Origin: Heliocidaris erythrogramma
Lineage: Eukaryota > Echinodermata > Echinoidea > Camarodonta > Echinometridae
Direction: 5' to 3'
Assembly (NCBI GenBank): GCA_025617745.1
Contig: CM046863.1
Location: 15,380,875 to 15,444,874 of the forward strand
DNA length: 64,000 nucleotides
Shown here: positions 1 through 64,000 of the stretch, piece after piece
Layout: the number at the start of each line of letters is the position of its first letter
How positions within the stretch are numbered: position 1 is the first letter of the stretch
Notes under the pieces: generated by a model
Seen by the model: only the letters and a program-made list of their open reading frames with translations
Databases searched by the model: none
Told to the model about the DNA's origin: nothing
Program-made: the position numbers and the translations under genes

Positions 1-521
1 TGCAAGTAAAGTTTTTAAATATTTTGGCTGTTTTATGCAGTAATACTATGTAGCTAATACAAGTTCTAGGTAATAATAATAAACTTGGGAGATTAGTTCA
101 TATTTTACAATTGTTTAGATAAATATAATAGAATAATGATGATGATTAGTATTATTATGATTATGGTGAGTCACCCGTGGCACCGGGGGGGGGGGGGGGG
201 GGGGGAATGCACTGAAAATGTATATCTTACGGAACTCGTGCAAGTTTTTAACGTAATGATGGGCATCTTCACTTATAATAATACAATTTCAGTTTCATTC
301 AAATAAATAACAATATTGAGAGGTGTACGTATGTTAAATTATATATAAATGTAAAACGACATGTAGATAACATAAACACAGATGAAAAGATCATGATTTT
401 GAGATTGCATGTTATTTAATGTAAAAAAAGGACTCTGTACGTCTGTTATAGATACACTGTATTGGTTGATAAACTATTTTTACTCTGTTATATACATGTC
501 TATATTCTTAATAAACATATA
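1..521. other. AT-rich non-coding stretch with poly-G run
   Basis: No gene is seen. The stretch is AT-rich and holds an uninterrupted run of 21 G at 185-205. Short open frames here have no recognisable content. Confidence 0.6.
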
Positions 522-2182
522 CAGTTAACAACAAAATTATTCATACCCCTTGGAAAATTCTAGTTTTTTGCATTTTTCCTAAAAATGAATGGTTAACTGA
601 ATTTAATTGCACATCACATGAATACATTTAGTTATCATCTGCAAATAAATGCTGTTTCTGGTTTCACCTCATTTGCATAACAATAGAAAAGGTGAATTAT
701 CCAAACTGGGTGATGTTCAAAATTATTCATACCCTTGGTGATCTATTGACTTTGTCAATCAGTATGAATTCAGTCCTTGTGATTAATGCTCGTAACACTT
801 TCTTCACACTGTCACAATGCTTCTGGAGGTCTCTACTGAGATATCAGGCCAATACCTGGTCTCCAATGGCCCAATCTCCTTGAGGATGTTGTCCACACAT
901 GCCATCACCTTGTCTTCAGGGGATCCGATGGAGTTAAAGCAGATTTTGTGTTTGCAGGTGGTGTAGTTTTAGACGTCATGAGGATAGGACTATGATATTG
1001 ATATTTTCGTTAATATTCCTTACATTTTAATGACAATTCTGTATCTAAGTTGAAACAAAGCACTCTTCCTGGAGAGACTTCCCTAGAGGGATTCACAGTT
1101 GCACTGTCAAGGGAAGGTATTTCCTGATACTTTTGTTCCATTATGTTTAGGAAGGCCATGGTAGTTGTCTAAAGGTTGGATGGTGCAAATTTTATCAGTT
1201 TATTCAGTTACACTGATTGACACATTTTTGATATGGACACCTGCAAGTGGGTACTCTAGTGAAGCTTAAAATACCGATCTTTATGTTCCAGTGCACTGTC
1301 AGACTGGTAGCATTTTGTGCACTGCAGCTGGTAACATGGAGGGAATATGGTATAAATTTGTTTTACATTCATTTTGATATCAAGGATTGTAGCTTTCATA
1401 CCAAAGATACAAAGAATATACCATATGAAGATTGATATACAGTAACAGTCAATGTAGGATGTGTATGGTACTCAAAGGTTACATACTGTTATTCATGGTG
1501 ACCTGACGTTAGAGTCATGAAATGACTTTAATATCACCAACATGGCCTTCCTGAGCACTCTGATTAAGATTGGGGCCAATGAATAAAGGTGAACCCTCCC
1601 AGAGGCAGTGCAAAAGGGAAGGGCTCTTCAGGAATGGTGCTTTGCATCATAAGTAGATACAGAAGTTTCATTAAAATGCATGGAATAAATGACCGAAAAT
1701 TTCAATATCATAGTCCTGTCATCATGAAGTCGATAACTGCATCACCTGTAGGACACGAAATCTAATGAACTCCCTGAAGGTCAGGTGAAGGCATGTGTGG
1801 ACACATCCTCAAGGAGATTGAGCCATTGGACAACAGGTACTGACCTGATATCCCAGCAGAGACCCCTCCGGAAGCCTTGTGACGGTGTATTAAATATAAT
1901 AAAGTGAATTACAAGCATTAATCACAAGGATCGGATTCATACTGATTGACAAAGTCAATAAATCACCAAGGGTATGAATAATTTTGAACATCGCCCAGTT
2001 TGGATAACTCAACTTTTCTATTGTTATGCAAATGAGGTGAAACAGGAAACGGCATTCATTTGCAGATGTTAACTAAATGTATTTAAGTGATGTGCAAGTA
2101 ACTTCATTTAACCATTCATTTTTAGGAAAAATGCAAAAAACTAGAATTTTCCAAGGGGTATGAATAATTTTGTTGTTAACTG
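522..2182. mobile_element. Tc1/mariner-like foldback element, copy 1 (non-autonomous)
   Basis: The ends are inverted copies starting CAGTTAACAACAAAATTATT and are flanked by TA (520-521 and 2183-2184), the target duplication of the Tc1/mariner superfamily. The inverted repeat runs several hundred bases inward and is still visible near the middle (the motif ATGGCCTTCCT occurs in both halves), so the 1.66-kb element is almost one long imperfect palindrome. No transposase frame is present, so mobilisation would need an enzyme supplied in trans. A sister copy, very similar by eye, lies at 43,901-45,566. Small open frames inside (for example 692-883 and 1247-1435) recur in both copies but look like chance frames. 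Confidence 0.85.
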
Positions 2183-2203
2183 TATATATATATATATATA
2201 TAT

Positions 2204-2263
2204 AACACTCTGTTGTATTCATGTATATATATATATATATATATATGAATACAACAGAGTGTT
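2204..2263. repeat. Perfect 19-bp inverted repeat around a TA microsatellite
   Basis: AACACTCTGTTGTATTCAT at 2204-2222 is exactly complementary to 2245-2263, and the loop is alternating AT. It lies about 20 bp beyond the Tc1-like element, separated from it by more TA repeat. It could extrude as a cruciform. It may be a tiny TA-targeting foldback or a product of hairpin repair. Confidence 0.8.
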
Positions 2264-3689
2264 CTAAAACATAATGTCAAACAAAATGTAAACATGTCCT
2301 TTGAAGGCAAGACACAGTGTACAGATAGGATCAGAATATATGAGAAGGTATGTTATGTGAAAACAAAGCACTATGAATGTGTATAGATACACTGCGAAGA
2401 CGAATGTAGATCGAGTCAGATCGACGACGCCGACATCGAAGCCGAATTAGCGCCGTTCCCGATGTCCGATGTGACTGAAGTTCAGGTACTAGTTGCACTT
2501 GGGTTCTATAGATTCAGGCGGGATGTGCATTAGACTGAAGACCGATCGAGTGTAGATCTACACGCGATGCGACGGTTCATTCATCAGCATAGTAAGCCCA
2601 AATAGATGGTGGAAGCGTACCGTACGTGTAATTTCGCCGCCAAGTAACAAAAAAAAAAAAAAAAGAGGGGCGGACCCCCGCGCCCCCCCCCCCCCCCCCT
2701 CTGGATCCGCCTATGCATTAAAGGAGACCATATTTACCAGGTTGGTGATACCAATATGGAAACTTCCGATATCATCAGTCTGGAAAATTGTCATCAACAG
2801 CCATTGAAAAACAGACCAAGACTGATGATGTTATTCTGTGGTAAGAAGGAAGCCAAATACCACAATAGGAATCTAAATTTCTATGATATGTTTCAAGGAG
2901 GTACAATAAAAATGTCATTTTTGTTCTGGTCTAATAATTTTTTCCTGGGGTGTATATTGTGACTATATTCGCCCTAATACGTAAGGTAAATTACATTTAA
3001 TGGCTGCGTCTAATAATTTTTATTTAAGAAGCTAGTCTTTTCTTATGGCAATGCGAATGTTTATCTAAAGTTCTGCTCACTCACATAACTTTGCTTTATG
3101 ATTTTTTTAATTTCCCTTCCTAGTATACATATAATTATGATAAAGTTAAGAATAGATTTTTAAAAAGTGCAAGATTTTAAAACGAAAAGAAATGTAATTC
3201 TCACTGCTTTGTTCCCCAATATACAAGTAGGCCTTTAAGTTTCATGAGCCTCTTTAAAAGTATTTTGCCCCGAATATAGGATAAAAATAAAATAAGTACT
3301 TGAAAAAGGTTGAAAATTTGAAAGAAATCTTAGCTTCCGTTTGCCTTACTGAATTCCTCGACAAGAATTTTCCTGTGTTTTCATGAATTTGACGCCCCAT
3401 TTCATAAAACTGTTAATCATTGATCGAATTCGAAACTCTACACAGCTCGATCGCACTACTCCTTTGCGAATTTTATTTGGTAAAGTGCATAAATATGGCA
3501 TTTTTTTAGGATAAAAAAATGCTAGAAATATACTGCTCGGTTGCTTTGTTCCCTCACTTGCAAATTATTATTTATTCATTTTTTTTTAATTAATTAATTA
3601 ATTAATGTTATTCTTATTTATTTCATTTTATTTATTTATTATTTTTTTATTTTTTAATTTTTAATTTTTAATTTTATTTATTTCTTTCT

Positions 3690-3724
<35 letters not shown>

Positions 3725-4408
3725 TTTTTTTTTTTTTTGGGGGGGGGGATTTTATTGTTTACTCTGAGGGCCATACTCCCATGATACAACATAAGAACAC
3801 TATTTTGAATTAGGTCAAACAGGAAACTCAATTGGAGAATAAGAGTGTTTTGGGTTTGAGAGCAATGCCAACCCCTGTTAAAATCATTAAAAAATAAAGT
3901 GTCCTGCACGACTTACTAACCAACTGCAATCAATTTTTGTTAAAGATAAAGTCCTGATACTTGAGGCAAGAGCACTGTAAAAAGAAATGAAGTCCCTCGT
4001 TACTAGTTAGCTCACTTCGCATGGTCACAAATAAATAACTAGTTAAATAACATCTATTTACGTCCAGTAAGATAACAATACATATTCAAACAGTAGGTCA
4101 TGAAAAGAGGGGTTATGAAAAATTAAAATATGTTTTTCCACCAGGTCTTAGAAGGTGCCCCTTTTCCAAAAAGGTGCAATTTGGAAGAAAAAAAAAATGC
4201 TCAACCACTCCTGCTGTTATTTGGTTCTTAAAGGCAGCTTAATTTCTTTTTCTGTTGGTATGAACCTCCGTCTTAGTATTCCCCCTCCTTTCTTTATTAA
4301 TGCATTAGCCTTTAATAGCCTTGCCTTTCTACGTAGTCAATGCTTTGAGGTTTCGGTCCTTGACTACAACACTAGCTACGTTCATACGGGACTCGTGGTT
4401 TCTAAACT
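2264..4408. other. Non-coding region with CpG-rich patch, A-run and C-run
   Basis: No supported gene. A CpG-richer patch (about 2395-2640) is followed by an A-run at 2649-2664 and a C-run at 2683-2699. The arrangement resembles the tail of an inserted repeat and ends with a TCTGGATCCGCCTATGC motif. A 68-codon frame at 2756-2962 has no recognisable content. Confidence 0.5.
3541..3737. repeat. T-rich (TTTA)n simple repeat
   Basis: A run of TTTA and TTAA units ends in a T-run and then a G-run at about 3738-3748. It is a simple-sequence repeat. Confidence 0.85.
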
Positions 4409-4707
4409 TTAAAGGGATAGGCCACCAGGCGGCCGTGGGGAAAGTCAGGATTGCGTAAGCCCAATTTACTCGTACATAAAGTTTGTGCGTCGAACGCGTC
4501 GGTCGGACTGCTGGGATTATATTTGGGACTGTACGAAGCCGCCCGAATTTCGCACGAGAGCTCGAGCTCAGGCGGAGCAGGCATGCTGCGCGGCTGTCCT
4601 GAGTTAGAGCCCCGCGGGGCAACGACATGATCAGGTAACGATCACGGTGCCCTCTTGCGGAATGAAAACGTTGAGTATCCCTTTAAGTTAACGAAACCAC
4701 GACTCCC
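4388..4707. repeat. Palindrome split at its centre by the TTAA MITE
   Basis: Immediately outside the MITE, 4388-4407 (GGGACTCGTGGTTTCTAAAC) is inverted at 4687-4707. With the MITE removed the two arms meet at a single TTAA, so the target was the tip of a roughly 20-bp hairpin. Confidence 0.6.
4413..4682. mobile_element. 270-bp MITE with TTAA target duplication
   Basis: TTAA at 4409-4412 and 4683-4686 flanks a 270-bp insert that begins AGGGATA and ends TATCCCT. TTAA duplications are used by piggyBac and Kolobok elements. The AGGG end is unlike the CCC end usual in piggyBac. The interior is GC-richer than its surroundings. There is no coding capacity beyond chance frames. The end signature is shared with the elements at 11,443 and 34,732. 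Confidence 0.7.
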
Positions 4708-4729
4708 TAATCGCAACGAACGAGGGTTC

Positions 4730-5115
4730 ACATGAGCCCTAAACAACGAACTTAAACTACAAGCCGAGCGATCTTCGTGGTTAAACCCGGAAGTAGATAC
4801 AACCGATTAGGTGTACAGTAAACATACAGTAAACATCCTGTGTTAATAATTCGCGCGAAGGGTATGACCCGGAAATTTAACATGAACAGCCAGGTCATTC
4901 TTAACCACGAGCTTGCGAAACTGAAAGTTTATTACGTTCACATGGGCCGAGACTTCGTGCTCGTGGTTAAGGGCTTAACCACGAGATCGCTTGTGGTTCT
5001 ACAAGCACGTGCAAAACTAAAACCACGAGTCCGTTCATACGAGCTGCAACTACAAGATAACTACAAGTTAACTTAAAGTTTTGAAACTACAAGCAAAACT
5101 TAAAATTTAGCTCAC
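4730..5115. repeat. Region with many dispersed CCACGAG/CTCGTGG motifs
   Basis: The motifs CCACGAG, CTCGTGG, TTCACATG and ACTACAAG recur in both orientations and echo the hairpin at 4388. The region looks like the rest of a decayed foldback element. The open frame at 4840-5076 carries no recognisable domain. Confidence 0.4.
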
Positions 5116-5209
5116 ATCGTGTGAACGTAACTACTGATACAAACCCTCTATTCTATATTGTAAAAAATCTATGATTCTCGGGTATTAACAATTTGAATTA
5201 CACACACAC

Positions 5210-5230
5210 TATATATATATATATATATAT
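5210..5230. repeat. (TA)n microsatellite
   Basis: Alternating AT run after a short CA run. Confidence 0.9.
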
Positions 5231-5589
5231 GATAAAAAATACTTTCGAAAAATAAACTGAAGGCAATTTCAATAACCCTGTCTATCACCTTTAGAAATAT
5301 GCGAACATTACAATTGCGTGTTACATAATCCGAACCTGATTTCTATGGCCAGTACAATAGGCCTTTGAAAGCGCCCTTGAGTTTATTGTTCGAAAGTAGT
5401 TTTTATCGTGTTATTTGTAATTATTTATGTATGAAATGTGAAACTTTACTTGTAGTTTTGTTTATGTCAAAAATTATTTGTGACTTTGTATGAAATGTTA
5501 AACTTCATTTGTAATTAAATTATTTGAGAGAAACGAATAAATAATAACTTGTAAAACCAAAAAAAAAAAAAAAATTACCAGCCCTTTAA

Positions 5590-5701
5590 GCGTGGGTCAC
5601 ATTTTCCCGATAAGAGTACGATAAAATTATGTGGGGGAAGTTTTATGAAAATTCTTTTTATCGATCGTTATAATCGTTATCGTACAATTGTGACACGGGC
5701 T
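5590..5701. mobile_element. 112-bp MITE flanked by TTAA
   Basis: TTAA at 5586-5589 and 5702-5705 encloses a short insert. Its ends read AAGCGTGGGTCACA on the left and the complement of AAGCCCGTGTCACA on the right. The interior is rich in CGATAA and ATCGTTAT motifs. It is too short to code. Confidence 0.6.
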
Positions 5702-6120
5702 TTAATTTGAAATCTCGTTATCGTTTTCGTTATCGTTGAGGTCTGACCAGTCCTTAAAGCTCCCTGGAAGTGATACAGACAATGTTGTGAAGAGCTGTAA
5801 AAGAGCTGTAAAAGAGCGGTATGTTATTATGACTGCGTCAGATAAAATGCAAGCGAGCGAGCGAATCAAGCAGTTTAGGTTTGATGATACAGACCCAGAA
5901 AGCCGGATTTAGAAGATAGTTATTTACTTGATAAATGATAAGAGTAAAAGCAGAAAAATGAGAGAAACAGATTAGTGAATAGAAAATACCAGGGTGAACT
6001 TCCCAGACTTCCCTTTTAATGATAACAACTAAAAACACCCGCGCACACCAAGTGCCCATTCACCCTCAGTTAGCGAAGACACGTGTATCTTATTTCCACT
6101 ATCTTCCAATTCTGCATTGT

Positions 6121-6152
<32 letters not shown>

Positions 6153-7845
6153 GTTCTCGTGTATCAGCTTTATCACTTCATTTTGCTCTCTCCCCTTTTA
6201 GACTGTGTGATGACCACTTAAATTCTCACTTTTCGTGGTCCGCAATTTCGCCCCACTTATTTTCAATTTGTAAATGTTACTAAAAATATCGAATATATAA
6301 AAATATCGATTTGTTATGAAAATTAACATCGTTTTACTAACATAAAGGATAACATCTTTCTCAGAATAAGGGCACCAGGTTAATGGAAGCTGGTCACTAG
6401 GTGCTCGGAGAAGAAATGTGCATAAATTTGAATACATTGTAGAAGCGGTATATCGTGCTATGTCAGACAGTCATTTACAAGCTTACAGTTGAGAGCAGCA
6501 AATGTTGTATGTGATACATATGTTCAAGGTACGTGTAAAAATACAGGCCTACAGTGAGCAAACTGAATAGTGCTATTAATGAAGCTCCGTTTTAGTAGCT
6601 AATTTTAGCAAGTCAATTAAATTGCATAATCCTTTTTTCCTAACGAATACTCAACCTAGACATCGGTTTGTCATGTGTTTCATTTAGAAAAATCTAAGTA
6701 GGTCTACTAATTGCTAATTGCCTATCTGAAATGCAAAAAGCAAGTGATAACCAATGTTCCCCCCCCCCCAAGTCCTGCTTAAATTATGAAATGTGCATTC
6801 ATCAAATTAATTGTTTTGTGCAACAGTATAATATTTCCATTTTGCATAAATTTGCATAATTAAGGCGCGATATCATGTAACATTGCAAGTTTACAGCTTG
6901 GCAACATTCATATTTGAATTCACCACAAAAGCCCACCGCTGGGGGCACAGGAACTCAGGCCAAATAAAATCTGCCAATTCTTAAAGATCGTGGGCTCCCT
7001 TTCTTGACAATTTTGATTATAATCTGTTTGCACTCCCCTCCGGAAAAAACCCTCCTGCATTAGCATCTGCGTCTCCTGTAAGGTGCCCCTTATCTAGCCT
7101 TTATTTGAATCTTATTAAATCTGCCCTCTCTTGCTAGTAGAAAATTTTCTATAAATCATCTGAAATGTACATTTTTTTATTTTATTGAAAATAATTACAA
7201 TGTGAGACAATTATGAAAGTTTATAGTAATGCACAGTAGCTTAAACATAGATATAATTAATTATATATTCATTCCAAGTTTTTATACAATGTCAATTCAC
7301 AAAATTCAAGTGTATTTTAAGCAATCGCTATTTCAGAAATGCCAAGCAACACAATGGAAAGAAGTGTGTAATGGGCTATTATATGAAACCTTGCAAGGAT
7401 ATTGTGAGCAGGTGGTCAGTTGATAAGAAGAGACCTGCAAATGTCTTTTGTCCATGTTCATCGTGCTGACTGATGATCGACTGATGATGTCAGAAAAGTA
7501 AATTAGCTTTCGAGGGTTTTGTTATGGGTGGAGCTTTAGCAGGTAGGACAAAAAATAATATGAATAATATATAAAAAAATATATGACACCAATGTACATG
7601 TACATTAAACATTCAAAAGATTTGTGATATAAACATTATTACAGATCAATAGAAGTGAACATGCATTTCTAACTTAGATACCCTTTAAAATTCAATTATA
7701 TCTTAACCATGTTACCCACCCCCTCCCCATGTCAAATGTTGTAGTCACATGCAGCCATTTTGGGTAGTAGCTCGTTATTGTGATGACGTCTTCCTCTTCT
7801 GTGTGGCCTACTGATATTACATGCCCCCTAATGACATTAAGATGT
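5702..7845. other. Non-coding region with (CT)n microsatellite
   Basis: No gene is supported. A CT microsatellite lies at about 6120-6147 and a C-run at about 6760-6769. The open frames at 5838-6437 overlap simple sequence and carry no domain. Confidence 0.5.
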
Positions 7846-7957
7846 CTTGCATAAAAAGTTGCATAAAAAAGTTGCGATTAAACGCAACTTGATTTTCAAC
7901 CAATCAGGATGGCGTTTAATTTTTTGAGTTGCGTTTAATGGCAACTTTTTATGCAAG
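7846..7957. mobile_element. 112-bp MITE or hairpin element
   Basis: CTTGCATAAAAAGTTGC at 7846-7862 is exactly inverted at 7941-7957. Inside, GTTGCGATTAAACGCAACTT pairs with AGTTGCGTTTAATGGCAAC, so about 40 bp of each arm can pair. The target duplication is not clear. Confidence 0.7.
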
Positions 7958-9104
7958 AGAGCCCAGAGCCACTTTAACTCTCGTTTATCAAATCTCCTCG
8001 CCGTGTATAACAAATTAATAATAACAATCTAATTTACTGATTCTATGAATCTGTGCTATTTGGATTACTATTATTGATCTACTGTGAAAATCCATACTAT
8101 TCAACACTTTATTTGACTTAAAACTATAGAATACTAGTAATATGCAATATACATGTACCAACTATAAAGAAGATGAATCATTTAATTTAATATTTCTTAG
8201 AACTGTTAACATTATATTTCTCTTTAAAGAGTAAAATTGTTTTCAGTGGTGGTGTGTGTTGAACTTAGATGGTCATTTGTTTCTTTTAGTTATTATGTCT
8301 TTTTTGTGGGGTGTAGTGAGTAAATAAATTAATAATGTATATTTCTAAATTGTAGTTCAAATAATTTACCTAATGGAAAGGGATTGAAATTAATAACGTA
8401 CAGTATAATTCATATATACTGACATACATTTCTTTTTGTTAAATGCATGTACATATTTGTACTACTCTCAAGAAGAGAATAATATTATCTGACATTTACA
8501 AGTCGGCTGTGATGGAGCTCTGGAGATGAATTACAATTATTTAAGGAAAACGATAATGTACATTGAGAATTAAGACAATGTCTAAACTTTTCTAAAGACT
8601 GTCCTCATTTATGTATGCAGGAAATTATTCATTAAAAAGTGAAAAAATCTGAACCTACATGTACTTCCGAATCGACATGTGTAAATCGTTGCACCTTAAA
8701 TTTTAGTTGTAAGAAAGATATTTGATTGAAAATTATAATGTGAACATGATAAAGGACAATTCACGTTTATATCTATGAAATGAACCAGGACGTGTGATCG
8801 AGGTGTGTGTATGAGAGAGAGAGAGAGAGAGAGAGAGAGCGGGGGAAGAGAAAAGATGAGAAAATTTGAAACAAGAGAGAAGGGATGGAACTGGACCTTG
8901 GCGTCAAGAGGGGCAACATTTTTAGGATTTTCTTCTCCCCACCCCTCTTTTATGGAGTCCTACACCTAATATTTTATTCTTACCTTTGAATTCGATTATA
9001 CACCCCCCCCCCCTTTTTTTTTAACTTCTTGATCCTACTGGTCAAAGAGTAAATTTATTAATTTAATTTTTAAATGGAAAATGAGCGATATGATGATTAG
9101 CGCA
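7958..9104. other. Non-coding region with (GA)n and C/T homopolymers
   Basis: No gene seen. It holds a GA microsatellite at about 8814-8840 and a C-run followed by a T-run at about 9003-9021. Confidence 0.5.
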
Positions 9105-9872
9105 ATCGGTTATTAGACCAACTGATATTAGACCGAATGATGTTAGACCAATTTCCTATTAGACCAACTCGCTGTAGACCCAAGTGGCAATAAACCTATA
9201 AACTATAACAGGCAAACCTGTTTGTCTGTAGTATTAGACCAAATGGATATTAGACGAAGTGAACATTAGACCAAACGGTTATTAGACGAGCTGAGAATCG
9301 GACCAAACGATTATTAGAAGAAGATGATAATTAAACAAAGCGATGATTAGACAATATGAGTGTTACACCACAAAAAATAGACAAAATGGCTATTAGACGA
9401 AATGATGATTAAACCATTTGGTTATTAGACCAAATGTTTAGATGTTTAGATATTGGACCAAGTGAATATTAGACGACCTGATTATTAGACCAAGTGTTGT
9501 TTAGACCAAATGGGTTTAGATGAAATGGGTATTAGACCAAGTGGATTTTAGACGAATTGGCTATAGACGAAGCGGTGATTAGACAAAGTGATTAACCTGA
9601 TTATTAGACCAAATAGTTATTCGACGAAATGATGATTAGACCATTTGGTTATTAGACCAACTGGTTTTAGCCAAAATAGATACTGGACAAAGTGAACACT
9701 AGACGAACTGATTATTAGACCAAGTGTTGTTTAGACCAAATGGGTTTAGACCAAATGGATATTAGACCAAATGGGTTTTAGACGAATTGGCTATACACGG
9801 ACTGGTGATTAGACGAAGTGATTATACTGATTAATAGACCAAATGGTTATTAGATGAAATGTTGATTAGACG
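9105..9872. repeat. Degenerate TTAGACCAAATGG minisatellite
   Basis: About 770 bp are built from a 14-16-bp unit of the type ATTAGACCAAATGG or ATTAGACGAAGTGA, repeated roughly 50 times with substitutions and small indels. Every unit keeps TTAGAC or a one-base variant. No reading frame survives. Confidence 0.85.
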
Positions 9873-10019
9873 AATTGGTCTAGAAAGCGACAGTTTAGAA
9901 GAGGCGAATAGATTTGTGTCGAGTTTGTAAAATTTGGAAGGCAACTTCCTCTTTCAATTACGGACTTGCACACAAACAGATGGCTATAAAAAAATGCGCA
10001 GACGATTGCTTCAGATCGA

Positions 10020-10097
10020 ATGGTTGCATAATCTTCATATTATACTGTTTTTAAATAGATGGTTGCATAATCTTCATATTATACTCTTTTTAAATAG
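10020..10097. repeat. Two tandem 39-bp units
   Basis: A 39-bp unit beginning ATGGTTGCATAATCTTCATA is repeated head to tail with one change. The unit is a multiple of three, which keeps the frame at 9934-10152 open. The peptide has no other sign of being real. Confidence 0.75.
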
Positions 10098-10152
10098 ATG
10101 TGTGAATTATATAGCTCCTACAATTAGTGTAGGCTATGTTATTTTTATGTGA

Positions 10153-10900
10153 TCATTATTATTCAATGCAAGTAAATAAAAAGGAACACCAGATATGCAA
10201 TGAAATGATTGGACTTGCTTGATGCTAGCATGCTAGTATCGAAGTTAGCTATACATAATATGATTCCTTTAATAAGATAGCCTACATAAAGTATCCAAAT
10301 TCGATAACAAACACTTTTACTAAACACGTATCAAAGTTACGCATTCTGCTTTCGGCAAGATCTGGTGCCACAGAATTTCAAAAGTATGTGAAATGATAAC
10401 TTATGCTGGGGATTTATCCGACACACGTTATTTTTATTATTATTTTTCTCTTACTTTATTCGACATTACGATTGTGGTTTTTTTTTCAATCTTAGATCCC
10501 CAAGATATTCTCTCAATGGATTAACTAGCATAGAAAGGTTATGGCCTACTAAGAAAGGCTACTCCATTTTGCCTCACTTTTTTCTCTCTCACTGATGCAT
10601 TTCGCCTATTTTCAAAAAATAAAATAGCAATACGATTTGGTAAATAGCCATTTCCTTTCAGTATTCTTCATAAAAAAATCATTCGGCAAGTCACCAATTT
10701 AATGTTGACTACATTTTATGGAACAAAATTTAAAAAGAATTTCTCAGCATCAAAGTGGTGAACCCATACATTATTATTAATGATTTGTCATTGCGGTACC
10801 AAAATTGCTGTTGTCTTGTTTTCACCAAAAGTAGCATATTAAGTTTTTGTCTTGATTAATTGATTCTAACACCATTGGCAATTACCATACGAATTGAATG
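10153..10900. other. AT-rich region without recognised features
   Basis: Nothing supportable seen on either strand apart from short T-runs. Confidence 0.5.
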
Positions 10901-10908
10901 TACAAAAT

Positions 10909-11230
10909 TACCCCCGGCTAATTACCCCCCGGAAAATTACCCCCCAAGGACAATCACCCCCCGAGGAAAATTACCCCCAAACGATAACCACCCCCGCCCC
11001 CCGAGGACAATTAACCCCCGGGTAATCCCCCCCCCCCTCCGGAAAATTACCCCCAAGGACAACCACCCACGAGGACAATTACCCCCCCCCCCCCCCCCCA
11101 AGGACAACCACCCCCAGGACAATTACCCCCCGGAAAATTACTCCCCCAAAACCCCCCCTGGAAAATTATCCCCAAGATTAACCACCCCGAGGGCAATAAC
11201 CCCACCTCCGGATAATTCCCCCATAAAATT
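10909..11230 (+). repeat. C-rich minisatellite, forward block
   Basis: About 20 units of a 15-16-bp motif alternate between AATTACCCCCCGGAA and CAATCACCCCCCGAGGA types. The block is strongly strand-asymmetric: C-runs are on the plus strand, giving G-quadruplex or i-motif potential. The same unit, inverted, forms the block at 12,782-13,112. The open frames on both strands are by-products of the repeat. Confidence 0.85.
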
Positions 11231-11442
11231 ACTGCCTCCTGACCTTATAGAAGTTTGACTTTTCATGAATTCTCGAAGCAAAGGACTGCTACTTGAACTG
11301 TTTTAAAAGGTTGATTTGTTGTGTTTACGCTTGAATAATGTCAATGTGGTGAAAATCTCTATTGTCACCATATTTTTAATTTAAAAAAGTAATGAAATAA
11401 AAAATGTATCGAAGATAAATCTATGTATAACAAGGACATTAA

Positions 11443-11769
11443 AGGGAGCGACAAGTCGCAATCTATGGGCGGTTTTACAGTTGGCTGCTTCTTCTCTGGA
11501 TCAAAGTTCAAAGCGACTTCAATTTATCGCGCGCAGCTAATAAAAGTTCGCACATTGACCCAAAGTTGAGTAAACAAGATCGCACGTTCTTTATTCCAGT
11601 ATTTGAATCTCATTGGTCGGTTACGTATGTAGGGATTCGAGTTAACGATCACACGAGGAATTCGGCAATAACATTCCTTCGGTAGCGCACGATTGGACCT
11701 GATTGTATCCGAATTTCCCCCGAGTCAGGCCAACTGGTCAGGCCCATGGATTACGACTTGCCACTCCCT
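11443..11769. mobile_element. 327-bp MITE with TTAA target duplication
   Basis: TTAA at 11,439-11,442 and 11,770-11,773 flanks a 327-bp insert. Its ends, AGGGAGCGACAAGTCGCAAT and the complement of AGGGAGTGGCAAGTCGTAAT, form an inverted repeat of about 30 bp. The end signature (TTAA then AGGG) matches the elements at 4413 and 34,732. It does not code. Confidence 0.75.
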
Positions 11770-11773
11770 TTAA

Positions 11774-12781
11774 ACTATTTACATTATCTATCACACTCCA
11801 TGTTAATTTAGTTGCCAATCACCAACAATTTTCCGCCTTAAAAGTGGATAACTTTAACAGCATATTAAATAGTGTTCAGTTTTATTTTCACTTATAACAG
11901 AACAATCAATATTTCAAAAATTATGACAAATAATCACAGAACTCAGTGACATTACTTTAATACATTTTGCAAATCATCATTTCAACTAAGGAGGAATGTA
12001 TCGAATTATTTGCTGTAAACCGTAAAAATGGAAGGATCTATTGAGAAGCAGAGCTTGTGTAATAAATATATAATATATAAGAAGGAAAATAAGGAAAATA
12101 AAATAACATAACTGTAAATTCATCGAGGATTAAAGCAAGGGTGTCTGTTATCGATGGGGCTACCTCCCCCATTCTAAAAAGTTAATTTAAACTTCTCATT
12201 AACCCTTGGGTGAATTTAACAAAGGCAGGAATCATCACAAAGTGTTCTAAAGATAATTTAAACCTCTGATTAACTTTCTATATAGGAAATTTAATAATAG
12301 GTTGCTCGCAGATCTATAAGCGAGTATACGCGCTATATCCTGTCGCCGAAAGAAAAGGGGACCCAACAAAGAAAATAGGCTGTAAGTTTTCATCATTAAT
12401 TTTTTATGCATCCTCTGTAATTAACATCAACTGATCATGTATTTGCCTTTGTATGATCTATTTCATATTGACTGACTGAAGATATAATTCTTTCTGGTTC
12501 AGTAATTATTTCAGAATGAAATTTATCTTCAAGACTTATTAGTATGCACGGTGCTTAAAAATAAAGTAAATAATCTGCTTCTCGTACATTAATTTCAATT
12601 GATTCTGTAGCTCTTGAGCCAGATTTTCAATAGGCGTGCAGGAAGATGATTTTAGTTACATGAAACTTATTGTAAAAACGTTGATTTTGTGAAAAACAAT
12701 TATCAAAAACGGTTAGAACATGTAATTACATGAAGAAATATCATTTTAAAAATATTAGTGACTTTCTTTCTGGGGATAGTT
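11774..12781. other. Spacer between the inverted minisatellite blocks
   Basis: AT-rich. No gene, RNA gene or repeat family was recognised. Confidence 0.5.
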
Positions 12782-13112
12782 GCGGGTGGGAGGATTTTCC
12801 AGGGGGTAATTGTCCTTGGAGGGTAGTTTTCCGGGGGGTAATTTTCCGGGGGGTAATTGTCCTTGGGGGTAGTTGTCCCTGGGGGTTATTTTCCGGGGGT
12901 AATTTTCCAGGGGGTAATTGTCCTCGGGGGGGGGGGTGGTTGTCCGTGGGGGTTATTTTCCGGGGGGGGGGGGAATTTTCGGGGGGTGATTGCCCTCGGG
13001 GGTGATTTTCCGGGGGTAATTTTACAGGGGGTAATTGTCCTTGGAGGGTTGTTTTCCGGGGGGGGGGGCCAATTTTCCGGGAGGTGATTGCCCAGGGGGT
13101 AATTGTCCTAGA
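12782..13112 (-). repeat. G-rich minisatellite, inverted block
   Basis: The block is built from GGGGGTAATTGTCCTTGG and GGGGGTAATTTTCCGG units, the reverse complement of the unit at 10,909-11,230. Several G-runs exceed eight bases (for example about 12,927-12,936 and 12,961-12,971). The two blocks are almost equal in length and 1.55 kb apart. Confidence 0.85.
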
Positions 13113-13625
13113 ACCGCCTAAAATACCCAATACTACGTGGAGAACTGCATTTCATTGTGGTGTATGCTACTTAGGGTGCGTTTATAGCTTAATTTCGAAG
13201 CTAGAAACATCGTTTTGAAACACAGTTAAACACAGTTTTGCAAAGCTGTTACCCGATAGCCTGTGGATTACAAGCTATTTTCCTCTGAGCAAATTCGAGC
13301 CCTGCCGTTGGATTGGCACACAACATTGCACATTCTGATTTTAACTTAAATAGAAAGCGCTTTAACTTTTAGTCGTGTAAAGAGTTCACAAACGATGATG
13401 TGTTTAATGCTGCCCCCCCCCCCCCCAAACACAATGTTTCTGGAGAAATCACGTTTCAAAACGCACCTTCTTGTGAGTGCTGTAACTCTGATTTAAAGAA
13501 AAGAAAAAAAAAAGATAAATGTTTTGAACTTAACGCGTATCAAAACCCTCATTCTGGTCTGAAAATAGCTATAAACGCAAGCTCAAATAAAAATCGTTGT
13601 AATTTACCAGGTCACACTGAATGAA
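13113..13625. other. Non-coding stretch with C-run
   Basis: No gene recognised. A C-run lies at about 13,413-13,426. The 74-codon frame at 13,400-13,624 runs through this homopolymer and has no known motif. Confidence 0.45.
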
Positions 13626-13912
13626 CAAGTTGAAAGGCATCAAACTTCATCCCAGACAATCAGCCGACGCTGTGGAGTTTTATTTCTAACAACTCAAAAA
13701 CAAAAACAAAATGTGATCGGCTGTCATTGAAAAGAAAATTAGGAAGAATGAAAATTGCTCACAATATCGGCCAGCATCAAAAGGGTTGGTTAAGGGACGA
13801 GTCCCCCCTCTTCCCTATCCTTTCTCAATCTATGTTTAAAGCGACAGGCAATATCGCTGCCTTCGATTTATAACAAGAACTTACAATTAATCTTTAATTC
13901 ACTGAAACACTT
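13626..13912 (+). repeat. Diverged direct repeat, copy 1
   Basis: Ordered matches with 15,037-15,402 include TGAAAGGCA, GACAATCAG, TATCGGCC or TATTGGCC, CCTATCCTTTCTC or CCGATCCTTTCTC, ATCGCTGCC or GTCGCCAAC, and TTTATAACAAGAACTTA or TTTATTACAAGAACTTA. It is a dispersed repeat or an old local duplication. Confidence 0.65.
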
Positions 13913-15036
13913 GTTTATCCCAAAGAAGGGTATTTCCTACATAGTAAAATTTCATCTACGAAAATGGTATGAGAGGCATTACAGACATAAACATAATAAA
14001 GGTATACTACACAATGTTGACTAGCACAAGATGTCCATTTTTTTAATACAAAGCATCCATACATATTGAGATAACAAAATAGATTACAAAATACCGGCAC
14101 TGAAAAATACATGTTTATTTTGGCTATGCGTGTGCCTAATAATTCATTAAAAAATCCCAATTAAAGCCACACTTCTGTATGTAACTGCACATTACTAAAT
14201 CGAGATTTACAATGCATACTCACAGTGTCAATTCGATACCACCGCAGACACGACAACGCTTTCACTATCAGTGGTCTTCATAGACACGGAATAATTATGG
14301 TCGAATGTATCCTCACAACTATAATCACAGTTGGAAAATGTGAGCATATGCTTTGTCTTAGATTAGAAAAAAGGCTTCCAGTGCAACGAAATAGCATTTG
14401 AGTCCAGCTTCAAACAAGGCAAAGTAAAACAAATATGGAACACAACTTCCTCATACCGTTAATGTTCGCAAATGCATGGGTTAGAAATATATTCCGTCGT
14501 AGGCATCTGTTGCGCCAAACGCCCATAAATGGCGTAGTCTAACAAGTAGACCCATTCCACAATATTTGCTCTATTTTAAGAACTCAAAAATGCATCTCTC
14601 CATACATGAACGGAGGTGGAAAAGATGTCACTCATTGTAATTACTGAGAGTATAAGAGAATGCACACAGAAGAAAAGGAATAAAAGAAATGCTAAATTAA
14701 AGCATAATTTTCAGGAATGCAGGAACCCCTTGAAAAATCCCGCATTTACCCCATTAAAAGCTGTCCTGAAGATCTATTCGTTCCATTTTTATGAATCTTT
14801 TTTATATTCTTTTTTTTTATGAAACTGGTTTTGTTTAAATTATAAAACAAGTTAGGGGATGAATACATGTATAAGTAATATAGTATTGGCTTTATAACAT
14901 AAACAGGGCTGAAATTGCGAATAATTATGCCACATGAAAATGGTGTATCAGTGCACCTGGTGCCCTTCACACAGCATTTCACGATGATACATGATTTCAA
15001 AAGAAAGCTTTGTTGTCAGTTATTCACAGTGGCTGA
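13913..15036. other. Non-coding spacer
   Basis: AT-rich. No domain was recognised in the frames at 13,915-14,160, 14,616-14,822 and 14,746-15,000. Confidence 0.45.
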
Positions 15037-15402
15037 ACAAATTGAAAGGCAGCACCTTTGACCAAGACAATCAGATCCGTTCATTTTGCGAAGGTATATC
15101 ATCATAACCCCGCCCCCCAAAAAAATTAAACAATAAATAAATAAAAATAAATAAATAAATACTGATAATGAATAGAATAGAAAGAAAAACGTGACAGGCT
15201 GAATTTGAAGAGAAAAAAATGTCTATGAAAAAACACCAAAAACATGCGCATTATTGGCCGACATCATGGGGATTGATCGGGGGACATCCCTTTTACTCCC
15301 GATCCTTTCTCGGTTTGTGTGAAAAGCGATAGGCAATGTCGCCAACTCCGATTTATTACAAGAACTTATAATCAATCTTGATTTCACCAAAACACATGTC
15401 AA
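15037..15402 (+). repeat. Diverged direct repeat, copy 2
   Basis: Second copy of the repeat at 13,626-13,912. It carries an extra A-rich stretch (AAATAAATAAATA, about 15,130-15,165). Confidence 0.65.
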
Positions 15403-15783
15403 AGGGTAATGAGATAATAAGATATGTTGTTGCCGTTGTTGTTTCCCATGCGTTCCCTCACCACCCTCTCGGTATGTAGTGGCTTATCATACCAAGCACA
15501 ACACTATAATGATATTATCACTTAACATAAGAAGTTGGTGTTTTAACAGGGGCCTTACAGAATTTATGTAAAAAATAATTCTCTCTCCCAGAGAGTTTAT
15601 GTGAGAAGGAATTATAAATAAATCATGATCATACACAAGCGAATTCAATTACCACGTGCATATCTAGCCTGCGTAGTAAAGCACATAATGTAAATGACTG
15701 CTTACTTTAACGATGCTATTTAATTTCATTAAAAAAGCATCACTGTATTTTTAGTTTTTATGCAGAAATGAGGTACTTGAACG

Positions 15784-17104
15784 GGGTGAACCGGGGCAGT
15801 AATAGGGGTGAAGTGGGAAAGTCGGGAGAAAAGGGACAAAAGTCTTGAAATCGCTAAAATCACCCTTTTTTCTGGTAGTTGTCTAAAGTAAGTGATGGGA
15901 ATGTTAAAGATAGTATATCATTAAAAAAAATTGCTTGAAAGTCACTTGTAGAGTTGACTTGATTCTCATGCCCATTTAAGAAATATTGGATGAAAAAAAG
16001 GTTTGTTTGAGCACCTGTAAAAGGTGCTTATATTTGCCACACCAGTGCCACCTTTTAGGGTGTCCCTAAGCACCTTTTGAAAAGGTTTTCATCGACACCT
16101 TTAAAGGTGCTCATCACGTACACTGGCAAAGAGCTAGCCTACTCTTGAGCAATATTTTATCGTCCTTCGAAAAAATACAATATATCCATAGTAACTGAAA
16201 TCAATAAATTATAACAACATGCAATAGAACACATTTATACAATTTGTATCAAACCAACGTATTTTGAAAATGACGAATGTAGATAGATATTATCGTGGAC
16301 ATGTTTAAATAACATCTACAGATTATGATAAAGACTAATACGCATAACAAAAGGTGGAGAAATCTAAGCTCAATGGCTAAGGTCCTTTTAATGGAACTTG
16401 TAGACACCTTTCCAAATCGGCACCAGTTTGGAGCTAATGAGTACCCCACAAGCACCATTTTTCTAAGAGTGAATGATGAGTGTTTTGTAAATTTTAAACT
16501 GCATTTCCACGGTTTTGGGCAAAAATAAATAGTTGTTCATAATACTTATTTTTGTTACACAAACGTTTGTCTGAAGTAGTATGAATGAACTTTCAAAAGA
16601 AAGCGACCGATATGAATTTTTGTGATTTTTATTTAGACCCAAAGATCTTTTCATGTAATATGTCTATAGATTATGACTGATAAAAGCTCATTTTCCTTAC
16701 ATACACAAAAAGTAACCGCGGTGAAATGGGACAAGATTTCCCAGTTCACCCAGATAGTTAAAAAGAAACAACAACAAATTCCTGCAAAATATTAGTGTTG
16801 GTATTTATAGCAAAAAATGCTATTGCAAATTATAGGGTCATATAAGACTTATATGCTGTATGCGGGGTGTTCACTATAGCCAAGTGATATACTTATAACA
16901 TATTTGCCAATGAATGCATGTTGAAACAGAAAAAAAGTGATAAAAAAAAGTGAAAAATATACCTACAAGAAAAATCGCAGTATAGCTGTGGATGTATTTG
17001 TTTACATTTATAGTATGACATATCGTGGGATTCAAACTAATTTATAAAAGGGTTATTCCAGTTCTCCCGCTTCCCAGTTCGCCAAACTCTCCTACGGGGC
17101 GAAC
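15784..17104. mobile_element. Candidate 1.3-kb terminal-inverted-repeat element
   Basis: The left end reads CGGGGTGAACCGGGGCAG then GGTGAAGTGGGAAAGTCGGG. The right end is an imperfect complement, GGCGAACTGGGAAGCGGGAG. A related GGTGAAATGGGACAAG motif lies inside at about 16,720. No transposase was found. The boundaries are approximate and the arms diverged. Confidence 0.4.
16009..16112. repeat. Short inverted-repeat unit built on AAGGTGC
   Basis: GAGCACCTGTAAAAGGTGC at the left pairs with CACCTTTAAAGGTGCTC at the right. Three further AGCACCTTTT and CACCTTTTAGG copies lie between them. It looks like a small foldback element. Confidence 0.5.
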
Positions 17105-17212
17105 CTACTTTTGCTTTTCAAGGAGACTATTACAAGAGTGAATGGAATTTATGAATCTATTTTTCATTTTGAAGAGAATCGATAAAATATAAATTCACAT
17201 TTTTTTTTTGTA

Positions 17213-18283
17213 AAAGACCGTGACTCCAAATAATTAATCATGAGTTCAATATCAAAATTCAGTCTTATTCACAATGCAAACGTCATGAAACTGCCCGCTA
17301 ATTGGAGCCAATGCGCAAAAATTTGGCTGTTTGCTGTGTACACCCTGCGCCGACCGACCCGGCGTCTAGCTGCATGATATACCGAAGGGCTTTTCTGTTG
17401 CAAGTAACAAACTCTGCAGAAGTGAAATCTGACCTTTCTGTTTCACTCAAAAGTATCTATTTTTATGAAGAAACTTTTTGCTTTTAGATTTATTGGAATG
17501 CCCATGATACTTTACGAGGTTAAAAACTAATAAAACTAGTTGAAAACAAAATATTTTCCTTCGTCGAATATGGTACAGACACAACTGCAGTGTTGTGCTA
17601 TAATTTAACTGTTCGCTCGCTATTTAAACGTATTAGAAATTATATAGCATGGTACGCTCTGTGGGAGCGGTTCATGCTCCAGCACAAGAGCGGAAACCGC
17701 CATTGGGCTTGCATCCAATCCCTATCATATCCCCGGTAATTTATTCTCTCTATCTCCTTCATTACCTCCCCCCCCCCCCCCTCTCTATTCAATTTCCTTC
17801 ATTATATCCCTCTCTCTCCAGTTTCCTTTATTATATCTTTTTTGTTGGTTTATCTCCTCTTTTACTTTCATTATAGGTCAACCCTTCCTTCAGTTTCCGT
17901 CTTTCTTCTTTACATCCTATTCTCCCTCTTTCTTCATCTTCATACCGGTCTCTCTTTCTCTCTCATATTCGGTTTTTTTTTTCGTTCACTGTTTCACCTT
18001 GATATTTTTTTATAATTACTCAATCCTTCTCTTTCTCAATTTGGCTTAGTAAGTCCTCCTTAATAATCATATAGTCACATGGCCGTCTCTTGTATCATAA
18101 CCTATCGTTCATCTAACCATAGCCTATTCTTAATGATAGTCTCTTTAAGCTTATTCCTTCTTCATTCGGTCTTCTATAACTTTTTTTTTAACCATTTATT
18201 TCATTCTCTCCTCCCCCTCTTTCTCCTTAATTCATTGAGTTATGTAAAGGAAACTAAACCAAAACAATCATTAAATACTTAAA
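17213..18283 (+). repeat. Local tandem duplication, copy 1
   Basis: The segment matches 18,853-20,429 in the same order. Shared stretches include TCATGAAACTGC, TTTGGCTGTTTG, GGCGTCTAGCTGCA, AAGTATCTATTT or GAGTATCTATTT, the CT-rich tracts (CTTCATTATATCC), and TTCATTCGGTCT near the end. Both copies are interrupted by unrelated sequence. No coding content is recognised. Confidence 0.75.
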
Positions 18284-18471
18284 CAGTTACATGTCGTTTT
18301 TCCAAAGCTTGATTATTCCCAAAGGATCGTTATTCCGAAGGTTCAAATTTCCGAAAATGAAATAGGGTTCATAATTCCAGAAATGAAATGAGATTTATAA
18401 TTTTTATTCAAAAAACTCTATACCCCTATGAATTCAGAAATTGTAATTCCACATTCGGTGTTGGTGTTTGT

Positions 18472-18607
18472 GTTGCTAGCCATGGGCGGAAATCGTGACG
18501 TCACCCTATTCATCATGGGGGGGGGGGGGGGGGGGAACGACACAATAGCCCCCCCCCCCCCCCCATGAACAATAGATTCTCTACTCGGATTGACGCCCAT
18601 GTTGCTA
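18472..18607. repeat. Inverted repeat with facing poly-G and poly-C runs
   Basis: TTGCTAGCCATGGGCG at the left pairs with CGCCCATGTTGCTAGC at the right. Inside are a G-run (about 18,518-18,535) and a complementary C-run (about 18,550-18,564), so the whole unit can form one hairpin. Confidence 0.6.
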
Positions 18608-18852
18608 GCTATGTCATATGTTTAACTATGCGGAAATGGATTCTTGGTTTTATAGAAAAGGCTTACTTTTAATGGTACTGCAGCTAAATAAGAAGATTAA
18701 CTATGTTCACAAAGCCCTAAATGTAAAAGACTTAGGCCTATATTTATGTCTGCAAAATTACACACCAGGACCTACTTTAGTTTCTTTTTAAAAAGAGGCT
18801 AAACGAGTAAATTTAAAATAGAATGGATAAATTTAACATTTAATTTTCAATG

Positions 18853-20429
18853 GTAAAAGACTCGGTGAATCCAAATCATTAATCATGATTTCAATATCAA
18901 CGTTTACAATGCAAAAGTCATGAAACTGCTCGCTTACCTGAGCTGATGCGCGAATATTTGGCTGTTTGTTGTGTACGCCCTGTGCCGTCCGACTTGGCGT
19001 CTAGCTGCACGAGCTACCGTAGCGCTTTTCTGCTAAAAGTAGTCATGTTAACGAACTCTAGATAAGTGAAATCCGAACTCGCTGTTTCACTCGAGAGTAT
19101 CTATTTCTATGAAGTTTCTTATCGCACTCTTATAGATCAAAGAAGTTTTGCTTTTAGAATTACTTGAATGCCCGTGAGGCTTCATGGGGCTATAGACTAA
19201 TAATCAATTAGTAGAACGCAAGATATTTCATTGTCGAGGATGGCACTGACGCCATTGCCGTGAATTGAAATATGTTAATTAGTCTCCTCCTGACTTTTTC
19301 GTACGATAGATGCACATAACCTCAACTTGAGTACGGAGAGACGTATAACGAACGCATTTGCATACATAATTTGTATATTATATTCCTTGAAGGGGAAATC
19401 TACCCTAATACAAGTCGGTTATAAAAGAAGGGGAAAATATAGATAAACAGATCAATGACTATTTCAGCAAAAATCCAAAAAGAAATAAAGTTATACAATT
19501 GTGAAGTTGTAATCATTCAAACACAAATTGGCAACTTCGTTAACGAATCTTGCGAGCAAACCTCCCATTTTCTGTGTACAACAAAAAAAATCCACTTTTT
19601 AAATTTTAAATCATACATGCAACCTAAATAGAACATAACCTATATGACAGAAATGCATTCCTTCAACAATTAAGAAACTGAAAATTTGTGAAATTTTCTC
19701 TAGAAACCGAATCGTAGAGGAGTTGCCAATTTCTGAAAATGTGTGTAATTGATAAAAATTTCGAAAATTCATAACTTTCTTATGTCTTGTCACTAATCTG
19801 CTCATGTTATTGTTATACCATGTATGATTTTATTAAAAACAATTAGATATTAGGGTGGAGACTTCCCCTTTATTGTTCTCTTTCACTTTGTCTTTCTTCG
19901 TCGTTATTTCTCTCTCTCTCTCCAGTATGATCCTACATTTTTCCTTCATTATATCCAACTCTCTTTAGTTTCATTTGCCATTACCTTCTCTCATTAACCT
20001 TCATTATAGGCCCATCCTTCCTTCAGTTTCTATCTTTCTTCATTTTATAGGCCTATTGTCCTTCAGTGTATCCCCTGTCTCTCTTTCTTCTTCTTCATAC
20101 CCGTCTCTCTCTCTTTATTTTTTTTTTCGTTCACGCTTTCACCTTGGTACTTTTTATAATTCATCCATCCTTCTCTCTTTTACTTTGCTTTTCTAAGTCC
20201 TTAATTTCAGGATATATTTCTCAAAAGACCTTCTATTATATCATAACCTATAATTCTCTCTATCCATATTATATCCTTTGTTATTGATTATAGTCTTTTC
20301 ATCTTATTCCTCCTTCATTCGGTCTAATATAACTTTTTTTATAATCATTTATTTTCATATCTTTCTCCCTCTCTCCTTCATTTATTGAGTTATATGTATA
20401 GCAAACAAAACCAAATCAATCATTTAATA
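18853..20429 (+). repeat. Local tandem duplication, copy 2 (truncated by LTR element)
   Basis: Homologous to 17,213-18,283. It has taken up a MITE (19,389-19,870) and ends exactly where the LTR retrotransposon begins. Copy 1 therefore serves as the empty site for that insertion. Confidence 0.75.
19389..19870. mobile_element. About 480-bp MITE inside duplication copy 2
   Basis: The left end, AAGGGGAAATCTACCCTAAT, is an imperfect inverted copy of the right end, which contains TATTAGGGTGGAGACTTCCC. The flanks TTGA and TTTA resemble a degraded TTAA duplication. It does not code and is absent from duplication copy 1. Confidence 0.6.
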
Positions 20430-21715
20430 TTTGGTAATTTGATAGGTGGTGGTTGAAATTGAATCACTCTTGCATAAGTAATAAAAGTTCACTGTCCTAA
20501 CAAATTCCCTTTTTTATTAATCTGCTGGAGAGAAGGCACACAATAAAACTAACAAAGTCAAAATGTAATTTCACAAAGGTTTAATAACGATCAAATAAGA
20601 CATAATATATTCAGTTTATCATATAAACTAATGAGCACTTATATTTGGTTATGATTACAATTAAATATTAATAACTGAATTAAGTTATGGGAAGGCGCTG
20701 TTTATTGAGCGGAAGGCCGCCGCTATTTAACTAAGATTGGCACTGTTTATCGAGCGGAAGGCCGCCGCTAAAAGTTACCTGAAGAAACTGATGGAGTGAT
20801 GATTGTCTTGACTCGAACTGGTGTGGATGAGGCAGAAATATGTCGAAAAAGGTGGTTGGTGTTCACGAAGTCTGGACGTGTAAACTGGTGCGGAGCAACA
20901 CTTCGTAGTTCGGTCGAAAAGTCAATTGAAAACTGGTTCGAGTTGCATGGTCGCTCGTCGGCTAACAGTGGTGGTCGGCATTATCGTTCGACGTCGAACA
21001 CGACAGGGATAGTTCGAAAACGTCGGCTGACGGTTGCATAACAATGTCGTTCGAGGTTAAACACGACGAAGGTAGTACGAAAAGGTAAACGTCGACGAGA
21101 GCCAGATCGATCGATGAGAGCTCGTGCCAGGACACATGTCTACTGGCGAAGTTCTAATAAAAGTCTCTGCCCGTAGCGAGTTGATGCAGGAAAACTAAAT
21201 TAACTCATATTGAAGTGTAGTACTCGTGAAACGCATCCTTTTCTCTATTTAAAATCATTTCTGGTCGAAATCTAAAAAGTAGGCGAAACTGAGAAAACAC
21301 GTGATGCGATTCGAGAAACAAAAAATCAGTAGATGTGGTCTGGGCGAGATCAGGCAGAAGAAGAGGGGTTATTTTTAGCTCGCACTCTGCTTTTATATGA
21401 CCTAGTGGTGTCGAATCGACACCGCTCGGATCCAAAATTGACCAATAAAAACAGAGATTGACCGTTTAAATCATACATTAGGCAAATTAGGCAAAGAAGA
21501 AATCGGAAAATACGGACGTAGAGGAGATAATGGAAAAACACTGAAATGGGCATATAAAAAAGCTTACTGGATACTGGGGTTAAAAATACTACGCCATCTA
21601 CGATGTGGTAGACAAGCTTATAGTACAGAGTGGTATAGCAAATGAACGAGTATACGTTACTAATATTTTTTCTTAGTGAATTAATAAATTAAAAATACAA
21701 TGTATAGCCGCTACA
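20430..21715 (-). repeat. 3' LTR
   Basis: 1,286 bp. On the minus strand it starts TGTAGCGGCTATACATTG and ends ACCAAA. It carries a TATAAAAG box at 21,390-21,397 and an AATAAA signal at 20,513-20,518. It also holds two near-copies of the motif GAGCGGAAGGCCGCCGCTA about 50 bp apart (about 20,700-20,770). An antisense (plus-strand) 81-codon frame at 20,796-21,041 recurs in the other LTR, with no known domain. Confidence 0.95.
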
Positions 21716-21730
21716 ACGAACCCCCCTGTA
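21716..21730 (-). promoter_or_regulatory. Polypurine tract
   Basis: On the minus strand the bases just before the 3' LTR read ACAGGGGGGTTCGT. The G-run is the expected purine primer for plus-strand DNA synthesis and lies within 6 bp of the LTR start. Confidence 0.6.
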
Positions 21731-22378
21731 GACCCGAGCCTGCGTATATGTAAGCACCCGAGGGGCGATAACATTGGAATACAAATAGTTGAAAATACAG
21801 AACAGGTCACACAATATGTAAGCATGAATACTAATCATAACCAGGCATAAACAGGTATGCCAACGGACAAACAATCAAATAGTTCTTGGTCCATGTTACG
21901 AAAAACAATCTTAGTTAAGACATCAGCAAAATAGTGCTCTACGGATACAAAAGCAACCTTACGACAAACAAATACTGTTGATATAACAGGCAAAGTGGCA
22001 AGGTCCATACGTAATCAATGGTGATGACATAAAGACCGAATTTGAACTGCACGAATGAGAACAGTACACCATAAAAGAAATTACAGTCATATATACCCTG
22101 GTGGTGTCTCACGAGGAAAGATATTCATATATATCATATGCAAAAAAGGAACATGGTAGCAATGTACTGCAAAAGTAAGTAAACCAGTAATGCAATCTCT
22201 AAACAAATAATATACAAAATCAGGGTGGTCGAGAGACGACAAAATACCATAAGTATTCTGAGCACAGACAAAGGCATGTGCACTAAATCCCCCAAGTAAG
22301 AGTCCGTCACATAAGCAATAAGGGAATAATACACCGATCTACACAGACAGGGACTGAGGGAGGAAAAAAAATGCAACC
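21731..22378 (-). other. Retrotransposon 3' non-coding internal region
   Basis: About 650 bp between the pol stop and the polypurine tract. The minus-strand frames (22,134-22,376 and 21,689-21,874) are short and match no gag, pol or envelope feature. Confidence 0.55.
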
Positions 22379-25300
22379 CTATCCCACGACTTGCCCATAA
22401 CGCGCGGGAAAGTGTACATGTCGGCCAGCGCGCGTAACACGCACAGGCGAGTCGCAGGGAGAGGCAGGTGTCGGAGCACGCGCTGGGGGCAGGGGGACAA
22501 GGGCGGGGGAGGGTGGCGAGCCGCGGCGGGTGGGGGCGGTGCCTGGGACGGAAAAATGGGGCGCATCGTGAGCAGGCTCGCTCACGTCAAGAAAGGCGGG
22601 TTTGAGGCGGTCGATGCTGACGCTGGTAGTCTTGCCATTTTGACTAAGCACAAAGTATTTAGGCGTGCGGCGAATGACCTTGAACGGGCCTTTATATGGA
22701 GGCTGCAGTGGCTTACGCACGGCATCAACACGGACAAAGACATGGCTGCTAGTATCCAGCGACCGGTGAATGAAACTGAATTTCGACTGCTGGCGCGTGC
22801 CAGTCGGGGAGAGGGCAGACATGTGCCGGGTAAGACGTTGCGCGTAGTCAGCCGGATCGGGGGAATGCAAAGCTGCTGGCGCTACCATGTGCCCGGGCAG
22901 ACGAAGTGCCGTGCCGTAAACAAGCTCGGACGAAGCGCAGCCCAGATCCTCTTTGACCGACGCTCGAATACCTAACAAGACAAGGGGGAGGTATTCGCGC
23001 CAACGATCTGGGGCATGTTTGGCCTTAAGCGAAGCCTTAAGCTGACGGTGGAAGCGTTCCACCATGCCATTAGCTTGTGGATGGTATGCGGTAGTGGCGA
23101 TACTGTGACAGCCTAGCAGGGCGGCCAACGCTGCAAACAATGCGGATTGGAATTGCCTGCCTCGGTCGTGCGTGATGGTAGCCGGCGCACCAAACCGGGA
23201 AACCCAATGTTCCACCAGCGCCGTGGCGACAGTCTCCGCGGTCGCGTCGGGCAGAGGGATGGCTTCGGGCCATCGTGTAAATCGATCAATGATCGTCAAC
23301 AAGTACACGGTGCCTTTGGAGGGGGGCAAGGGTCCCACGAGGTCGATATGAATATGCGCAAAACGCGCGTCTGGGTGGGCGAAAGTGCCAAGGGGTGCAT
23401 GAACATGGCGCTGCACCTTGGCGCGCTGGCACGGCACGCAGCTGCGCGCCCAGTCGCGCACGTCGACGTTAACTCCAGGCCAAACAAAGCGGGCGGTGAG
23501 CAATTTCCGAGTCGCTCGAATCCCTGGATGTGAGAGGCCGTGAATGCTGTCGAAAACAGCGCGGCGGTGCTTTGCCGGGACGAATGGGCGTGGGACTCCT
23601 GTGCTTACATCGCACCAAATGTAAGCATTTCCTTCGGGAAGGAGTACCTTCTCAAATGTCAACGAGGAAGTATCATTGCGCAATGCTGCTAATTCATCAT
23701 CATGCTGCTGGTCCGCGGCTATGCCACGTAAATCACAAGCGGGCGGGGCGTACGTGGACGTGGACGTGGACGTAAATCCACGTAAATCCACGTGGACGGC
23801 AGAGAGAGGGACGCGTGACAATGCATCGGCCACGCTATTGTCACGACCGTGGACATGGCGTATGTCGGATGTGAACTGCGACACATAATCCAAATGCCGT
23901 ATCTCCCTGGGGGAGTGGCGGTCAGGTGAGGACTGCAGCGCAAATGTCAAAGGCTTGTGGTCTGTTAAGACATAGAACTCGCGTCCTTCCAAGAAATGCC
24001 GGAAATGACGGACAGCCAAGAACATTGCCAGGAGCTCGCGCCCGAATGTGCTGTATCGCGTTTCGGCGGGTTTTAAGCGGGCGGAAAAGAAAGCAATGGG
24101 TCGCCACGCGCCTCCTGACAATTGCTGAAGCACGCCACCAACAGCGGTGTCGGAAGCGTCGACTGCCAGGCTTGTCGGGAGGTCCGACGACGGGTAAACC
24201 AACATTGCGGCGTCAGCTAATGACTGCTTGACGGCGTCAAACGCGGTATCGCATTCGGGGGTCCACGCAAGCGGTTTGCGTGAGCGCTTTGGCTGTTTCC
24301 GCAACATGTCAGTCAAAGGGACTAACGAGGCAGCGCAGTCAGGGACGAATCTTCGGTAGAAATTGACGAGACCTAAGAAGCCGCGCAGCTGACGCAGTGA
24401 AGACGGACGGGGAAACTCGCGTACAGCTTGTACTTTCTCCGCAAGTGGAGCGATGCCTTGGTCACTCACGCGATGACCCAGGAAGTCGAGTGCTGCCGCG
24501 CCAAACTGGCACTTTGCGGGGTTGATCACGACGCCAAATGCGGACAAACGAGCGAAGAGCTGGCGGAGATGCTCTTTGTGCTGCTCGTGATCGTCGCTCG
24601 CGACGAGCAAATCATCAATGTACGCGTATACAAACGGTAGATCACGCACCACACGGTCGATAAACCGTTGAAACGTTTGGGCCGCATTACGCAAGCCAAA
24701 TGGCATGCGTGTAAAATGAAACAAACCAAATGGCGTTGTGATAGCCGTTTTGCGTTGGTCATCTGGATGGACGGGTATTTGATGGTACGCACGTACCAGG
24801 TCAATCTTGGAAAACACGCGTTTGCCTTCAAGGTGGACGGAAAAATCGTGCAAATGCGGAATGGGGTACCGATCAGGGATGGTCACGCGATTCAGCGCGC
24901 GGTAATCCCCACACGGCCGCCAATCGCCGGTCTTTTGGGGGACCATATGCAATGGTGAAGCCCATGCGCTGTCGGAGGCTTCGACGATCCCTAGCTCCAT
25001 GAGATGAGCAAATTCATCCTCGGCTTCGCGGAGCTTACCAGAATCTAGGCGCCGGGGTCGCGCAACAACGGCTGGCCCGCGCGTTTCGATATGATGAACC
25101 ACATCGTGTTTCACCGGGCAGTCTCTGTACAAGGGCTGAGTAATATCCGGAAATTCAGACAGAATCTCGTCATAGCCAGGCGATTCCGGCCGGGAAATCG
25201 TGAGATTGAGCGAGGAAAAGGCAGTTGCGACACCTGCGACTGACAGGCTGGTGGAGGAATCTCGAAGACAACAGGCGCGGAGATCAACCATCAAGCCAAA

Positions 25301-25630
25301 GTGTCGGAGAAAATCGGCGCCTAATATAGCGTGGGAAACGTCGGCAATCACAAACACCCAACGAAATACTCTGCGCAGCCCTATCCGAACAGTCATGGAA
25401 CGCTGACCGTACGTTCGAATTGGCGTTTTGTTCGCTGCTTGCAATATCAAAGGAAAAACACGTTTACGGTCGGAGGATGTGGGCGGGATAACGCTGATCA
25501 CTGCACCGGTGTCCACTAAAAAGCGCGTGCCATTCTGGGAATCGGATACGAAAAATAAGCGACCCGGTGGAAATCGACCAGTCGGGGCGGTCGCGAAAAT
25601 CCGCTGGTCTAAGCGTTTCCCGATGTCGTG
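22379..25630 (-). CDS. pol: pol polyprotein (protease, RT, RNase H, integrase)
   Basis: The frame opens after a stop at 25,631 and runs uninterrupted to 22,379. Counting from the GTG codon at 25,516, the protease active site DTGA is at residues 2-5, with ILGADFL at 64-70. Reverse transcriptase has its catalytic YIDD at 299-302. RNase H carries D453, E494 and D519. Integrase has the zinc site H659/H663/C693/C696 and a catalytic triad D725, D784, E820 with spacing D-x58-D-x35-E, followed by a GPF module near the C-terminus. All catalytic residues are present and there is no internal stop, so the product looks functional. There is no start codon for independent translation. The frame overlaps the end of gag by 22 nt and is reached by a -1 frameshift. 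It acts in cytoplasmic particles (reverse transcription) and in the nucleus (integration). Antisense frames over this region are shadows. Confidence 0.95.
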
Positions 25631-26477
25631 TCAAATGAGCAAGGGGGCCGGCACTTGTGGGCGTTGCTGCCCCACGTTTCATGGTACCAACAGTATGGCA
25701 TTGCTTGCTGGGCACTGGCCGTTCCATCAGGCTGCGATGAGTCAGGCCCGTTAGCGGTCGTTTGCGAGCTAGAAGTAGGAGTACGGGGGCGCCCTTGCGG
25801 GCCGCGACTGCGGCTGCGACTCCGACTGCGCAGCACTCGCTGCAAAGAGCGCACTTGTTCGGTTAAGGCGGCAATGTCGGCCTTTAAATCGGCGACGGCG
25901 GAATCCGAAGGCGCAGGGCTCGAAGCCTGAGCAGCAAGGACCGGCGGCATGGGCACGTCCATGATTCGATCCGCAAGGTCCGCTACCTGCTCGTTGGTAA
26001 GGGCAGTACTTGCAGTAGTAAGGATAATTTGCACATTCGCGGGGAGTCGCTGCACGAACAACTGCTTCAGAATGTTTTCTTCAAGTTTGTGTTCGCCAAG
26101 CAGTTGCCTCATTTTTCGCAAGAACTGGGAAGGCTTGCGATCCCCAGTTCCAACTCGGTTAGCAGCAATTGTAGTCTCCTTTGCTCCGATTCGGAGGTGC
26201 GCCGAGTAAGCTCCTCCTTTAAGTGGTCGTAGGGCGAATCAGCGGGCGGGTGAAGCAGCACATCGCGTACCTCTTGCGCAATCTCAGGCTGTAAGGCGGC
26301 GACGACATGCGAGAATTTGGTAGTCTGAGATGATATGCGTCGGGTAGCAAACTGTGCCTCGACTTGGGCAAACCATATTTGAGGGTCCGATGCCCAAAAT
26401 GGGGGCAATTTGATGGGGACCGGTGCCGATATCGGAGCTAGCTCGGCCGCGGGCGCTTGATCTGATGGGTTAGGCAT
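25609..26477 (-). pseudogene. gag: gag gene with one internal frameshift
   Basis: Gag builds the particle and binds RNA. Translation probably starts at the ATG at 26,477, which opens MPNPSDQ; the frame is open further upstream without clear homology. The N-terminal part contains the PPFW, WFAQVEAQF and TKFSHVV motifs seen in the gag domain of this clade (annotated as DUF7041 in databases). At a short run of C on the plus strand near 26,139 the frame shifts by one base: the first part ends at a stop at 26,109 while the homologous continuation runs in another frame (open to 25,609). The continuation includes an SR-rich stretch and the zinc knuckle C-x2-H-x9-C-x3-C close to the end. It could be a real one-base loss or a homopolymer assembly error. 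Everything else in the element looks intact. Confidence 0.85.
25615..25621 (-). promoter_or_regulatory. -1 ribosomal frameshift heptamer GGGAAAC
   Basis: The minus strand reads GGGAAAC in gag phase as G-GGA-AAC, the canonical X-XXY-YYZ slippery pattern. It lies two codons before the gag stop and inside the 22-nt gag/pol overlap. A single -1 slip enters the pol frame. No stimulatory pseudoknot was examined. Confidence 0.85.
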
Positions 26478-26826
26478 CGCGCGCGAATAATCGAAGAGAC
26501 AAGTCGTAGAATTGGGTATCAAAAAACTGTAAAAGTAATATTTCACTATATAGACAATCTAATTTAAATTAGCAGGCAAGCAAAAATAATAAAGGACAGA
26601 TATAAGCAAGAAGGGCGGATTGATGTCTAAAATTAAATACAGCTAGTCTAGGTGTACACAATATATAAAGAGATATCCAAAAGAATTCATAAAGGTGATA
26701 TGCTATGTATTAATAAGAGTTGACGGGTAACGTTATTAGGAAAAAGTATATTATAAAACGGGAACGAGGAACTAATCAAAGATTTAGAGTGGCCTTATCT
26801 CCACGCAGAGATCACGTCGGACTCTT
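26478..26826 (-). other. Retrotransposon 5' leader
   Basis: About 350 bp between the primer site and the gag start. It is AT-rich with no frame of note and would hold any packaging or dimerisation signals. Confidence 0.6.
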
Positions 26827-26844
26827 ATCACGTCGGGGTCACCA
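26827..26844 (-). promoter_or_regulatory. Primer-binding site complementary to tRNA-Trp
   Basis: On the minus strand, one base after the LTR, the sequence reads TGGTGACCCCGACGTGAT. This is the complement of the 3' end of eukaryotic tRNA-Trp including CCA (plus strand ATCACGTCGGGGTCACCA). tRNA-Trp priming is characteristic of the CsRn1 clade. Confidence 0.9.
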
Positions 26845-26845
26845 A

Positions 26846-28133
26846 TTTGGTAATTTGATAGGTGGTGGTTGAAATTGAATCACTCTTGCATAAGTAATAA
26901 AAGTTCACTGTCCTAACAAATTCCCTTTTTTATTAATCTGCTGGAGAGAAGGCACACAATAAAACTAACAAAGTCAAAATGTAATTTCACAAAGGTTTAA
27001 TAACGATCAAATAAGACATAATATATTCAGTTTATCATATAAACTAATGAGCACTTATATTTGGTTATGATTACAATTAAATATTAATAACTGAATTAAG
27101 TTATGGGAAGGCGCTGTTTATTGAGCGGAAGGCCGCCGCTATTTAACTAAGATTGGCACTGTTTATCGAGCGGAAGGCCGCCGCTAAAAAGTTACCTGAA
27201 GAAACTGATGGAGTGATGATTGCCTTGACTGGAACTGGTGTGGATGAGGCAGAAATATGTCGAAAAAGGTGGTTGGTGTTCACGAAGTCTGGACGTGTAA
27301 ACTGGTGCGGAGCAACACTTCGTAGTTCGGTCGAAAAGTCAATTGAAAACTGGTTCGAGTTGCATGGTCGCTCGTCGGCTAACAGTGGTGGTCGGCATTA
27401 TCGTTCGACGTCGAACACGACAGGGATAGTTCGAAAACGTCGGCTGACGGTTGCATAACAATGTCGTTCGAGGTTAAACACGACGAAGGTAGTACGAAAA
27501 GGTAAACGTCGACGAGAGCCAGATCGATCGATGAGAGCTCGTGCCAGGACACATGTCTACTGGCGAAGTTCTAATAAAAGTCTCTGCCCGTAGCGAGTTG
27601 ATGCAGGAAAACTAAATTAACTCATATTGAAGTGTAGTACTCGTGAAACGCATCCTTTTCTCTATTTAAAATCATTTCTGGTCGAAATCTAAAAAGTAGG
27701 CGAAACTGAGAAAACACGTGATGCGATTCGAGAAACAAAAAATCAGTAGATGTGGTCTGGGCGAGATCAGGCAGAAGAAGAGGGGTTATTTTTAGCTCGC
27801 ACTCTGCTTTTATATGACCTAGTGGTGTCGAATCGACACCGCTCGGATCCAAAATTGACCAATAAAAACAGAGATTGACCGTTTAAATCATACATTAGGC
27901 AAATTAGGCAAAGAAGAAATCGGAAAATACGGACGTAGAGGAGATAATGGAAAAACACTGAAATGGGCATATAAAAAAAGCTTACTGGATACTGGGGTTA
28001 AAAATACTACGCCATCTACGATGTGGTAGACAAGCTTATAGTACAGAGTGGTATAGCAAATGAACGAGTATACGTTACTAATATTTTTTCTTAGTGAATT
28101 AATAAATGAAAAATACAATGTATAGCCGCTACA
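26846..28133 (-). repeat. 5' LTR
   Basis: 1,288 bp, almost identical to the LTR at 20,430-21,715. The TATAAAAG box at 27,807-27,814 lies about 320 bp downstream of the LTR start, and an AATAAA signal is at 26,929-26,934. The antisense frame at 27,153-27,458 is probably fortuitous. Confidence 0.95.
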
Positions 28134-28468
28134 AATACACAAACATAGCAAGTGGGACTCTGTGTTACGTTGTACTCCCTGTGTACTCATATGTACCAGA
28201 GACGTGGTTTAAAGGTATACACAACCGCAAATTGTGGGCGTTTTTATGCCGCGAGACGGCACCGTTATCGCTACCTGATCATGCCGATGCCCCGTGGGGC
28301 GCAAACTTCGGACAGACTGACCGCCGTTGCAGGCTGTTGCGCTAAATGCGCTTGTTTCGCGTAGTATAAACGTCCTCGAAATTGTGGAAATAAAAAAGCT
28401 GACCGAAGAAAATATCTTCCAGTTTATTACGAAGCCAGGTAAGGGACATGGGGAAAATCTTTTTTTCG
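28134..28468. other. Flank between LTR element and satellite
   Basis: The first bases (AATACACAAACA) resume the interrupted duplication copy 2. The rest is GC-richer single-copy-looking sequence. A plus-strand frame that begins here (28,327) simply runs on into the satellite. Confidence 0.5.
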
Positions 28469-29409
28469 AGATAATATCACGTTCCCTCGAGATATTATCT
28501 CGTTCCCTCGAGATATTATGTCGTTCCCTCGAGATAATATCTCATTCCCTCGAGATATTATGTCGTTCCCTCGAGATAATATCTCGTTCCCTCGAGATAA
28601 TATCTCGTTCCCTCGAGATAATATCTCGTTCCCTCGAGATATTATCTCGTTCCCTCGAGATAATATCTCGTTTATACCTCGAGATATTATCTCGTTCCCT
28701 CGAGATATTATCTCGTTCCCTCGAGATAATATCTCGTTCCCTCGAGATATTATGTCGTTCCCTCGAGATAATATCTCGTTCCCTCGAGATAATATCTCGT
28801 TCCCTCGAGATATTATCTCGTTCCCTCGAGATAATATCTTGTTCCCTCGAGATAATATCTCGTTTATACCTCGAGATATTATCTCGTTCCCTCGAGATAT
28901 TATCTCGTTCCCTCGAGATAATATCTCGTTCCCTCGAGATATCATGTCGTTCCCTCGAGATATTATCTCGTTCCCTCGAGATATTATCTCGTTCCCTCGA
29001 GATAATATCTCGTTCCCTCGAGATATCATGTCGTTCCCTCGAGATAATAACTCGTTCCCTCGAGATACTATCTCGTTCCCTCGAGATACTATCTCGTTCC
29101 CTCGAGATAATATCTCGTTCCCTCGAGATATTATCTCGTTCCCTCGAGATAATATCTCGTTCCCTCGAGATATTATCTCGTTCCCTCGAGATATCATCTC
29201 GTTCCCTCGAGATATCATCTCGTTCCCTCGAGATATTATCTCGTTCCCTCGAGATAATATCTCGTTCCCTCGAGATATTATCTCGTTCCCTCGAGATATT
29301 ATCTCGTTCCCTCGAGATATTATCTCGTTCCCTCGAGATATTATCTCGTTCCCTCGAGATAATATCTCGTTCCCTCGAGATATTATCTCGTTCCCTCGAG
29401 ATATCTTTC
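28469..29409. repeat. 21-bp palindromic satellite (about 44 units)
   Basis: A 21-bp unit, CGTTCCCTCGAGATATTATC plus T, is repeated about 44 times. Each unit contains the palindrome CTCGAG and a second palindrome AGATWWTATCT whose centre flips between ATTAT and ATAAT from unit to unit. Two variant units with TTTATACC replace the TTCCC block about 192 bp apart (near 28,671 and 28,863), suggesting a nine-unit higher-order period. Because 21 is a multiple of three, several frames on both strands stay open for about 300 codons. These give SRSLEII-type and ISRGNE-type heptads and are not evidence for a protein. The array ends 20 bp before the ATG of the integrase-like gene. Confidence 0.95.
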
Positions 29410-29429
29410 CCATGAGTTAACAACAAAAA

Positions 29430-30919
29430 ATGGCTTCTGTTTGTGATCGTAATTTCTTCATTAAAATGTATTTTGATCTTGGAATGACACACAAAGATAT
29501 ACTGTTCATACTACTTCATCACCATGACATACTTCTAAGTGAAAGGCATCTTAAGCGGATATTAAGGGCCGGTAATCTTTATCGTAGAAGATACAGCCGT
29601 TTGGATGATGTAGTACAATTCATCCAGAGTCAGTTACAGGGTTCGGGACAGTTGCACGGATATCGCATGATGCATGCTAAATGCCAACAAAGTGGCCTTC
29701 GTGTGAGAAAAGAGGATGTACGACTGATACTAACAGTACTAGATCCAGAAGGTGTTCAGCTAAGAAAAGCTAGACGTCTTATCAGACGGGCCTACTTTGC
29801 GGAAGGACCAAATTACATTTGGCATATCGATGGGTATGACAAGTTGAAACCATATGTGACCCGCCGCCTCAAAACCTACAATAAGTCGCACGGACCACAA
29901 CGTAGCAAACAGCCCAAAATAGTAAATTTGCTTGGATCAGTCGATTTTCTTTTTTGATAGAAATGGGTAGTTTCATTATCATTCTATCATGTCTCAAGTT
30001 TGTGAGTCGTAATTCGACTTAGAAATGTGTTTTTGGGGCATTTTAAAATGACTCCTTTTTTCACCTGTCAAGCTAATGAATGTTTGGAGAGCTTTTGTAA
30101 TACTTTCATTCAATGCCATATTACTACTTTACCTCTAAAGGTATTAAATTGATTTTTGGAGTGAGTAATGAATAGGTCCTCCTGGAGCGGCTTGCCAAAA
30201 TTCAGCCTAATCTAATAATCCCTTCATACGGGTTGATATGGCCATTTGAATACCCAGTTTTACTTCGGCGCACACAGAGAGGGAAGGTTTAGCACTCTTT
30301 TGTTCCGAACTTAAAAGGCCATTTTCTCTGAATAGGAGTTATTGATTGCTGGTTACATACTGATTCTAAATGTAATATTTAAAGGTGTTATCATGGAGTA
30401 AACTAGGCAAGTGATATACCATTGGAACGCCGGGCATCTCTACTTTCAGAAAATGTATAAAACAAAAAAAATAATTTTGGCGACTTATTGTAGGTTTTGA
30501 GGCGTCGGGTCACATATGGTTTGTGTATAAGTGGATGTATTGACGGCTTTTCAAAAAAAATAATCTGGTTAAATGTGTACAGTACAAATAACGACCCAAA
30601 ACTCATTGGTGGATACTTTCTAGATGGTGTGAAGGTTTGTGGAGGGTGTCCATGCGTCGTGCGTTGTGATCGTGGCACGGAGAATGGACATATTCGTGCT
30701 TTTCAAGAACTATTTCGTAGTGACGTCAGGGGAGAAAATGTGTACATAGAAGGAGCAAGTACTGCGAATCAGAGAATTGAAAGTTGGTGGAGCTTTTTGC
30801 GGAAAGAATGCTCTCATTTCTGGATGGAATTGTTCAGAGATCTACAGGAAAGAGGAGACTACACTGGAAGTTTCCTGGACAAGAATATAATTCAGTTCTG
30901 CTTCATGGGTTTAATTCAG
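29430..30919 (+). pseudogene. Orphan integrase-core (DDE) gene split by a MITE
   Basis: The protein starts at the ATG at 29,430. It has an N-terminal helix-turn-helix-like region (residues 1-80, GMTHKDI and SERHLKRILR), a linker containing LHGYRMMHAKC, then a retroviral-type integrase core: first Asp in WHIDGYDKL, second Asp in RCDRGTENGH, Glu in NQRIESWW. It matches the integrase-core proteins common in invertebrate and fish genomes (annotated as a putative integrase domain). The 658-bp insert at 29,856-30,513 falls between the two halves (KLKP and YGLCISG) and brings in a stop at 29,957. The second half is open to 30,919, where CAG/GTAATC looks like a splice donor. The C-terminal part was not found with confidence. 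Unless the insert is removed by splicing, the gene is broken; both halves are otherwise well kept. Confidence 0.85.
29856..30513. mobile_element. 658-bp MITE inserted in the integrase-like gene
   Basis: Terminal inverted repeats of 34 bp (29,856-29,889 and 30,480-30,513, one mismatch) begin GTGACCCGCCGCCTCAAAAC. ATAT flanks both sides (29,852-29,855 and 30,514-30,517) as a 4-bp duplication, though a TA or AT duplication fits equally. Removing the insert and one ATAT rejoins the host frame without a gap. There is no coding capacity. Confidence 0.9.
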
Positions 30920-31845
30920 GTAATCATATATTTTTTACAAGCTACGTTTAATGATTTCTAAATTTCTCAACAAGATTGTGAGTGATAAAATGTGTAGTTC
31001 GTCTTATTGGCAAAGAATGAGAAAATTAATGAATACAAGAGCAGCAATCATTCAAATTATAGCCTAAAGAGCTGACTTAATTTTGTTGTTGTTGTTGATA
31101 TTTCACAGAGAAAAATCACCACACCTAAAATACATCAAAGACTGGACGGGCACTCACAAAGTAGGCCAACTCCAGTCCAAAATGTGTTGTTTTACTCAAA
31201 GAAGACACATAAAAAAAATGAGAATCATAATACAAATATTGGCAAATGGGTCTGTAATTGTGATGTCAAAAACTTACTATACATTTACCATTTGCATTGA
31301 AGATAAAAGTGCCTAAAAACACCGTTTTAGCAAATGTTAATGCAGGTATCAAAGTTTTATCTAATATAAGCGTAAATGTCAGGGGTGGTATTCTGAGATT
31401 TTTTAAATCTTGATTTTAGTGAAATAATTTTAATTGTCATAACAAAATGTACGCTTATGGCCCATCATTGGTTTATGACTGCGAAAAAGTGGCCGCGTAT
31501 GCGGAATTCATCTACGCAAACACCAATGAAATGTTGCAGTTTAAAATTTGTTATGACAATTAAAATCTTTTTACTTGTTAAGCTCTACACCAGCCCAACG
31601 TCGGGTTTAACATAATGATCAGAAAGTTAAAACTCAATAACCCAACCCTTAAGCAACTTTTGACTAACCCTGATTATATTCGGGAATGATTATGTTATGT
31701 ACATGCCACTAACCGTTTTGGTTAGTCTGTTTTTTCCATGAACAGTCAGTATCGCGCGCATTGCATTTATCTCACAATTCTTAAACTGGATAATTGAATT
31801 TTTGCTATTTCGCTTCGGCTTTCGTGTACTAATTAAGGTGATGGA
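30920..31845. other. Non-coding region with an inverted repeat
   Basis: ATTTTAATTGTCATAACAAA at 31,427-31,446 is exactly inverted at 31,547-31,566, probably a MITE remnant. An acceptor-like T-rich tract ending CACAG at about 31,108 is followed by about 60 open codons. These could belong to the integrase-like gene but show no recognisable similarity. Confidence 0.5.
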
Positions 31846-31972
<127 letters not shown>

Positions 31973-32422
31973 GTTTTTCACTAATGATTTCATGCAAGTA
32001 ATAATCATCAAATGGATCGACGTTATACGTGGGCCTTCCTTAGCCGAAGTCCCACTGACGAAAGTGGCTGGCGCGTATAATCTGGAGAGATTGAAGTGCG
32101 CCATCATATTCAACTACAACAACAACGACTGTTTCCGACAGTGTACGTGGTAAAGATCGATGCAGTGTACTTGCATTAAATTATATATCAGGAAAAAAAT
32201 ATAATAAATTATTGGCATAGCATTCATTATAATGTTAAACAAAATGATAAAATATAATAAAATATTATAAAATATAATAATAATTTCATTATTTATTTGA
32301 AAATATATTGGCACATTGAGTGACAGTCAAAATCAAAAGTTATCACTAAAGGAGTGCTATACAACACAATGCACACTTACACCAACATTTCTCTTCTTCA
32401 TAGTTTTACATTTTTCCCTCAG

Positions 32423-32573
32423 TATTTTGCTATTATTATTATTATTATTAAGTTTTATTGTTATTATGATTTGGGGTCGCATTGGCACGGAGGTAGAACC
32501 ATATAATAACAACCTTGGGAAGCCTCAGCAGTATAATACCATTCTTCCTGAGGACCCTGCATCTGCCATTTAG
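32423..32573 (+). CDS. Possible last exon: membrane segment plus short tail
   Basis: A good 3' splice site (TTTTTCCCTCAG, ending 32,422) precedes a frame that encodes a run of leucine, isoleucine and valine long enough to span a membrane. A roughly 32-residue polar tail follows, with NNN, PQQY and PEDPASAI before a TAG at 32,573. This would suit the C-terminus of a single-pass membrane protein. The leucine run derives partly from an ATT/TTA microsatellite, which is the main reason for doubt. No upstream exon was identified in the window. The gene is not recognised. Confidence 0.35.
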
Positions 32574-34731
32574 GACATGGAGTTGGTTATAATACCTCTG
32601 CAACCTTGATTAGGCTAACTAGTACCAAAACTTTCATTCAGATATATCAAATTGGAAAATTCATTGATATTACCAACAAGTGTACATTTTGCGTCCTGGA
32701 TGGGATGCATCTTTTTGTTCCACTGCATTTTGCTGAGCTACCTATTTAGAGATGCATTCTTGGGGCTCTTGGGTCAGCCTCCGTCAATCCTGCAAAAGAT
32801 TGACGGTTTCTCATCAGGAATGTAAGGTGGGTGGGGTGCCCCTAAATCGCACCCTCGATACCAGTTGTGACCCAAATTGACTGCCGGGCAAGTGAGTTTT
32901 GACATGCAACTACCCCAAAGTGTAGATCAGTTGTAAATCTCACACCCCAGAATGCATCTTCAATGGATATTCTATGTATATAGCAACAGAAAGACACTGA
33001 AAATGACTGTAGTCCATAGGGGAAATTTTGTACTTCAAATTAATTGCACTGTGACATTATTACTTAGATGACTATATACGATTTCCAAGCCTGACTTGCT
33101 GAAAAAAAAAAAAATGCATTTGATGACAACTTTTTGTCATAAATGCAACGACTCTCCTTGAACAACGAGTCACATTTGTACTTAAAAGAAATAATGTTTT
33201 ATACTTAAATATGTATCCTTCCCGAAAAAGCTGCAATTTTTTGGGAGGATTATTATTGTATGAGAGAGAGAATAGACATGAAACATGTCCGTCGATCTCT
33301 CTATGTTTTGATCAACTTGCATTTGTAACTTGTAAGAAAATAATATTTTGAATGACTATTTTGTACATTTGTACATAAGTATATATTATTGCACTTTTGT
33401 TATGTAAAAACTTGATGCTATAAGAATTGATTTTTTTTTCATACGACATCTATATTATATATCTCTTGGTCTGAATACTATTCTTTTTTTTTTTGCTCTG
33501 ATTTTGTATTAATATATGCCAAACTTTATGTATCTTTTTGCTGTCAGATTTGTTTGCAAATGTCTTTTTTTTTGTATGTCATATAGAAGAGAGAATATTG
33601 TTAAACTTGCAATGTAGAGTACACATATCACTTAGGAACTCGGTATATGTGCTTCCAAAGCGTGTATATCCTACCTTCCTGAATAATGCTTTAGTCCATG
33701 ATGAATATGGTGTGAATGCACTTGTAGGAGAGTCCATTTAGTTTTGTAGGGGGTGAAGTGGTGTGCAACACATTTGAATTCATTTCTATTTTCTATACAT
33801 TACTCATTCTTCTTAATAGTGATATTGTATTACGATTGAATGAAAACCAGCTTTGCTTCCTACTTTATCTTTCTTTTAATGAAATATGACAATAACCATT
33901 CAAAAATGTAGACTTAATAACTTAATAACTTAGTACTTAATAACTTTATGGAGACCAATCACCCAAAAATATATTTCTCTGAATGCTTTGGCTTCTGTCC
34001 CGGTGTAATTTTTAAAAAATTCAGCTTTTAATATTACTTCTGTAGGGAAAATGGCAAGTTCCAATACACTTTAAATGCAGGTGAAAGCAAATATGAATCG
34101 ACTCCCATGAGCATGCACACACTCATGCAATATGTCTTACTGTAGTCCTGTACACAGGTTTTCATGTTATTATTTCCTTTATACTCTTAAGATATGTCGG
34201 GTAAAAGTTTTTGGGGTTGATTTTACTCACTTTTACACATATGATATTTTTGGGTGACTGGTACCCCTGAAAAAGGTATAGACTAGATAACTGTCAATAG
34301 CATAATGATGATATATACCTTGAACAATTTGTATTCTGACCTGCACATGTATTCTTATAGGTGGGACTGTTACAATGATTTTGTTCTATTATGATACGCC
34401 ATGGATAGACCATCGTAAACGTCTTTGCTTACTAACAATTTTTTCACTAGCCTCTTCTAAAACGGTGGCAGGGTTATGCTTATTTTTAGGGTTTTACTAT
34501 ATTCTATAATGGTGAGGAAATTATATGCAATTTACGCGATTCGTTTTGTAATGAATTGAACCAAATCCCACCATTGATAATTGATGTCAAGAATGCATTT
34601 TAAAGATTGTTAATTGATTATTGAATGACGAACCACCATTCTTTTTGAGATGAATTTTTGGGGCATGTTTGATTTGTCATGTTTCTTTCTTTTTTCTATT
34701 CCCAGATCAAGGCTTGTATACTCCAAATTAA

Positions 34732-35312
34732 AGGGATACTCCGGCCTGAAAATAATATTAATTGAATGAATAGAGTAAAATTAAACAAGCAAAACACTGA
34801 AAATTTCATCGAAATCCGATAAAAAATAACGAAGTTATTGAATTTTTAAGTTTTGCATTATTTTGGGAAACAGTTCTATGCATGTCATCATGAATATGTA
34901 ATGAGTGAGCTGATGATGTCACATCCCCACTTTCCTTTTTTAACTATATTATATGAAATCTTCATTATTTCATTTTTGCATACATGTCTATAAAAAATAT
35001 CTCCCTTGTAACAAAATAAGTCAAAGCAATGATGAACTTACACATTAAATAAGGAGTCAGTCCTTTTAGTTATAGGCTTGGAGCAGAAAATTTGAATAAT
35101 TGCAATTTCATATAATAAAATACAAAAGAAAAAGTGGGGATATGACATCATCAGCTCACTCACTGCATATTCATGATGACGTGCATATAACTGTTTTACC
35201 AAAATAATGCAAAACTTAAAAATTCCATAACTTCATTATTTTTCATCCAATTTGTTTGTTTAATTTTACTCTATTTATTCAATTCATATTAATTTCAGGC
35301 CAGAGTACCCCT
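34732..35312. mobile_element. 581-bp MITE with long inverted repeats and TTAA duplication
   Basis: TTAA at 34,728-34,731 and 35,313-35,316 flanks an insert whose arms pair over roughly 200 bp. The left end starts AGGGATACTCCGGCCTGAAA; the right end carries GGCCAGAGTACCCC. Shared inner blocks include CATCATGAATATG and GAGCTGATGATGTCA. It is the best-preserved member of the TTAA/AGGG set in this window and does not code. Confidence 0.85.
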
Positions 35313-37119
35313 TTAAAAAAATATACCCACCTTGAAACTAGTGGTTCTATAGATGTAGCCTCATAAAAAAAAGAAGTATATGAATTGCACAATCATCAAA
35401 AATGCATTGGGAAAAAAGCCACAAGAACATACACTCCTTACTGAGAAGTACCCATAGTTTTATAACCCATAGATCCTTAATTTACCAAGGGACAGGTTTT
35501 ATTCATCAAATTGGCAATACTGATGTTTTCCTTCCTTTGCAAAATGTTTTCCATTAAGAAGTCAAGTATCTGTAAACGAAATACATCAGCAAATATTTTG
35601 TTGAGAAGTTATGGATTGCTAATTTGGAAAGCATTTGTTAATTCCAATGTGAATTGTTAATTTTTATATTGTGAAACAATATATCTCTTTATGACTGTAT
35701 ATTTATTAACGTAATACTGACTTGCAAGAGCTGTACAAAGAAAAGAAAAAAATAATATGATATTTTTCATTTTTTCTGTTGGAACAAACATGGGGTTATG
35801 TATTGGCTGTACAAATTTTTATAACAAAAAATTGAAAGAGCGAGCATGTGATTTTTGCAATGCAGTACGTTTTCTTCTCTTATATATTTCAGAAGATATG
35901 ATTTAACCAAAAAAATTGTTACATCTCACGATATGAATTCCTTTTGTTTGTTTTTTGTGGTTTTGAATGTAAAGTTCTGTATTATGCATTTCTTCATATT
36001 TTTTAATTTCTTGTTTGTTTCTTATGACACCACTGTGCATATTTTGTCCAAATCATTCCCTATGTAGATTTCAAATGAACTGGCAATCAAATGTTGAAAA
36101 ATAAAACTCAACTTTCATGGAATCCCCAAGTTGCTATATCTAGCAGATGGTTGCTATATTTTTGGATGAATGGGACTACACGATCGCATTTGGCATTAAA
36201 GTTTGTTTTAAATTTTCAGCTTTTTTCTGTCATATGTCTGATAATATTAAGGAATCTGAAGAGCAGTCCTTTTCAGGGGACATGTCTTTTATGATCTTCT
36301 GCAGTGACGTATTAAGAATGATCAAGCTCATAAGTTATTTTTCACTTTTACTAGAACTCAAATTTATTTTTGAACTGTGAATTGTAGCAATATGATTGTC
36401 ATTGTAATAGCCTGGTATGTAATCACCTACAAATCTCACCATTTATCCTCATTTTATATTTGACGTGTGTAAGAAAATTTTCACTGGGATGTTTTATTAC
36501 AATACGTTTCTCTTTAATATTTAAATCTTGGGGCTTTAAGCATACTGTATTTGAATTCATTTTCAACATTTCTTAAAATTTTACCAGAAACTGAAAAAAC
36601 AAAAGGCTTTTATCTAAACCTGATACTATTTCTGGGTTTTTTTAAGGGAATATAAATTTAGTCATATTCCTGTGTGAAATATGACTAAGCAGCTGCTGCA
36701 TAAGCTTGACAGAAATTTTGTTTTTTAATGAAAAGCACTGGTGAATATGTTTTCTTTAACAAGTAAGAGTACAAATGAAGACTCTTGTTTCACTTTTGGA
36801 AAGTAATATATGTAAAACACGTATAAAGAGGGGGAAACTTATGTATCTTGATGGTGCAGAAAGGAATTTGTTTATCACTGCACACCTTATCTGAGGTACC
36901 AAACGTTACTTCCAAGGTTATGTAGAGGAAACCATTCAAACTTTGAATTAAAAAGAGAGGATTGTTTAAATTTGCCCCGTTGTCATTTGCTTTCAGATTC
37001 TGGTTGAGGTGGACGAGAACATAGGGGGTATTTCATTTTTTTTTTCGTTTCCATGGTAATTATGTATTTGACTTGTACAAATATTTCCAGTGCATTGTCT
37101 TTCTGGAATTACAATTGTG

Positions 37120-37129
37120 AATAAATAAA
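37120..37129 (+). promoter_or_regulatory. Overlapping AATAAA polyadenylation signals
   Basis: AATAAATAAA gives two overlapping consensus signals in AT-rich sequence, a plausible 3' end for the transcript suggested at 32,423. Confidence 0.35.
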
Positions 37130-37409
37130 GAGAGAATTCAGTCTGTCATAATTAAACATTGAGTCATGCATTATTTCTTTTCTTTCTATTTGGGGGGGGG
37201 GGGTGTTTTTTCTCTCCTTGACAGCTTTTTTAGACAAAAGTTGTGCCTGGCCTATTTTTTCCTCGAAATCCTGCAGCAGCCCCTTGTAAGCATTACAGAT
37301 ATGAGCACCCTGGCTATCCGTCTTCCTGATAATACACAACTCATTTTCCATAGTATTGAACGATACACTAATCGTAGGGCTTGGACTTTTCTGGAAGTGA
37401 AAAGCATTC

Positions 37410-39139
37410 CTGAAATTGCAATCGAAATAATATTTTTTTTTTACAATTTTGAAAAAAGAATCTCCACTTTCTTGGAGAAAATTTTCCACAACATTAAATT
37501 AAGCAATATGCCAAGTTATTAAGCGTCCACTGAATGGATTTTCGGCGCTATCACAATTCGAAAGAGTCCCATTTCATTTAAAAAGCAGTGTGTTTGATAT
37601 GAAAATAAATTATTTTTAATTAAAACATAATTTAGTTTCGAGGAATCAATGGCTGAATGCCCCATATGGTATAATCATGGATGTGCCCCTGTCTCCCCAC
37701 ACATTGAATACGCCAGTGACACACTGAATTCAGTATGTATGAAATAAGACATTGTCACTCAAGTTTGATCAAATATATACATTTTTTTAATTTCATTATT
37801 TTTTTTAAAGTAAGCAGACAATGTGTTAGGTGCAAGTTATAAAACATCGTTTGCTAAAAGCAATTATCAAAACTATTTTTTATTAAATGTGATCCATATA
37901 CCGAACTTACATATAACCTTATAAATAAGGTACTGCCTTACAAATACTTAAAGAAAAACTGCACTAGGAACGTCTCGTTATTATACACGCGAGAAAACGC
38001 ATGTGTTTGTTTTTTCGACATTGCCTCCAGGTTCCTTTTTTAAAAAGAACAATGAACCGGACTAAATACAGAAAGGTGCAAGACATATTACAAAAAATAC
38101 ATTAATATGTAAATATACAATTTTATTAAACATATTTCATTGGTATCTTTAAGCCGAAACTTTGAATGATATCATCAGGGCTATGATTGCTATTTATGAC
38201 TATCTATAATAACTAGTTGCAATGAATCCGTTCAGGAATCACAAAATACAGTAAATGTGTCTACTATTATATACAATAAGAATGAAAAGTTAAGTCATCT
38301 TTATTTTGTTTTTAACACATATCATGGTAGTGTGGCTACAATGTCAATTATTAATACATAACCGATTTCTCATACAGTAGGCCTATTCACAAACATTCGT
38401 TATGTTATCGGTAACATAATTTTTGCATTTTTCATTTTACATAAGTATAGAAGAAATCACAACCAAACAAAAAAAAACAGAAACCGAAATAAAAATTAAG
38501 TGGTAAAGAATCACGCTACAAAATGGTAACAAATAATGAATAGATCATGGTGGTAAATAAAGGCAAACTATAAAAAAAATCAAATAATTAAGTACATGTA
38601 AAACACAAATGTACGAATGAAACATTTTCATTTTGAATTTTGATTTCGAGTTATAATACACTGCATATAATCATAAGAGTATATACATCGAAGTACGTGC
38701 AATATCTAACACATTCTAAAGCTTGGAGTGTTTGGATGCACCTATGGCATATATGACAACATACATGTATTAATAAAACAAAACAGGATAAAAATCGAGA
38801 AAAACAAAACGTAAATACAAAATATACAGATTACAACAAGTAAAACAATAATCCAGAAAACATATTATATGGAAGCTTCTTGATTACTTCATATAATGCA
38901 TCTGGAAAAAAACAACACAAATGATGCTGACTTATGGATACGTGTTATAAAATACGCATGGAAAAAAGGCACAATCTGATGCAATAATGTAAAGTATGGC
39001 AAAGTATATAAACTGATTTAAGTATATGCAATCTACAATGTTGGACAAAAATGCCAAGCGATAGGCCCCGTCAGAAACACTAGGCATTTTAGTTTTTGAA
39101 ACATCGAAATGTACATGACAATCCTGTACATTAACTTGT
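37410..39139 (+). repeat. 1.7-kb tandem duplication, copy 1
   Basis: The segment repeats at 39,148-40,854 nearly colinearly. Shared stretches include ATTTTCCACAACATT, GCGTCCACT, TTTTCGGCGCTATCACAATT, GCGAGAAAACG and GCTTGGAGTGTTTGGATGCA. Copies differ by scattered substitutions and small indels. Minus-strand frames such as 37,109-37,489 contain an ordinary-looking stretch (MENELCIIRKTDSQG), but no family was recognised. Confidence 0.9.
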
Positions 39140-39147
39140 AATTAACT

Positions 39148-40854
39148 GGAATTGCAATAGAAATAAAGGTGGGTTTTTTTACAATTTTTGAAACAAGAAT
39201 CTCTCTTTCATTGAGAAAATTTTCCACAACATTGAATTGAGCAATATGCCAAGTTATTAAGCGTCCACTAGATGGATTTTCGGCGCTATCACAATTCGAA
39301 AGAGTCCCATTTTATTTAACAAGCAGTGTTTGATATGAAAATAAAGTATTTTGAATTAAAACATAATTTAGTTTCGAGGAATCAATGGCTGAATGCTCCC
39401 ATAATCATGTGACCCTGTCTCCCCACATATTGAATACGCCAGTGACACGCTGAATTCAGTATGTATGAAATAAGACATTGTCACTCAAGTTTGATCAAAT
39501 ATATACATTTTTTTAATTTCATTTTATTTTTTTTAAAGTAAGCAGACAGTGCGTTAGGTGCAAGTTATAAAACATCGTTTGCTAAAAGCAATTATCAAAA
39601 CTATTTTTATTAAACGTGATCCATATACTGAACCACCATATAACCTTATAAATAAGGTACTGCCTTACAAATACTTTAAGAAAAACTGCACTAGGAACGT
39701 CTCGTTATTATACACGCGAGAAAACGTATGTGTTTGTTTTTTCGACATTGCCTCCAGGTTCCTTTTTTAAAAAGAACAGTGAACCGGACTTAATACAGAA
39801 AGGTGCAAGACATATTACAAAAAATACATTAATATGTAAATATACAATTTTTTTAAAAAAATATTTTGTTGATATCTTTAAGCCAAAAATTTTCAATGAT
39901 ATCATCAGGGCTATGATTGCTATTTATGACTATCTATAATAACTAGTTGCAATGAATCCGTTCAGGAATCACAAAATACAGTAAATGTGTCCTACTATTA
40001 TCTACAATAAGATTGAGAAGTTAAGTCATCTTTGTTTTGTTCTTAACACATATCACGGTAGTGTTGCTACAATGTCAATTATCAATACATAACTGATTTC
40101 TCATACAGTAGGCCTATTTACAAACATTCGTTATGTTACCTGTAACAATATATTTTTTGCATTTCATTTTACGCCAGTATTGATGAAATCACAACCAAAC
40201 AAAAAACAGAAACCGAAATAAAAAATTAAGTGGTAAAGAATCACGCTACAAAATGGTAACAAATAATGAATAGATCATGGTGGTAAATAAAGGCAAACTA
40301 TAAAAAAAACCTTTTCAAATAATTAAGTACATGTAAAACTCAAATGTACGAATGAAACATTTTCATTTTGAATTTTGATTTCGAGTTATAATAATACACT
40401 GCATTTAATCATAAGAGTATATACATCGAAGTACGTGCAAGATCTAACACATTCTAAAGCTTGGAGTGTTTGGATGCACCTATGGCATATATGACAACAT
40501 ACATGTATTAATAAAACAAAACAGGATAGAAATCGAGAAACACAAAGCGTAAATACAAAATATACAGATTACAACAAGAAAAAAAATATTACAGTAATAT
40601 GCATCTGGAAAAAACACACAACAAAATAAAAGATGCTGACTTATGGATACGTGTTATAAAATACGCATGGAAAAATATTGAGAAGGCACAATCTGATGCA
40701 ATAATGTAAAGTATGGCAAAGTATATAAACTGATTTAAGTATATACAATCTACAATGTTGGACAAAAATGCCAAGCGATAGGCGCCGTCAGAAATGCTAG
40801 GCATTTTAATTATTGAAACATCGAAATGTACATGACGATCCTGTACATTAACTT
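39148..40854 (+). repeat. 1.7-kb tandem duplication, copy 2
   Basis: Second copy, joined almost directly to the first. It lacks a roughly 35-bp stretch near 40,585 that is present in copy 1 (about 38,855-38,895). The minus-strand frame at 40,589-40,894 partly repeats a frame from copy 1 (DGAYRLAFLSNIVDCIY) with few changes, a weak hint of a decayed exon. Confidence 0.9.
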
Positions 40855-41563
40855 TGAACGTGTTGAAGTGCCATGTGACAGCACCGTATTCCACAATCGT
40901 TTTACCGCTCCAACAAAAGTTGGGTGCTTTAAACTGAACGAGCCATTGTTAAATTATGAAACAATAAGACTGTGCCAATGAGAATACAACTCATTCAGAC
41001 AAACAACAGCCATATAAGATTTAGTGAATGTGGTAAAATCCGAAAACTATAAACACCATTCCAGAATAGAACATTGTAAGGAAAGATAAATTAATTTATT
41101 CCAAGTGAATATTGATTATAAATAGATTTATGGCATGATCTGTCATCTGGCTTACCAGCAGACATTGGTAGCGGATGAATTACCTATACCTGCAACCTGT
41201 CGTTTCAGAACAGTGCTAAAGTAGGTGTGTTACATGCGCCTATTTGTATTTTAATGTTTGTATTCATTATATATTTATTTATAGATGTTATCTAAGAAAA
41301 ACACAAGGGTGCTCGCCATAACAATTTAAAACCCAATTTGCATACGTCAATTACACAACCCACAGAATGTCTCCCATTTAGAATGTTCTATTCATGTGAT
41401 AACTATTTTTGGGGTTGTTGCTTGTTAGAGATGTTTGGAGTAAATTAGCACCGATGAATTCTTATTTTTGACGCTGGTCACAATGTTTCGGAATGGTTGA
41501 ATGCCCCCATATGGTAGAATCATGATTCATGTTTTGTCTTATACATATAGTATACAGTTTAAA
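40855..41563. other. Non-coding spacer
   Basis: AT-rich. Nothing supportable seen. Confidence 0.5.
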
Positions 41564-41691
41564 TTTTATTGCTAGATAGTTTAGCTTATGAGTCGTACAG
41601 CCTGTTTCACCCGAAGGTTCATCAGCGACTGATGAACCTTCGGGTGAAACAGGCTGTACTACTCATAAGCTAAACTTTCTAGACAATAAAA
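41564..41691. repeat. 128-bp near-perfect palindrome with 3-base centre
   Basis: Arms of about 62 bp (41,564-41,625 and 41,629-41,691) meet at CGA. Only a few positions differ between arms, for example GAGTCGTAC against GTACTACTC and GCTAGATAG against TTTCTAGAC. Each strand therefore carries the hammerhead-type core CTGATGAACCTTCGGGTGAA. It looks like two terminal fragments of a ribozyme-bearing retroelement in inverted orientation. Confidence 0.9.
41591..41630 (-). ncRNA. Minimal type I hammerhead ribozyme
   Basis: Read on the minus strand: stem I 5' arm AGTCG; core CTGATGA; stem II ACC-TTCG-GGT; core GAAA; stem III CA-GGC-TG (two pairs plus the A-U closing pair); cleavage triplet GTA; stem I 3' arm CGACT, which pairs perfectly with AGTCG. 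Cleavage would fall between plus positions 41,596 and 41,595. All invariant core bases are present. On the plus strand the equivalent stem I does not pair (AGCGA against CTACT), so only the minus strand looks active. Very short stem III and a GAAACA...TGTAC ending are typical of hammerheads in Penelope-like retroelements, where they lie in the terminal repeats and often act as dimers. No Penelope reverse transcriptase was found nearby. Confidence 0.8.
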
Positions 41692-42777
41692 ATTATACAC
41701 AGCTCCTCCAGTTGAGCACTTTTAGAAACTGCAGTGTATTGTACATTACTGTACATTACTGTACATTACTTTGAAAAAGTATTCAAACTTTTTAATCTTT
41801 GTCAATATGGCTAGTGTTAGATAATTTTAAAAATGGATCTGCTTTTAAAGTATCAATACAAAATAAAGTTTCCGATTCATTTTCAATGACAAATTATGGT
41901 TTCATCTGGTATGATACTTTGGTATGGATAGTAACATAAACATCGCCTACCATACAAATGTCAATGAAAAGGTATTAGCATACATTTTAGATAGGTTTTA
42001 GTAAATATAAACATAAAACTTAACTATCTTTCGAGATGAGAGCATACATTAAATTCCACGCGGCATAAATATTATAAATTATAAATTGTCAATTTTCTAG
42101 CATGAACAACGTGGTAGAAACAATGAGTTATATTATAGCAATGGGAGTAGTAAAATGGTTAACGTAATAGTCTTACAGTAGTCACGTGGTTAATATAGAC
42201 CTGCAGATATCTCACACAAGGACACATTCTTCTGGGACAGCTAATTGTAGAACAACTACCCGCTAGCAAAAGTCTTTTAGAACAAAACTATAAACTATAT
42301 ACCTCCCTACATACTGCACAATATTAAATTCTCATTTACGACGTTAAATTGAATTATGTTGCAAAACTACTTTTCGGTTTTGCCATGTTGACAGATAGCA
42401 ATTAAATTGTATAACACAAGAAATAATTATATGGATAAAATAAATTAATAATTAATAAATTCAAAATAATTATTTTGAATTGTACATGGATATTATAATT
42501 GTATTATTTACTGAATATTGATTTTTTATTGATTTGTATTGATTTGTATTGTTGTTGGAAATTGAAACTGAAACTGAACTGAATTAAACAAAAATAAATA
42601 ATCAGATTTTCCAAAAAGATTATGTGTACATTATGTCACGTATATTACAGCCAAGATGACGAAATTACAAAATGACATCTGTCATGGGTATTGCATGTTT
42701 TACAGTTGAAGTCGACAGTATAGCGACACATTTATTTGTTACAGATAAAACTCTGAAAGTGGTTCATATGATATTGT
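41692..42777. other. AT-rich flank, 3' side of the death-domain gene
   Basis: Downstream of the minus-strand stop at 42,778, so it probably includes that gene's 3' UTR. Near 42,520-42,590 a TTGATTTGTA run and GAAACT repeats resemble the simple-repeat tail of a LINE. GTACATTACT is repeated three times at about 41,740-41,770. Confidence 0.4.
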
Positions 42778-43033
42778 CTATTCTACATAGTGTATTAATC
42801 CTCCTAATTCAGCATTTCGAAGAATGTCCTTCAGAGTTGCCAACCTACCACCAGTTCTGTTCTTCCAAACACTCAGACACTCTCTTATCGCTTTTTTGAC
42901 ATCATTCCTATGCTTGTCTAAGATATTTGTTGCCTCGGTATATTCAATGCCAAACTGGAGTGAAACCTCGCTGTATTTCGCATTCGGGACTCTTTTGGCC
43001 AAGATTTCCAGTTTCTCATCTGACACTTGGTCA
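42778..43033 (-). CDS. Death-domain gene, last exon (second death domain)
   Basis: The exon begins after a TTTATAG acceptor (ends 43,034) and stops at TAG 42,778-42,780. It encodes a six-helix death-fold pattern: LEILAKRVP, then EVSLQFGI, EATNILDKHRNDVKKAIRECLSVW split over helices 3-4, and ATLKDILRNAELGGLI at the end. The death-domain hallmark tryptophan in helix 4 is present (SVWKNR). Death domains bind one another in receptor and adaptor complexes of apoptosis and innate immunity. The first codon is completed from the preceding exon (AG at the end of 47,644-47,764 plus T here), and the phases match. This is the C-terminus; the partner of the protein cannot be told. Confidence 0.8.
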
Positions 43034-43261
43034 CTATAAAGTGATTAAAATAGAAAAAAAAAGGAAAAGACGGTAAATATTCTCTTCACCTAATCACCCT
43101 TCTAGTATCCAACTTGTACATATTGGTATAATATAGCTTCATGCGTTTAGATCTAAGAACAGTGGTTTAAAAGCATTAATAAAACTGCACATTTTCTGAA
43201 GGATCACATTTGGGAAAAGTATGCGAAGTAAGCAAAGGAGGAAAAGTAAACTCGTTTTTTT

Positions 43262-43825
43262 CATTTGACTTAGGTGAAAGAAAGAGGAAAAATCAGAGAA
43301 GCAGATTGGTGAAAGTTTGAACGAAATCGGACAAGCAATAAGAAAGTTATGAATTTTTGAAAGTTGTAATCACTATGCATATGGGAATTTCAAATTGGCC
43401 GAATAGGTAATGTCACTGTGATGTAGCTGTGGACAACTCCCTTATTCGCTCTAACACACAAAATGACTAAAATGTCACTTTTTTCAAAATGCATTACTCA
43501 ATAAGATCTTTTCGTTCATGAGGACCTATGGCAATAGGTCTCCAATATATTTTGAGTACTGCCCCGAGGGTAAAGACGCCTCGAAGAAAGCCGCAAATGA
43601 ATGATATTTTTGTGTACGACAAATGGGAGAGTTGTCCACAAAAATGTCACAATTGACTCACCAAATTGCCAATTTGAGATTCGCATAGATGTAGTGATCT
43701 CATTTTTCAAACATCCATAACTTTCTTAGTCCTAGTCCGATTTCTTGCAAACATTCACCATCCTGTTTTTCATATTTTTCTGCTTTCACACAAATCATCT
43801 TATTGCCAAGGTTGGATTGCCCTTT
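43262..43825. mobile_element. About 560-bp foldback MITE in the intron
   Basis: Arms of about 180 bp pair imperfectly. AGAAAGTTATGAATTTTTGA on the left matches the complement of the right arm, and GTGGACAACTC marks the inner edge of both arms. The right end closes with TTGCCCTTTAA, suggesting a TTAA target. The left end is eroded. It does not code. Confidence 0.7.
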
Positions 43826-43900
43826 AAAGACATGGAATAAAGCAAACTAAATACACAAATACACACGCACACACTCATACGTAGGCTATATATATATATA

Positions 43901-45566
43901 CAGTTAACAACAAAATTATTCATACCCCTTGGAAAATTCTAGTTTTTTGCATTTTTCCTAAAAATGAATGGTTAACTGAATTTAATTGCACATCACTTGA
44001 ATACATTTAGTTATCATCTGCAAATTAATGCCGTTTCTGGTTTCACCTCATTTGCATAACAATAGAAAAGGTGAATTATCCAAACTGGGTGATGTTCAAA
44101 ATTATTCATACCCTTGGTGATCTATTGACTTTGTCAATCAGTATGAATCCAGTCCTTGTGATTAATGCTCGTAACACTTTCTTCACACTCTCACAATGCT
44201 TCTGGAGGTCTCTACTGAGATATCAGGCCAATACCTGGTCTCCAATGGCCCAATCTCCTTGAGGATGTTGTCCACACATGCCATCACCTGGTCTTCAGGG
44301 GATTTGATGGATTTAAAGCAGATTTTGTGTTTGCAGGTGGTGTAGTTTTAGACGTCATGAGGATAGGACTATGATATTGATATTTTCGTTAATATTCCTT
44401 ACATTTTAATGACAATTCTGTATCTAAGTTGAAACAAAGCACTCTTCCTGGAGAGACTTCCCTAGAGGCATTCACTGTTGCACTGTCAAAGGAAGGTATT
44501 TCCTGATACTTTTGTTCCATTATTATTAAGAATGTTTAGGAAGGCCATGGTAGTTGTCTAAAGGCTGGATGGTGCCAATTTTATCAGTTTATTCAGTTAC
44601 ACTGATTGACACATTTTTGATGTGGACACCTGCAAGTGGGTACTCTAGTGAAGCTTAAAATACTGATCTTTATGTTCCAGTGCACTGTCAAAGTGGTAGC
44701 ATTTTGTGCACTGCAACTGGTAACATGGAGGGCATATGGTATAAATTTGGTTTACATTCATTCTGATATCAAGGATTGTAGCTTTCATACCAAAGATACA
44801 AAGAATATACCATATGAAGATTGATATACAGTAACAGTCAATGTGGGATGTGTATGGTACTCAAAGGTTACATACTGTTATTCATGGTGACCTGACGTTA
44901 GAGTCATGCAATGACTTTAATATCACCAACATGGCCTTCCTGAGCACTCTGATTAAGAATGGGGCCAATGAATAAAGGTGAACCCTCCCACAGGCAGTGC
45001 AAAAGGGAAGGGCTCTTCAGGAATGGTGCTTTGCTTCATAAGTAGATACAGAATTTTCATTAAAATGCATGGAATAAATGACCGAAAATTTCAATATCAT
45101 AGTCCTGTCATCATGAAGTCGATAACTGCATCACCTGTAGGACACGAAATCTAATGAACTCCCTGAAGGTCAGGTGAAGGCATGTGTGGACACATCCTCA
45201 AGGAGATTGAGCCATTGGAGAACATGTACTGGCCTGATATCCCAGCAGAGACCCCTCCGGAAGCCTTGTGACGGTGTATTAAAATAAAGTGAATTACAAG
45301 CATTAATCACAAGGATCGAATTCATACTGATTGACAAAGTCAATAAATCACCAAGGGTATGAATAATTTTGAACATCGCCCAGTTTGGATAACTCACCTT
45401 TTCTATTGCTATGCAAATGAGGTGAAACCGGAAACGGCATTCATTTGCAGATGATAACTAAATGTATTCAAGTGATGTGCAAGTGACTTCATTTAACCAT
45501 TCATTTTTAGGAAAAATGCAAAAAACTAGAATTTTCCAAGGGTATGAATAATTTTGTTGTTAACTG
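43901..45566. mobile_element. Tc1/mariner-like foldback element, copy 2
   Basis: Sister of the element at 522-2182, with the same CAGTTAACAACAAAATTATT ends flanked by TA and the same internal order. A small insertion (TTATTAAGAATG region near 44,525) and scattered substitutions separate the copies. It is inserted in a TA microsatellite. There is no transposase. Confidence 0.85.

Positions 45567-45623
<57 letters not shown>
45567..45623. repeat. (TA)n microsatellite
   Basis: TA run directly after the foldback element. Confidence 0.9.
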
Positions 45624-45626
<3 letters not shown>

Positions 45627-45723
45627 ACTAACGGGTACATTAAATCGACAGTTGGTACATTAGGTCGACAGTTGAACAAAGAAAAAGAACAAAAACTGTC
45701 CTCCTAATGTACCCATTAGTCGT
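45624..45723. mobile_element. 100-bp inverted-repeat element between TA arrays
   Basis: GACTAACGGGTACATTA on the left is inverted as TAATGTACCCATTAGTC on the right, with GTCGACAGTTG repeated inside. TA arrays abut both ends, so the insertion probably targeted TA. Confidence 0.6.
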
Positions 45724-45724
45724 T

Positions 45725-45764
<40 letters not shown>

Positions 45765-46020
45765 TATGTCTGTGTGGGCGTGTTTAGCCGTATGTCCGAG
45801 GACATTTTCGGACAGAAAACAAAAAAAAAATCATGAGAACAATGGTCCTCGGAAGCCGGACAATAGTCCTCGAACGTCGAACAATGAATGTGTGTCTTAT
45901 TCCGTCGACTGTCCAAGGACGGAGGAACAGTAGAGGACCAATACTTGTCCTCGGAATTAAAGCCATGTAAAGCTGTGTGTGTGTGTGTGTGTGTGTGGAG
46001 AGAGAGAGAGAGATTTTTTG
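45724..46020. repeat. TA/CA and GT/GA microsatellites around an AGTCCTCGAAC-like stretch
   Basis: A TATA/CACACA run (45,726-45,765) and a GT/GA run (45,975-46,012) enclose about 200 bp with recurrent GTCCTCGG or GTCCGAGGAC motifs in both orientations. This is probably another small foldback. Confidence 0.6.
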
Positions 46021-46288
46021 GTTAGTTCTCCCCAGTTCTTTGTTGTTTTTTTTACTATAGCTCTTTCTTTTGCTTTTATATCTTCTCCGTCCTCTTTATC
46101 TCATTATCTATCTCTTTCTCTTTCTCTCTCTCTCTCATGATACATCATCAATTCATATTCCAATGTTCTCTACATGTTTAGATATACTTCAGCCAGCTCT
46201 CTAAAACCTGTAGCTATCAACATTTTTTTTTCAGAAGTCGTATCTGAGAGTCCTTTGGAGTTTTTATCTTCCAATCATTGAACATACA

Positions 46289-46436
46289 CAGCAAAAACGC
46301 TGTTTAAATTTCGCTGTTTTAATTTGTGTTGTTTAAATTTAAGCAATATTGTTTAAATGACAGACCCTGCGTTTTAAATAACCGCTGTTATAAGACATCA
46401 ATGATAATCTTTTAAACAACGTTGTTTAAAAAGATT
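46289..46436. repeat. TTTAAA-rich inverted-repeat stretch
   Basis: CGCTGTTTAAA-type motifs at the left recur inverted as TTTAAACAACG at the right, with several GTTTAAAT copies between. It is probably a small MITE, lying 50 bp upstream of the exon at 46,490. Confidence 0.4.
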
Positions 46437-46489
46437 GGAAATTCGCGGTGGACGGGTTTCCTTCTCCGCCAAACACGGCCAGCTTCATC

Positions 46490-46556
46490 ATGGCGGATGC
46501 CGTGGTTGCAATGCTGCAGAAGTTCCAAATGCCAGAGCTGACTGATACATTCAGAG
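46490..46556 (+). CDS. First coding exon of an unidentified gene
   Basis: An ATG at 46,490 in a good context (CATCATGGCGG) opens a 22-codon exon, MADAVVAMLQKFQMPELTDTF plus R. It ends at a strong donor AGAG/GTAAGC (46,556/46,557). The LQKFQMPELTDTF helix resembles the first helix of a SAM domain, but it is too short to assign. The sequence before it is GC-richer, like a 5' UTR. It lies antisense inside an intron of the death-domain gene. No further exon on this strand was found. Confidence 0.5.
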
Positions 46557-46566
46557 GTAAGCATTT

Positions 46567-46571
<5 letters not shown>

Positions 46572-46604
<33 letters not shown>
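46572..46604. repeat. (TA)n microsatellite
   Basis: Pure TA run just inside the intron after the exon at 46,490. Confidence 0.9.
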
Positions 46605-46611
<7 letters not shown>

Positions 46612-46870
46612 CAATTCAATTCTCATTTATTTCATTTTCAATTAAAAAGTACATTCAAAACAAATACAAAATATGTCATAATCGAAATTAGAAAATGAAA
46701 TGGGGAACTACATAAATAAAGCCCTTGGGCCTTGTACAAGCATAGTTCCCTACAAATATTGCGAAATTTATATAGACAACAAATAGAAATAAAAAACAAA
46801 AACTAAAAATATAAATACTAAAAATATACATATATAAATAATCTGATCGAGTTTAATACTCAAGACATTT
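46605..46870 (-). mobile_element. LINE 3' end fragment, minus orientation
   Basis: The plus strand starts with TTCAATTCAATTCAATTC, which on the minus strand is a GAATT-type simple-repeat tail. Before the tail, minus-strand sequence reads like the 3' UTR of a CR1/L2-group element (CAAGGCCCAAGGGCTTTATT). It is 5'-truncated, with no coding part left. Confidence 0.5.
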
Positions 46871-47643
46871 TTGTGCTGCCATGACATCTATATGATGTCT
46901 AGATCTAAGCCACAGTCACAGAATTAATTATGATTTAGACCTAGCTGCAAGTCGCCCTTCCATGGATCCAGCCTAGCGCAGCGCAGTTTATGTTGCACAT
47001 ACATTGAATGCGCGCGTGGGTCCGGTCCTATATCCGGGGGGGGGGGGGGGCACTCACATATAATGTCACGCATGTATGTGCCGCTGTGACGTCCCCCATT
47101 CTCGGGGCGCTCCCATGATATGCGATTTTCACTAACACTGTCGATTGGCTTCGGACTCGCTACCTAGATATGAGAAAACAATGCGCACAGCCCATTGTCC
47201 GGGAACGGTCGCTCCCTATCCTCCCAGGCCAGCGCAGCTGGGGAGCTGGGCGGCCTAGTGCCCCCTAGTGCTAGCGGCGGCTAAGCAAGATCAATCTGCA
47301 TGCGACATCGAGTTCTGAATTCAGTGCAGTGGCATGTAAACAGTATACAGCGTTAAAAACAGCGCTGCGACCGCTGACTCAGCTCAGCACATGCACCGCA
47401 TGTGTACCAGAGTAGTGAGATCGGGAGCAGCTAGCTCTGCCCATGAGCTCTTTCGCTCCTTAGATCCTCAAAAATGAGCTTCCTCAATTAACCATTTAGC
47501 TCCTTAGCCCCCTGTTTTGAGATTGGCAGAGGCACACCCACATCCTAAAAAAGCTTACGTAGGACCATGTTTTGGACTAGTGCATCAGTGATAACTTAGT
47601 AAACAGTATTTGAAAGTAAATTGATTTTGGAGACGGATCTAAC
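46871..47643. other. Non-coding intron sequence with G-run
   Basis: A G-run lies at about 47,036-47,050, and a moderately GC-rich stretch (47,090-47,420) resembles a dispersed repeat. No gene seen. Confidence 0.45.
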
Positions 47644-47764
47644 CTAGCTTGAGAAGTAGAAACTTCATGTGTTGCCGCTGATGCTCCTTGAGGAATGCCA
47701 CCTGTGGATGCCGAAAGTCTCGGGGTTGCGGAAACAGTTTCTTCGGAGGTTGTTTGGATTGTTC
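47644..47764 (-). CDS. Death-domain gene, Ser/Thr-rich linker exon
   Basis: A 121-bp exon between a TACATTTCAG acceptor (ends 47,765) and a CTAG/GTTAGA donor. It encodes about 40 residues rich in Thr, Ser and Ala (TIQTTSEETVSAT and so on) with no fold expected. Its phases fit both neighbours: it takes G from 51,984 to form a Gly codon and gives AG to 43,033 to form a Ser codon. This double match is the main evidence. It links the two death domains. Confidence 0.65.
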
Positions 47765-47880
47765 CTGAAATGTAGCAATTGCAATAAAGGAAAAAAACAT
47801 TTACAAAAATAAAATATATTATTCATTAACACGTAAGTGCTCGTATGACATTGTTGCATTGAAATACCAGGTATATCAGG

Positions 47881-50800
47881 TTGTATACCAGGTTATATCA
47901 TAACCCCAATGAAAATTGGGTCTGTTTGACGTGCTCATTACCACCTTTTTGTGACTCCCTTTTTACTCAATCCTGTGAAGATATTCAACCCTCTCAACCA
48001 ATTTTACCTCCTATCCCTGAAGTTAGAATACAGAATACTGTTGATGAAAGCGCTTTATATGAATCATTTAATGATACTTTTAATGGTAAAGGGTTGCATC
48101 TTGTTCATTTGAATGTTAGATCAATTCTGTTTAAAATACCTGAACTACGACTCCTTTTCTCCCAAAATAGAATCTCTGTAATTGCAATCACTGAAACGTG
48201 GTTAAACTCTTCCGTGAACGATGAAGAAGTTTGTATCGATGGATATTGTATTTTATGGTGGTGGAGTCTGTCTTTATATTAGAAATGATATTGCATTTAA
48301 CGTACGAGAAGATCTTACACAAAATGATATTGAATCGTTATGGATTGACATTCTATTACCCCATACAAAACCCATTACTCTAGGTGTTGTGTACAGACCC
48401 CCTACGGATCATTATTTTATTGAATATCTCACTGACACCTTGGATAAATTAACAAAAGATGATGAGGTTATAATTTTAGGGGACATGAATATCTGCCTTT
48501 TGCAGCAGTCTTCATTATCAAAAAATACAAGAATATTTTGAATTTAAATGGTTTGAGTCAACTTATAACTAAACCCACTCGAACAACATCGGCCACTTCA
48601 TCATTAATAGACCATGTAATCAGCAGTAAAGAAGAAAATATTTGTCAAAGTGGTGTTATTGAAATTGGCCTAAGTGATCATTTTTTAACCTACTGCTCTA
48701 GGAAGCTAATAAGACCTGTATTCAAACAGCATAGAAATATAAATATTCGGTGTATGAGAAACTATTGTATAGATGATTTTAATAATGTTTTATCTCGAGT
48801 CAATTGGTCTGACATATTAGAATGTAAAGAAGTAAATACTGCGTGGTCAATTTTCAAAAATATTTTCATGTCTATAGTTGATAAATGTGCTCCATTAAAA
48901 CAAGTAAGAATTAAGCAAAGAACCGATAAGTGGATGAATGCTGAATTTATTTCGTTAATAAGACAAAGAAATATAGCTTTTAAAAGAATGAAAAAGGATT
49001 GGGTAATTTAGAATTAGAAAAGAAATATAAACTTTTACGTAATTTGGTGCAAAGAAAAGTGAGACAGGCTAAAGATGAATACTTCCAAAATCAAATTGAT
49101 GAGCATAAAAATGATTCTAAAAAGTTGTGGAAGAATCTGAAAGATTTAGGTTGTAAAAACAAACAAAAGAATGTTAAAGAGAATGTTATTAATATCCAAG
49201 GGAGTTATGTCATGATAATATGAGGATAGCGAACGAATTTAACAATTATTTCACAACTGTGGCAGAAAAATTAGCTAGTAATCTGCCAGATAGCAACGCA
49301 AATGAATTTGGAACGGACAGTGTTAAAATACAAAAATTATACGACACTAAGGGTGTGTCGAAAGGTTGTTTTCTTTTTTCTCCTGTCAAAGAAACGTTTG
49401 CTTTAGATGAATTAAATAAGTTGAAAATATAAAAAAGTACCGGGCTTGACTTGGTACCTGCCAGATTTTTTGAAGGATGGAGCTAAATATTTGTATAAAC
49501 CTTTAACTTACATTATTAACTTATCTATCTCAACTTCCACCTTCCCTGATGAAATGAAAATTGCAAAAGTAACACCCCTTTATAAAAAGAAAGATAAAAC
49601 CAATGTTAGCAATTATAGACCGATTAGCGTTTTAAGTATAGTCTCGAAGGTACTAGAGAAATGTGTGTATGCCCAATTAGAGAACTACTTTCAAGAAAAC
49701 AAAATAATATACGAATTTCAGTCTGGTTTTAGAAATGGTTATTCCACTGAAACTTGTCTTATTCACCTCTTAGATTTTGTCAGGAACGAAATTTCCCAAG
49801 GACGTTTTGTCGGGATGGTTCTTCTTGACTTGCAAAAGGCCTTCGATATCGTTAACCATAATATACTGTTAAGTAAATTAGAAGTAATGGGTTTAAATTC
49901 TGCATGTGTGCAATGGTTTAGGTCTTACTTGACCAATCGTCATCAAGTTTTCTCGTTGAAAAATGTACTCTCCGATTCTGTGCCCATAAGATGCGAAGTT
50001 CCCCAGGGGAGCATATTAGGTCCTATTCTTTTCATGTGCTACATTAATGATGTGTGTTTGTGTCAACGACAGTAAATTACTTTTATATGCGGATGATAGT
50101 GTGTTACTATATTCTGGTACTGATCCTAAGCTGATCGGGGAAAAACTTAGCTTAGAATTATCAAACTGTGTTAATTGGATGACAGCAAATAAGCTTACCT
50201 TACATATTGGTAAAACCGAAAGTATTCTGTTTTGTTCGCGGGGTAGGCTGAAGTATACTGATGATTTCAATATAAGTTATAACAATCAACTCATTAAGAG
50301 ACAGGATTCTGTGAAGTATTTAGGACTAAATATAGCTAGTGATCTTTCTTGCTCAAGTTTGGTTGACAGTATTGTCAAAAAAGCTAATGCTCGTCTAAAA
50401 TTATTGTATCGTTATCAAAATTGCATGAACTTAAAATCAAGATGCATTTTAAGTTTTTCCTTAATACAATGTTTATTTGATTATGCTAATGCGGCATGGT
50501 ACTGCAGTCTAGGCAAGGTGGATCAAAACAAGTTAAAAATAATTCAAAATAAGATTGTAAGATTTATCAATCACTTACCACCAAGAACACACATTGGGAA
50601 GAGTGAACTTGAAACAGTTGGTCTTCTTCATGTAAACCTTAGATCACAACAACTTTTAATTCACCATGTACATAATATTTTTTACTCTAATGCAGATCAC
50701 TATATTTCAAATAATTTTACTCGCTCTTCAAGTGTTCATGGGCATGACACTAGAAATAGTCAATTTAATTTCGTAGTGCCTAAGCGGAAAGGTAAAATTG

Positions 50801-51332
50801 GAAATTCCTTTTATTTTAACGGTATTCTTTTCTGGAATTCCCTCCCAAATCATGTTAAGTCAGTTAAGAATTTTTTACATTTTAAAAGGGTATTGAAGCA
50901 TCATCTGAAAAATGTGTCTACTCCATAACTATATTTCTCCTCTCCCTTTTGTAGCTCAGATGGTTTTTTTCTATATTATATGACTTATGTAACCAACGTT
51001 TATTATCGATAGTTTCATTATGATTTTCTGTATATAGTTTTTTTCCGTTGAGTAAGTCTTGTTTTCACATTTATGTAATCTTCGCCTACTTTTTTAAAAT
51101 GTTATGTTTTATTTTGCTACTTTAGTACATTCTTATTACTTGTCGTACGTGTACGATAGTCTTGTAGCCGTACTAATGTGTTTTCTTAGTGTATTTTTTA
51201 ATCAGTTATTTAGGTAAGGACCCCATTGGAAATAAGCCATTTCGGCTTTCATGGGCTATCCTGTCATGGTACCTGGTTATGTTTGTATTGCAATATACCT
51301 GACGAATAAAATCAAATAAAATCAAATCAAAT
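47881..51332 (+). mobile_element. CR1/L2-group LINE, 5'-truncated and decayed
   Basis: The plus-strand order is: the end of a zinc-finger-like segment (WVCLTC), an AP-type endonuclease (LNVRS, ITETWL, GDMN), reverse transcriptase (NYRPISVLS, LLDLQKAFD, PQGSILGPILF, YADD) and a C-terminal region ending at 50,928. A 3' UTR and a simple tail of ATAAAATCAA-type units (51,305-51,332) follow. The coding sequence changes frame at least six times (near 48,250, 48,540, 49,005, 49,220, 49,440 and 50,060), so it cannot make protein. It lies in an intron of the minus-strand death-domain gene, in the opposite orientation. Confidence 0.9.
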
Positions 51333-51983
51333 ATAAATGTTCTTAATTTGCCCGGCATCAAACTCATTGATCAGATTTTATCACCACTGTGACATGATTT
51401 GTGTTAAAATCTGCTAAAGGTGCATGCCAGTCATGATGATTTGATTCCCATTGAGAAAATGTAATCCTTACACTGCATTTGACCTTAACCATGTCAATCA
51501 TTATCCCTATTAAAAAAGGGTTTAAATAAAGATATTTTTCCTTTGTTCTTGTTTTTATATTGAAAAAAAAATAATGTTATGCCTCCAAGTGTAAAACAGT
51601 TAGTTTTCTACACTTAATAATATACATCATGGATGACATCATTATGTTTTGTTTGGATGTCTATGTTCTTTTGTATGTTTTTTTTTTATTTTGATTTTTT
51701 AAGTGTAATACAGATATGAGGTTTTTTTATGAGTGCAAAAAAACGAACTTCAGACTTGAACTTTGGAAGGTTACGAGAATTAATGTTGCTGTTTTGTCCT
51801 CTCTTGTTGTTGTTTTTGTGTGTAATTTGTTGTTGTTTTTAATCATGTACTCGTATACCTATTGTTATAAAGATGGCAATTTGTGTATGCATGGAATGTG
51901 AAGGTGTAAGGCTAGAATTATTAGTTCATTGCCAATCATATACTGATTAAGATTAAAATCTTGTAATGAGCAGCACTTTATAC
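51333..51983. other. Intron remainder
   Basis: AT-rich intronic sequence of the death-domain gene. No other feature seen. Confidence 0.5.
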
Positions 51984-52270
51984 CTTCTCCAAATATGTCA
52001 TCAGCTAGGTGAATCAAATTGGAATCTTCTAACGCCGTTTTGAGAGCCAAACGTTCAGTAGATTGCGTTTGTGTCTTTCGCCAGTCTCGTAACATTTTCA
52101 GTGTCCCGGTATATGTTATATCCTGAGACTTGGAGTTCATGGCAATATAACGATGTACGTCTTCGGGTGTGAAGTTCAGCTTTTTGCCGAGCGTGTCAAT
52201 ATCTGTATTCTCGACAACTTTCTTTGCCACTATCGTCAATACACCGTCAAAGAGATCCTCCTTCTGAAAC
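51984..52270 (-). CDS. Death-domain gene, exon with first death domain
   Basis: The exon lies between a TTCCTTGTAG acceptor (ends 52,271) and a GAAG/GTATAA donor. The frame opens with FQKEDLFDGVLT and continues through a death-fold pattern: IDTLGKKLNF, PEDVHRYIAMNS, TLKMLRDWRKT with the helix-4 tryptophan, then LKTALEDSNLIHLADDIFG. With the downstream exons it gives a C-terminal tandem death domain separated by a short linker. Upstream exons would lie to the right of 52,270 on the minus strand; none was recognised in the window, so the N-terminus and the protein's identity are unknown. Tandem death-fold domains are common in the expanded immune and apoptosis repertoires of echinoderms. Confidence 0.8.
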
Positions 52271-52394
52271 CTACAAGGAATAAAACAATGTCCAATTGGT
52301 AGGTATGATTTATTGTTTTCGTTTCCCGGTCATAATAATATACGGACACTATTAAAGCCCACCGCATATGATACGATCCAACTGCGGTGAAATG

Positions 52395-53797
52395 GCACCA
52401 CAAAACCACCAAAAAGTCGCACTATGTAATTTTCAGTTAGAGCTCAATAAAGGTGTTTTTGGTTTGCATGGTCAAATTTAAGGTTTGGGTATTTCCTGAA
52501 AAGGTATACTTTCTTTAAAGTAATTAAACAAATTGGAGGCACAAAACAATTTAAAAGTGGTATTCTGGACAATTTTTAGTAGACCTATGTTTCTCTTCAC
52601 TGGATTTTGTTGTAGGCCTATGTGTTTTCTTTTTTTGAAACCCTGAATACTTGTCTTACTTTGATCTCCCATAACTTTAAAACAGAGTTATTGTATTGAT
52701 ACTTGTCCATTATGATGAGAAGGAAGTGCCTAATTCGTATGCCAGGTTTTAGGGCAATCTCATAATTCCTTCAGGGAAATGTATATTGAGATCTTATCCT
52801 CCTTTTATCACATTTGCACAATAACTTGCAGTTCAGAGTGCTTGAATAGACTGCAAACTTTAAACCCTCTTTTCTCAAAATGAACATTCTGTGGGACTGG
52901 GATTTCTAATCTTGGTTCAGTGGGTTAGGAGCATCCGAGGCTAATGAGTTACATATCATTTTAACTCTTTCTGTGCCCATGTTATGTATATGTGACAGAT
53001 AGACGTGTCATTTCCATTCACCAATTGCTCGACCGCAGGAAAGGTATATGCACTATGAATACGGTGACAAAAAGAGCGGACAATTTATGCATCTCCTCGT
53101 TGTACCCTCCACAATAGCTCTAGTAGACAAAATGACATCCCTTCACTGCTATTATGTGACACCTGTTCTACATATTTTTACAGGATAGCAATGAATGGAT
53201 GTTCTTTTGTTAACCAGTGCAATTGTGAAGGGTACAATGAGGAGCAGCATAAATTGTCCGCTTCATTGTTCGTCATGTTCATAGTGATGGTGGCCAATGT
53301 ATATCAAAATTTTGAGCATAAATCAAGCATTCCAGATATATGATTATCATTATATGCTATCAGAGAAATTTTCAAAGAAAATTGCAGATTAAAGAAAGAT
53401 ATTGCCTTATTTCAACATTAAAGAATGGTAAACGAATGAGAACACCCCCCCCCCCAAAAAAACAAAAAAACAAACAAACAAACAAACAGGAACAAACAAA
53501 CCAAAATTGACAAAAATGGAACTCAGAGGCAAATTTCACTATTTCTTGTGCATAAAATTGGGTAAAGTAATAATGTTTGGTATCAAAAGAATGGTAATAA
53601 ATTTCCTACACAATATGTACACAATATTTTGTGAAATAATAGATGGTTAATGAAGTGCAGACATTAGAAAAGTAAGCATTGACCACATTTTGGTAAAATT
53701 TTGAAGAGTGCTAAAGCTAAAGCTGAGAGTCTCCTCTTTCAGAATCAGACCTTGCCTAAAAATTCATATTTGGCGACTTTTTGGTGGTTTGTGGTGC
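52395..53797. mobile_element. 1.4-kb foldback element
   Basis: The termini GCACCACAAAACCACCAAAA (52,395-52,420) and their complement at 53,773-53,797 pair over 25-26 bp with one indel. Further in, 53,046-53,116 pairs imperfectly with 53,219-53,290 (ATAAATTGTCCGC and its complement). No transposase. It contains a C-run followed by A-rich simple sequence at about 53,445-53,490. Confidence 0.7.
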
Positions 53798-53799
53798 CT

Positions 53800-53943
53800 G
53801 GGCCCCGTCTTCTAAAGAGTTGCGATTGATTCGAATCGCAACTGAAAATTAATTGCAATTGTGTACTTAAGATATATTAGTTGTGATGGATTTCAAGTTG
53901 CGATCGATTCGAATCAATCGTAACTCTTTATAAGACGGGGCCC
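53800..53943. mobile_element. 144-bp MITE with GGGCCCCGTCTT ends
   Basis: The inverted ends GGGCCCCGTCTTCTAAAGAG and the complement of GGGCCCCGTCTTATAAAGAG extend inward for more than 40 bp (GAGTTGCGATTGATTCGAAT against its complement). It abuts the right end of the foldback at 52,395-53,797. Confidence 0.85.
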
Positions 53944-54698
53944 TGGTCTATGTTAGATACTGAAATTCAAAGAAACATAATCTTCCTGATCGAGGTTCTG
54001 AATAATAATGTGAATACTAAAATCGAAATTTCAGCGCCTTGCAAGCCTTCCATTCGGAGTGAAGGCCAAATCGGCTTCGAATTGTAGATAATTGCACTAC
54101 TTGTCTGACGTTACCTCGATTCACAGCCGAAAATAGCCTTTTCTCCCTACCAGGAAGCTTGCGCCATTGTATTGTTTTATAATGATTACTTTTTTTTTGT
54201 TTTCAGAAGCTTTTAATATTTTCTCTCATAAAGAAAACTGAACATAATTTGAAACATTTCATAAAATATACCAAATATTTCAGACAATAAAATAAACATT
54301 TCAAACATAAAAACATTTCATACAATATAAATAATCTTCACATAAATATTACTAACTGAAGTTTCACATTTCCAAACAATACAAATAACATTTCATGTAA
54401 AAATATATAATTTGCAAAGAGAAATACACATATCAAAAAGAATAAGATTCATATATTTAAGTGACACATTTCATTTTATTACAGAAAAAAAAGGAAAAAG
54501 GACAATTGAAATGTATTTTCAATAAACAAATCGCAAATGTTATCCAGTTGTGAATATTGTGATCGATATCTCCGGTGATCGGACTCTTGGCCGCGGCGTT
54601 CAAACACCAATCTCAGCCATAAACTCCGTCTGGTAATTGCCTAATATTTTAATTAGTCTGGCGTGGTGGCAGCTTGTGGTCTGAACTGAAGGCCTGTA
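53944..54698. other. AT-rich non-coding stretch
   Basis: ACATTTCA and AAACATTTCATA motifs recur at 54,240-54,430, a weak tandem pattern. No gene seen. Confidence 0.45.
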
Positions 54699-56527
54699 TT
54701 CACAGGCGTAGCCAGGATTTTCCAATAGGGAGGGGGGGGGGGGAGCAGACTGCATCCAACCGCATAGCCAGGATTTCATTTCAGGGGGCGGTTGTGGGGC
54801 ACGCAAAGAGTGCAAAATTGGTGAGTTCTTCGTCATTGCGCACGGCGAGTTGAAGGTGGCGAGGAATGATCCTGAGGAGGAGGAGTTTCCCCCTTTCCGA
54901 GCGAAGCCCGAAAGCTCTGACGTTATATCACCCTTTTTAGGCGGAATTTTAGTTCGACGCCCTGGCTGCTTATCAGTTATTTAGGACGCATGCAGGGAGT
55001 TTCCCCCTTCCCGCGCGAATCGCGAAAGCTTTGACGTTTTAGCGAATTGGAGAGAAAGATAACGGCTTGTAGCAAACAATTTTTTTATGTCGAAAGTTAT
55101 AGTTCGACGCCCGGGCTGCTTTTCAATTATTTGGACGCAACATTTCACATGCGAGGGAGCGAAGCCAGTGGCGTATCTAGGGATTATGGCGTCCGGGGCA
55201 AACAATGAAGTTATGCCCCCCCCCCCCCCCCCCCCCCGACTTATCTACGTTATTGTTCAAGCGGCAACATTTTCAATTTTCAACTGAAAAAAAAAAAATT
55301 CTTGTGCATTTTACCCAGGAAATTTTGCATTTGACCACCGCAGTTGAGCGGTAGAGAAGCTCGAATTTTATACATTGATAAACGGTTTTCTATTCACTCA
55401 CTTCTACAATCGGGAGCAGAACTAATGAAAACACCATAGCAAGGCGACCTGAAGTTGAGATTTCTTTCAAAAGTTGAACCTTTGCAAATGCTGTTTTATA
55501 CAGTTTATCCTATACTGGGAGCGCACTATTTAGCAGGAGTCATATGAAACTTACATGATATTGCGAGCAAATCAATTACATTTTTATTTTTTCAAACTTT
55601 TGGAACCCTTTAAGCTATTTAAGAACTATATACTGGGGGAGCGAAATTACGAGATCCTGAAAGAAAATTATTATGCAAGGAGCAAAGCGACCGAGCTTTG
55701 GAAAATTTTCGCATTTCAAACCTTCACAAAACTAGATTTGGGGGCGCGTGATCCGTAAAGATTTATTTTTTATTCATTTCCCCCTATTTTGCTCTCCTTT
55801 GCGTTTTTGCGCCACCTCCAAGTGCTGCCCGGGCTCGTGCCTCCCTGCCCCCCCCCCCCTAGATACACCACTGAGGGAAGAGACCGAGCGGGTGGGATGG
55901 GTATTCCCCTCCTACATCAGGGATTTGTTTTCAAAAATCTGTCGATAAAATTTGCATTTTAGAGCATCCCAAAATGGTTTTGAATGAAAAGAAGGAATGT
56001 ATGGATCTACGCCAATGAACGGAACCTCTTTATTGAGAATAACAATGCGAGCAAACGATTTATTCGATATTTTCGCATTGAAATTATGGAATTTCTTATT
56101 TCCTTACTTCTTCTGATGGTATTTCAAGATCAAACATAAGTTTGGATAATTATTAGTTTTAAGTTAATGTATCATAATTCTTATTTATTTTATCCAAAAA
56201 TATTGGTGGGGGATAATACAGGCCATCTCAAAGCTCTATTTTTTTTATATATACCCCCATCCCCCTGGATCGACACCCATGGTAACAGGAGTGGGTGCAA
56301 GGAGAGGAGAGTTATTTCCCCCTTAGCGCGTAAACTTTGACGTTTTAGCAAATTTGAGAGCCAGATTAACGGCTTGTAGCGCCTTTTTAGGCCTTTATCT
56401 CTCACTTCCCCCGCTTTTTCGCTCCAGCCTTCCCCCCCCCCCCCAGTGGCTGAATGGGGGGGGGGGGGGGGAGGGGGGGGGGATGGCCCCTCGGTGCCCC
56501 CCCCCCCCCCCTCTGTCTACGCCGGTG
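54699..56527. mobile_element. hAT-like non-autonomous element, copy A
   Basis: The ends CACAGGCGTAGCCAGG and the complement of CACCGGCGTAGACAG are inverted. The flanks CCTGTATT and CCTGTACT (starting 54,693 and 56,528) suggest an 8-bp duplication with one mismatch, or a perfect 6-bp one. Next to the ends lie long G or C runs. The interior contains a partly tandem unit of about 150 bp (TTCCCGCGCGAA, GAAAGCTCTGACGTT, ACGGCTTGTAGC) and a nested second element (55,166-55,873). No transposase. Confidence 0.7.
55166..55873. mobile_element. hAT-like element nested in copy A
   Basis: CAGTGGCGTATCTAGG at the left is inverted as CCTAGATACACCACTG at the right, a typical hAT end. Poly-C runs lie near both ends. 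The flanks AGCGAAGC and AGGGAAGA match at six of eight positions. A related but altered stretch is in copy B (about 58,999-59,498). Confidence 0.65.
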
Positions 56528-56533
56528 CCTGTA

Positions 56534-57249
56534 CTAGTCTTTTTAACCAACCAGTCCAAATGTAATCTTGCCCAATATACTAGGGGCCAGGCGTTCCCTT
56601 AAAGTACGTTGAGTTTTAAGGTCTTTTGCAGATTTTGATTGTGTGTAGTCCCATCAACGCGTATACAATATGTACGGTTGCTCGAAGACACGTAGGGACA
56701 TGTCCGTGGCCAAGTGCACCGCCTCACAAGAGGATGTTTGCGGTTAACCAAATACCAGGGAGCCACTCCTGTGCTCCGACTCCCCTGACTCGAACGTGAA
56801 TTCAACCCCTAAAGCCTAGGTCACAACCCGCCGTGTGTGTTTTTAGCCCGTACGTGTTCTGCGGAGGCCACGTCCGCCACGTTTTTCCCGAAAACGTGGG
56901 GAGGGAGTAGCAAGAGCAGGGAGTACGTCAACGCATTTCACACGCACTACAACGCAAGGTGTAAGTACGTGGCCCGCACGCCACGCCTGGACGTGAGTGG
57001 TTGCGTGCATCGTACGTTGCGCACCTGGTAAGTGAGTTGTACGTGCTTACAATGTGCTTACAACGTACGATCGCCGAGAGGTTGCCTCGTTATCGTACGG
57101 AGGCCGTACTTTCACGTACGGTGTCCTTACTGACTTGCAGGGAGTAAGTGCGTGCAAGTACGATAAACGTGAGTTTTTCCCGCCCTATGTCGTTGGGCAC
57201 ATTATAGGAACTTTCGACCTTCACTAGAAGTCAAAGCTGCTGCTGCTAG
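56534..57249. other. CGTAC/ACGTG-rich flank of the Harbinger gene
   Basis: GTACGTG, CGTACG and ACGTACG motifs recur more than a dozen times between 56,855 and 57,180. A similar composition reappears after the gene (61,170-61,540). These may be the subterminal regions of the Harbinger element, but exact ends and a 3-bp duplication were not located. Confidence 0.4.
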
Positions 57250-57524
57250 ACATGCCGCCCTTTCAACGCAGTGACGATTGGTTCTGATGATGCAAGTGCT
57301 GTTTCAGGTGACGTGCCAGCGCATGAGGACGACGTGGCATTAATTACTTTGATCCAGGAGATGAGGCAACAGAGACGCCAACGCAGGAGATACTGGGTTT
57401 CCCCATGGATTGAGAGGAGGAGGCGTGAATCGCAGGGGGACTACGCCGGATACATCCGATTGGACCCAAACCTCTTCGCCAAGCTCCTGCTCCGAGTGAC
57501 CCCTCGAATCACCAAGGGCCCATG

Positions 57525-58705
57525 GTGTGTGTCTTACTTCCTGCTTTTTATTTTCTTTAAAATGTTACCTTTGCATTTCACGAATACATTATATCAATCC
57601 ATTCATATTAAATGTCTCCATCTTGGTTATTTCTGAGAAATGGCAGATTGTTGCATTTGTCGTCAATAGTAGTATTCCTTGTGAGCCCCTTAAAGTAGAT
57701 ATTCAAAGAAAATCACAAATATGGCAATTAATGTATCACTAGAAACTGGGAAGCTTACAGATGGCAATCGTATAAGTTTTATGTCAACTGCGTATCTGAT
57801 GATTATAAAAACAACACAAATAAAAGCTCTTCTCAGCATCTGGAATATCCGAGGATTCGCCAGAAATATAGCAACGTTTTGATGTCGTCACACTCGGGAT
57901 CGATCCTGCTTAAGCAGACGACGTCCTATAATGAATGAACGTAATTGCAATGCAATTATTTATCAAATTATAAAGAGTTTGGTGTATTTAAACATGACCT
58001 TATTTCACACTATTATAAAGGGAAAGTGAAACTGATTCTGATAGCTAAAACCGTTTGATTGTAAATACACAGGAGAAGGGTCAATGATCAATGAAATAAA
58101 CACCACTTTCAAATTGAAAAGCCCTCCGAATAATAGCAGGATGGTATTCGTTCCCTCTTGAAACGCCGAACATGCCCCGGTGCAAGCAGCTGAAAATACA
58201 ATGGCGTCTTATTTTGTTTACAAGTGACTGATTCCTTTATTTTTTTAACGCTGCATTTTTCATCAAAATAATACCATACACGAAGTTAAGAGTGAGGCAA
58301 CAGACTAACATTAAGACTGACGCTAGTGAAGGAAGAGAAATAAGTGAAGAGGAGATGACAAAATAGGCTCTGAAAAATGTGTAAGATGTTATGGGACATC
58401 GTCTGCTTAGACAGGACTGGTCCATGGTGTGTCGTCACATATCTCAGCAGCGTTCGAGGAGCTCTTCAGCTGCTATATCGGGGGCTGTATTTTACCGTTT
58501 TATAATTGATAATAATCATTACTTCAAATGTTTCCAAGCGTTGAATTTGGATAACCTTGTTTAATTTATGCCATCTATGCAATAATAAGTATTAAGCCAA
58601 TATTTAAAATCATTAAAGTTCTACTTTAAGAAAATGTAATGGTGAAGCCATTGGTTATTGTAAATCATTGTATAATATATTTTACATTATAATTTTATGT
58701 TTCAG
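57525..58705 (+). other. Intron of the Harbinger transposase gene
   Basis: GTGTGT donor and TTATGTTTCAG acceptor. AT-rich, with no embedded gene recognised. Confidence 0.6.
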
Positions 58706-58960
58706 GAGTTGCCGCCCTCTGGAGCCTGGTCTGAAGCTGGTCATCACCCTCCGCTTCTTGGCAACGGGGAGCAGTTATAGGTCCCTTGCCTACGACTTCC
58801 GGGTGGCACACAACAGCATGTCCCTGTTCGTGCCTGAGGTCTGCACAGCCATCTACGAGGAGTATAAGGAGGAGCTGTTCACCATGCCCTCCACGCAGGA
58901 TGAGTGGAAAGCCGTAGCCCACCAGTTTGGAACACGATGGAACTTTCACCACTGTTGCGA

Positions 58961-60645
58961 ACACAGGCGTAGCCAAGACTTTTCAATAGGGGGGGGGGGG
59001 CCACTAGGGATTATGAGCGGTAGAGAAACTCGAATTTTATACATTAATGAGCGGTTTTCTATTCACTCACTTCTACAATCGGGAGCAAAACTAACGAAAA
59101 CCCTGAAAGGCTTGAGAAAGAGTCGAGAAATTCAGCAAGGCTATACCTGAAGTTGAGATTTCTTTCAAAAGTTGAACCTTTGCAAATGCTGTTTTATACA
59201 CTTTATCCTACATCGGGGGCGCAATATTTAGCAGGAGTCATATGAAACATACATGATATAGCGAGCAAAGCAATTACATCTTTATTTTTTCAAATTTTGA
59301 ACCCTTTAAGCTATTAAGAAATTACGAGATCCTGAAAGATAATAATTATGCGAGGGAGCAAAGCTACCGAGCTTTCGAAAATTTTCGCATTTCAAACCTC
59401 CAAAAACTAGATTTCTAGTGCATTAACCTGCATGCATGTATGATTAACCTGCATGATTTTTCTTTCTGCCCCCCCCCCCCCCACAGATTCGCCACTGAGC
59501 GAAGCGACCGAGCGGGGGAGGGTGAAGGTGTGGTATCCCTCCTCCCACACCAGGGGCTTTTTCAAAAATCTGTCTATAAAACTTCCATTTTAGAGCATTC
59601 CAAAATGTTTTTTTAATGAATAGAATGAATGCACGGATCTCCTCTAATGGACGGAACCCCTCAATTGAGAATGACAATGCCAGCGAACGAATTTTCTTCC
59701 ATATTTACGCAATGAAATTATGGCATTTCTTATTTCCTTACTTCTAATAATTAAAGAATGTGAAGGTATTTCAAGGTGAAACATAATAAGATTGGATAAT
59801 TATTAGTTTTAAGTTAATGATCATAATTGTTATTCATTTTATCCAAAAATATTGGGGGATGATAATACAGGCCATAAAAATAATACAGGCGCGAAAGCTC
59901 TGACGTTTCAGCAAATTTGAGAGAAAGATAAACGGCTCGTAGCAACAATTTTTTTAGGCGGAAAGTTATAGTTCGACGCCCTGACTACTTTTCAGTTATT
60001 TGGACGCAATATTGCACTGTATGTAAAAGGGGTGGGTGCAGGGGAGGGAGTTTTCCCCCTTCCGCGCGAAGCGCGAAAGCTCTTACATTTTACAGCAAAT
60101 TTGAGAGAAAGATAACGGCTCGTAACACTTTTTTTAGGCGGAAAGTTAGTTTGATGCCCTGGCTGCTTTTCAGTTATTTTCGACGTAATACTGCATTGTA
60201 CTAATAGGGATGGGTGCATGGAGGTGGATTTCCCCCTTCCCGCGCCAAGTGCGAAAGCTCTGACGTTTTAGCAAATCTGAGAGAAAGAAAACGGCTAGTA
60301 GCAAACAATTTTTTTAGGCGGACAGTCATAGTTCAACGCCTGGACTGCTTTTCAATTATGTGGATTCAACATTTCACTGTATGTAACAGTGCAGGGAGAG
60401 GAGTTATTTCCCCTTTCCCGCGCGAAGCGCGAAAACTTTGGCGTTTTAGCAAATTTTGAGAGAAAGATTGTAGGTCTTTTTCTCTCACCTCCCACGCTTT
60501 CTCCCTCTCGCTCTTTTTTTTTTAGTGGCTGAATAGGGGGGGGGGGGGCATGGCCCCCTTGTGCCCCCCCCCCTTGTGCCCCCCCCCCTTGTGCCCCCCC
60601 CCCCCTTGTGCCCACCCCCCCCCCCCCCCCCTGTCTACGCCAGTG
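58961..60645. mobile_element. hAT-like non-autonomous element, copy B, inside the Harbinger gene
   Basis: Ends match copy A (CACAGGCGTAGCCAAG and the complement of CACTGGCGTAGACAG). GTTGCG is duplicated at 58,955-58,960 and 60,646-60,651; extended to 8 bp the duplicates differ at one base. Removing the insert restores the transposase reading frame. The right half holds about four tandem units of 150-170 bp (59,885-60,470) with CGCGCGAAGCGCGAAAG and TAACGGCTCGTAGC motifs. G and C runs bound it (for example 60,537-60,548 and 60,614-60,631). Confidence 0.8.
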
Positions 60646-60933
60646 GTTGCGGAGCGATTGACGGTAAACATATCGCCATCAAGGAGCCCAGGAGAAGTGG
60701 ATCTATAAGGCTTCTTTTCTCTGGTGCTCCTGGCCGTCGTGTATGCCAACTACTCCTTCATGTGATGCAAGGTGGGGGCCAACGGCTCCTCCTCAGACGC
60801 AGGGATCTTCAACCATTCCACTCTCCGGGGGGCACTAGAGGACAACGCCATTGGATCCCCTACTTCCTCGTGGGTGATGATGCCTTTTTGTTAAGCTTCT
60901 TGGGCATCTTGGAGACGAAATGATGATACTCGT

Positions 60934-61122
60934 GTGTGTGTGTGTGTGTGTGTAATTGGGTTTTTACAGACGTGTATCAATCAGATATGATTATTTACGT
61001 CTGGGACCGACCTTTAACGTCACCATCCGAAAGACGTGACTCAGTCTCGAACCTGGGTCCGCTGAATCAGGTTATAACTTCCACTGGTAGCTGGATTACA
61101 GGCGCACGCCACAACGCCCAGT
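60934..61122 (-). mobile_element. SINE with 7SL/Alu-like head
   Basis: A perfect 13-bp target duplication, TGATGATACTCGT, flanks it (60,921-60,933 and 61,123-61,135). On the minus strand it starts ACTGGGCGTT, continues GTGGCGTGCGCCTGTAATCC and AGCTACC, and carries a pol III B-box-like GGTTCGAGACT at 61,043-61,053. It ends in a CA microsatellite at 60,934-60,953. The first 40 bases follow the 5' Alu domain of SRP (7SL) RNA closely, including the conserved TGTAAT loop and an A-box at 61,101-61,112. After the B-box the body has CTTTCGGATGGTGACGTTAA and GGTCGGTCCC, as in other invertebrate SINEs. It is about 189 bp and does not code. Confidence 0.85.
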
Positions 61123-61135
61123 TGATGATACTCGT

Positions 61136-62893
61136 CAGTCTGCTCGGCTTTTATATATCCTGCAGAAATCAGCGCGCACAACGTGCGTTGTAAGTGCATA
61201 GCACGTACTTCCTCGGTGCCGTTTCACTGGACAATTGAACTGGAGAAGCGCCGAACAAGCACGGACCCCGTACTTATCACATGCGGAGAACGCACGTGGT
61301 AGGTGCGTTGTCCGTAGAGCAAGTAACTGTGGGAAAATTTTTCAAAAACTCACGGAGTCCGTGCGTTGTGCGCTCGTTAGCAGCAGAGGGCACGCACGTC
61401 AACGCACATCACCCGTACTTGGGGTGAATGTGTACACCGCCCGCAGCCTGAACGCAGCGAAAGTTCCGCCTGCACTAAAAATTCTACGTCTTGTCTGCGT
61501 GCCCCAAATATACGGAGGGCACGTATGTTTGCACCGCTCACTTCGTGGGATGGGCATTTTGAAATGTTAATGAGAGAATCACTGAACCGCTTCAGTGAGC
61601 ACCGCCGGGAATGAATTGCATCTATAATTACCACCTCCCATGCAATAATGAGCGAAAACATCCTTCAAGATATTGTTTAACCAATGATTGCCCTGGGGAA
61701 TGTCTTAGACAAATTAATATGTATGTAAATGTATGAATCAAGCTCTTTCATTAGAGCTAACCTGAATATGATCAAAAGTAATCTTAAATCTGGAAATAAA
61801 AAAGTTTTCAATCTTTATGAATAATTATTAATTATTTGTGTTTCAATTCTAATTGGCAAATATCTTTATTTTGCAGATTCTTTGAAGTAAAATGACTTGA
61901 TAATACTGTAAAGCAATATGTATGTCAGATAATTTCACCATTTTAAGCAGAGGTATAGGATAAACGTCCACGTAAGAAGCACAGGAAAACAAGGTCATCT
62001 TCATCTCAGCTGAGGATGGTTCTAAGGCCTGTGGAGAGCGGGAGAGGAGGGGGGGGGGAGATATTATTTTTTACCTCGAGGGAAATATGTGTCCACAAAG
62101 CCCCTATTTGGGTAGGATCCACTTGGCGGAGCCCCCTCCAGCTCCCGAGATTTTGCCATTTTGAACCTTCAACAAATTGCTGTTTTATACACCAAATTTA
62201 CCATTGTAATCAAAGCTGTTCTGATGATTTATTCAACTTGATAGAAAATTCCGTCGATCTCTCAATGAAAAAAATCGACTGGTCATTGATATTCCTGTAA
62301 ACCTTTTCTTTTTATTACTGATTTTGGGGCAGTATGCACAAAATCTTACGATCAAGATATCAGAAATATTGTTAGTTAGGCAAACTGGTAAATGATTGGT
62401 TTAACTTTAATTGATAGAGTAAGGTGTAACTCTCAAACCCATTGATGGTTAACCATTAACCATTGACTAATTCGGGGTCAGGAGTTTATAAACTGTTCTT
62501 TTTTTTCCTTAACAATATTCTGTTTAAATCATCTTGGAGAGGAGAGTGCCCGCGGAGAAGTTTTGAATGTGAGTGCGGGGGGGGGGGGGGGGGGGTGACG
62601 CCTCTTGCCCGAATATCAACCATCCCGTTTTCTACATTTTGAGCAAGCGAAGTGAACGAGCATAAAATTAAAATATAGGCCTGGACACTTAATAATGGTC
62701 GATAGGTTATTTCGTCATTTAAAGGTCCCCTTTTATGGAATTACAAAGGAACTTCATTTAATAGACTTTTCTACTGTGAATCCAGATCTGTCAACCATAT
62801 TATCTGAATTCCATTCATTAATCTGTAAACTTGAAAATAAAAAAATAACTGGGAACGCCCCTAAAAATTTTGGAAAATCGGTCCAGCGATCGA
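61136..62893. other. Intergenic region before the P2RX7-like gene
   Basis: 61,170-61,540 is rich in CGTGCG and ACGTAC motifs and may be the other flank of the Harbinger element. The rest is AT-rich, with G-runs at about 62,049-62,057 and 62,577-62,596. No gene seen. Confidence 0.5.
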
Positions 62894-62911
62894 TGACGTC
62901 ATGTGACGTCA
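62894..62911 (+). promoter_or_regulatory. Two CRE palindromes, probable promoter
   Basis: TGACGTCA occurs at 62,894-62,901 and again at 62,904-62,911, ten bases apart, about one helical turn. This is a binding site for CREB/ATF bZIP factors. It lies 145 bp upstream of the ATG at 63,056 in otherwise AT-rich sequence, which suits a promoter. Confidence 0.55.
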
Positions 62912-63055
62912 GACACAGAACGCTCGACTCACACACAAGCTGGATCAGTATCGATGTGTGTGTGTTAGGCTATTGAGCTTCGTGTAGATCCCTTCGACTT
63001 CGTGCTATTTCAGCCCTTCATTTTAGCTTTTTAAAGACAAAATGCTACATCAACG

Positions 63056-63285
63056 ATGGCATCTTCTTCGGACAGCCAGGACACTTATTCAGGATCAGAT
63101 ATATCTGATTTGGAGCATCAAGTCCCAGAAGAAATTGAAGAGGAATTAGGGGCCCGGCAGTATACTATGTTTGAGCCAGACATGTCGGATTCTGGGCAAG
63201 ATTCTGTCTTTTCTGATGATGACAGAGACGTCCCTGATTTTAATAACGGAGAGGATATCGACGGGAGACTTGGGAATAACAACTG
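63056..63285 (+). CDS. P2RX7 C-terminal-domain gene, first coding exon
   Basis: The ATG at 63,056 opens an acidic, Ser-rich N-terminus (SDSQDTYSGSDISD, EEIEEELG, SDDDRD). It reaches RLGNNNW, where the donor ACTG/GTAATT at 63,285 splits the Trp codon. RLGN-x-x-W followed by a cysteine cluster is the entry to the cytoplasmic P2RX7-type domain, which in many marine invertebrates occurs in large soluble gene families without the ion channel. The function of these soluble proteins is unknown. In vertebrate P2X7 the domain binds guanine nucleotide and zinc. Confidence 0.7.
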
Positions 63286-63676
63286 GTAATTATTTTTTGA
63301 TAATAAATTACCGATTAAAGTTTAATTCACGCATATCCACGTATTATGAATCTTGTTTACGCTTGCAAGCGGCCCGAGAGGCTGAGCTGATACTTCGCTG
63401 ATCGAGGCAGTGAGCTCGATGTGCGCAGGGCCGGGGTACACGCGCGCTGTTTGGTTGTTCGCCTGCTGACGTCGACCCTGCCTGGGCTTGCGCTTGGGCA
63501 GTTTTACTGGTGCATGGGGTGGTAGCGTTTGATTATAGTAAATTCTAACATTGATATCCAGAAAACTCTTAGCTCTCCTGTTATCTTGCGTGTTTTCTTT
63601 GTGCTGCTACACTAAGTAAGTGTAGGTACCGTTATAGTTGACAATAGATATGATGTTCTTCTTCTTCTCCACCCAG
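63286..63676 (+). other. Intron-like stretch lacking the expected cysteine exon
   Basis: Bounded by donor and acceptor (TTCTTCTCCACCCAG). The exon expected here (C-x-C-G-x-C and CC motifs) was not found in any frame. Confidence 0.5.
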
Positions 63677-63779
63677 GGTTTCATCCAGTGTGTCTGGAGC
63701 GGTATGTGATGGAAACTGCTTACTATCTGTATCGGCAGCAGTATGGCGGACAGGCAAGGCAGGATGCAACTGAAAATCA
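63677..63779 (+). CDS. P2RX7 C-terminal-domain gene, downstream exon
   Basis: 103 bp after the CCACCCAG acceptor. The frame that fits the family reads GFHPVCLERYVMETAYYLY then RQQYGG, the segment of the P2RX7-type domain containing a conserved Cys and the YYxYRxQYG motif. It ends at ATCA/GTGAGT (63,779). It begins with two bases of a split codon, so it needs a phase-1 donor, while the exon at 63,056 ends in phase 2. The two cannot be joined directly in frame. Either an exon between them is lost or unrecognised, or the locus is not functional. Later exons lie beyond the window. Confidence 0.7.
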
Positions 63780-64000
63780 GTGAGTACCATATTTTTTGTT
63801 TTAATCCTTACTGCAGTATTCCTGTATTATATAAAGCAGTTTGGATGCAATATGCCAATTTGGCTCCTTAGGAAATTAATATTACGATATTCTATAAAAT
63901 AATGTTTTAGCCTTTATGTAAAATAGAGGAAGATTATTCTATTTGCAGTGTACATGTATTTTCTTGTCCTATGTGCAGATTAACGTTTGTTTCCTCAATC
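63780..64000 (+). other. Start of the next intron, window edge
   Basis: A GTGAGT donor is followed by AT-rich sequence. No further exon before the end. Confidence 0.5.

Follow-up and report, generated by a model that had tools for sequence, protein, structure and literature searches.

The transposition of Penelope-like elements (PLEs) is described as little known in the consulted passages of PMC11167929, and the role of the hammerhead ribozyme in these elements is called a mystery in the accessible text of PMC7761336. Inverted ends, tails and palindromes of PLEs have been read as products of self-priming on an antisense template, a mechanism proposed for bdelloid Penelope in the available part of PMC3846280. 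As described there, the bdelloid elements show head-to-head inverted ends, palindromes at the inverted junction and a 31-bp tail that is optional on one inverted end, which resemble the locus reported here, and short target duplications, for which some copies of its family offer candidates. According to passages of PMC11167929, the anole Poseidon PLE, PAc, resembles the element of this locus in a hammerhead near the ORF start, an AT-rich target and two adjacent internal start sites, one on either side of the tail, and probably also in a GIY-YIG/RT protein and in the cutting and extension of both target strands. The minimal type I hammerheads described for PLEs and Terminons (Cervera and de la Pena 2014 and Lunse 2017, as cited in the accessible text of PMC7761336) are alike in their short helix III and their location in the PLE pseudo-LTR, and the metazoan retrozymes treated in the same text likewise carry a type I hammerhead in dispersed repeats.

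The locus lies in a 64-kb stretch of sea-urchin DNA, hereafter the window, and looks like a double-ended mini-insertion of a PLE, with two ribozyme-bearing ends set head to head, not like a lone ribozyme. Its origin from a PLE is almost certain.

A palindrome with two hammerhead cores

The features of the locus are as follows, N and T denoting the arms without and with the tail.

41591 to 41630, minus strand: hammerhead motif with intact stem I; cleavage predicted between minus-strand positions 41596 and 41595
41619 to 41668, plus strand: second hammerhead core, stem I disrupted by the junction and by a G-to-T change at 41660; 36.7 bits
41562 to 41632, minus strand: N arm, the 3' part of a PLE without its tail; the element sense is the minus strand
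41626 to 41628, no strand: centre CGA, native, found within CAG-CGA-CTG of full-length copies
41629 to 41771, plus strand: T arm, the 3' part of the same PLE as the N arm, with its tail
41698 to 41771, plus strand: tail, with the first GCTCC..GAGCAC motif at 41702-41719 and, at 41740-41770, three TGTACATTAC units
41630, minus strand: position -35, the A of TCAGTC in intact copies; putative 5' end of one template RNA

The near-perfect palindrome with a 3-base centre that a sequence-only reading of this DNA had described is found at its place, with arms at 41572-41625 and 41629-41682 that are 96% complementary and a centre of CGA. The feature exceeds the palindrome, since the right arm continues via the tail to about 41771, and the final four bases of the N arm (CTGA, 41629-41632) are common to both arms. 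The minus strand from 41630 to 41591 reads AGTCG-CTGATGA-ACC-TTCG-GGT-GAAA-CA-GGC-TG-TA/CGACT, where the slash marks the predicted cleavage site, so that the hammerhead elements do stand in the order reported. The arrangement had been called tail-to-tail; the ribozymes meet by their 5' ends and are therefore head-to-head.

Stem I had been said to pair on the minus strand only, and this asymmetry had been taken as an argument for functional descent. The stem is indeed intact on the minus strand and broken on the plus strand; the argument built on it does not hold. In full-length copies the native left-arm stem I reads CAGTCG-CTGATGA, and the plus-strand stem is broken because its arm begins at CTGATGA and bears the G-to-T change at 41660 relative to the common sequence. 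The strand difference is thus the work of the junction and of decay, not of selection for one strand. The arms of the window copy diverge from the common sequence at several places. Folded as RNA, the palindrome has a predicted energy of -98 kcal/mol against -8.4 kcal/mol for the ribozyme stretch, so that the window copy is probably inactive. It is most likely an inert scar, and no clear target duplication was seen flanking it.

The covariance check that the same reading had proposed gave a divided answer. The Rfam models are silent: no family reaches its gathering score in the 64 kb, and a search over 451 bases at E up to 10 returns 14 weak matches, microRNA-type hairpins among them, all below their gathering scores and none a hammerhead. 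A piece of a long PLE copy likewise yields no match, and ten related loci yield a tRNA only, no hammerhead. The lack of a significant score on the minus strand had been named as refuting, but a covariance model built on related families does supply one. It was made from seven hammerheads, drawn from six PLE families of this genome other than the one to which the window copy belongs, and gives the minus-strand motif 48.4 bits (E 6.6e-11) and its plus-strand counterpart 36.7 bits (E 1.2e-7); the third-best match in the window has an E-value of 0.12. The tool itself describes such E-values as rough. As had been claimed, the motif is not a chance one. The PLE families are lettered A to G in this analysis, and the window copy belongs to family A.

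Covariation points the same way. In an alignment of nine hammerheads from seven families (8 distinct rows), 92.5% of cells are paired and 33 cells are changed on both sides; the covariation score is 0.800 compared with a shuffled mean of 0.276, a value attained by none of 500 shuffles, while slid versions give at most 0.110. Changes on both sides occur in 12 of the 15 hammerhead pairs (attained by 4 of 500 shuffles) and are found in stems I and II and in one of the three stem III pairs, the other two being invariant. An invariant core, three helices and covariation mark the motif as a type I hammerhead, and the compared sequences indicate that it is under RNA constraint.

Other features of the window include a Gypsy-type LTR retrotransposon at 20429-27486 (RT, RNase H and integrase by Pfam), whose flanking direct repeats are 99-100% identical in the compared pieces and so indicate a recent insertion. 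About 44 copies of the 21-bp unit TCGAGATATTATCTCGTTCCC occupy 28466-29404, where long ORFs on both strands probably arise simply from the repetition, and an ORF at 30494-30961 matches the rva_4 integrase core (Pfam PF24764, E 1.7e-18). Two copies of roughly 1.65 kb, at 511-2196 and 43887-45542, are about 97-98% identical in the compared pieces and have long inverted ends about 1.1 kb apart, resembling a non-autonomous DNA transposon. Degraded frames of a non-LTR retrotransposon lie at 47863-50928, with a Pfam reverse transcriptase at 49425-50075.

The element family and its two kinds of end

The genome assembly searched comprises 1.06 Gb in 26 contigs. A 119-bp piece of the palindrome has 86 matches in it (40 of 143 candidates scored), and a 40-nt piece of the arm has 143 matches at up to 3 mismatches (100 places listed) and none when read backwards. 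Opposite-facing arm pairs are frequent, 0.1 to 12.5 kb apart, and open frames lie between the paired arms, one example being L009:790-2121 on the minus strand, for whose protein the genome gives 98 matches, with 95 of 1712 candidates scored. Searching with the arm had been suggested as a way to find PLE copies, and it did yield ORF-bearing copies with a reverse transcriptase ORF between the arms. Together with the full-length copies, the covariation and the covariance score, the genomic relatives of this ORF give good support to the earlier claim of descent from a PLE hammerhead.

Family D is 65% identical to family A in protein. Of 7997 candidates scored in a protein collection, 2740 are relatives of the family-D protein, and Solemya velum and Watersipora subatra are named among the matches listed. 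An AlphaFold2 model of the homologue P0003 (pLDDT 90.3) finds TERT, the telomerase catalytic subunit, as its best Foldseek match (E 1.7e-8, with a modest TM of 0.34-0.38), and other reverse transcriptases follow close behind. The modelled fold thus indicates a telomerase-like reverse transcriptase in the family, the window copy itself having no ORF. Pfam assigned no family to three of four ORF proteins from PLE loci, the fourth (L048:3058-5706) being an Ig-type neighbour, and a sequence-profile search of PDB for a reverse transcriptase in the PLE protein gave no hits. Pfam recognizes GIY-YIG in 1 of 13 aligned members (E 1e-5), and a YIG..R..H block is conserved in the alignment. A pseudo-LTR with a hammerhead, inverted ends, an optional tail and a reverse transcriptase protein is the layout of a PLE. 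Regarding target duplications, AACATGTATTG flanks L018 on both sides and similar repeats of 8-11 bp were noted by eye in L029, L032 and L040; none was seen at L030.

Read in sense and pieced together from several copies, with the stretch before the ORF taken from L013, family A runs TCAGTCG - hammerhead - CGACTC .. CCAATAAAATTATA CACA GCTCC..GAGCAC .. TGACTTA CATA GCTCC..GAGCAC .. ATG. In full-length copies the N end usually halts before the first GCTCC motif and the T end before the second, so that two motifs stand at two start sites. In typical family-A copies an insertion end is separated by about 4 nt from the motif on its 3' side; elsewhere the distance is, by eye, as much as roughly 20 nt. 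The same two tandem motifs are present in families B, C, D and E, and their spacing is 52-64 nt in families A-E. Because folding of the motif region is clearly better in energy than that of shuffled sequence in just one of five stretches, the name hairpin for the motif rests on the conserved GCTC/GAGC.

The two kinds of end occur as a pair, one T and one N per insertion. By script classification, 36 of the 64 family-A loci have exactly two arms, and 35 of these 36 combine one T with one N, facing outward in all 35. The exception, L013, has two T arms in the same direction and is half of a larger locus whose other half, L014, has an N. The other 29 loci comprise 20 single T and 5 single N arms, many of them fetched on one side only, besides L013, L010 (one T and two N) and L041 and L083 (two T and one N each); L015 (T) and L016 (N) are two halves of one place. 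Removal of the copies L012, L019, L075 and L081 leaves 31 T/N pairs, of which 28 were fetched regardless of the tail and 3 (L064, L077, L082) via the tail, and the chance of 28 such pairs in 28 under random choice of site per arm is about 4e-9. In other families, where flanks were read by eye, one T and one N are seen in L053, L055, L056, L061 and L063. At least in L072, L076, L079 and L080, the T end is apparently joined nearly directly to the target.

Arm lengths were compared in 12 longer insertions, a set that leaves out L010, L045 and L046 (rearranged), L047 (reference), L064, L077 and L082 (short stretches), L013-L016 (nested) and the 15 short palindromes. The lengths of the T and N arms are unrelated (Spearman rho 0.05, p 0.88): the N arm is the longer by more than 30 nt in seven, the T arm is the longer in two, and the arms are within 30 nt of each other in three.

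Arm ends and a proposed route of insertion

Arm-end positions are counted from the predicted cleavage site. The tail has 81 matches in the genome at up to 3 mismatches, and the T-arm ends come from the 44 exact-tail loci among them, 40 after removal of copies. Sixteen of the 40 ends fall at -37 to -21, a 17-nt stretch at the 5' edge of the ribozyme, and none at -20 to -5; three lie downstream, two at -50 (one common junction), one at -59 and six between -87 and -247, and the remaining 12 either lie beyond -380 or run past the limits of the compared piece. An even spread of ends over 421 nt would produce such a cluster with a chance of about 1e-15, a rough yardstick. The ends of L029 and L030 are at -37 by automatic comparison, through coincidental extension, and at -29 by reading of the junction, both within the counted interval. 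Since five of the 16 clustered loci (L068, L072, L076, L079, L080) have little or no N arm by eye, palindromic joining does not by itself account for the cluster. No arm of the 15 short palindromes extends past -35, apart from L040 (-36, with one shared base) and the N arm of the window copy (-37, with its four shared bases). As a separate observation, L015 and L064, both on contig C1, have the same foreign stretch fused at -50, as if from one chimeric RNA. The palindrome centre of L042 (538-640) has an extra partial sense copy of the hammerhead, about 20 nt long, suggesting a template jump.

Family D shows a comparable cluster. With 40 of 40 candidates scored, it has 17 5'-truncated arms; seven of these start at -43 to -34 and four form a second, smaller cluster at -63 to -59. 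Junction letters, read in six stretches, place L084 and L085 exactly at -35, L086 at -37 and L089 at -39; the overshoots past -35 in L086, L089 and the window copy may be shared bases. L087 is a short palindrome of the same design as the window copy, and L088 likewise, with unequal arms. A family-D inverted pair at G000 C4:38580385-38580717, whose arms abut without a gap at about -60, belongs to the -63 to -59 cluster. From these junctions, -35 is likely to be the 5' end of one template RNA, which would place the hammerhead at the apparent start of that RNA. The base is the A of TCAGTC, which we take to match the metazoan initiator consensus. A T arm ending near the cleavage site is rare (1 of 40: L067, at +3), suggesting that uncleaved RNA is the usual template.

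The window locus is best explained as one old PLE insertion, for which the following route is, as a whole, reasonably probable. The PLE would cut both strands of an AT-rich target, and each target 3' end would prime reverse transcription. One cDNA would begin just 5' of RNA motif 1 and give the N arm; the other would begin just 5' of motif 2 and give the T arm, which would carry the tail because of this start. At the window locus both cDNAs would have reached the 5' end of a short RNA beginning at the hammerhead, and their 3' ends would have been joined at the small native inverted repeat CAG-CGA-CTG, leaving two ribozyme ends head to head. The copies show the PLE origin, the T and N pair, the two motifs at the start sites, the clustered ends at the 5' edge of the ribozyme and the unrelated arm lengths of longer insertions; the inferred parts are priming by both strands in living cells, an RNA that starts within stem I (inside TCAGTC), and joining through a few bases in common. 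L010, L041, L083, L013 and the apparent direct joins of T to target do not fit it, and near-equal arms in 3 of the 12 longer insertions are what fold-back would give. Strict pairing also has against it the in vitro result, in passages of PMC11167929, that the two strands did not differ in start site, which on its own gives no reason to expect strict T/N pairing. Going further, and with rather less than even confidence, PLE integration might be a paired reaction in which the two tandem motifs of one RNA load two polymerase subunits, a separate cDNA is launched from each motif, one per target strand, and the tailed and untailed cDNAs are joined head to head; the hammerhead would then mark the very start of the PLE mRNA, with the promoter initiator inside stem I.

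Self-priming would have one cDNA fold back at a short inverted repeat and copy itself into a palindrome, the N arm being the second strand and the N end being set by annealing to a TA-rich target. The window centre is exactly the native mini-inverted repeat CAG-CGA-CTG, in three of the 12 longer insertions the arm lengths differ by no more than 30 nt, and most N ends lie at TATA beside a TA-rich flank, as this account would have it. It is nevertheless somewhat unlikely. The untailed arm is the longer one in 7 of 12, and a fold-back copy of T is never longer than T, while a copy of N cannot hold the tail; two starts are therefore needed in these seven. Moreover, the N ends of L018 and L022 have no TA at the join. 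Fold-back is thus disfavoured as the general route, although at the single window locus it would also fit.

A doubtful, indeed unlikely, account of the end cluster is that reverse transcriptase falls off the folded ribozyme RNA, so that the ends would not mark an RNA 5' end. Clustering at the ribozyme in two families is what it would produce. However, an enzyme moving along the RNA would first run into the fold where stem I has its 3' side, and there L067 is the one T end of 40 nearby, and the ends gather at the far 5' edge, with the -20 to -5 interval empty.

The existence of 15 short palindromes could suggest a palindromic mini-element or retrozyme-like unit that spreads by itself, in place of separate PLE insertions; this is very improbable, as 14 different junctions occur among the 15, their flanks differ, the motif lies within ORF-bearing PLE copies, and the ribozymes are inverted and do not form direct units. 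A retrozyme proper, a non-coding unit with direct tandem hammerheads, was likewise rejected on the inverted arms and the ORF-bearing relatives. A chance motif or the terminal inverted repeat of a DNA transposon, the latter a first thought from the opposite paired arms and the case named at the outset as refuting a ribozyme origin, is scarcely credible with an E-value of 6.6e-11 from an independent model, arms that lead in both directions into a reverse transcriptase ORF, and two ends that differ by the tail.

Comparison with described elements

The route preferred here, with one cDNA primed on each target strand, agrees with the anole PLE protein, which cuts and extends both strands. T/N pairing ties two start sites to two RNA motifs, and it makes of the both-strand result obtained in vitro a specific rule testable in living cells. 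The work on PAc in PMC11167929 is in vitro, and inverted dimers are absent from the passages found; its start sites lie in an AC-rich stem loop inside the ORF, whereas those of the sea-urchin PLE lie before two tandem motifs upstream of the ATG. Metazoan retrozymes, in the accessible text of PMC7761336, are direct units of 150-300 bp, in contrast to the inverted copies of an ORF-bearing PLE seen here. Compared with the minimal PLE and Terminon hammerheads of the same text, the sequence and the position at the apparent RNA start appear to be new.

The bdelloid elements differ in having full pLTRs and ORFs, explained by self-priming, and the word hammerhead is absent from the available portion of PMC3846280. 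The one-sided tail is foreshadowed there as optional; what is added here is its consistency, a single tail being found per two-armed insertion in many copies, and the tie of the ends to two RNA motifs, along with the ribozyme-only scars. Within the open-licence literature searched, ribozyme-only double-ended scars, consistent T/N pairing matched to two RNA motifs, and an end cluster at the 5' edge of the ribozyme in two families are new.
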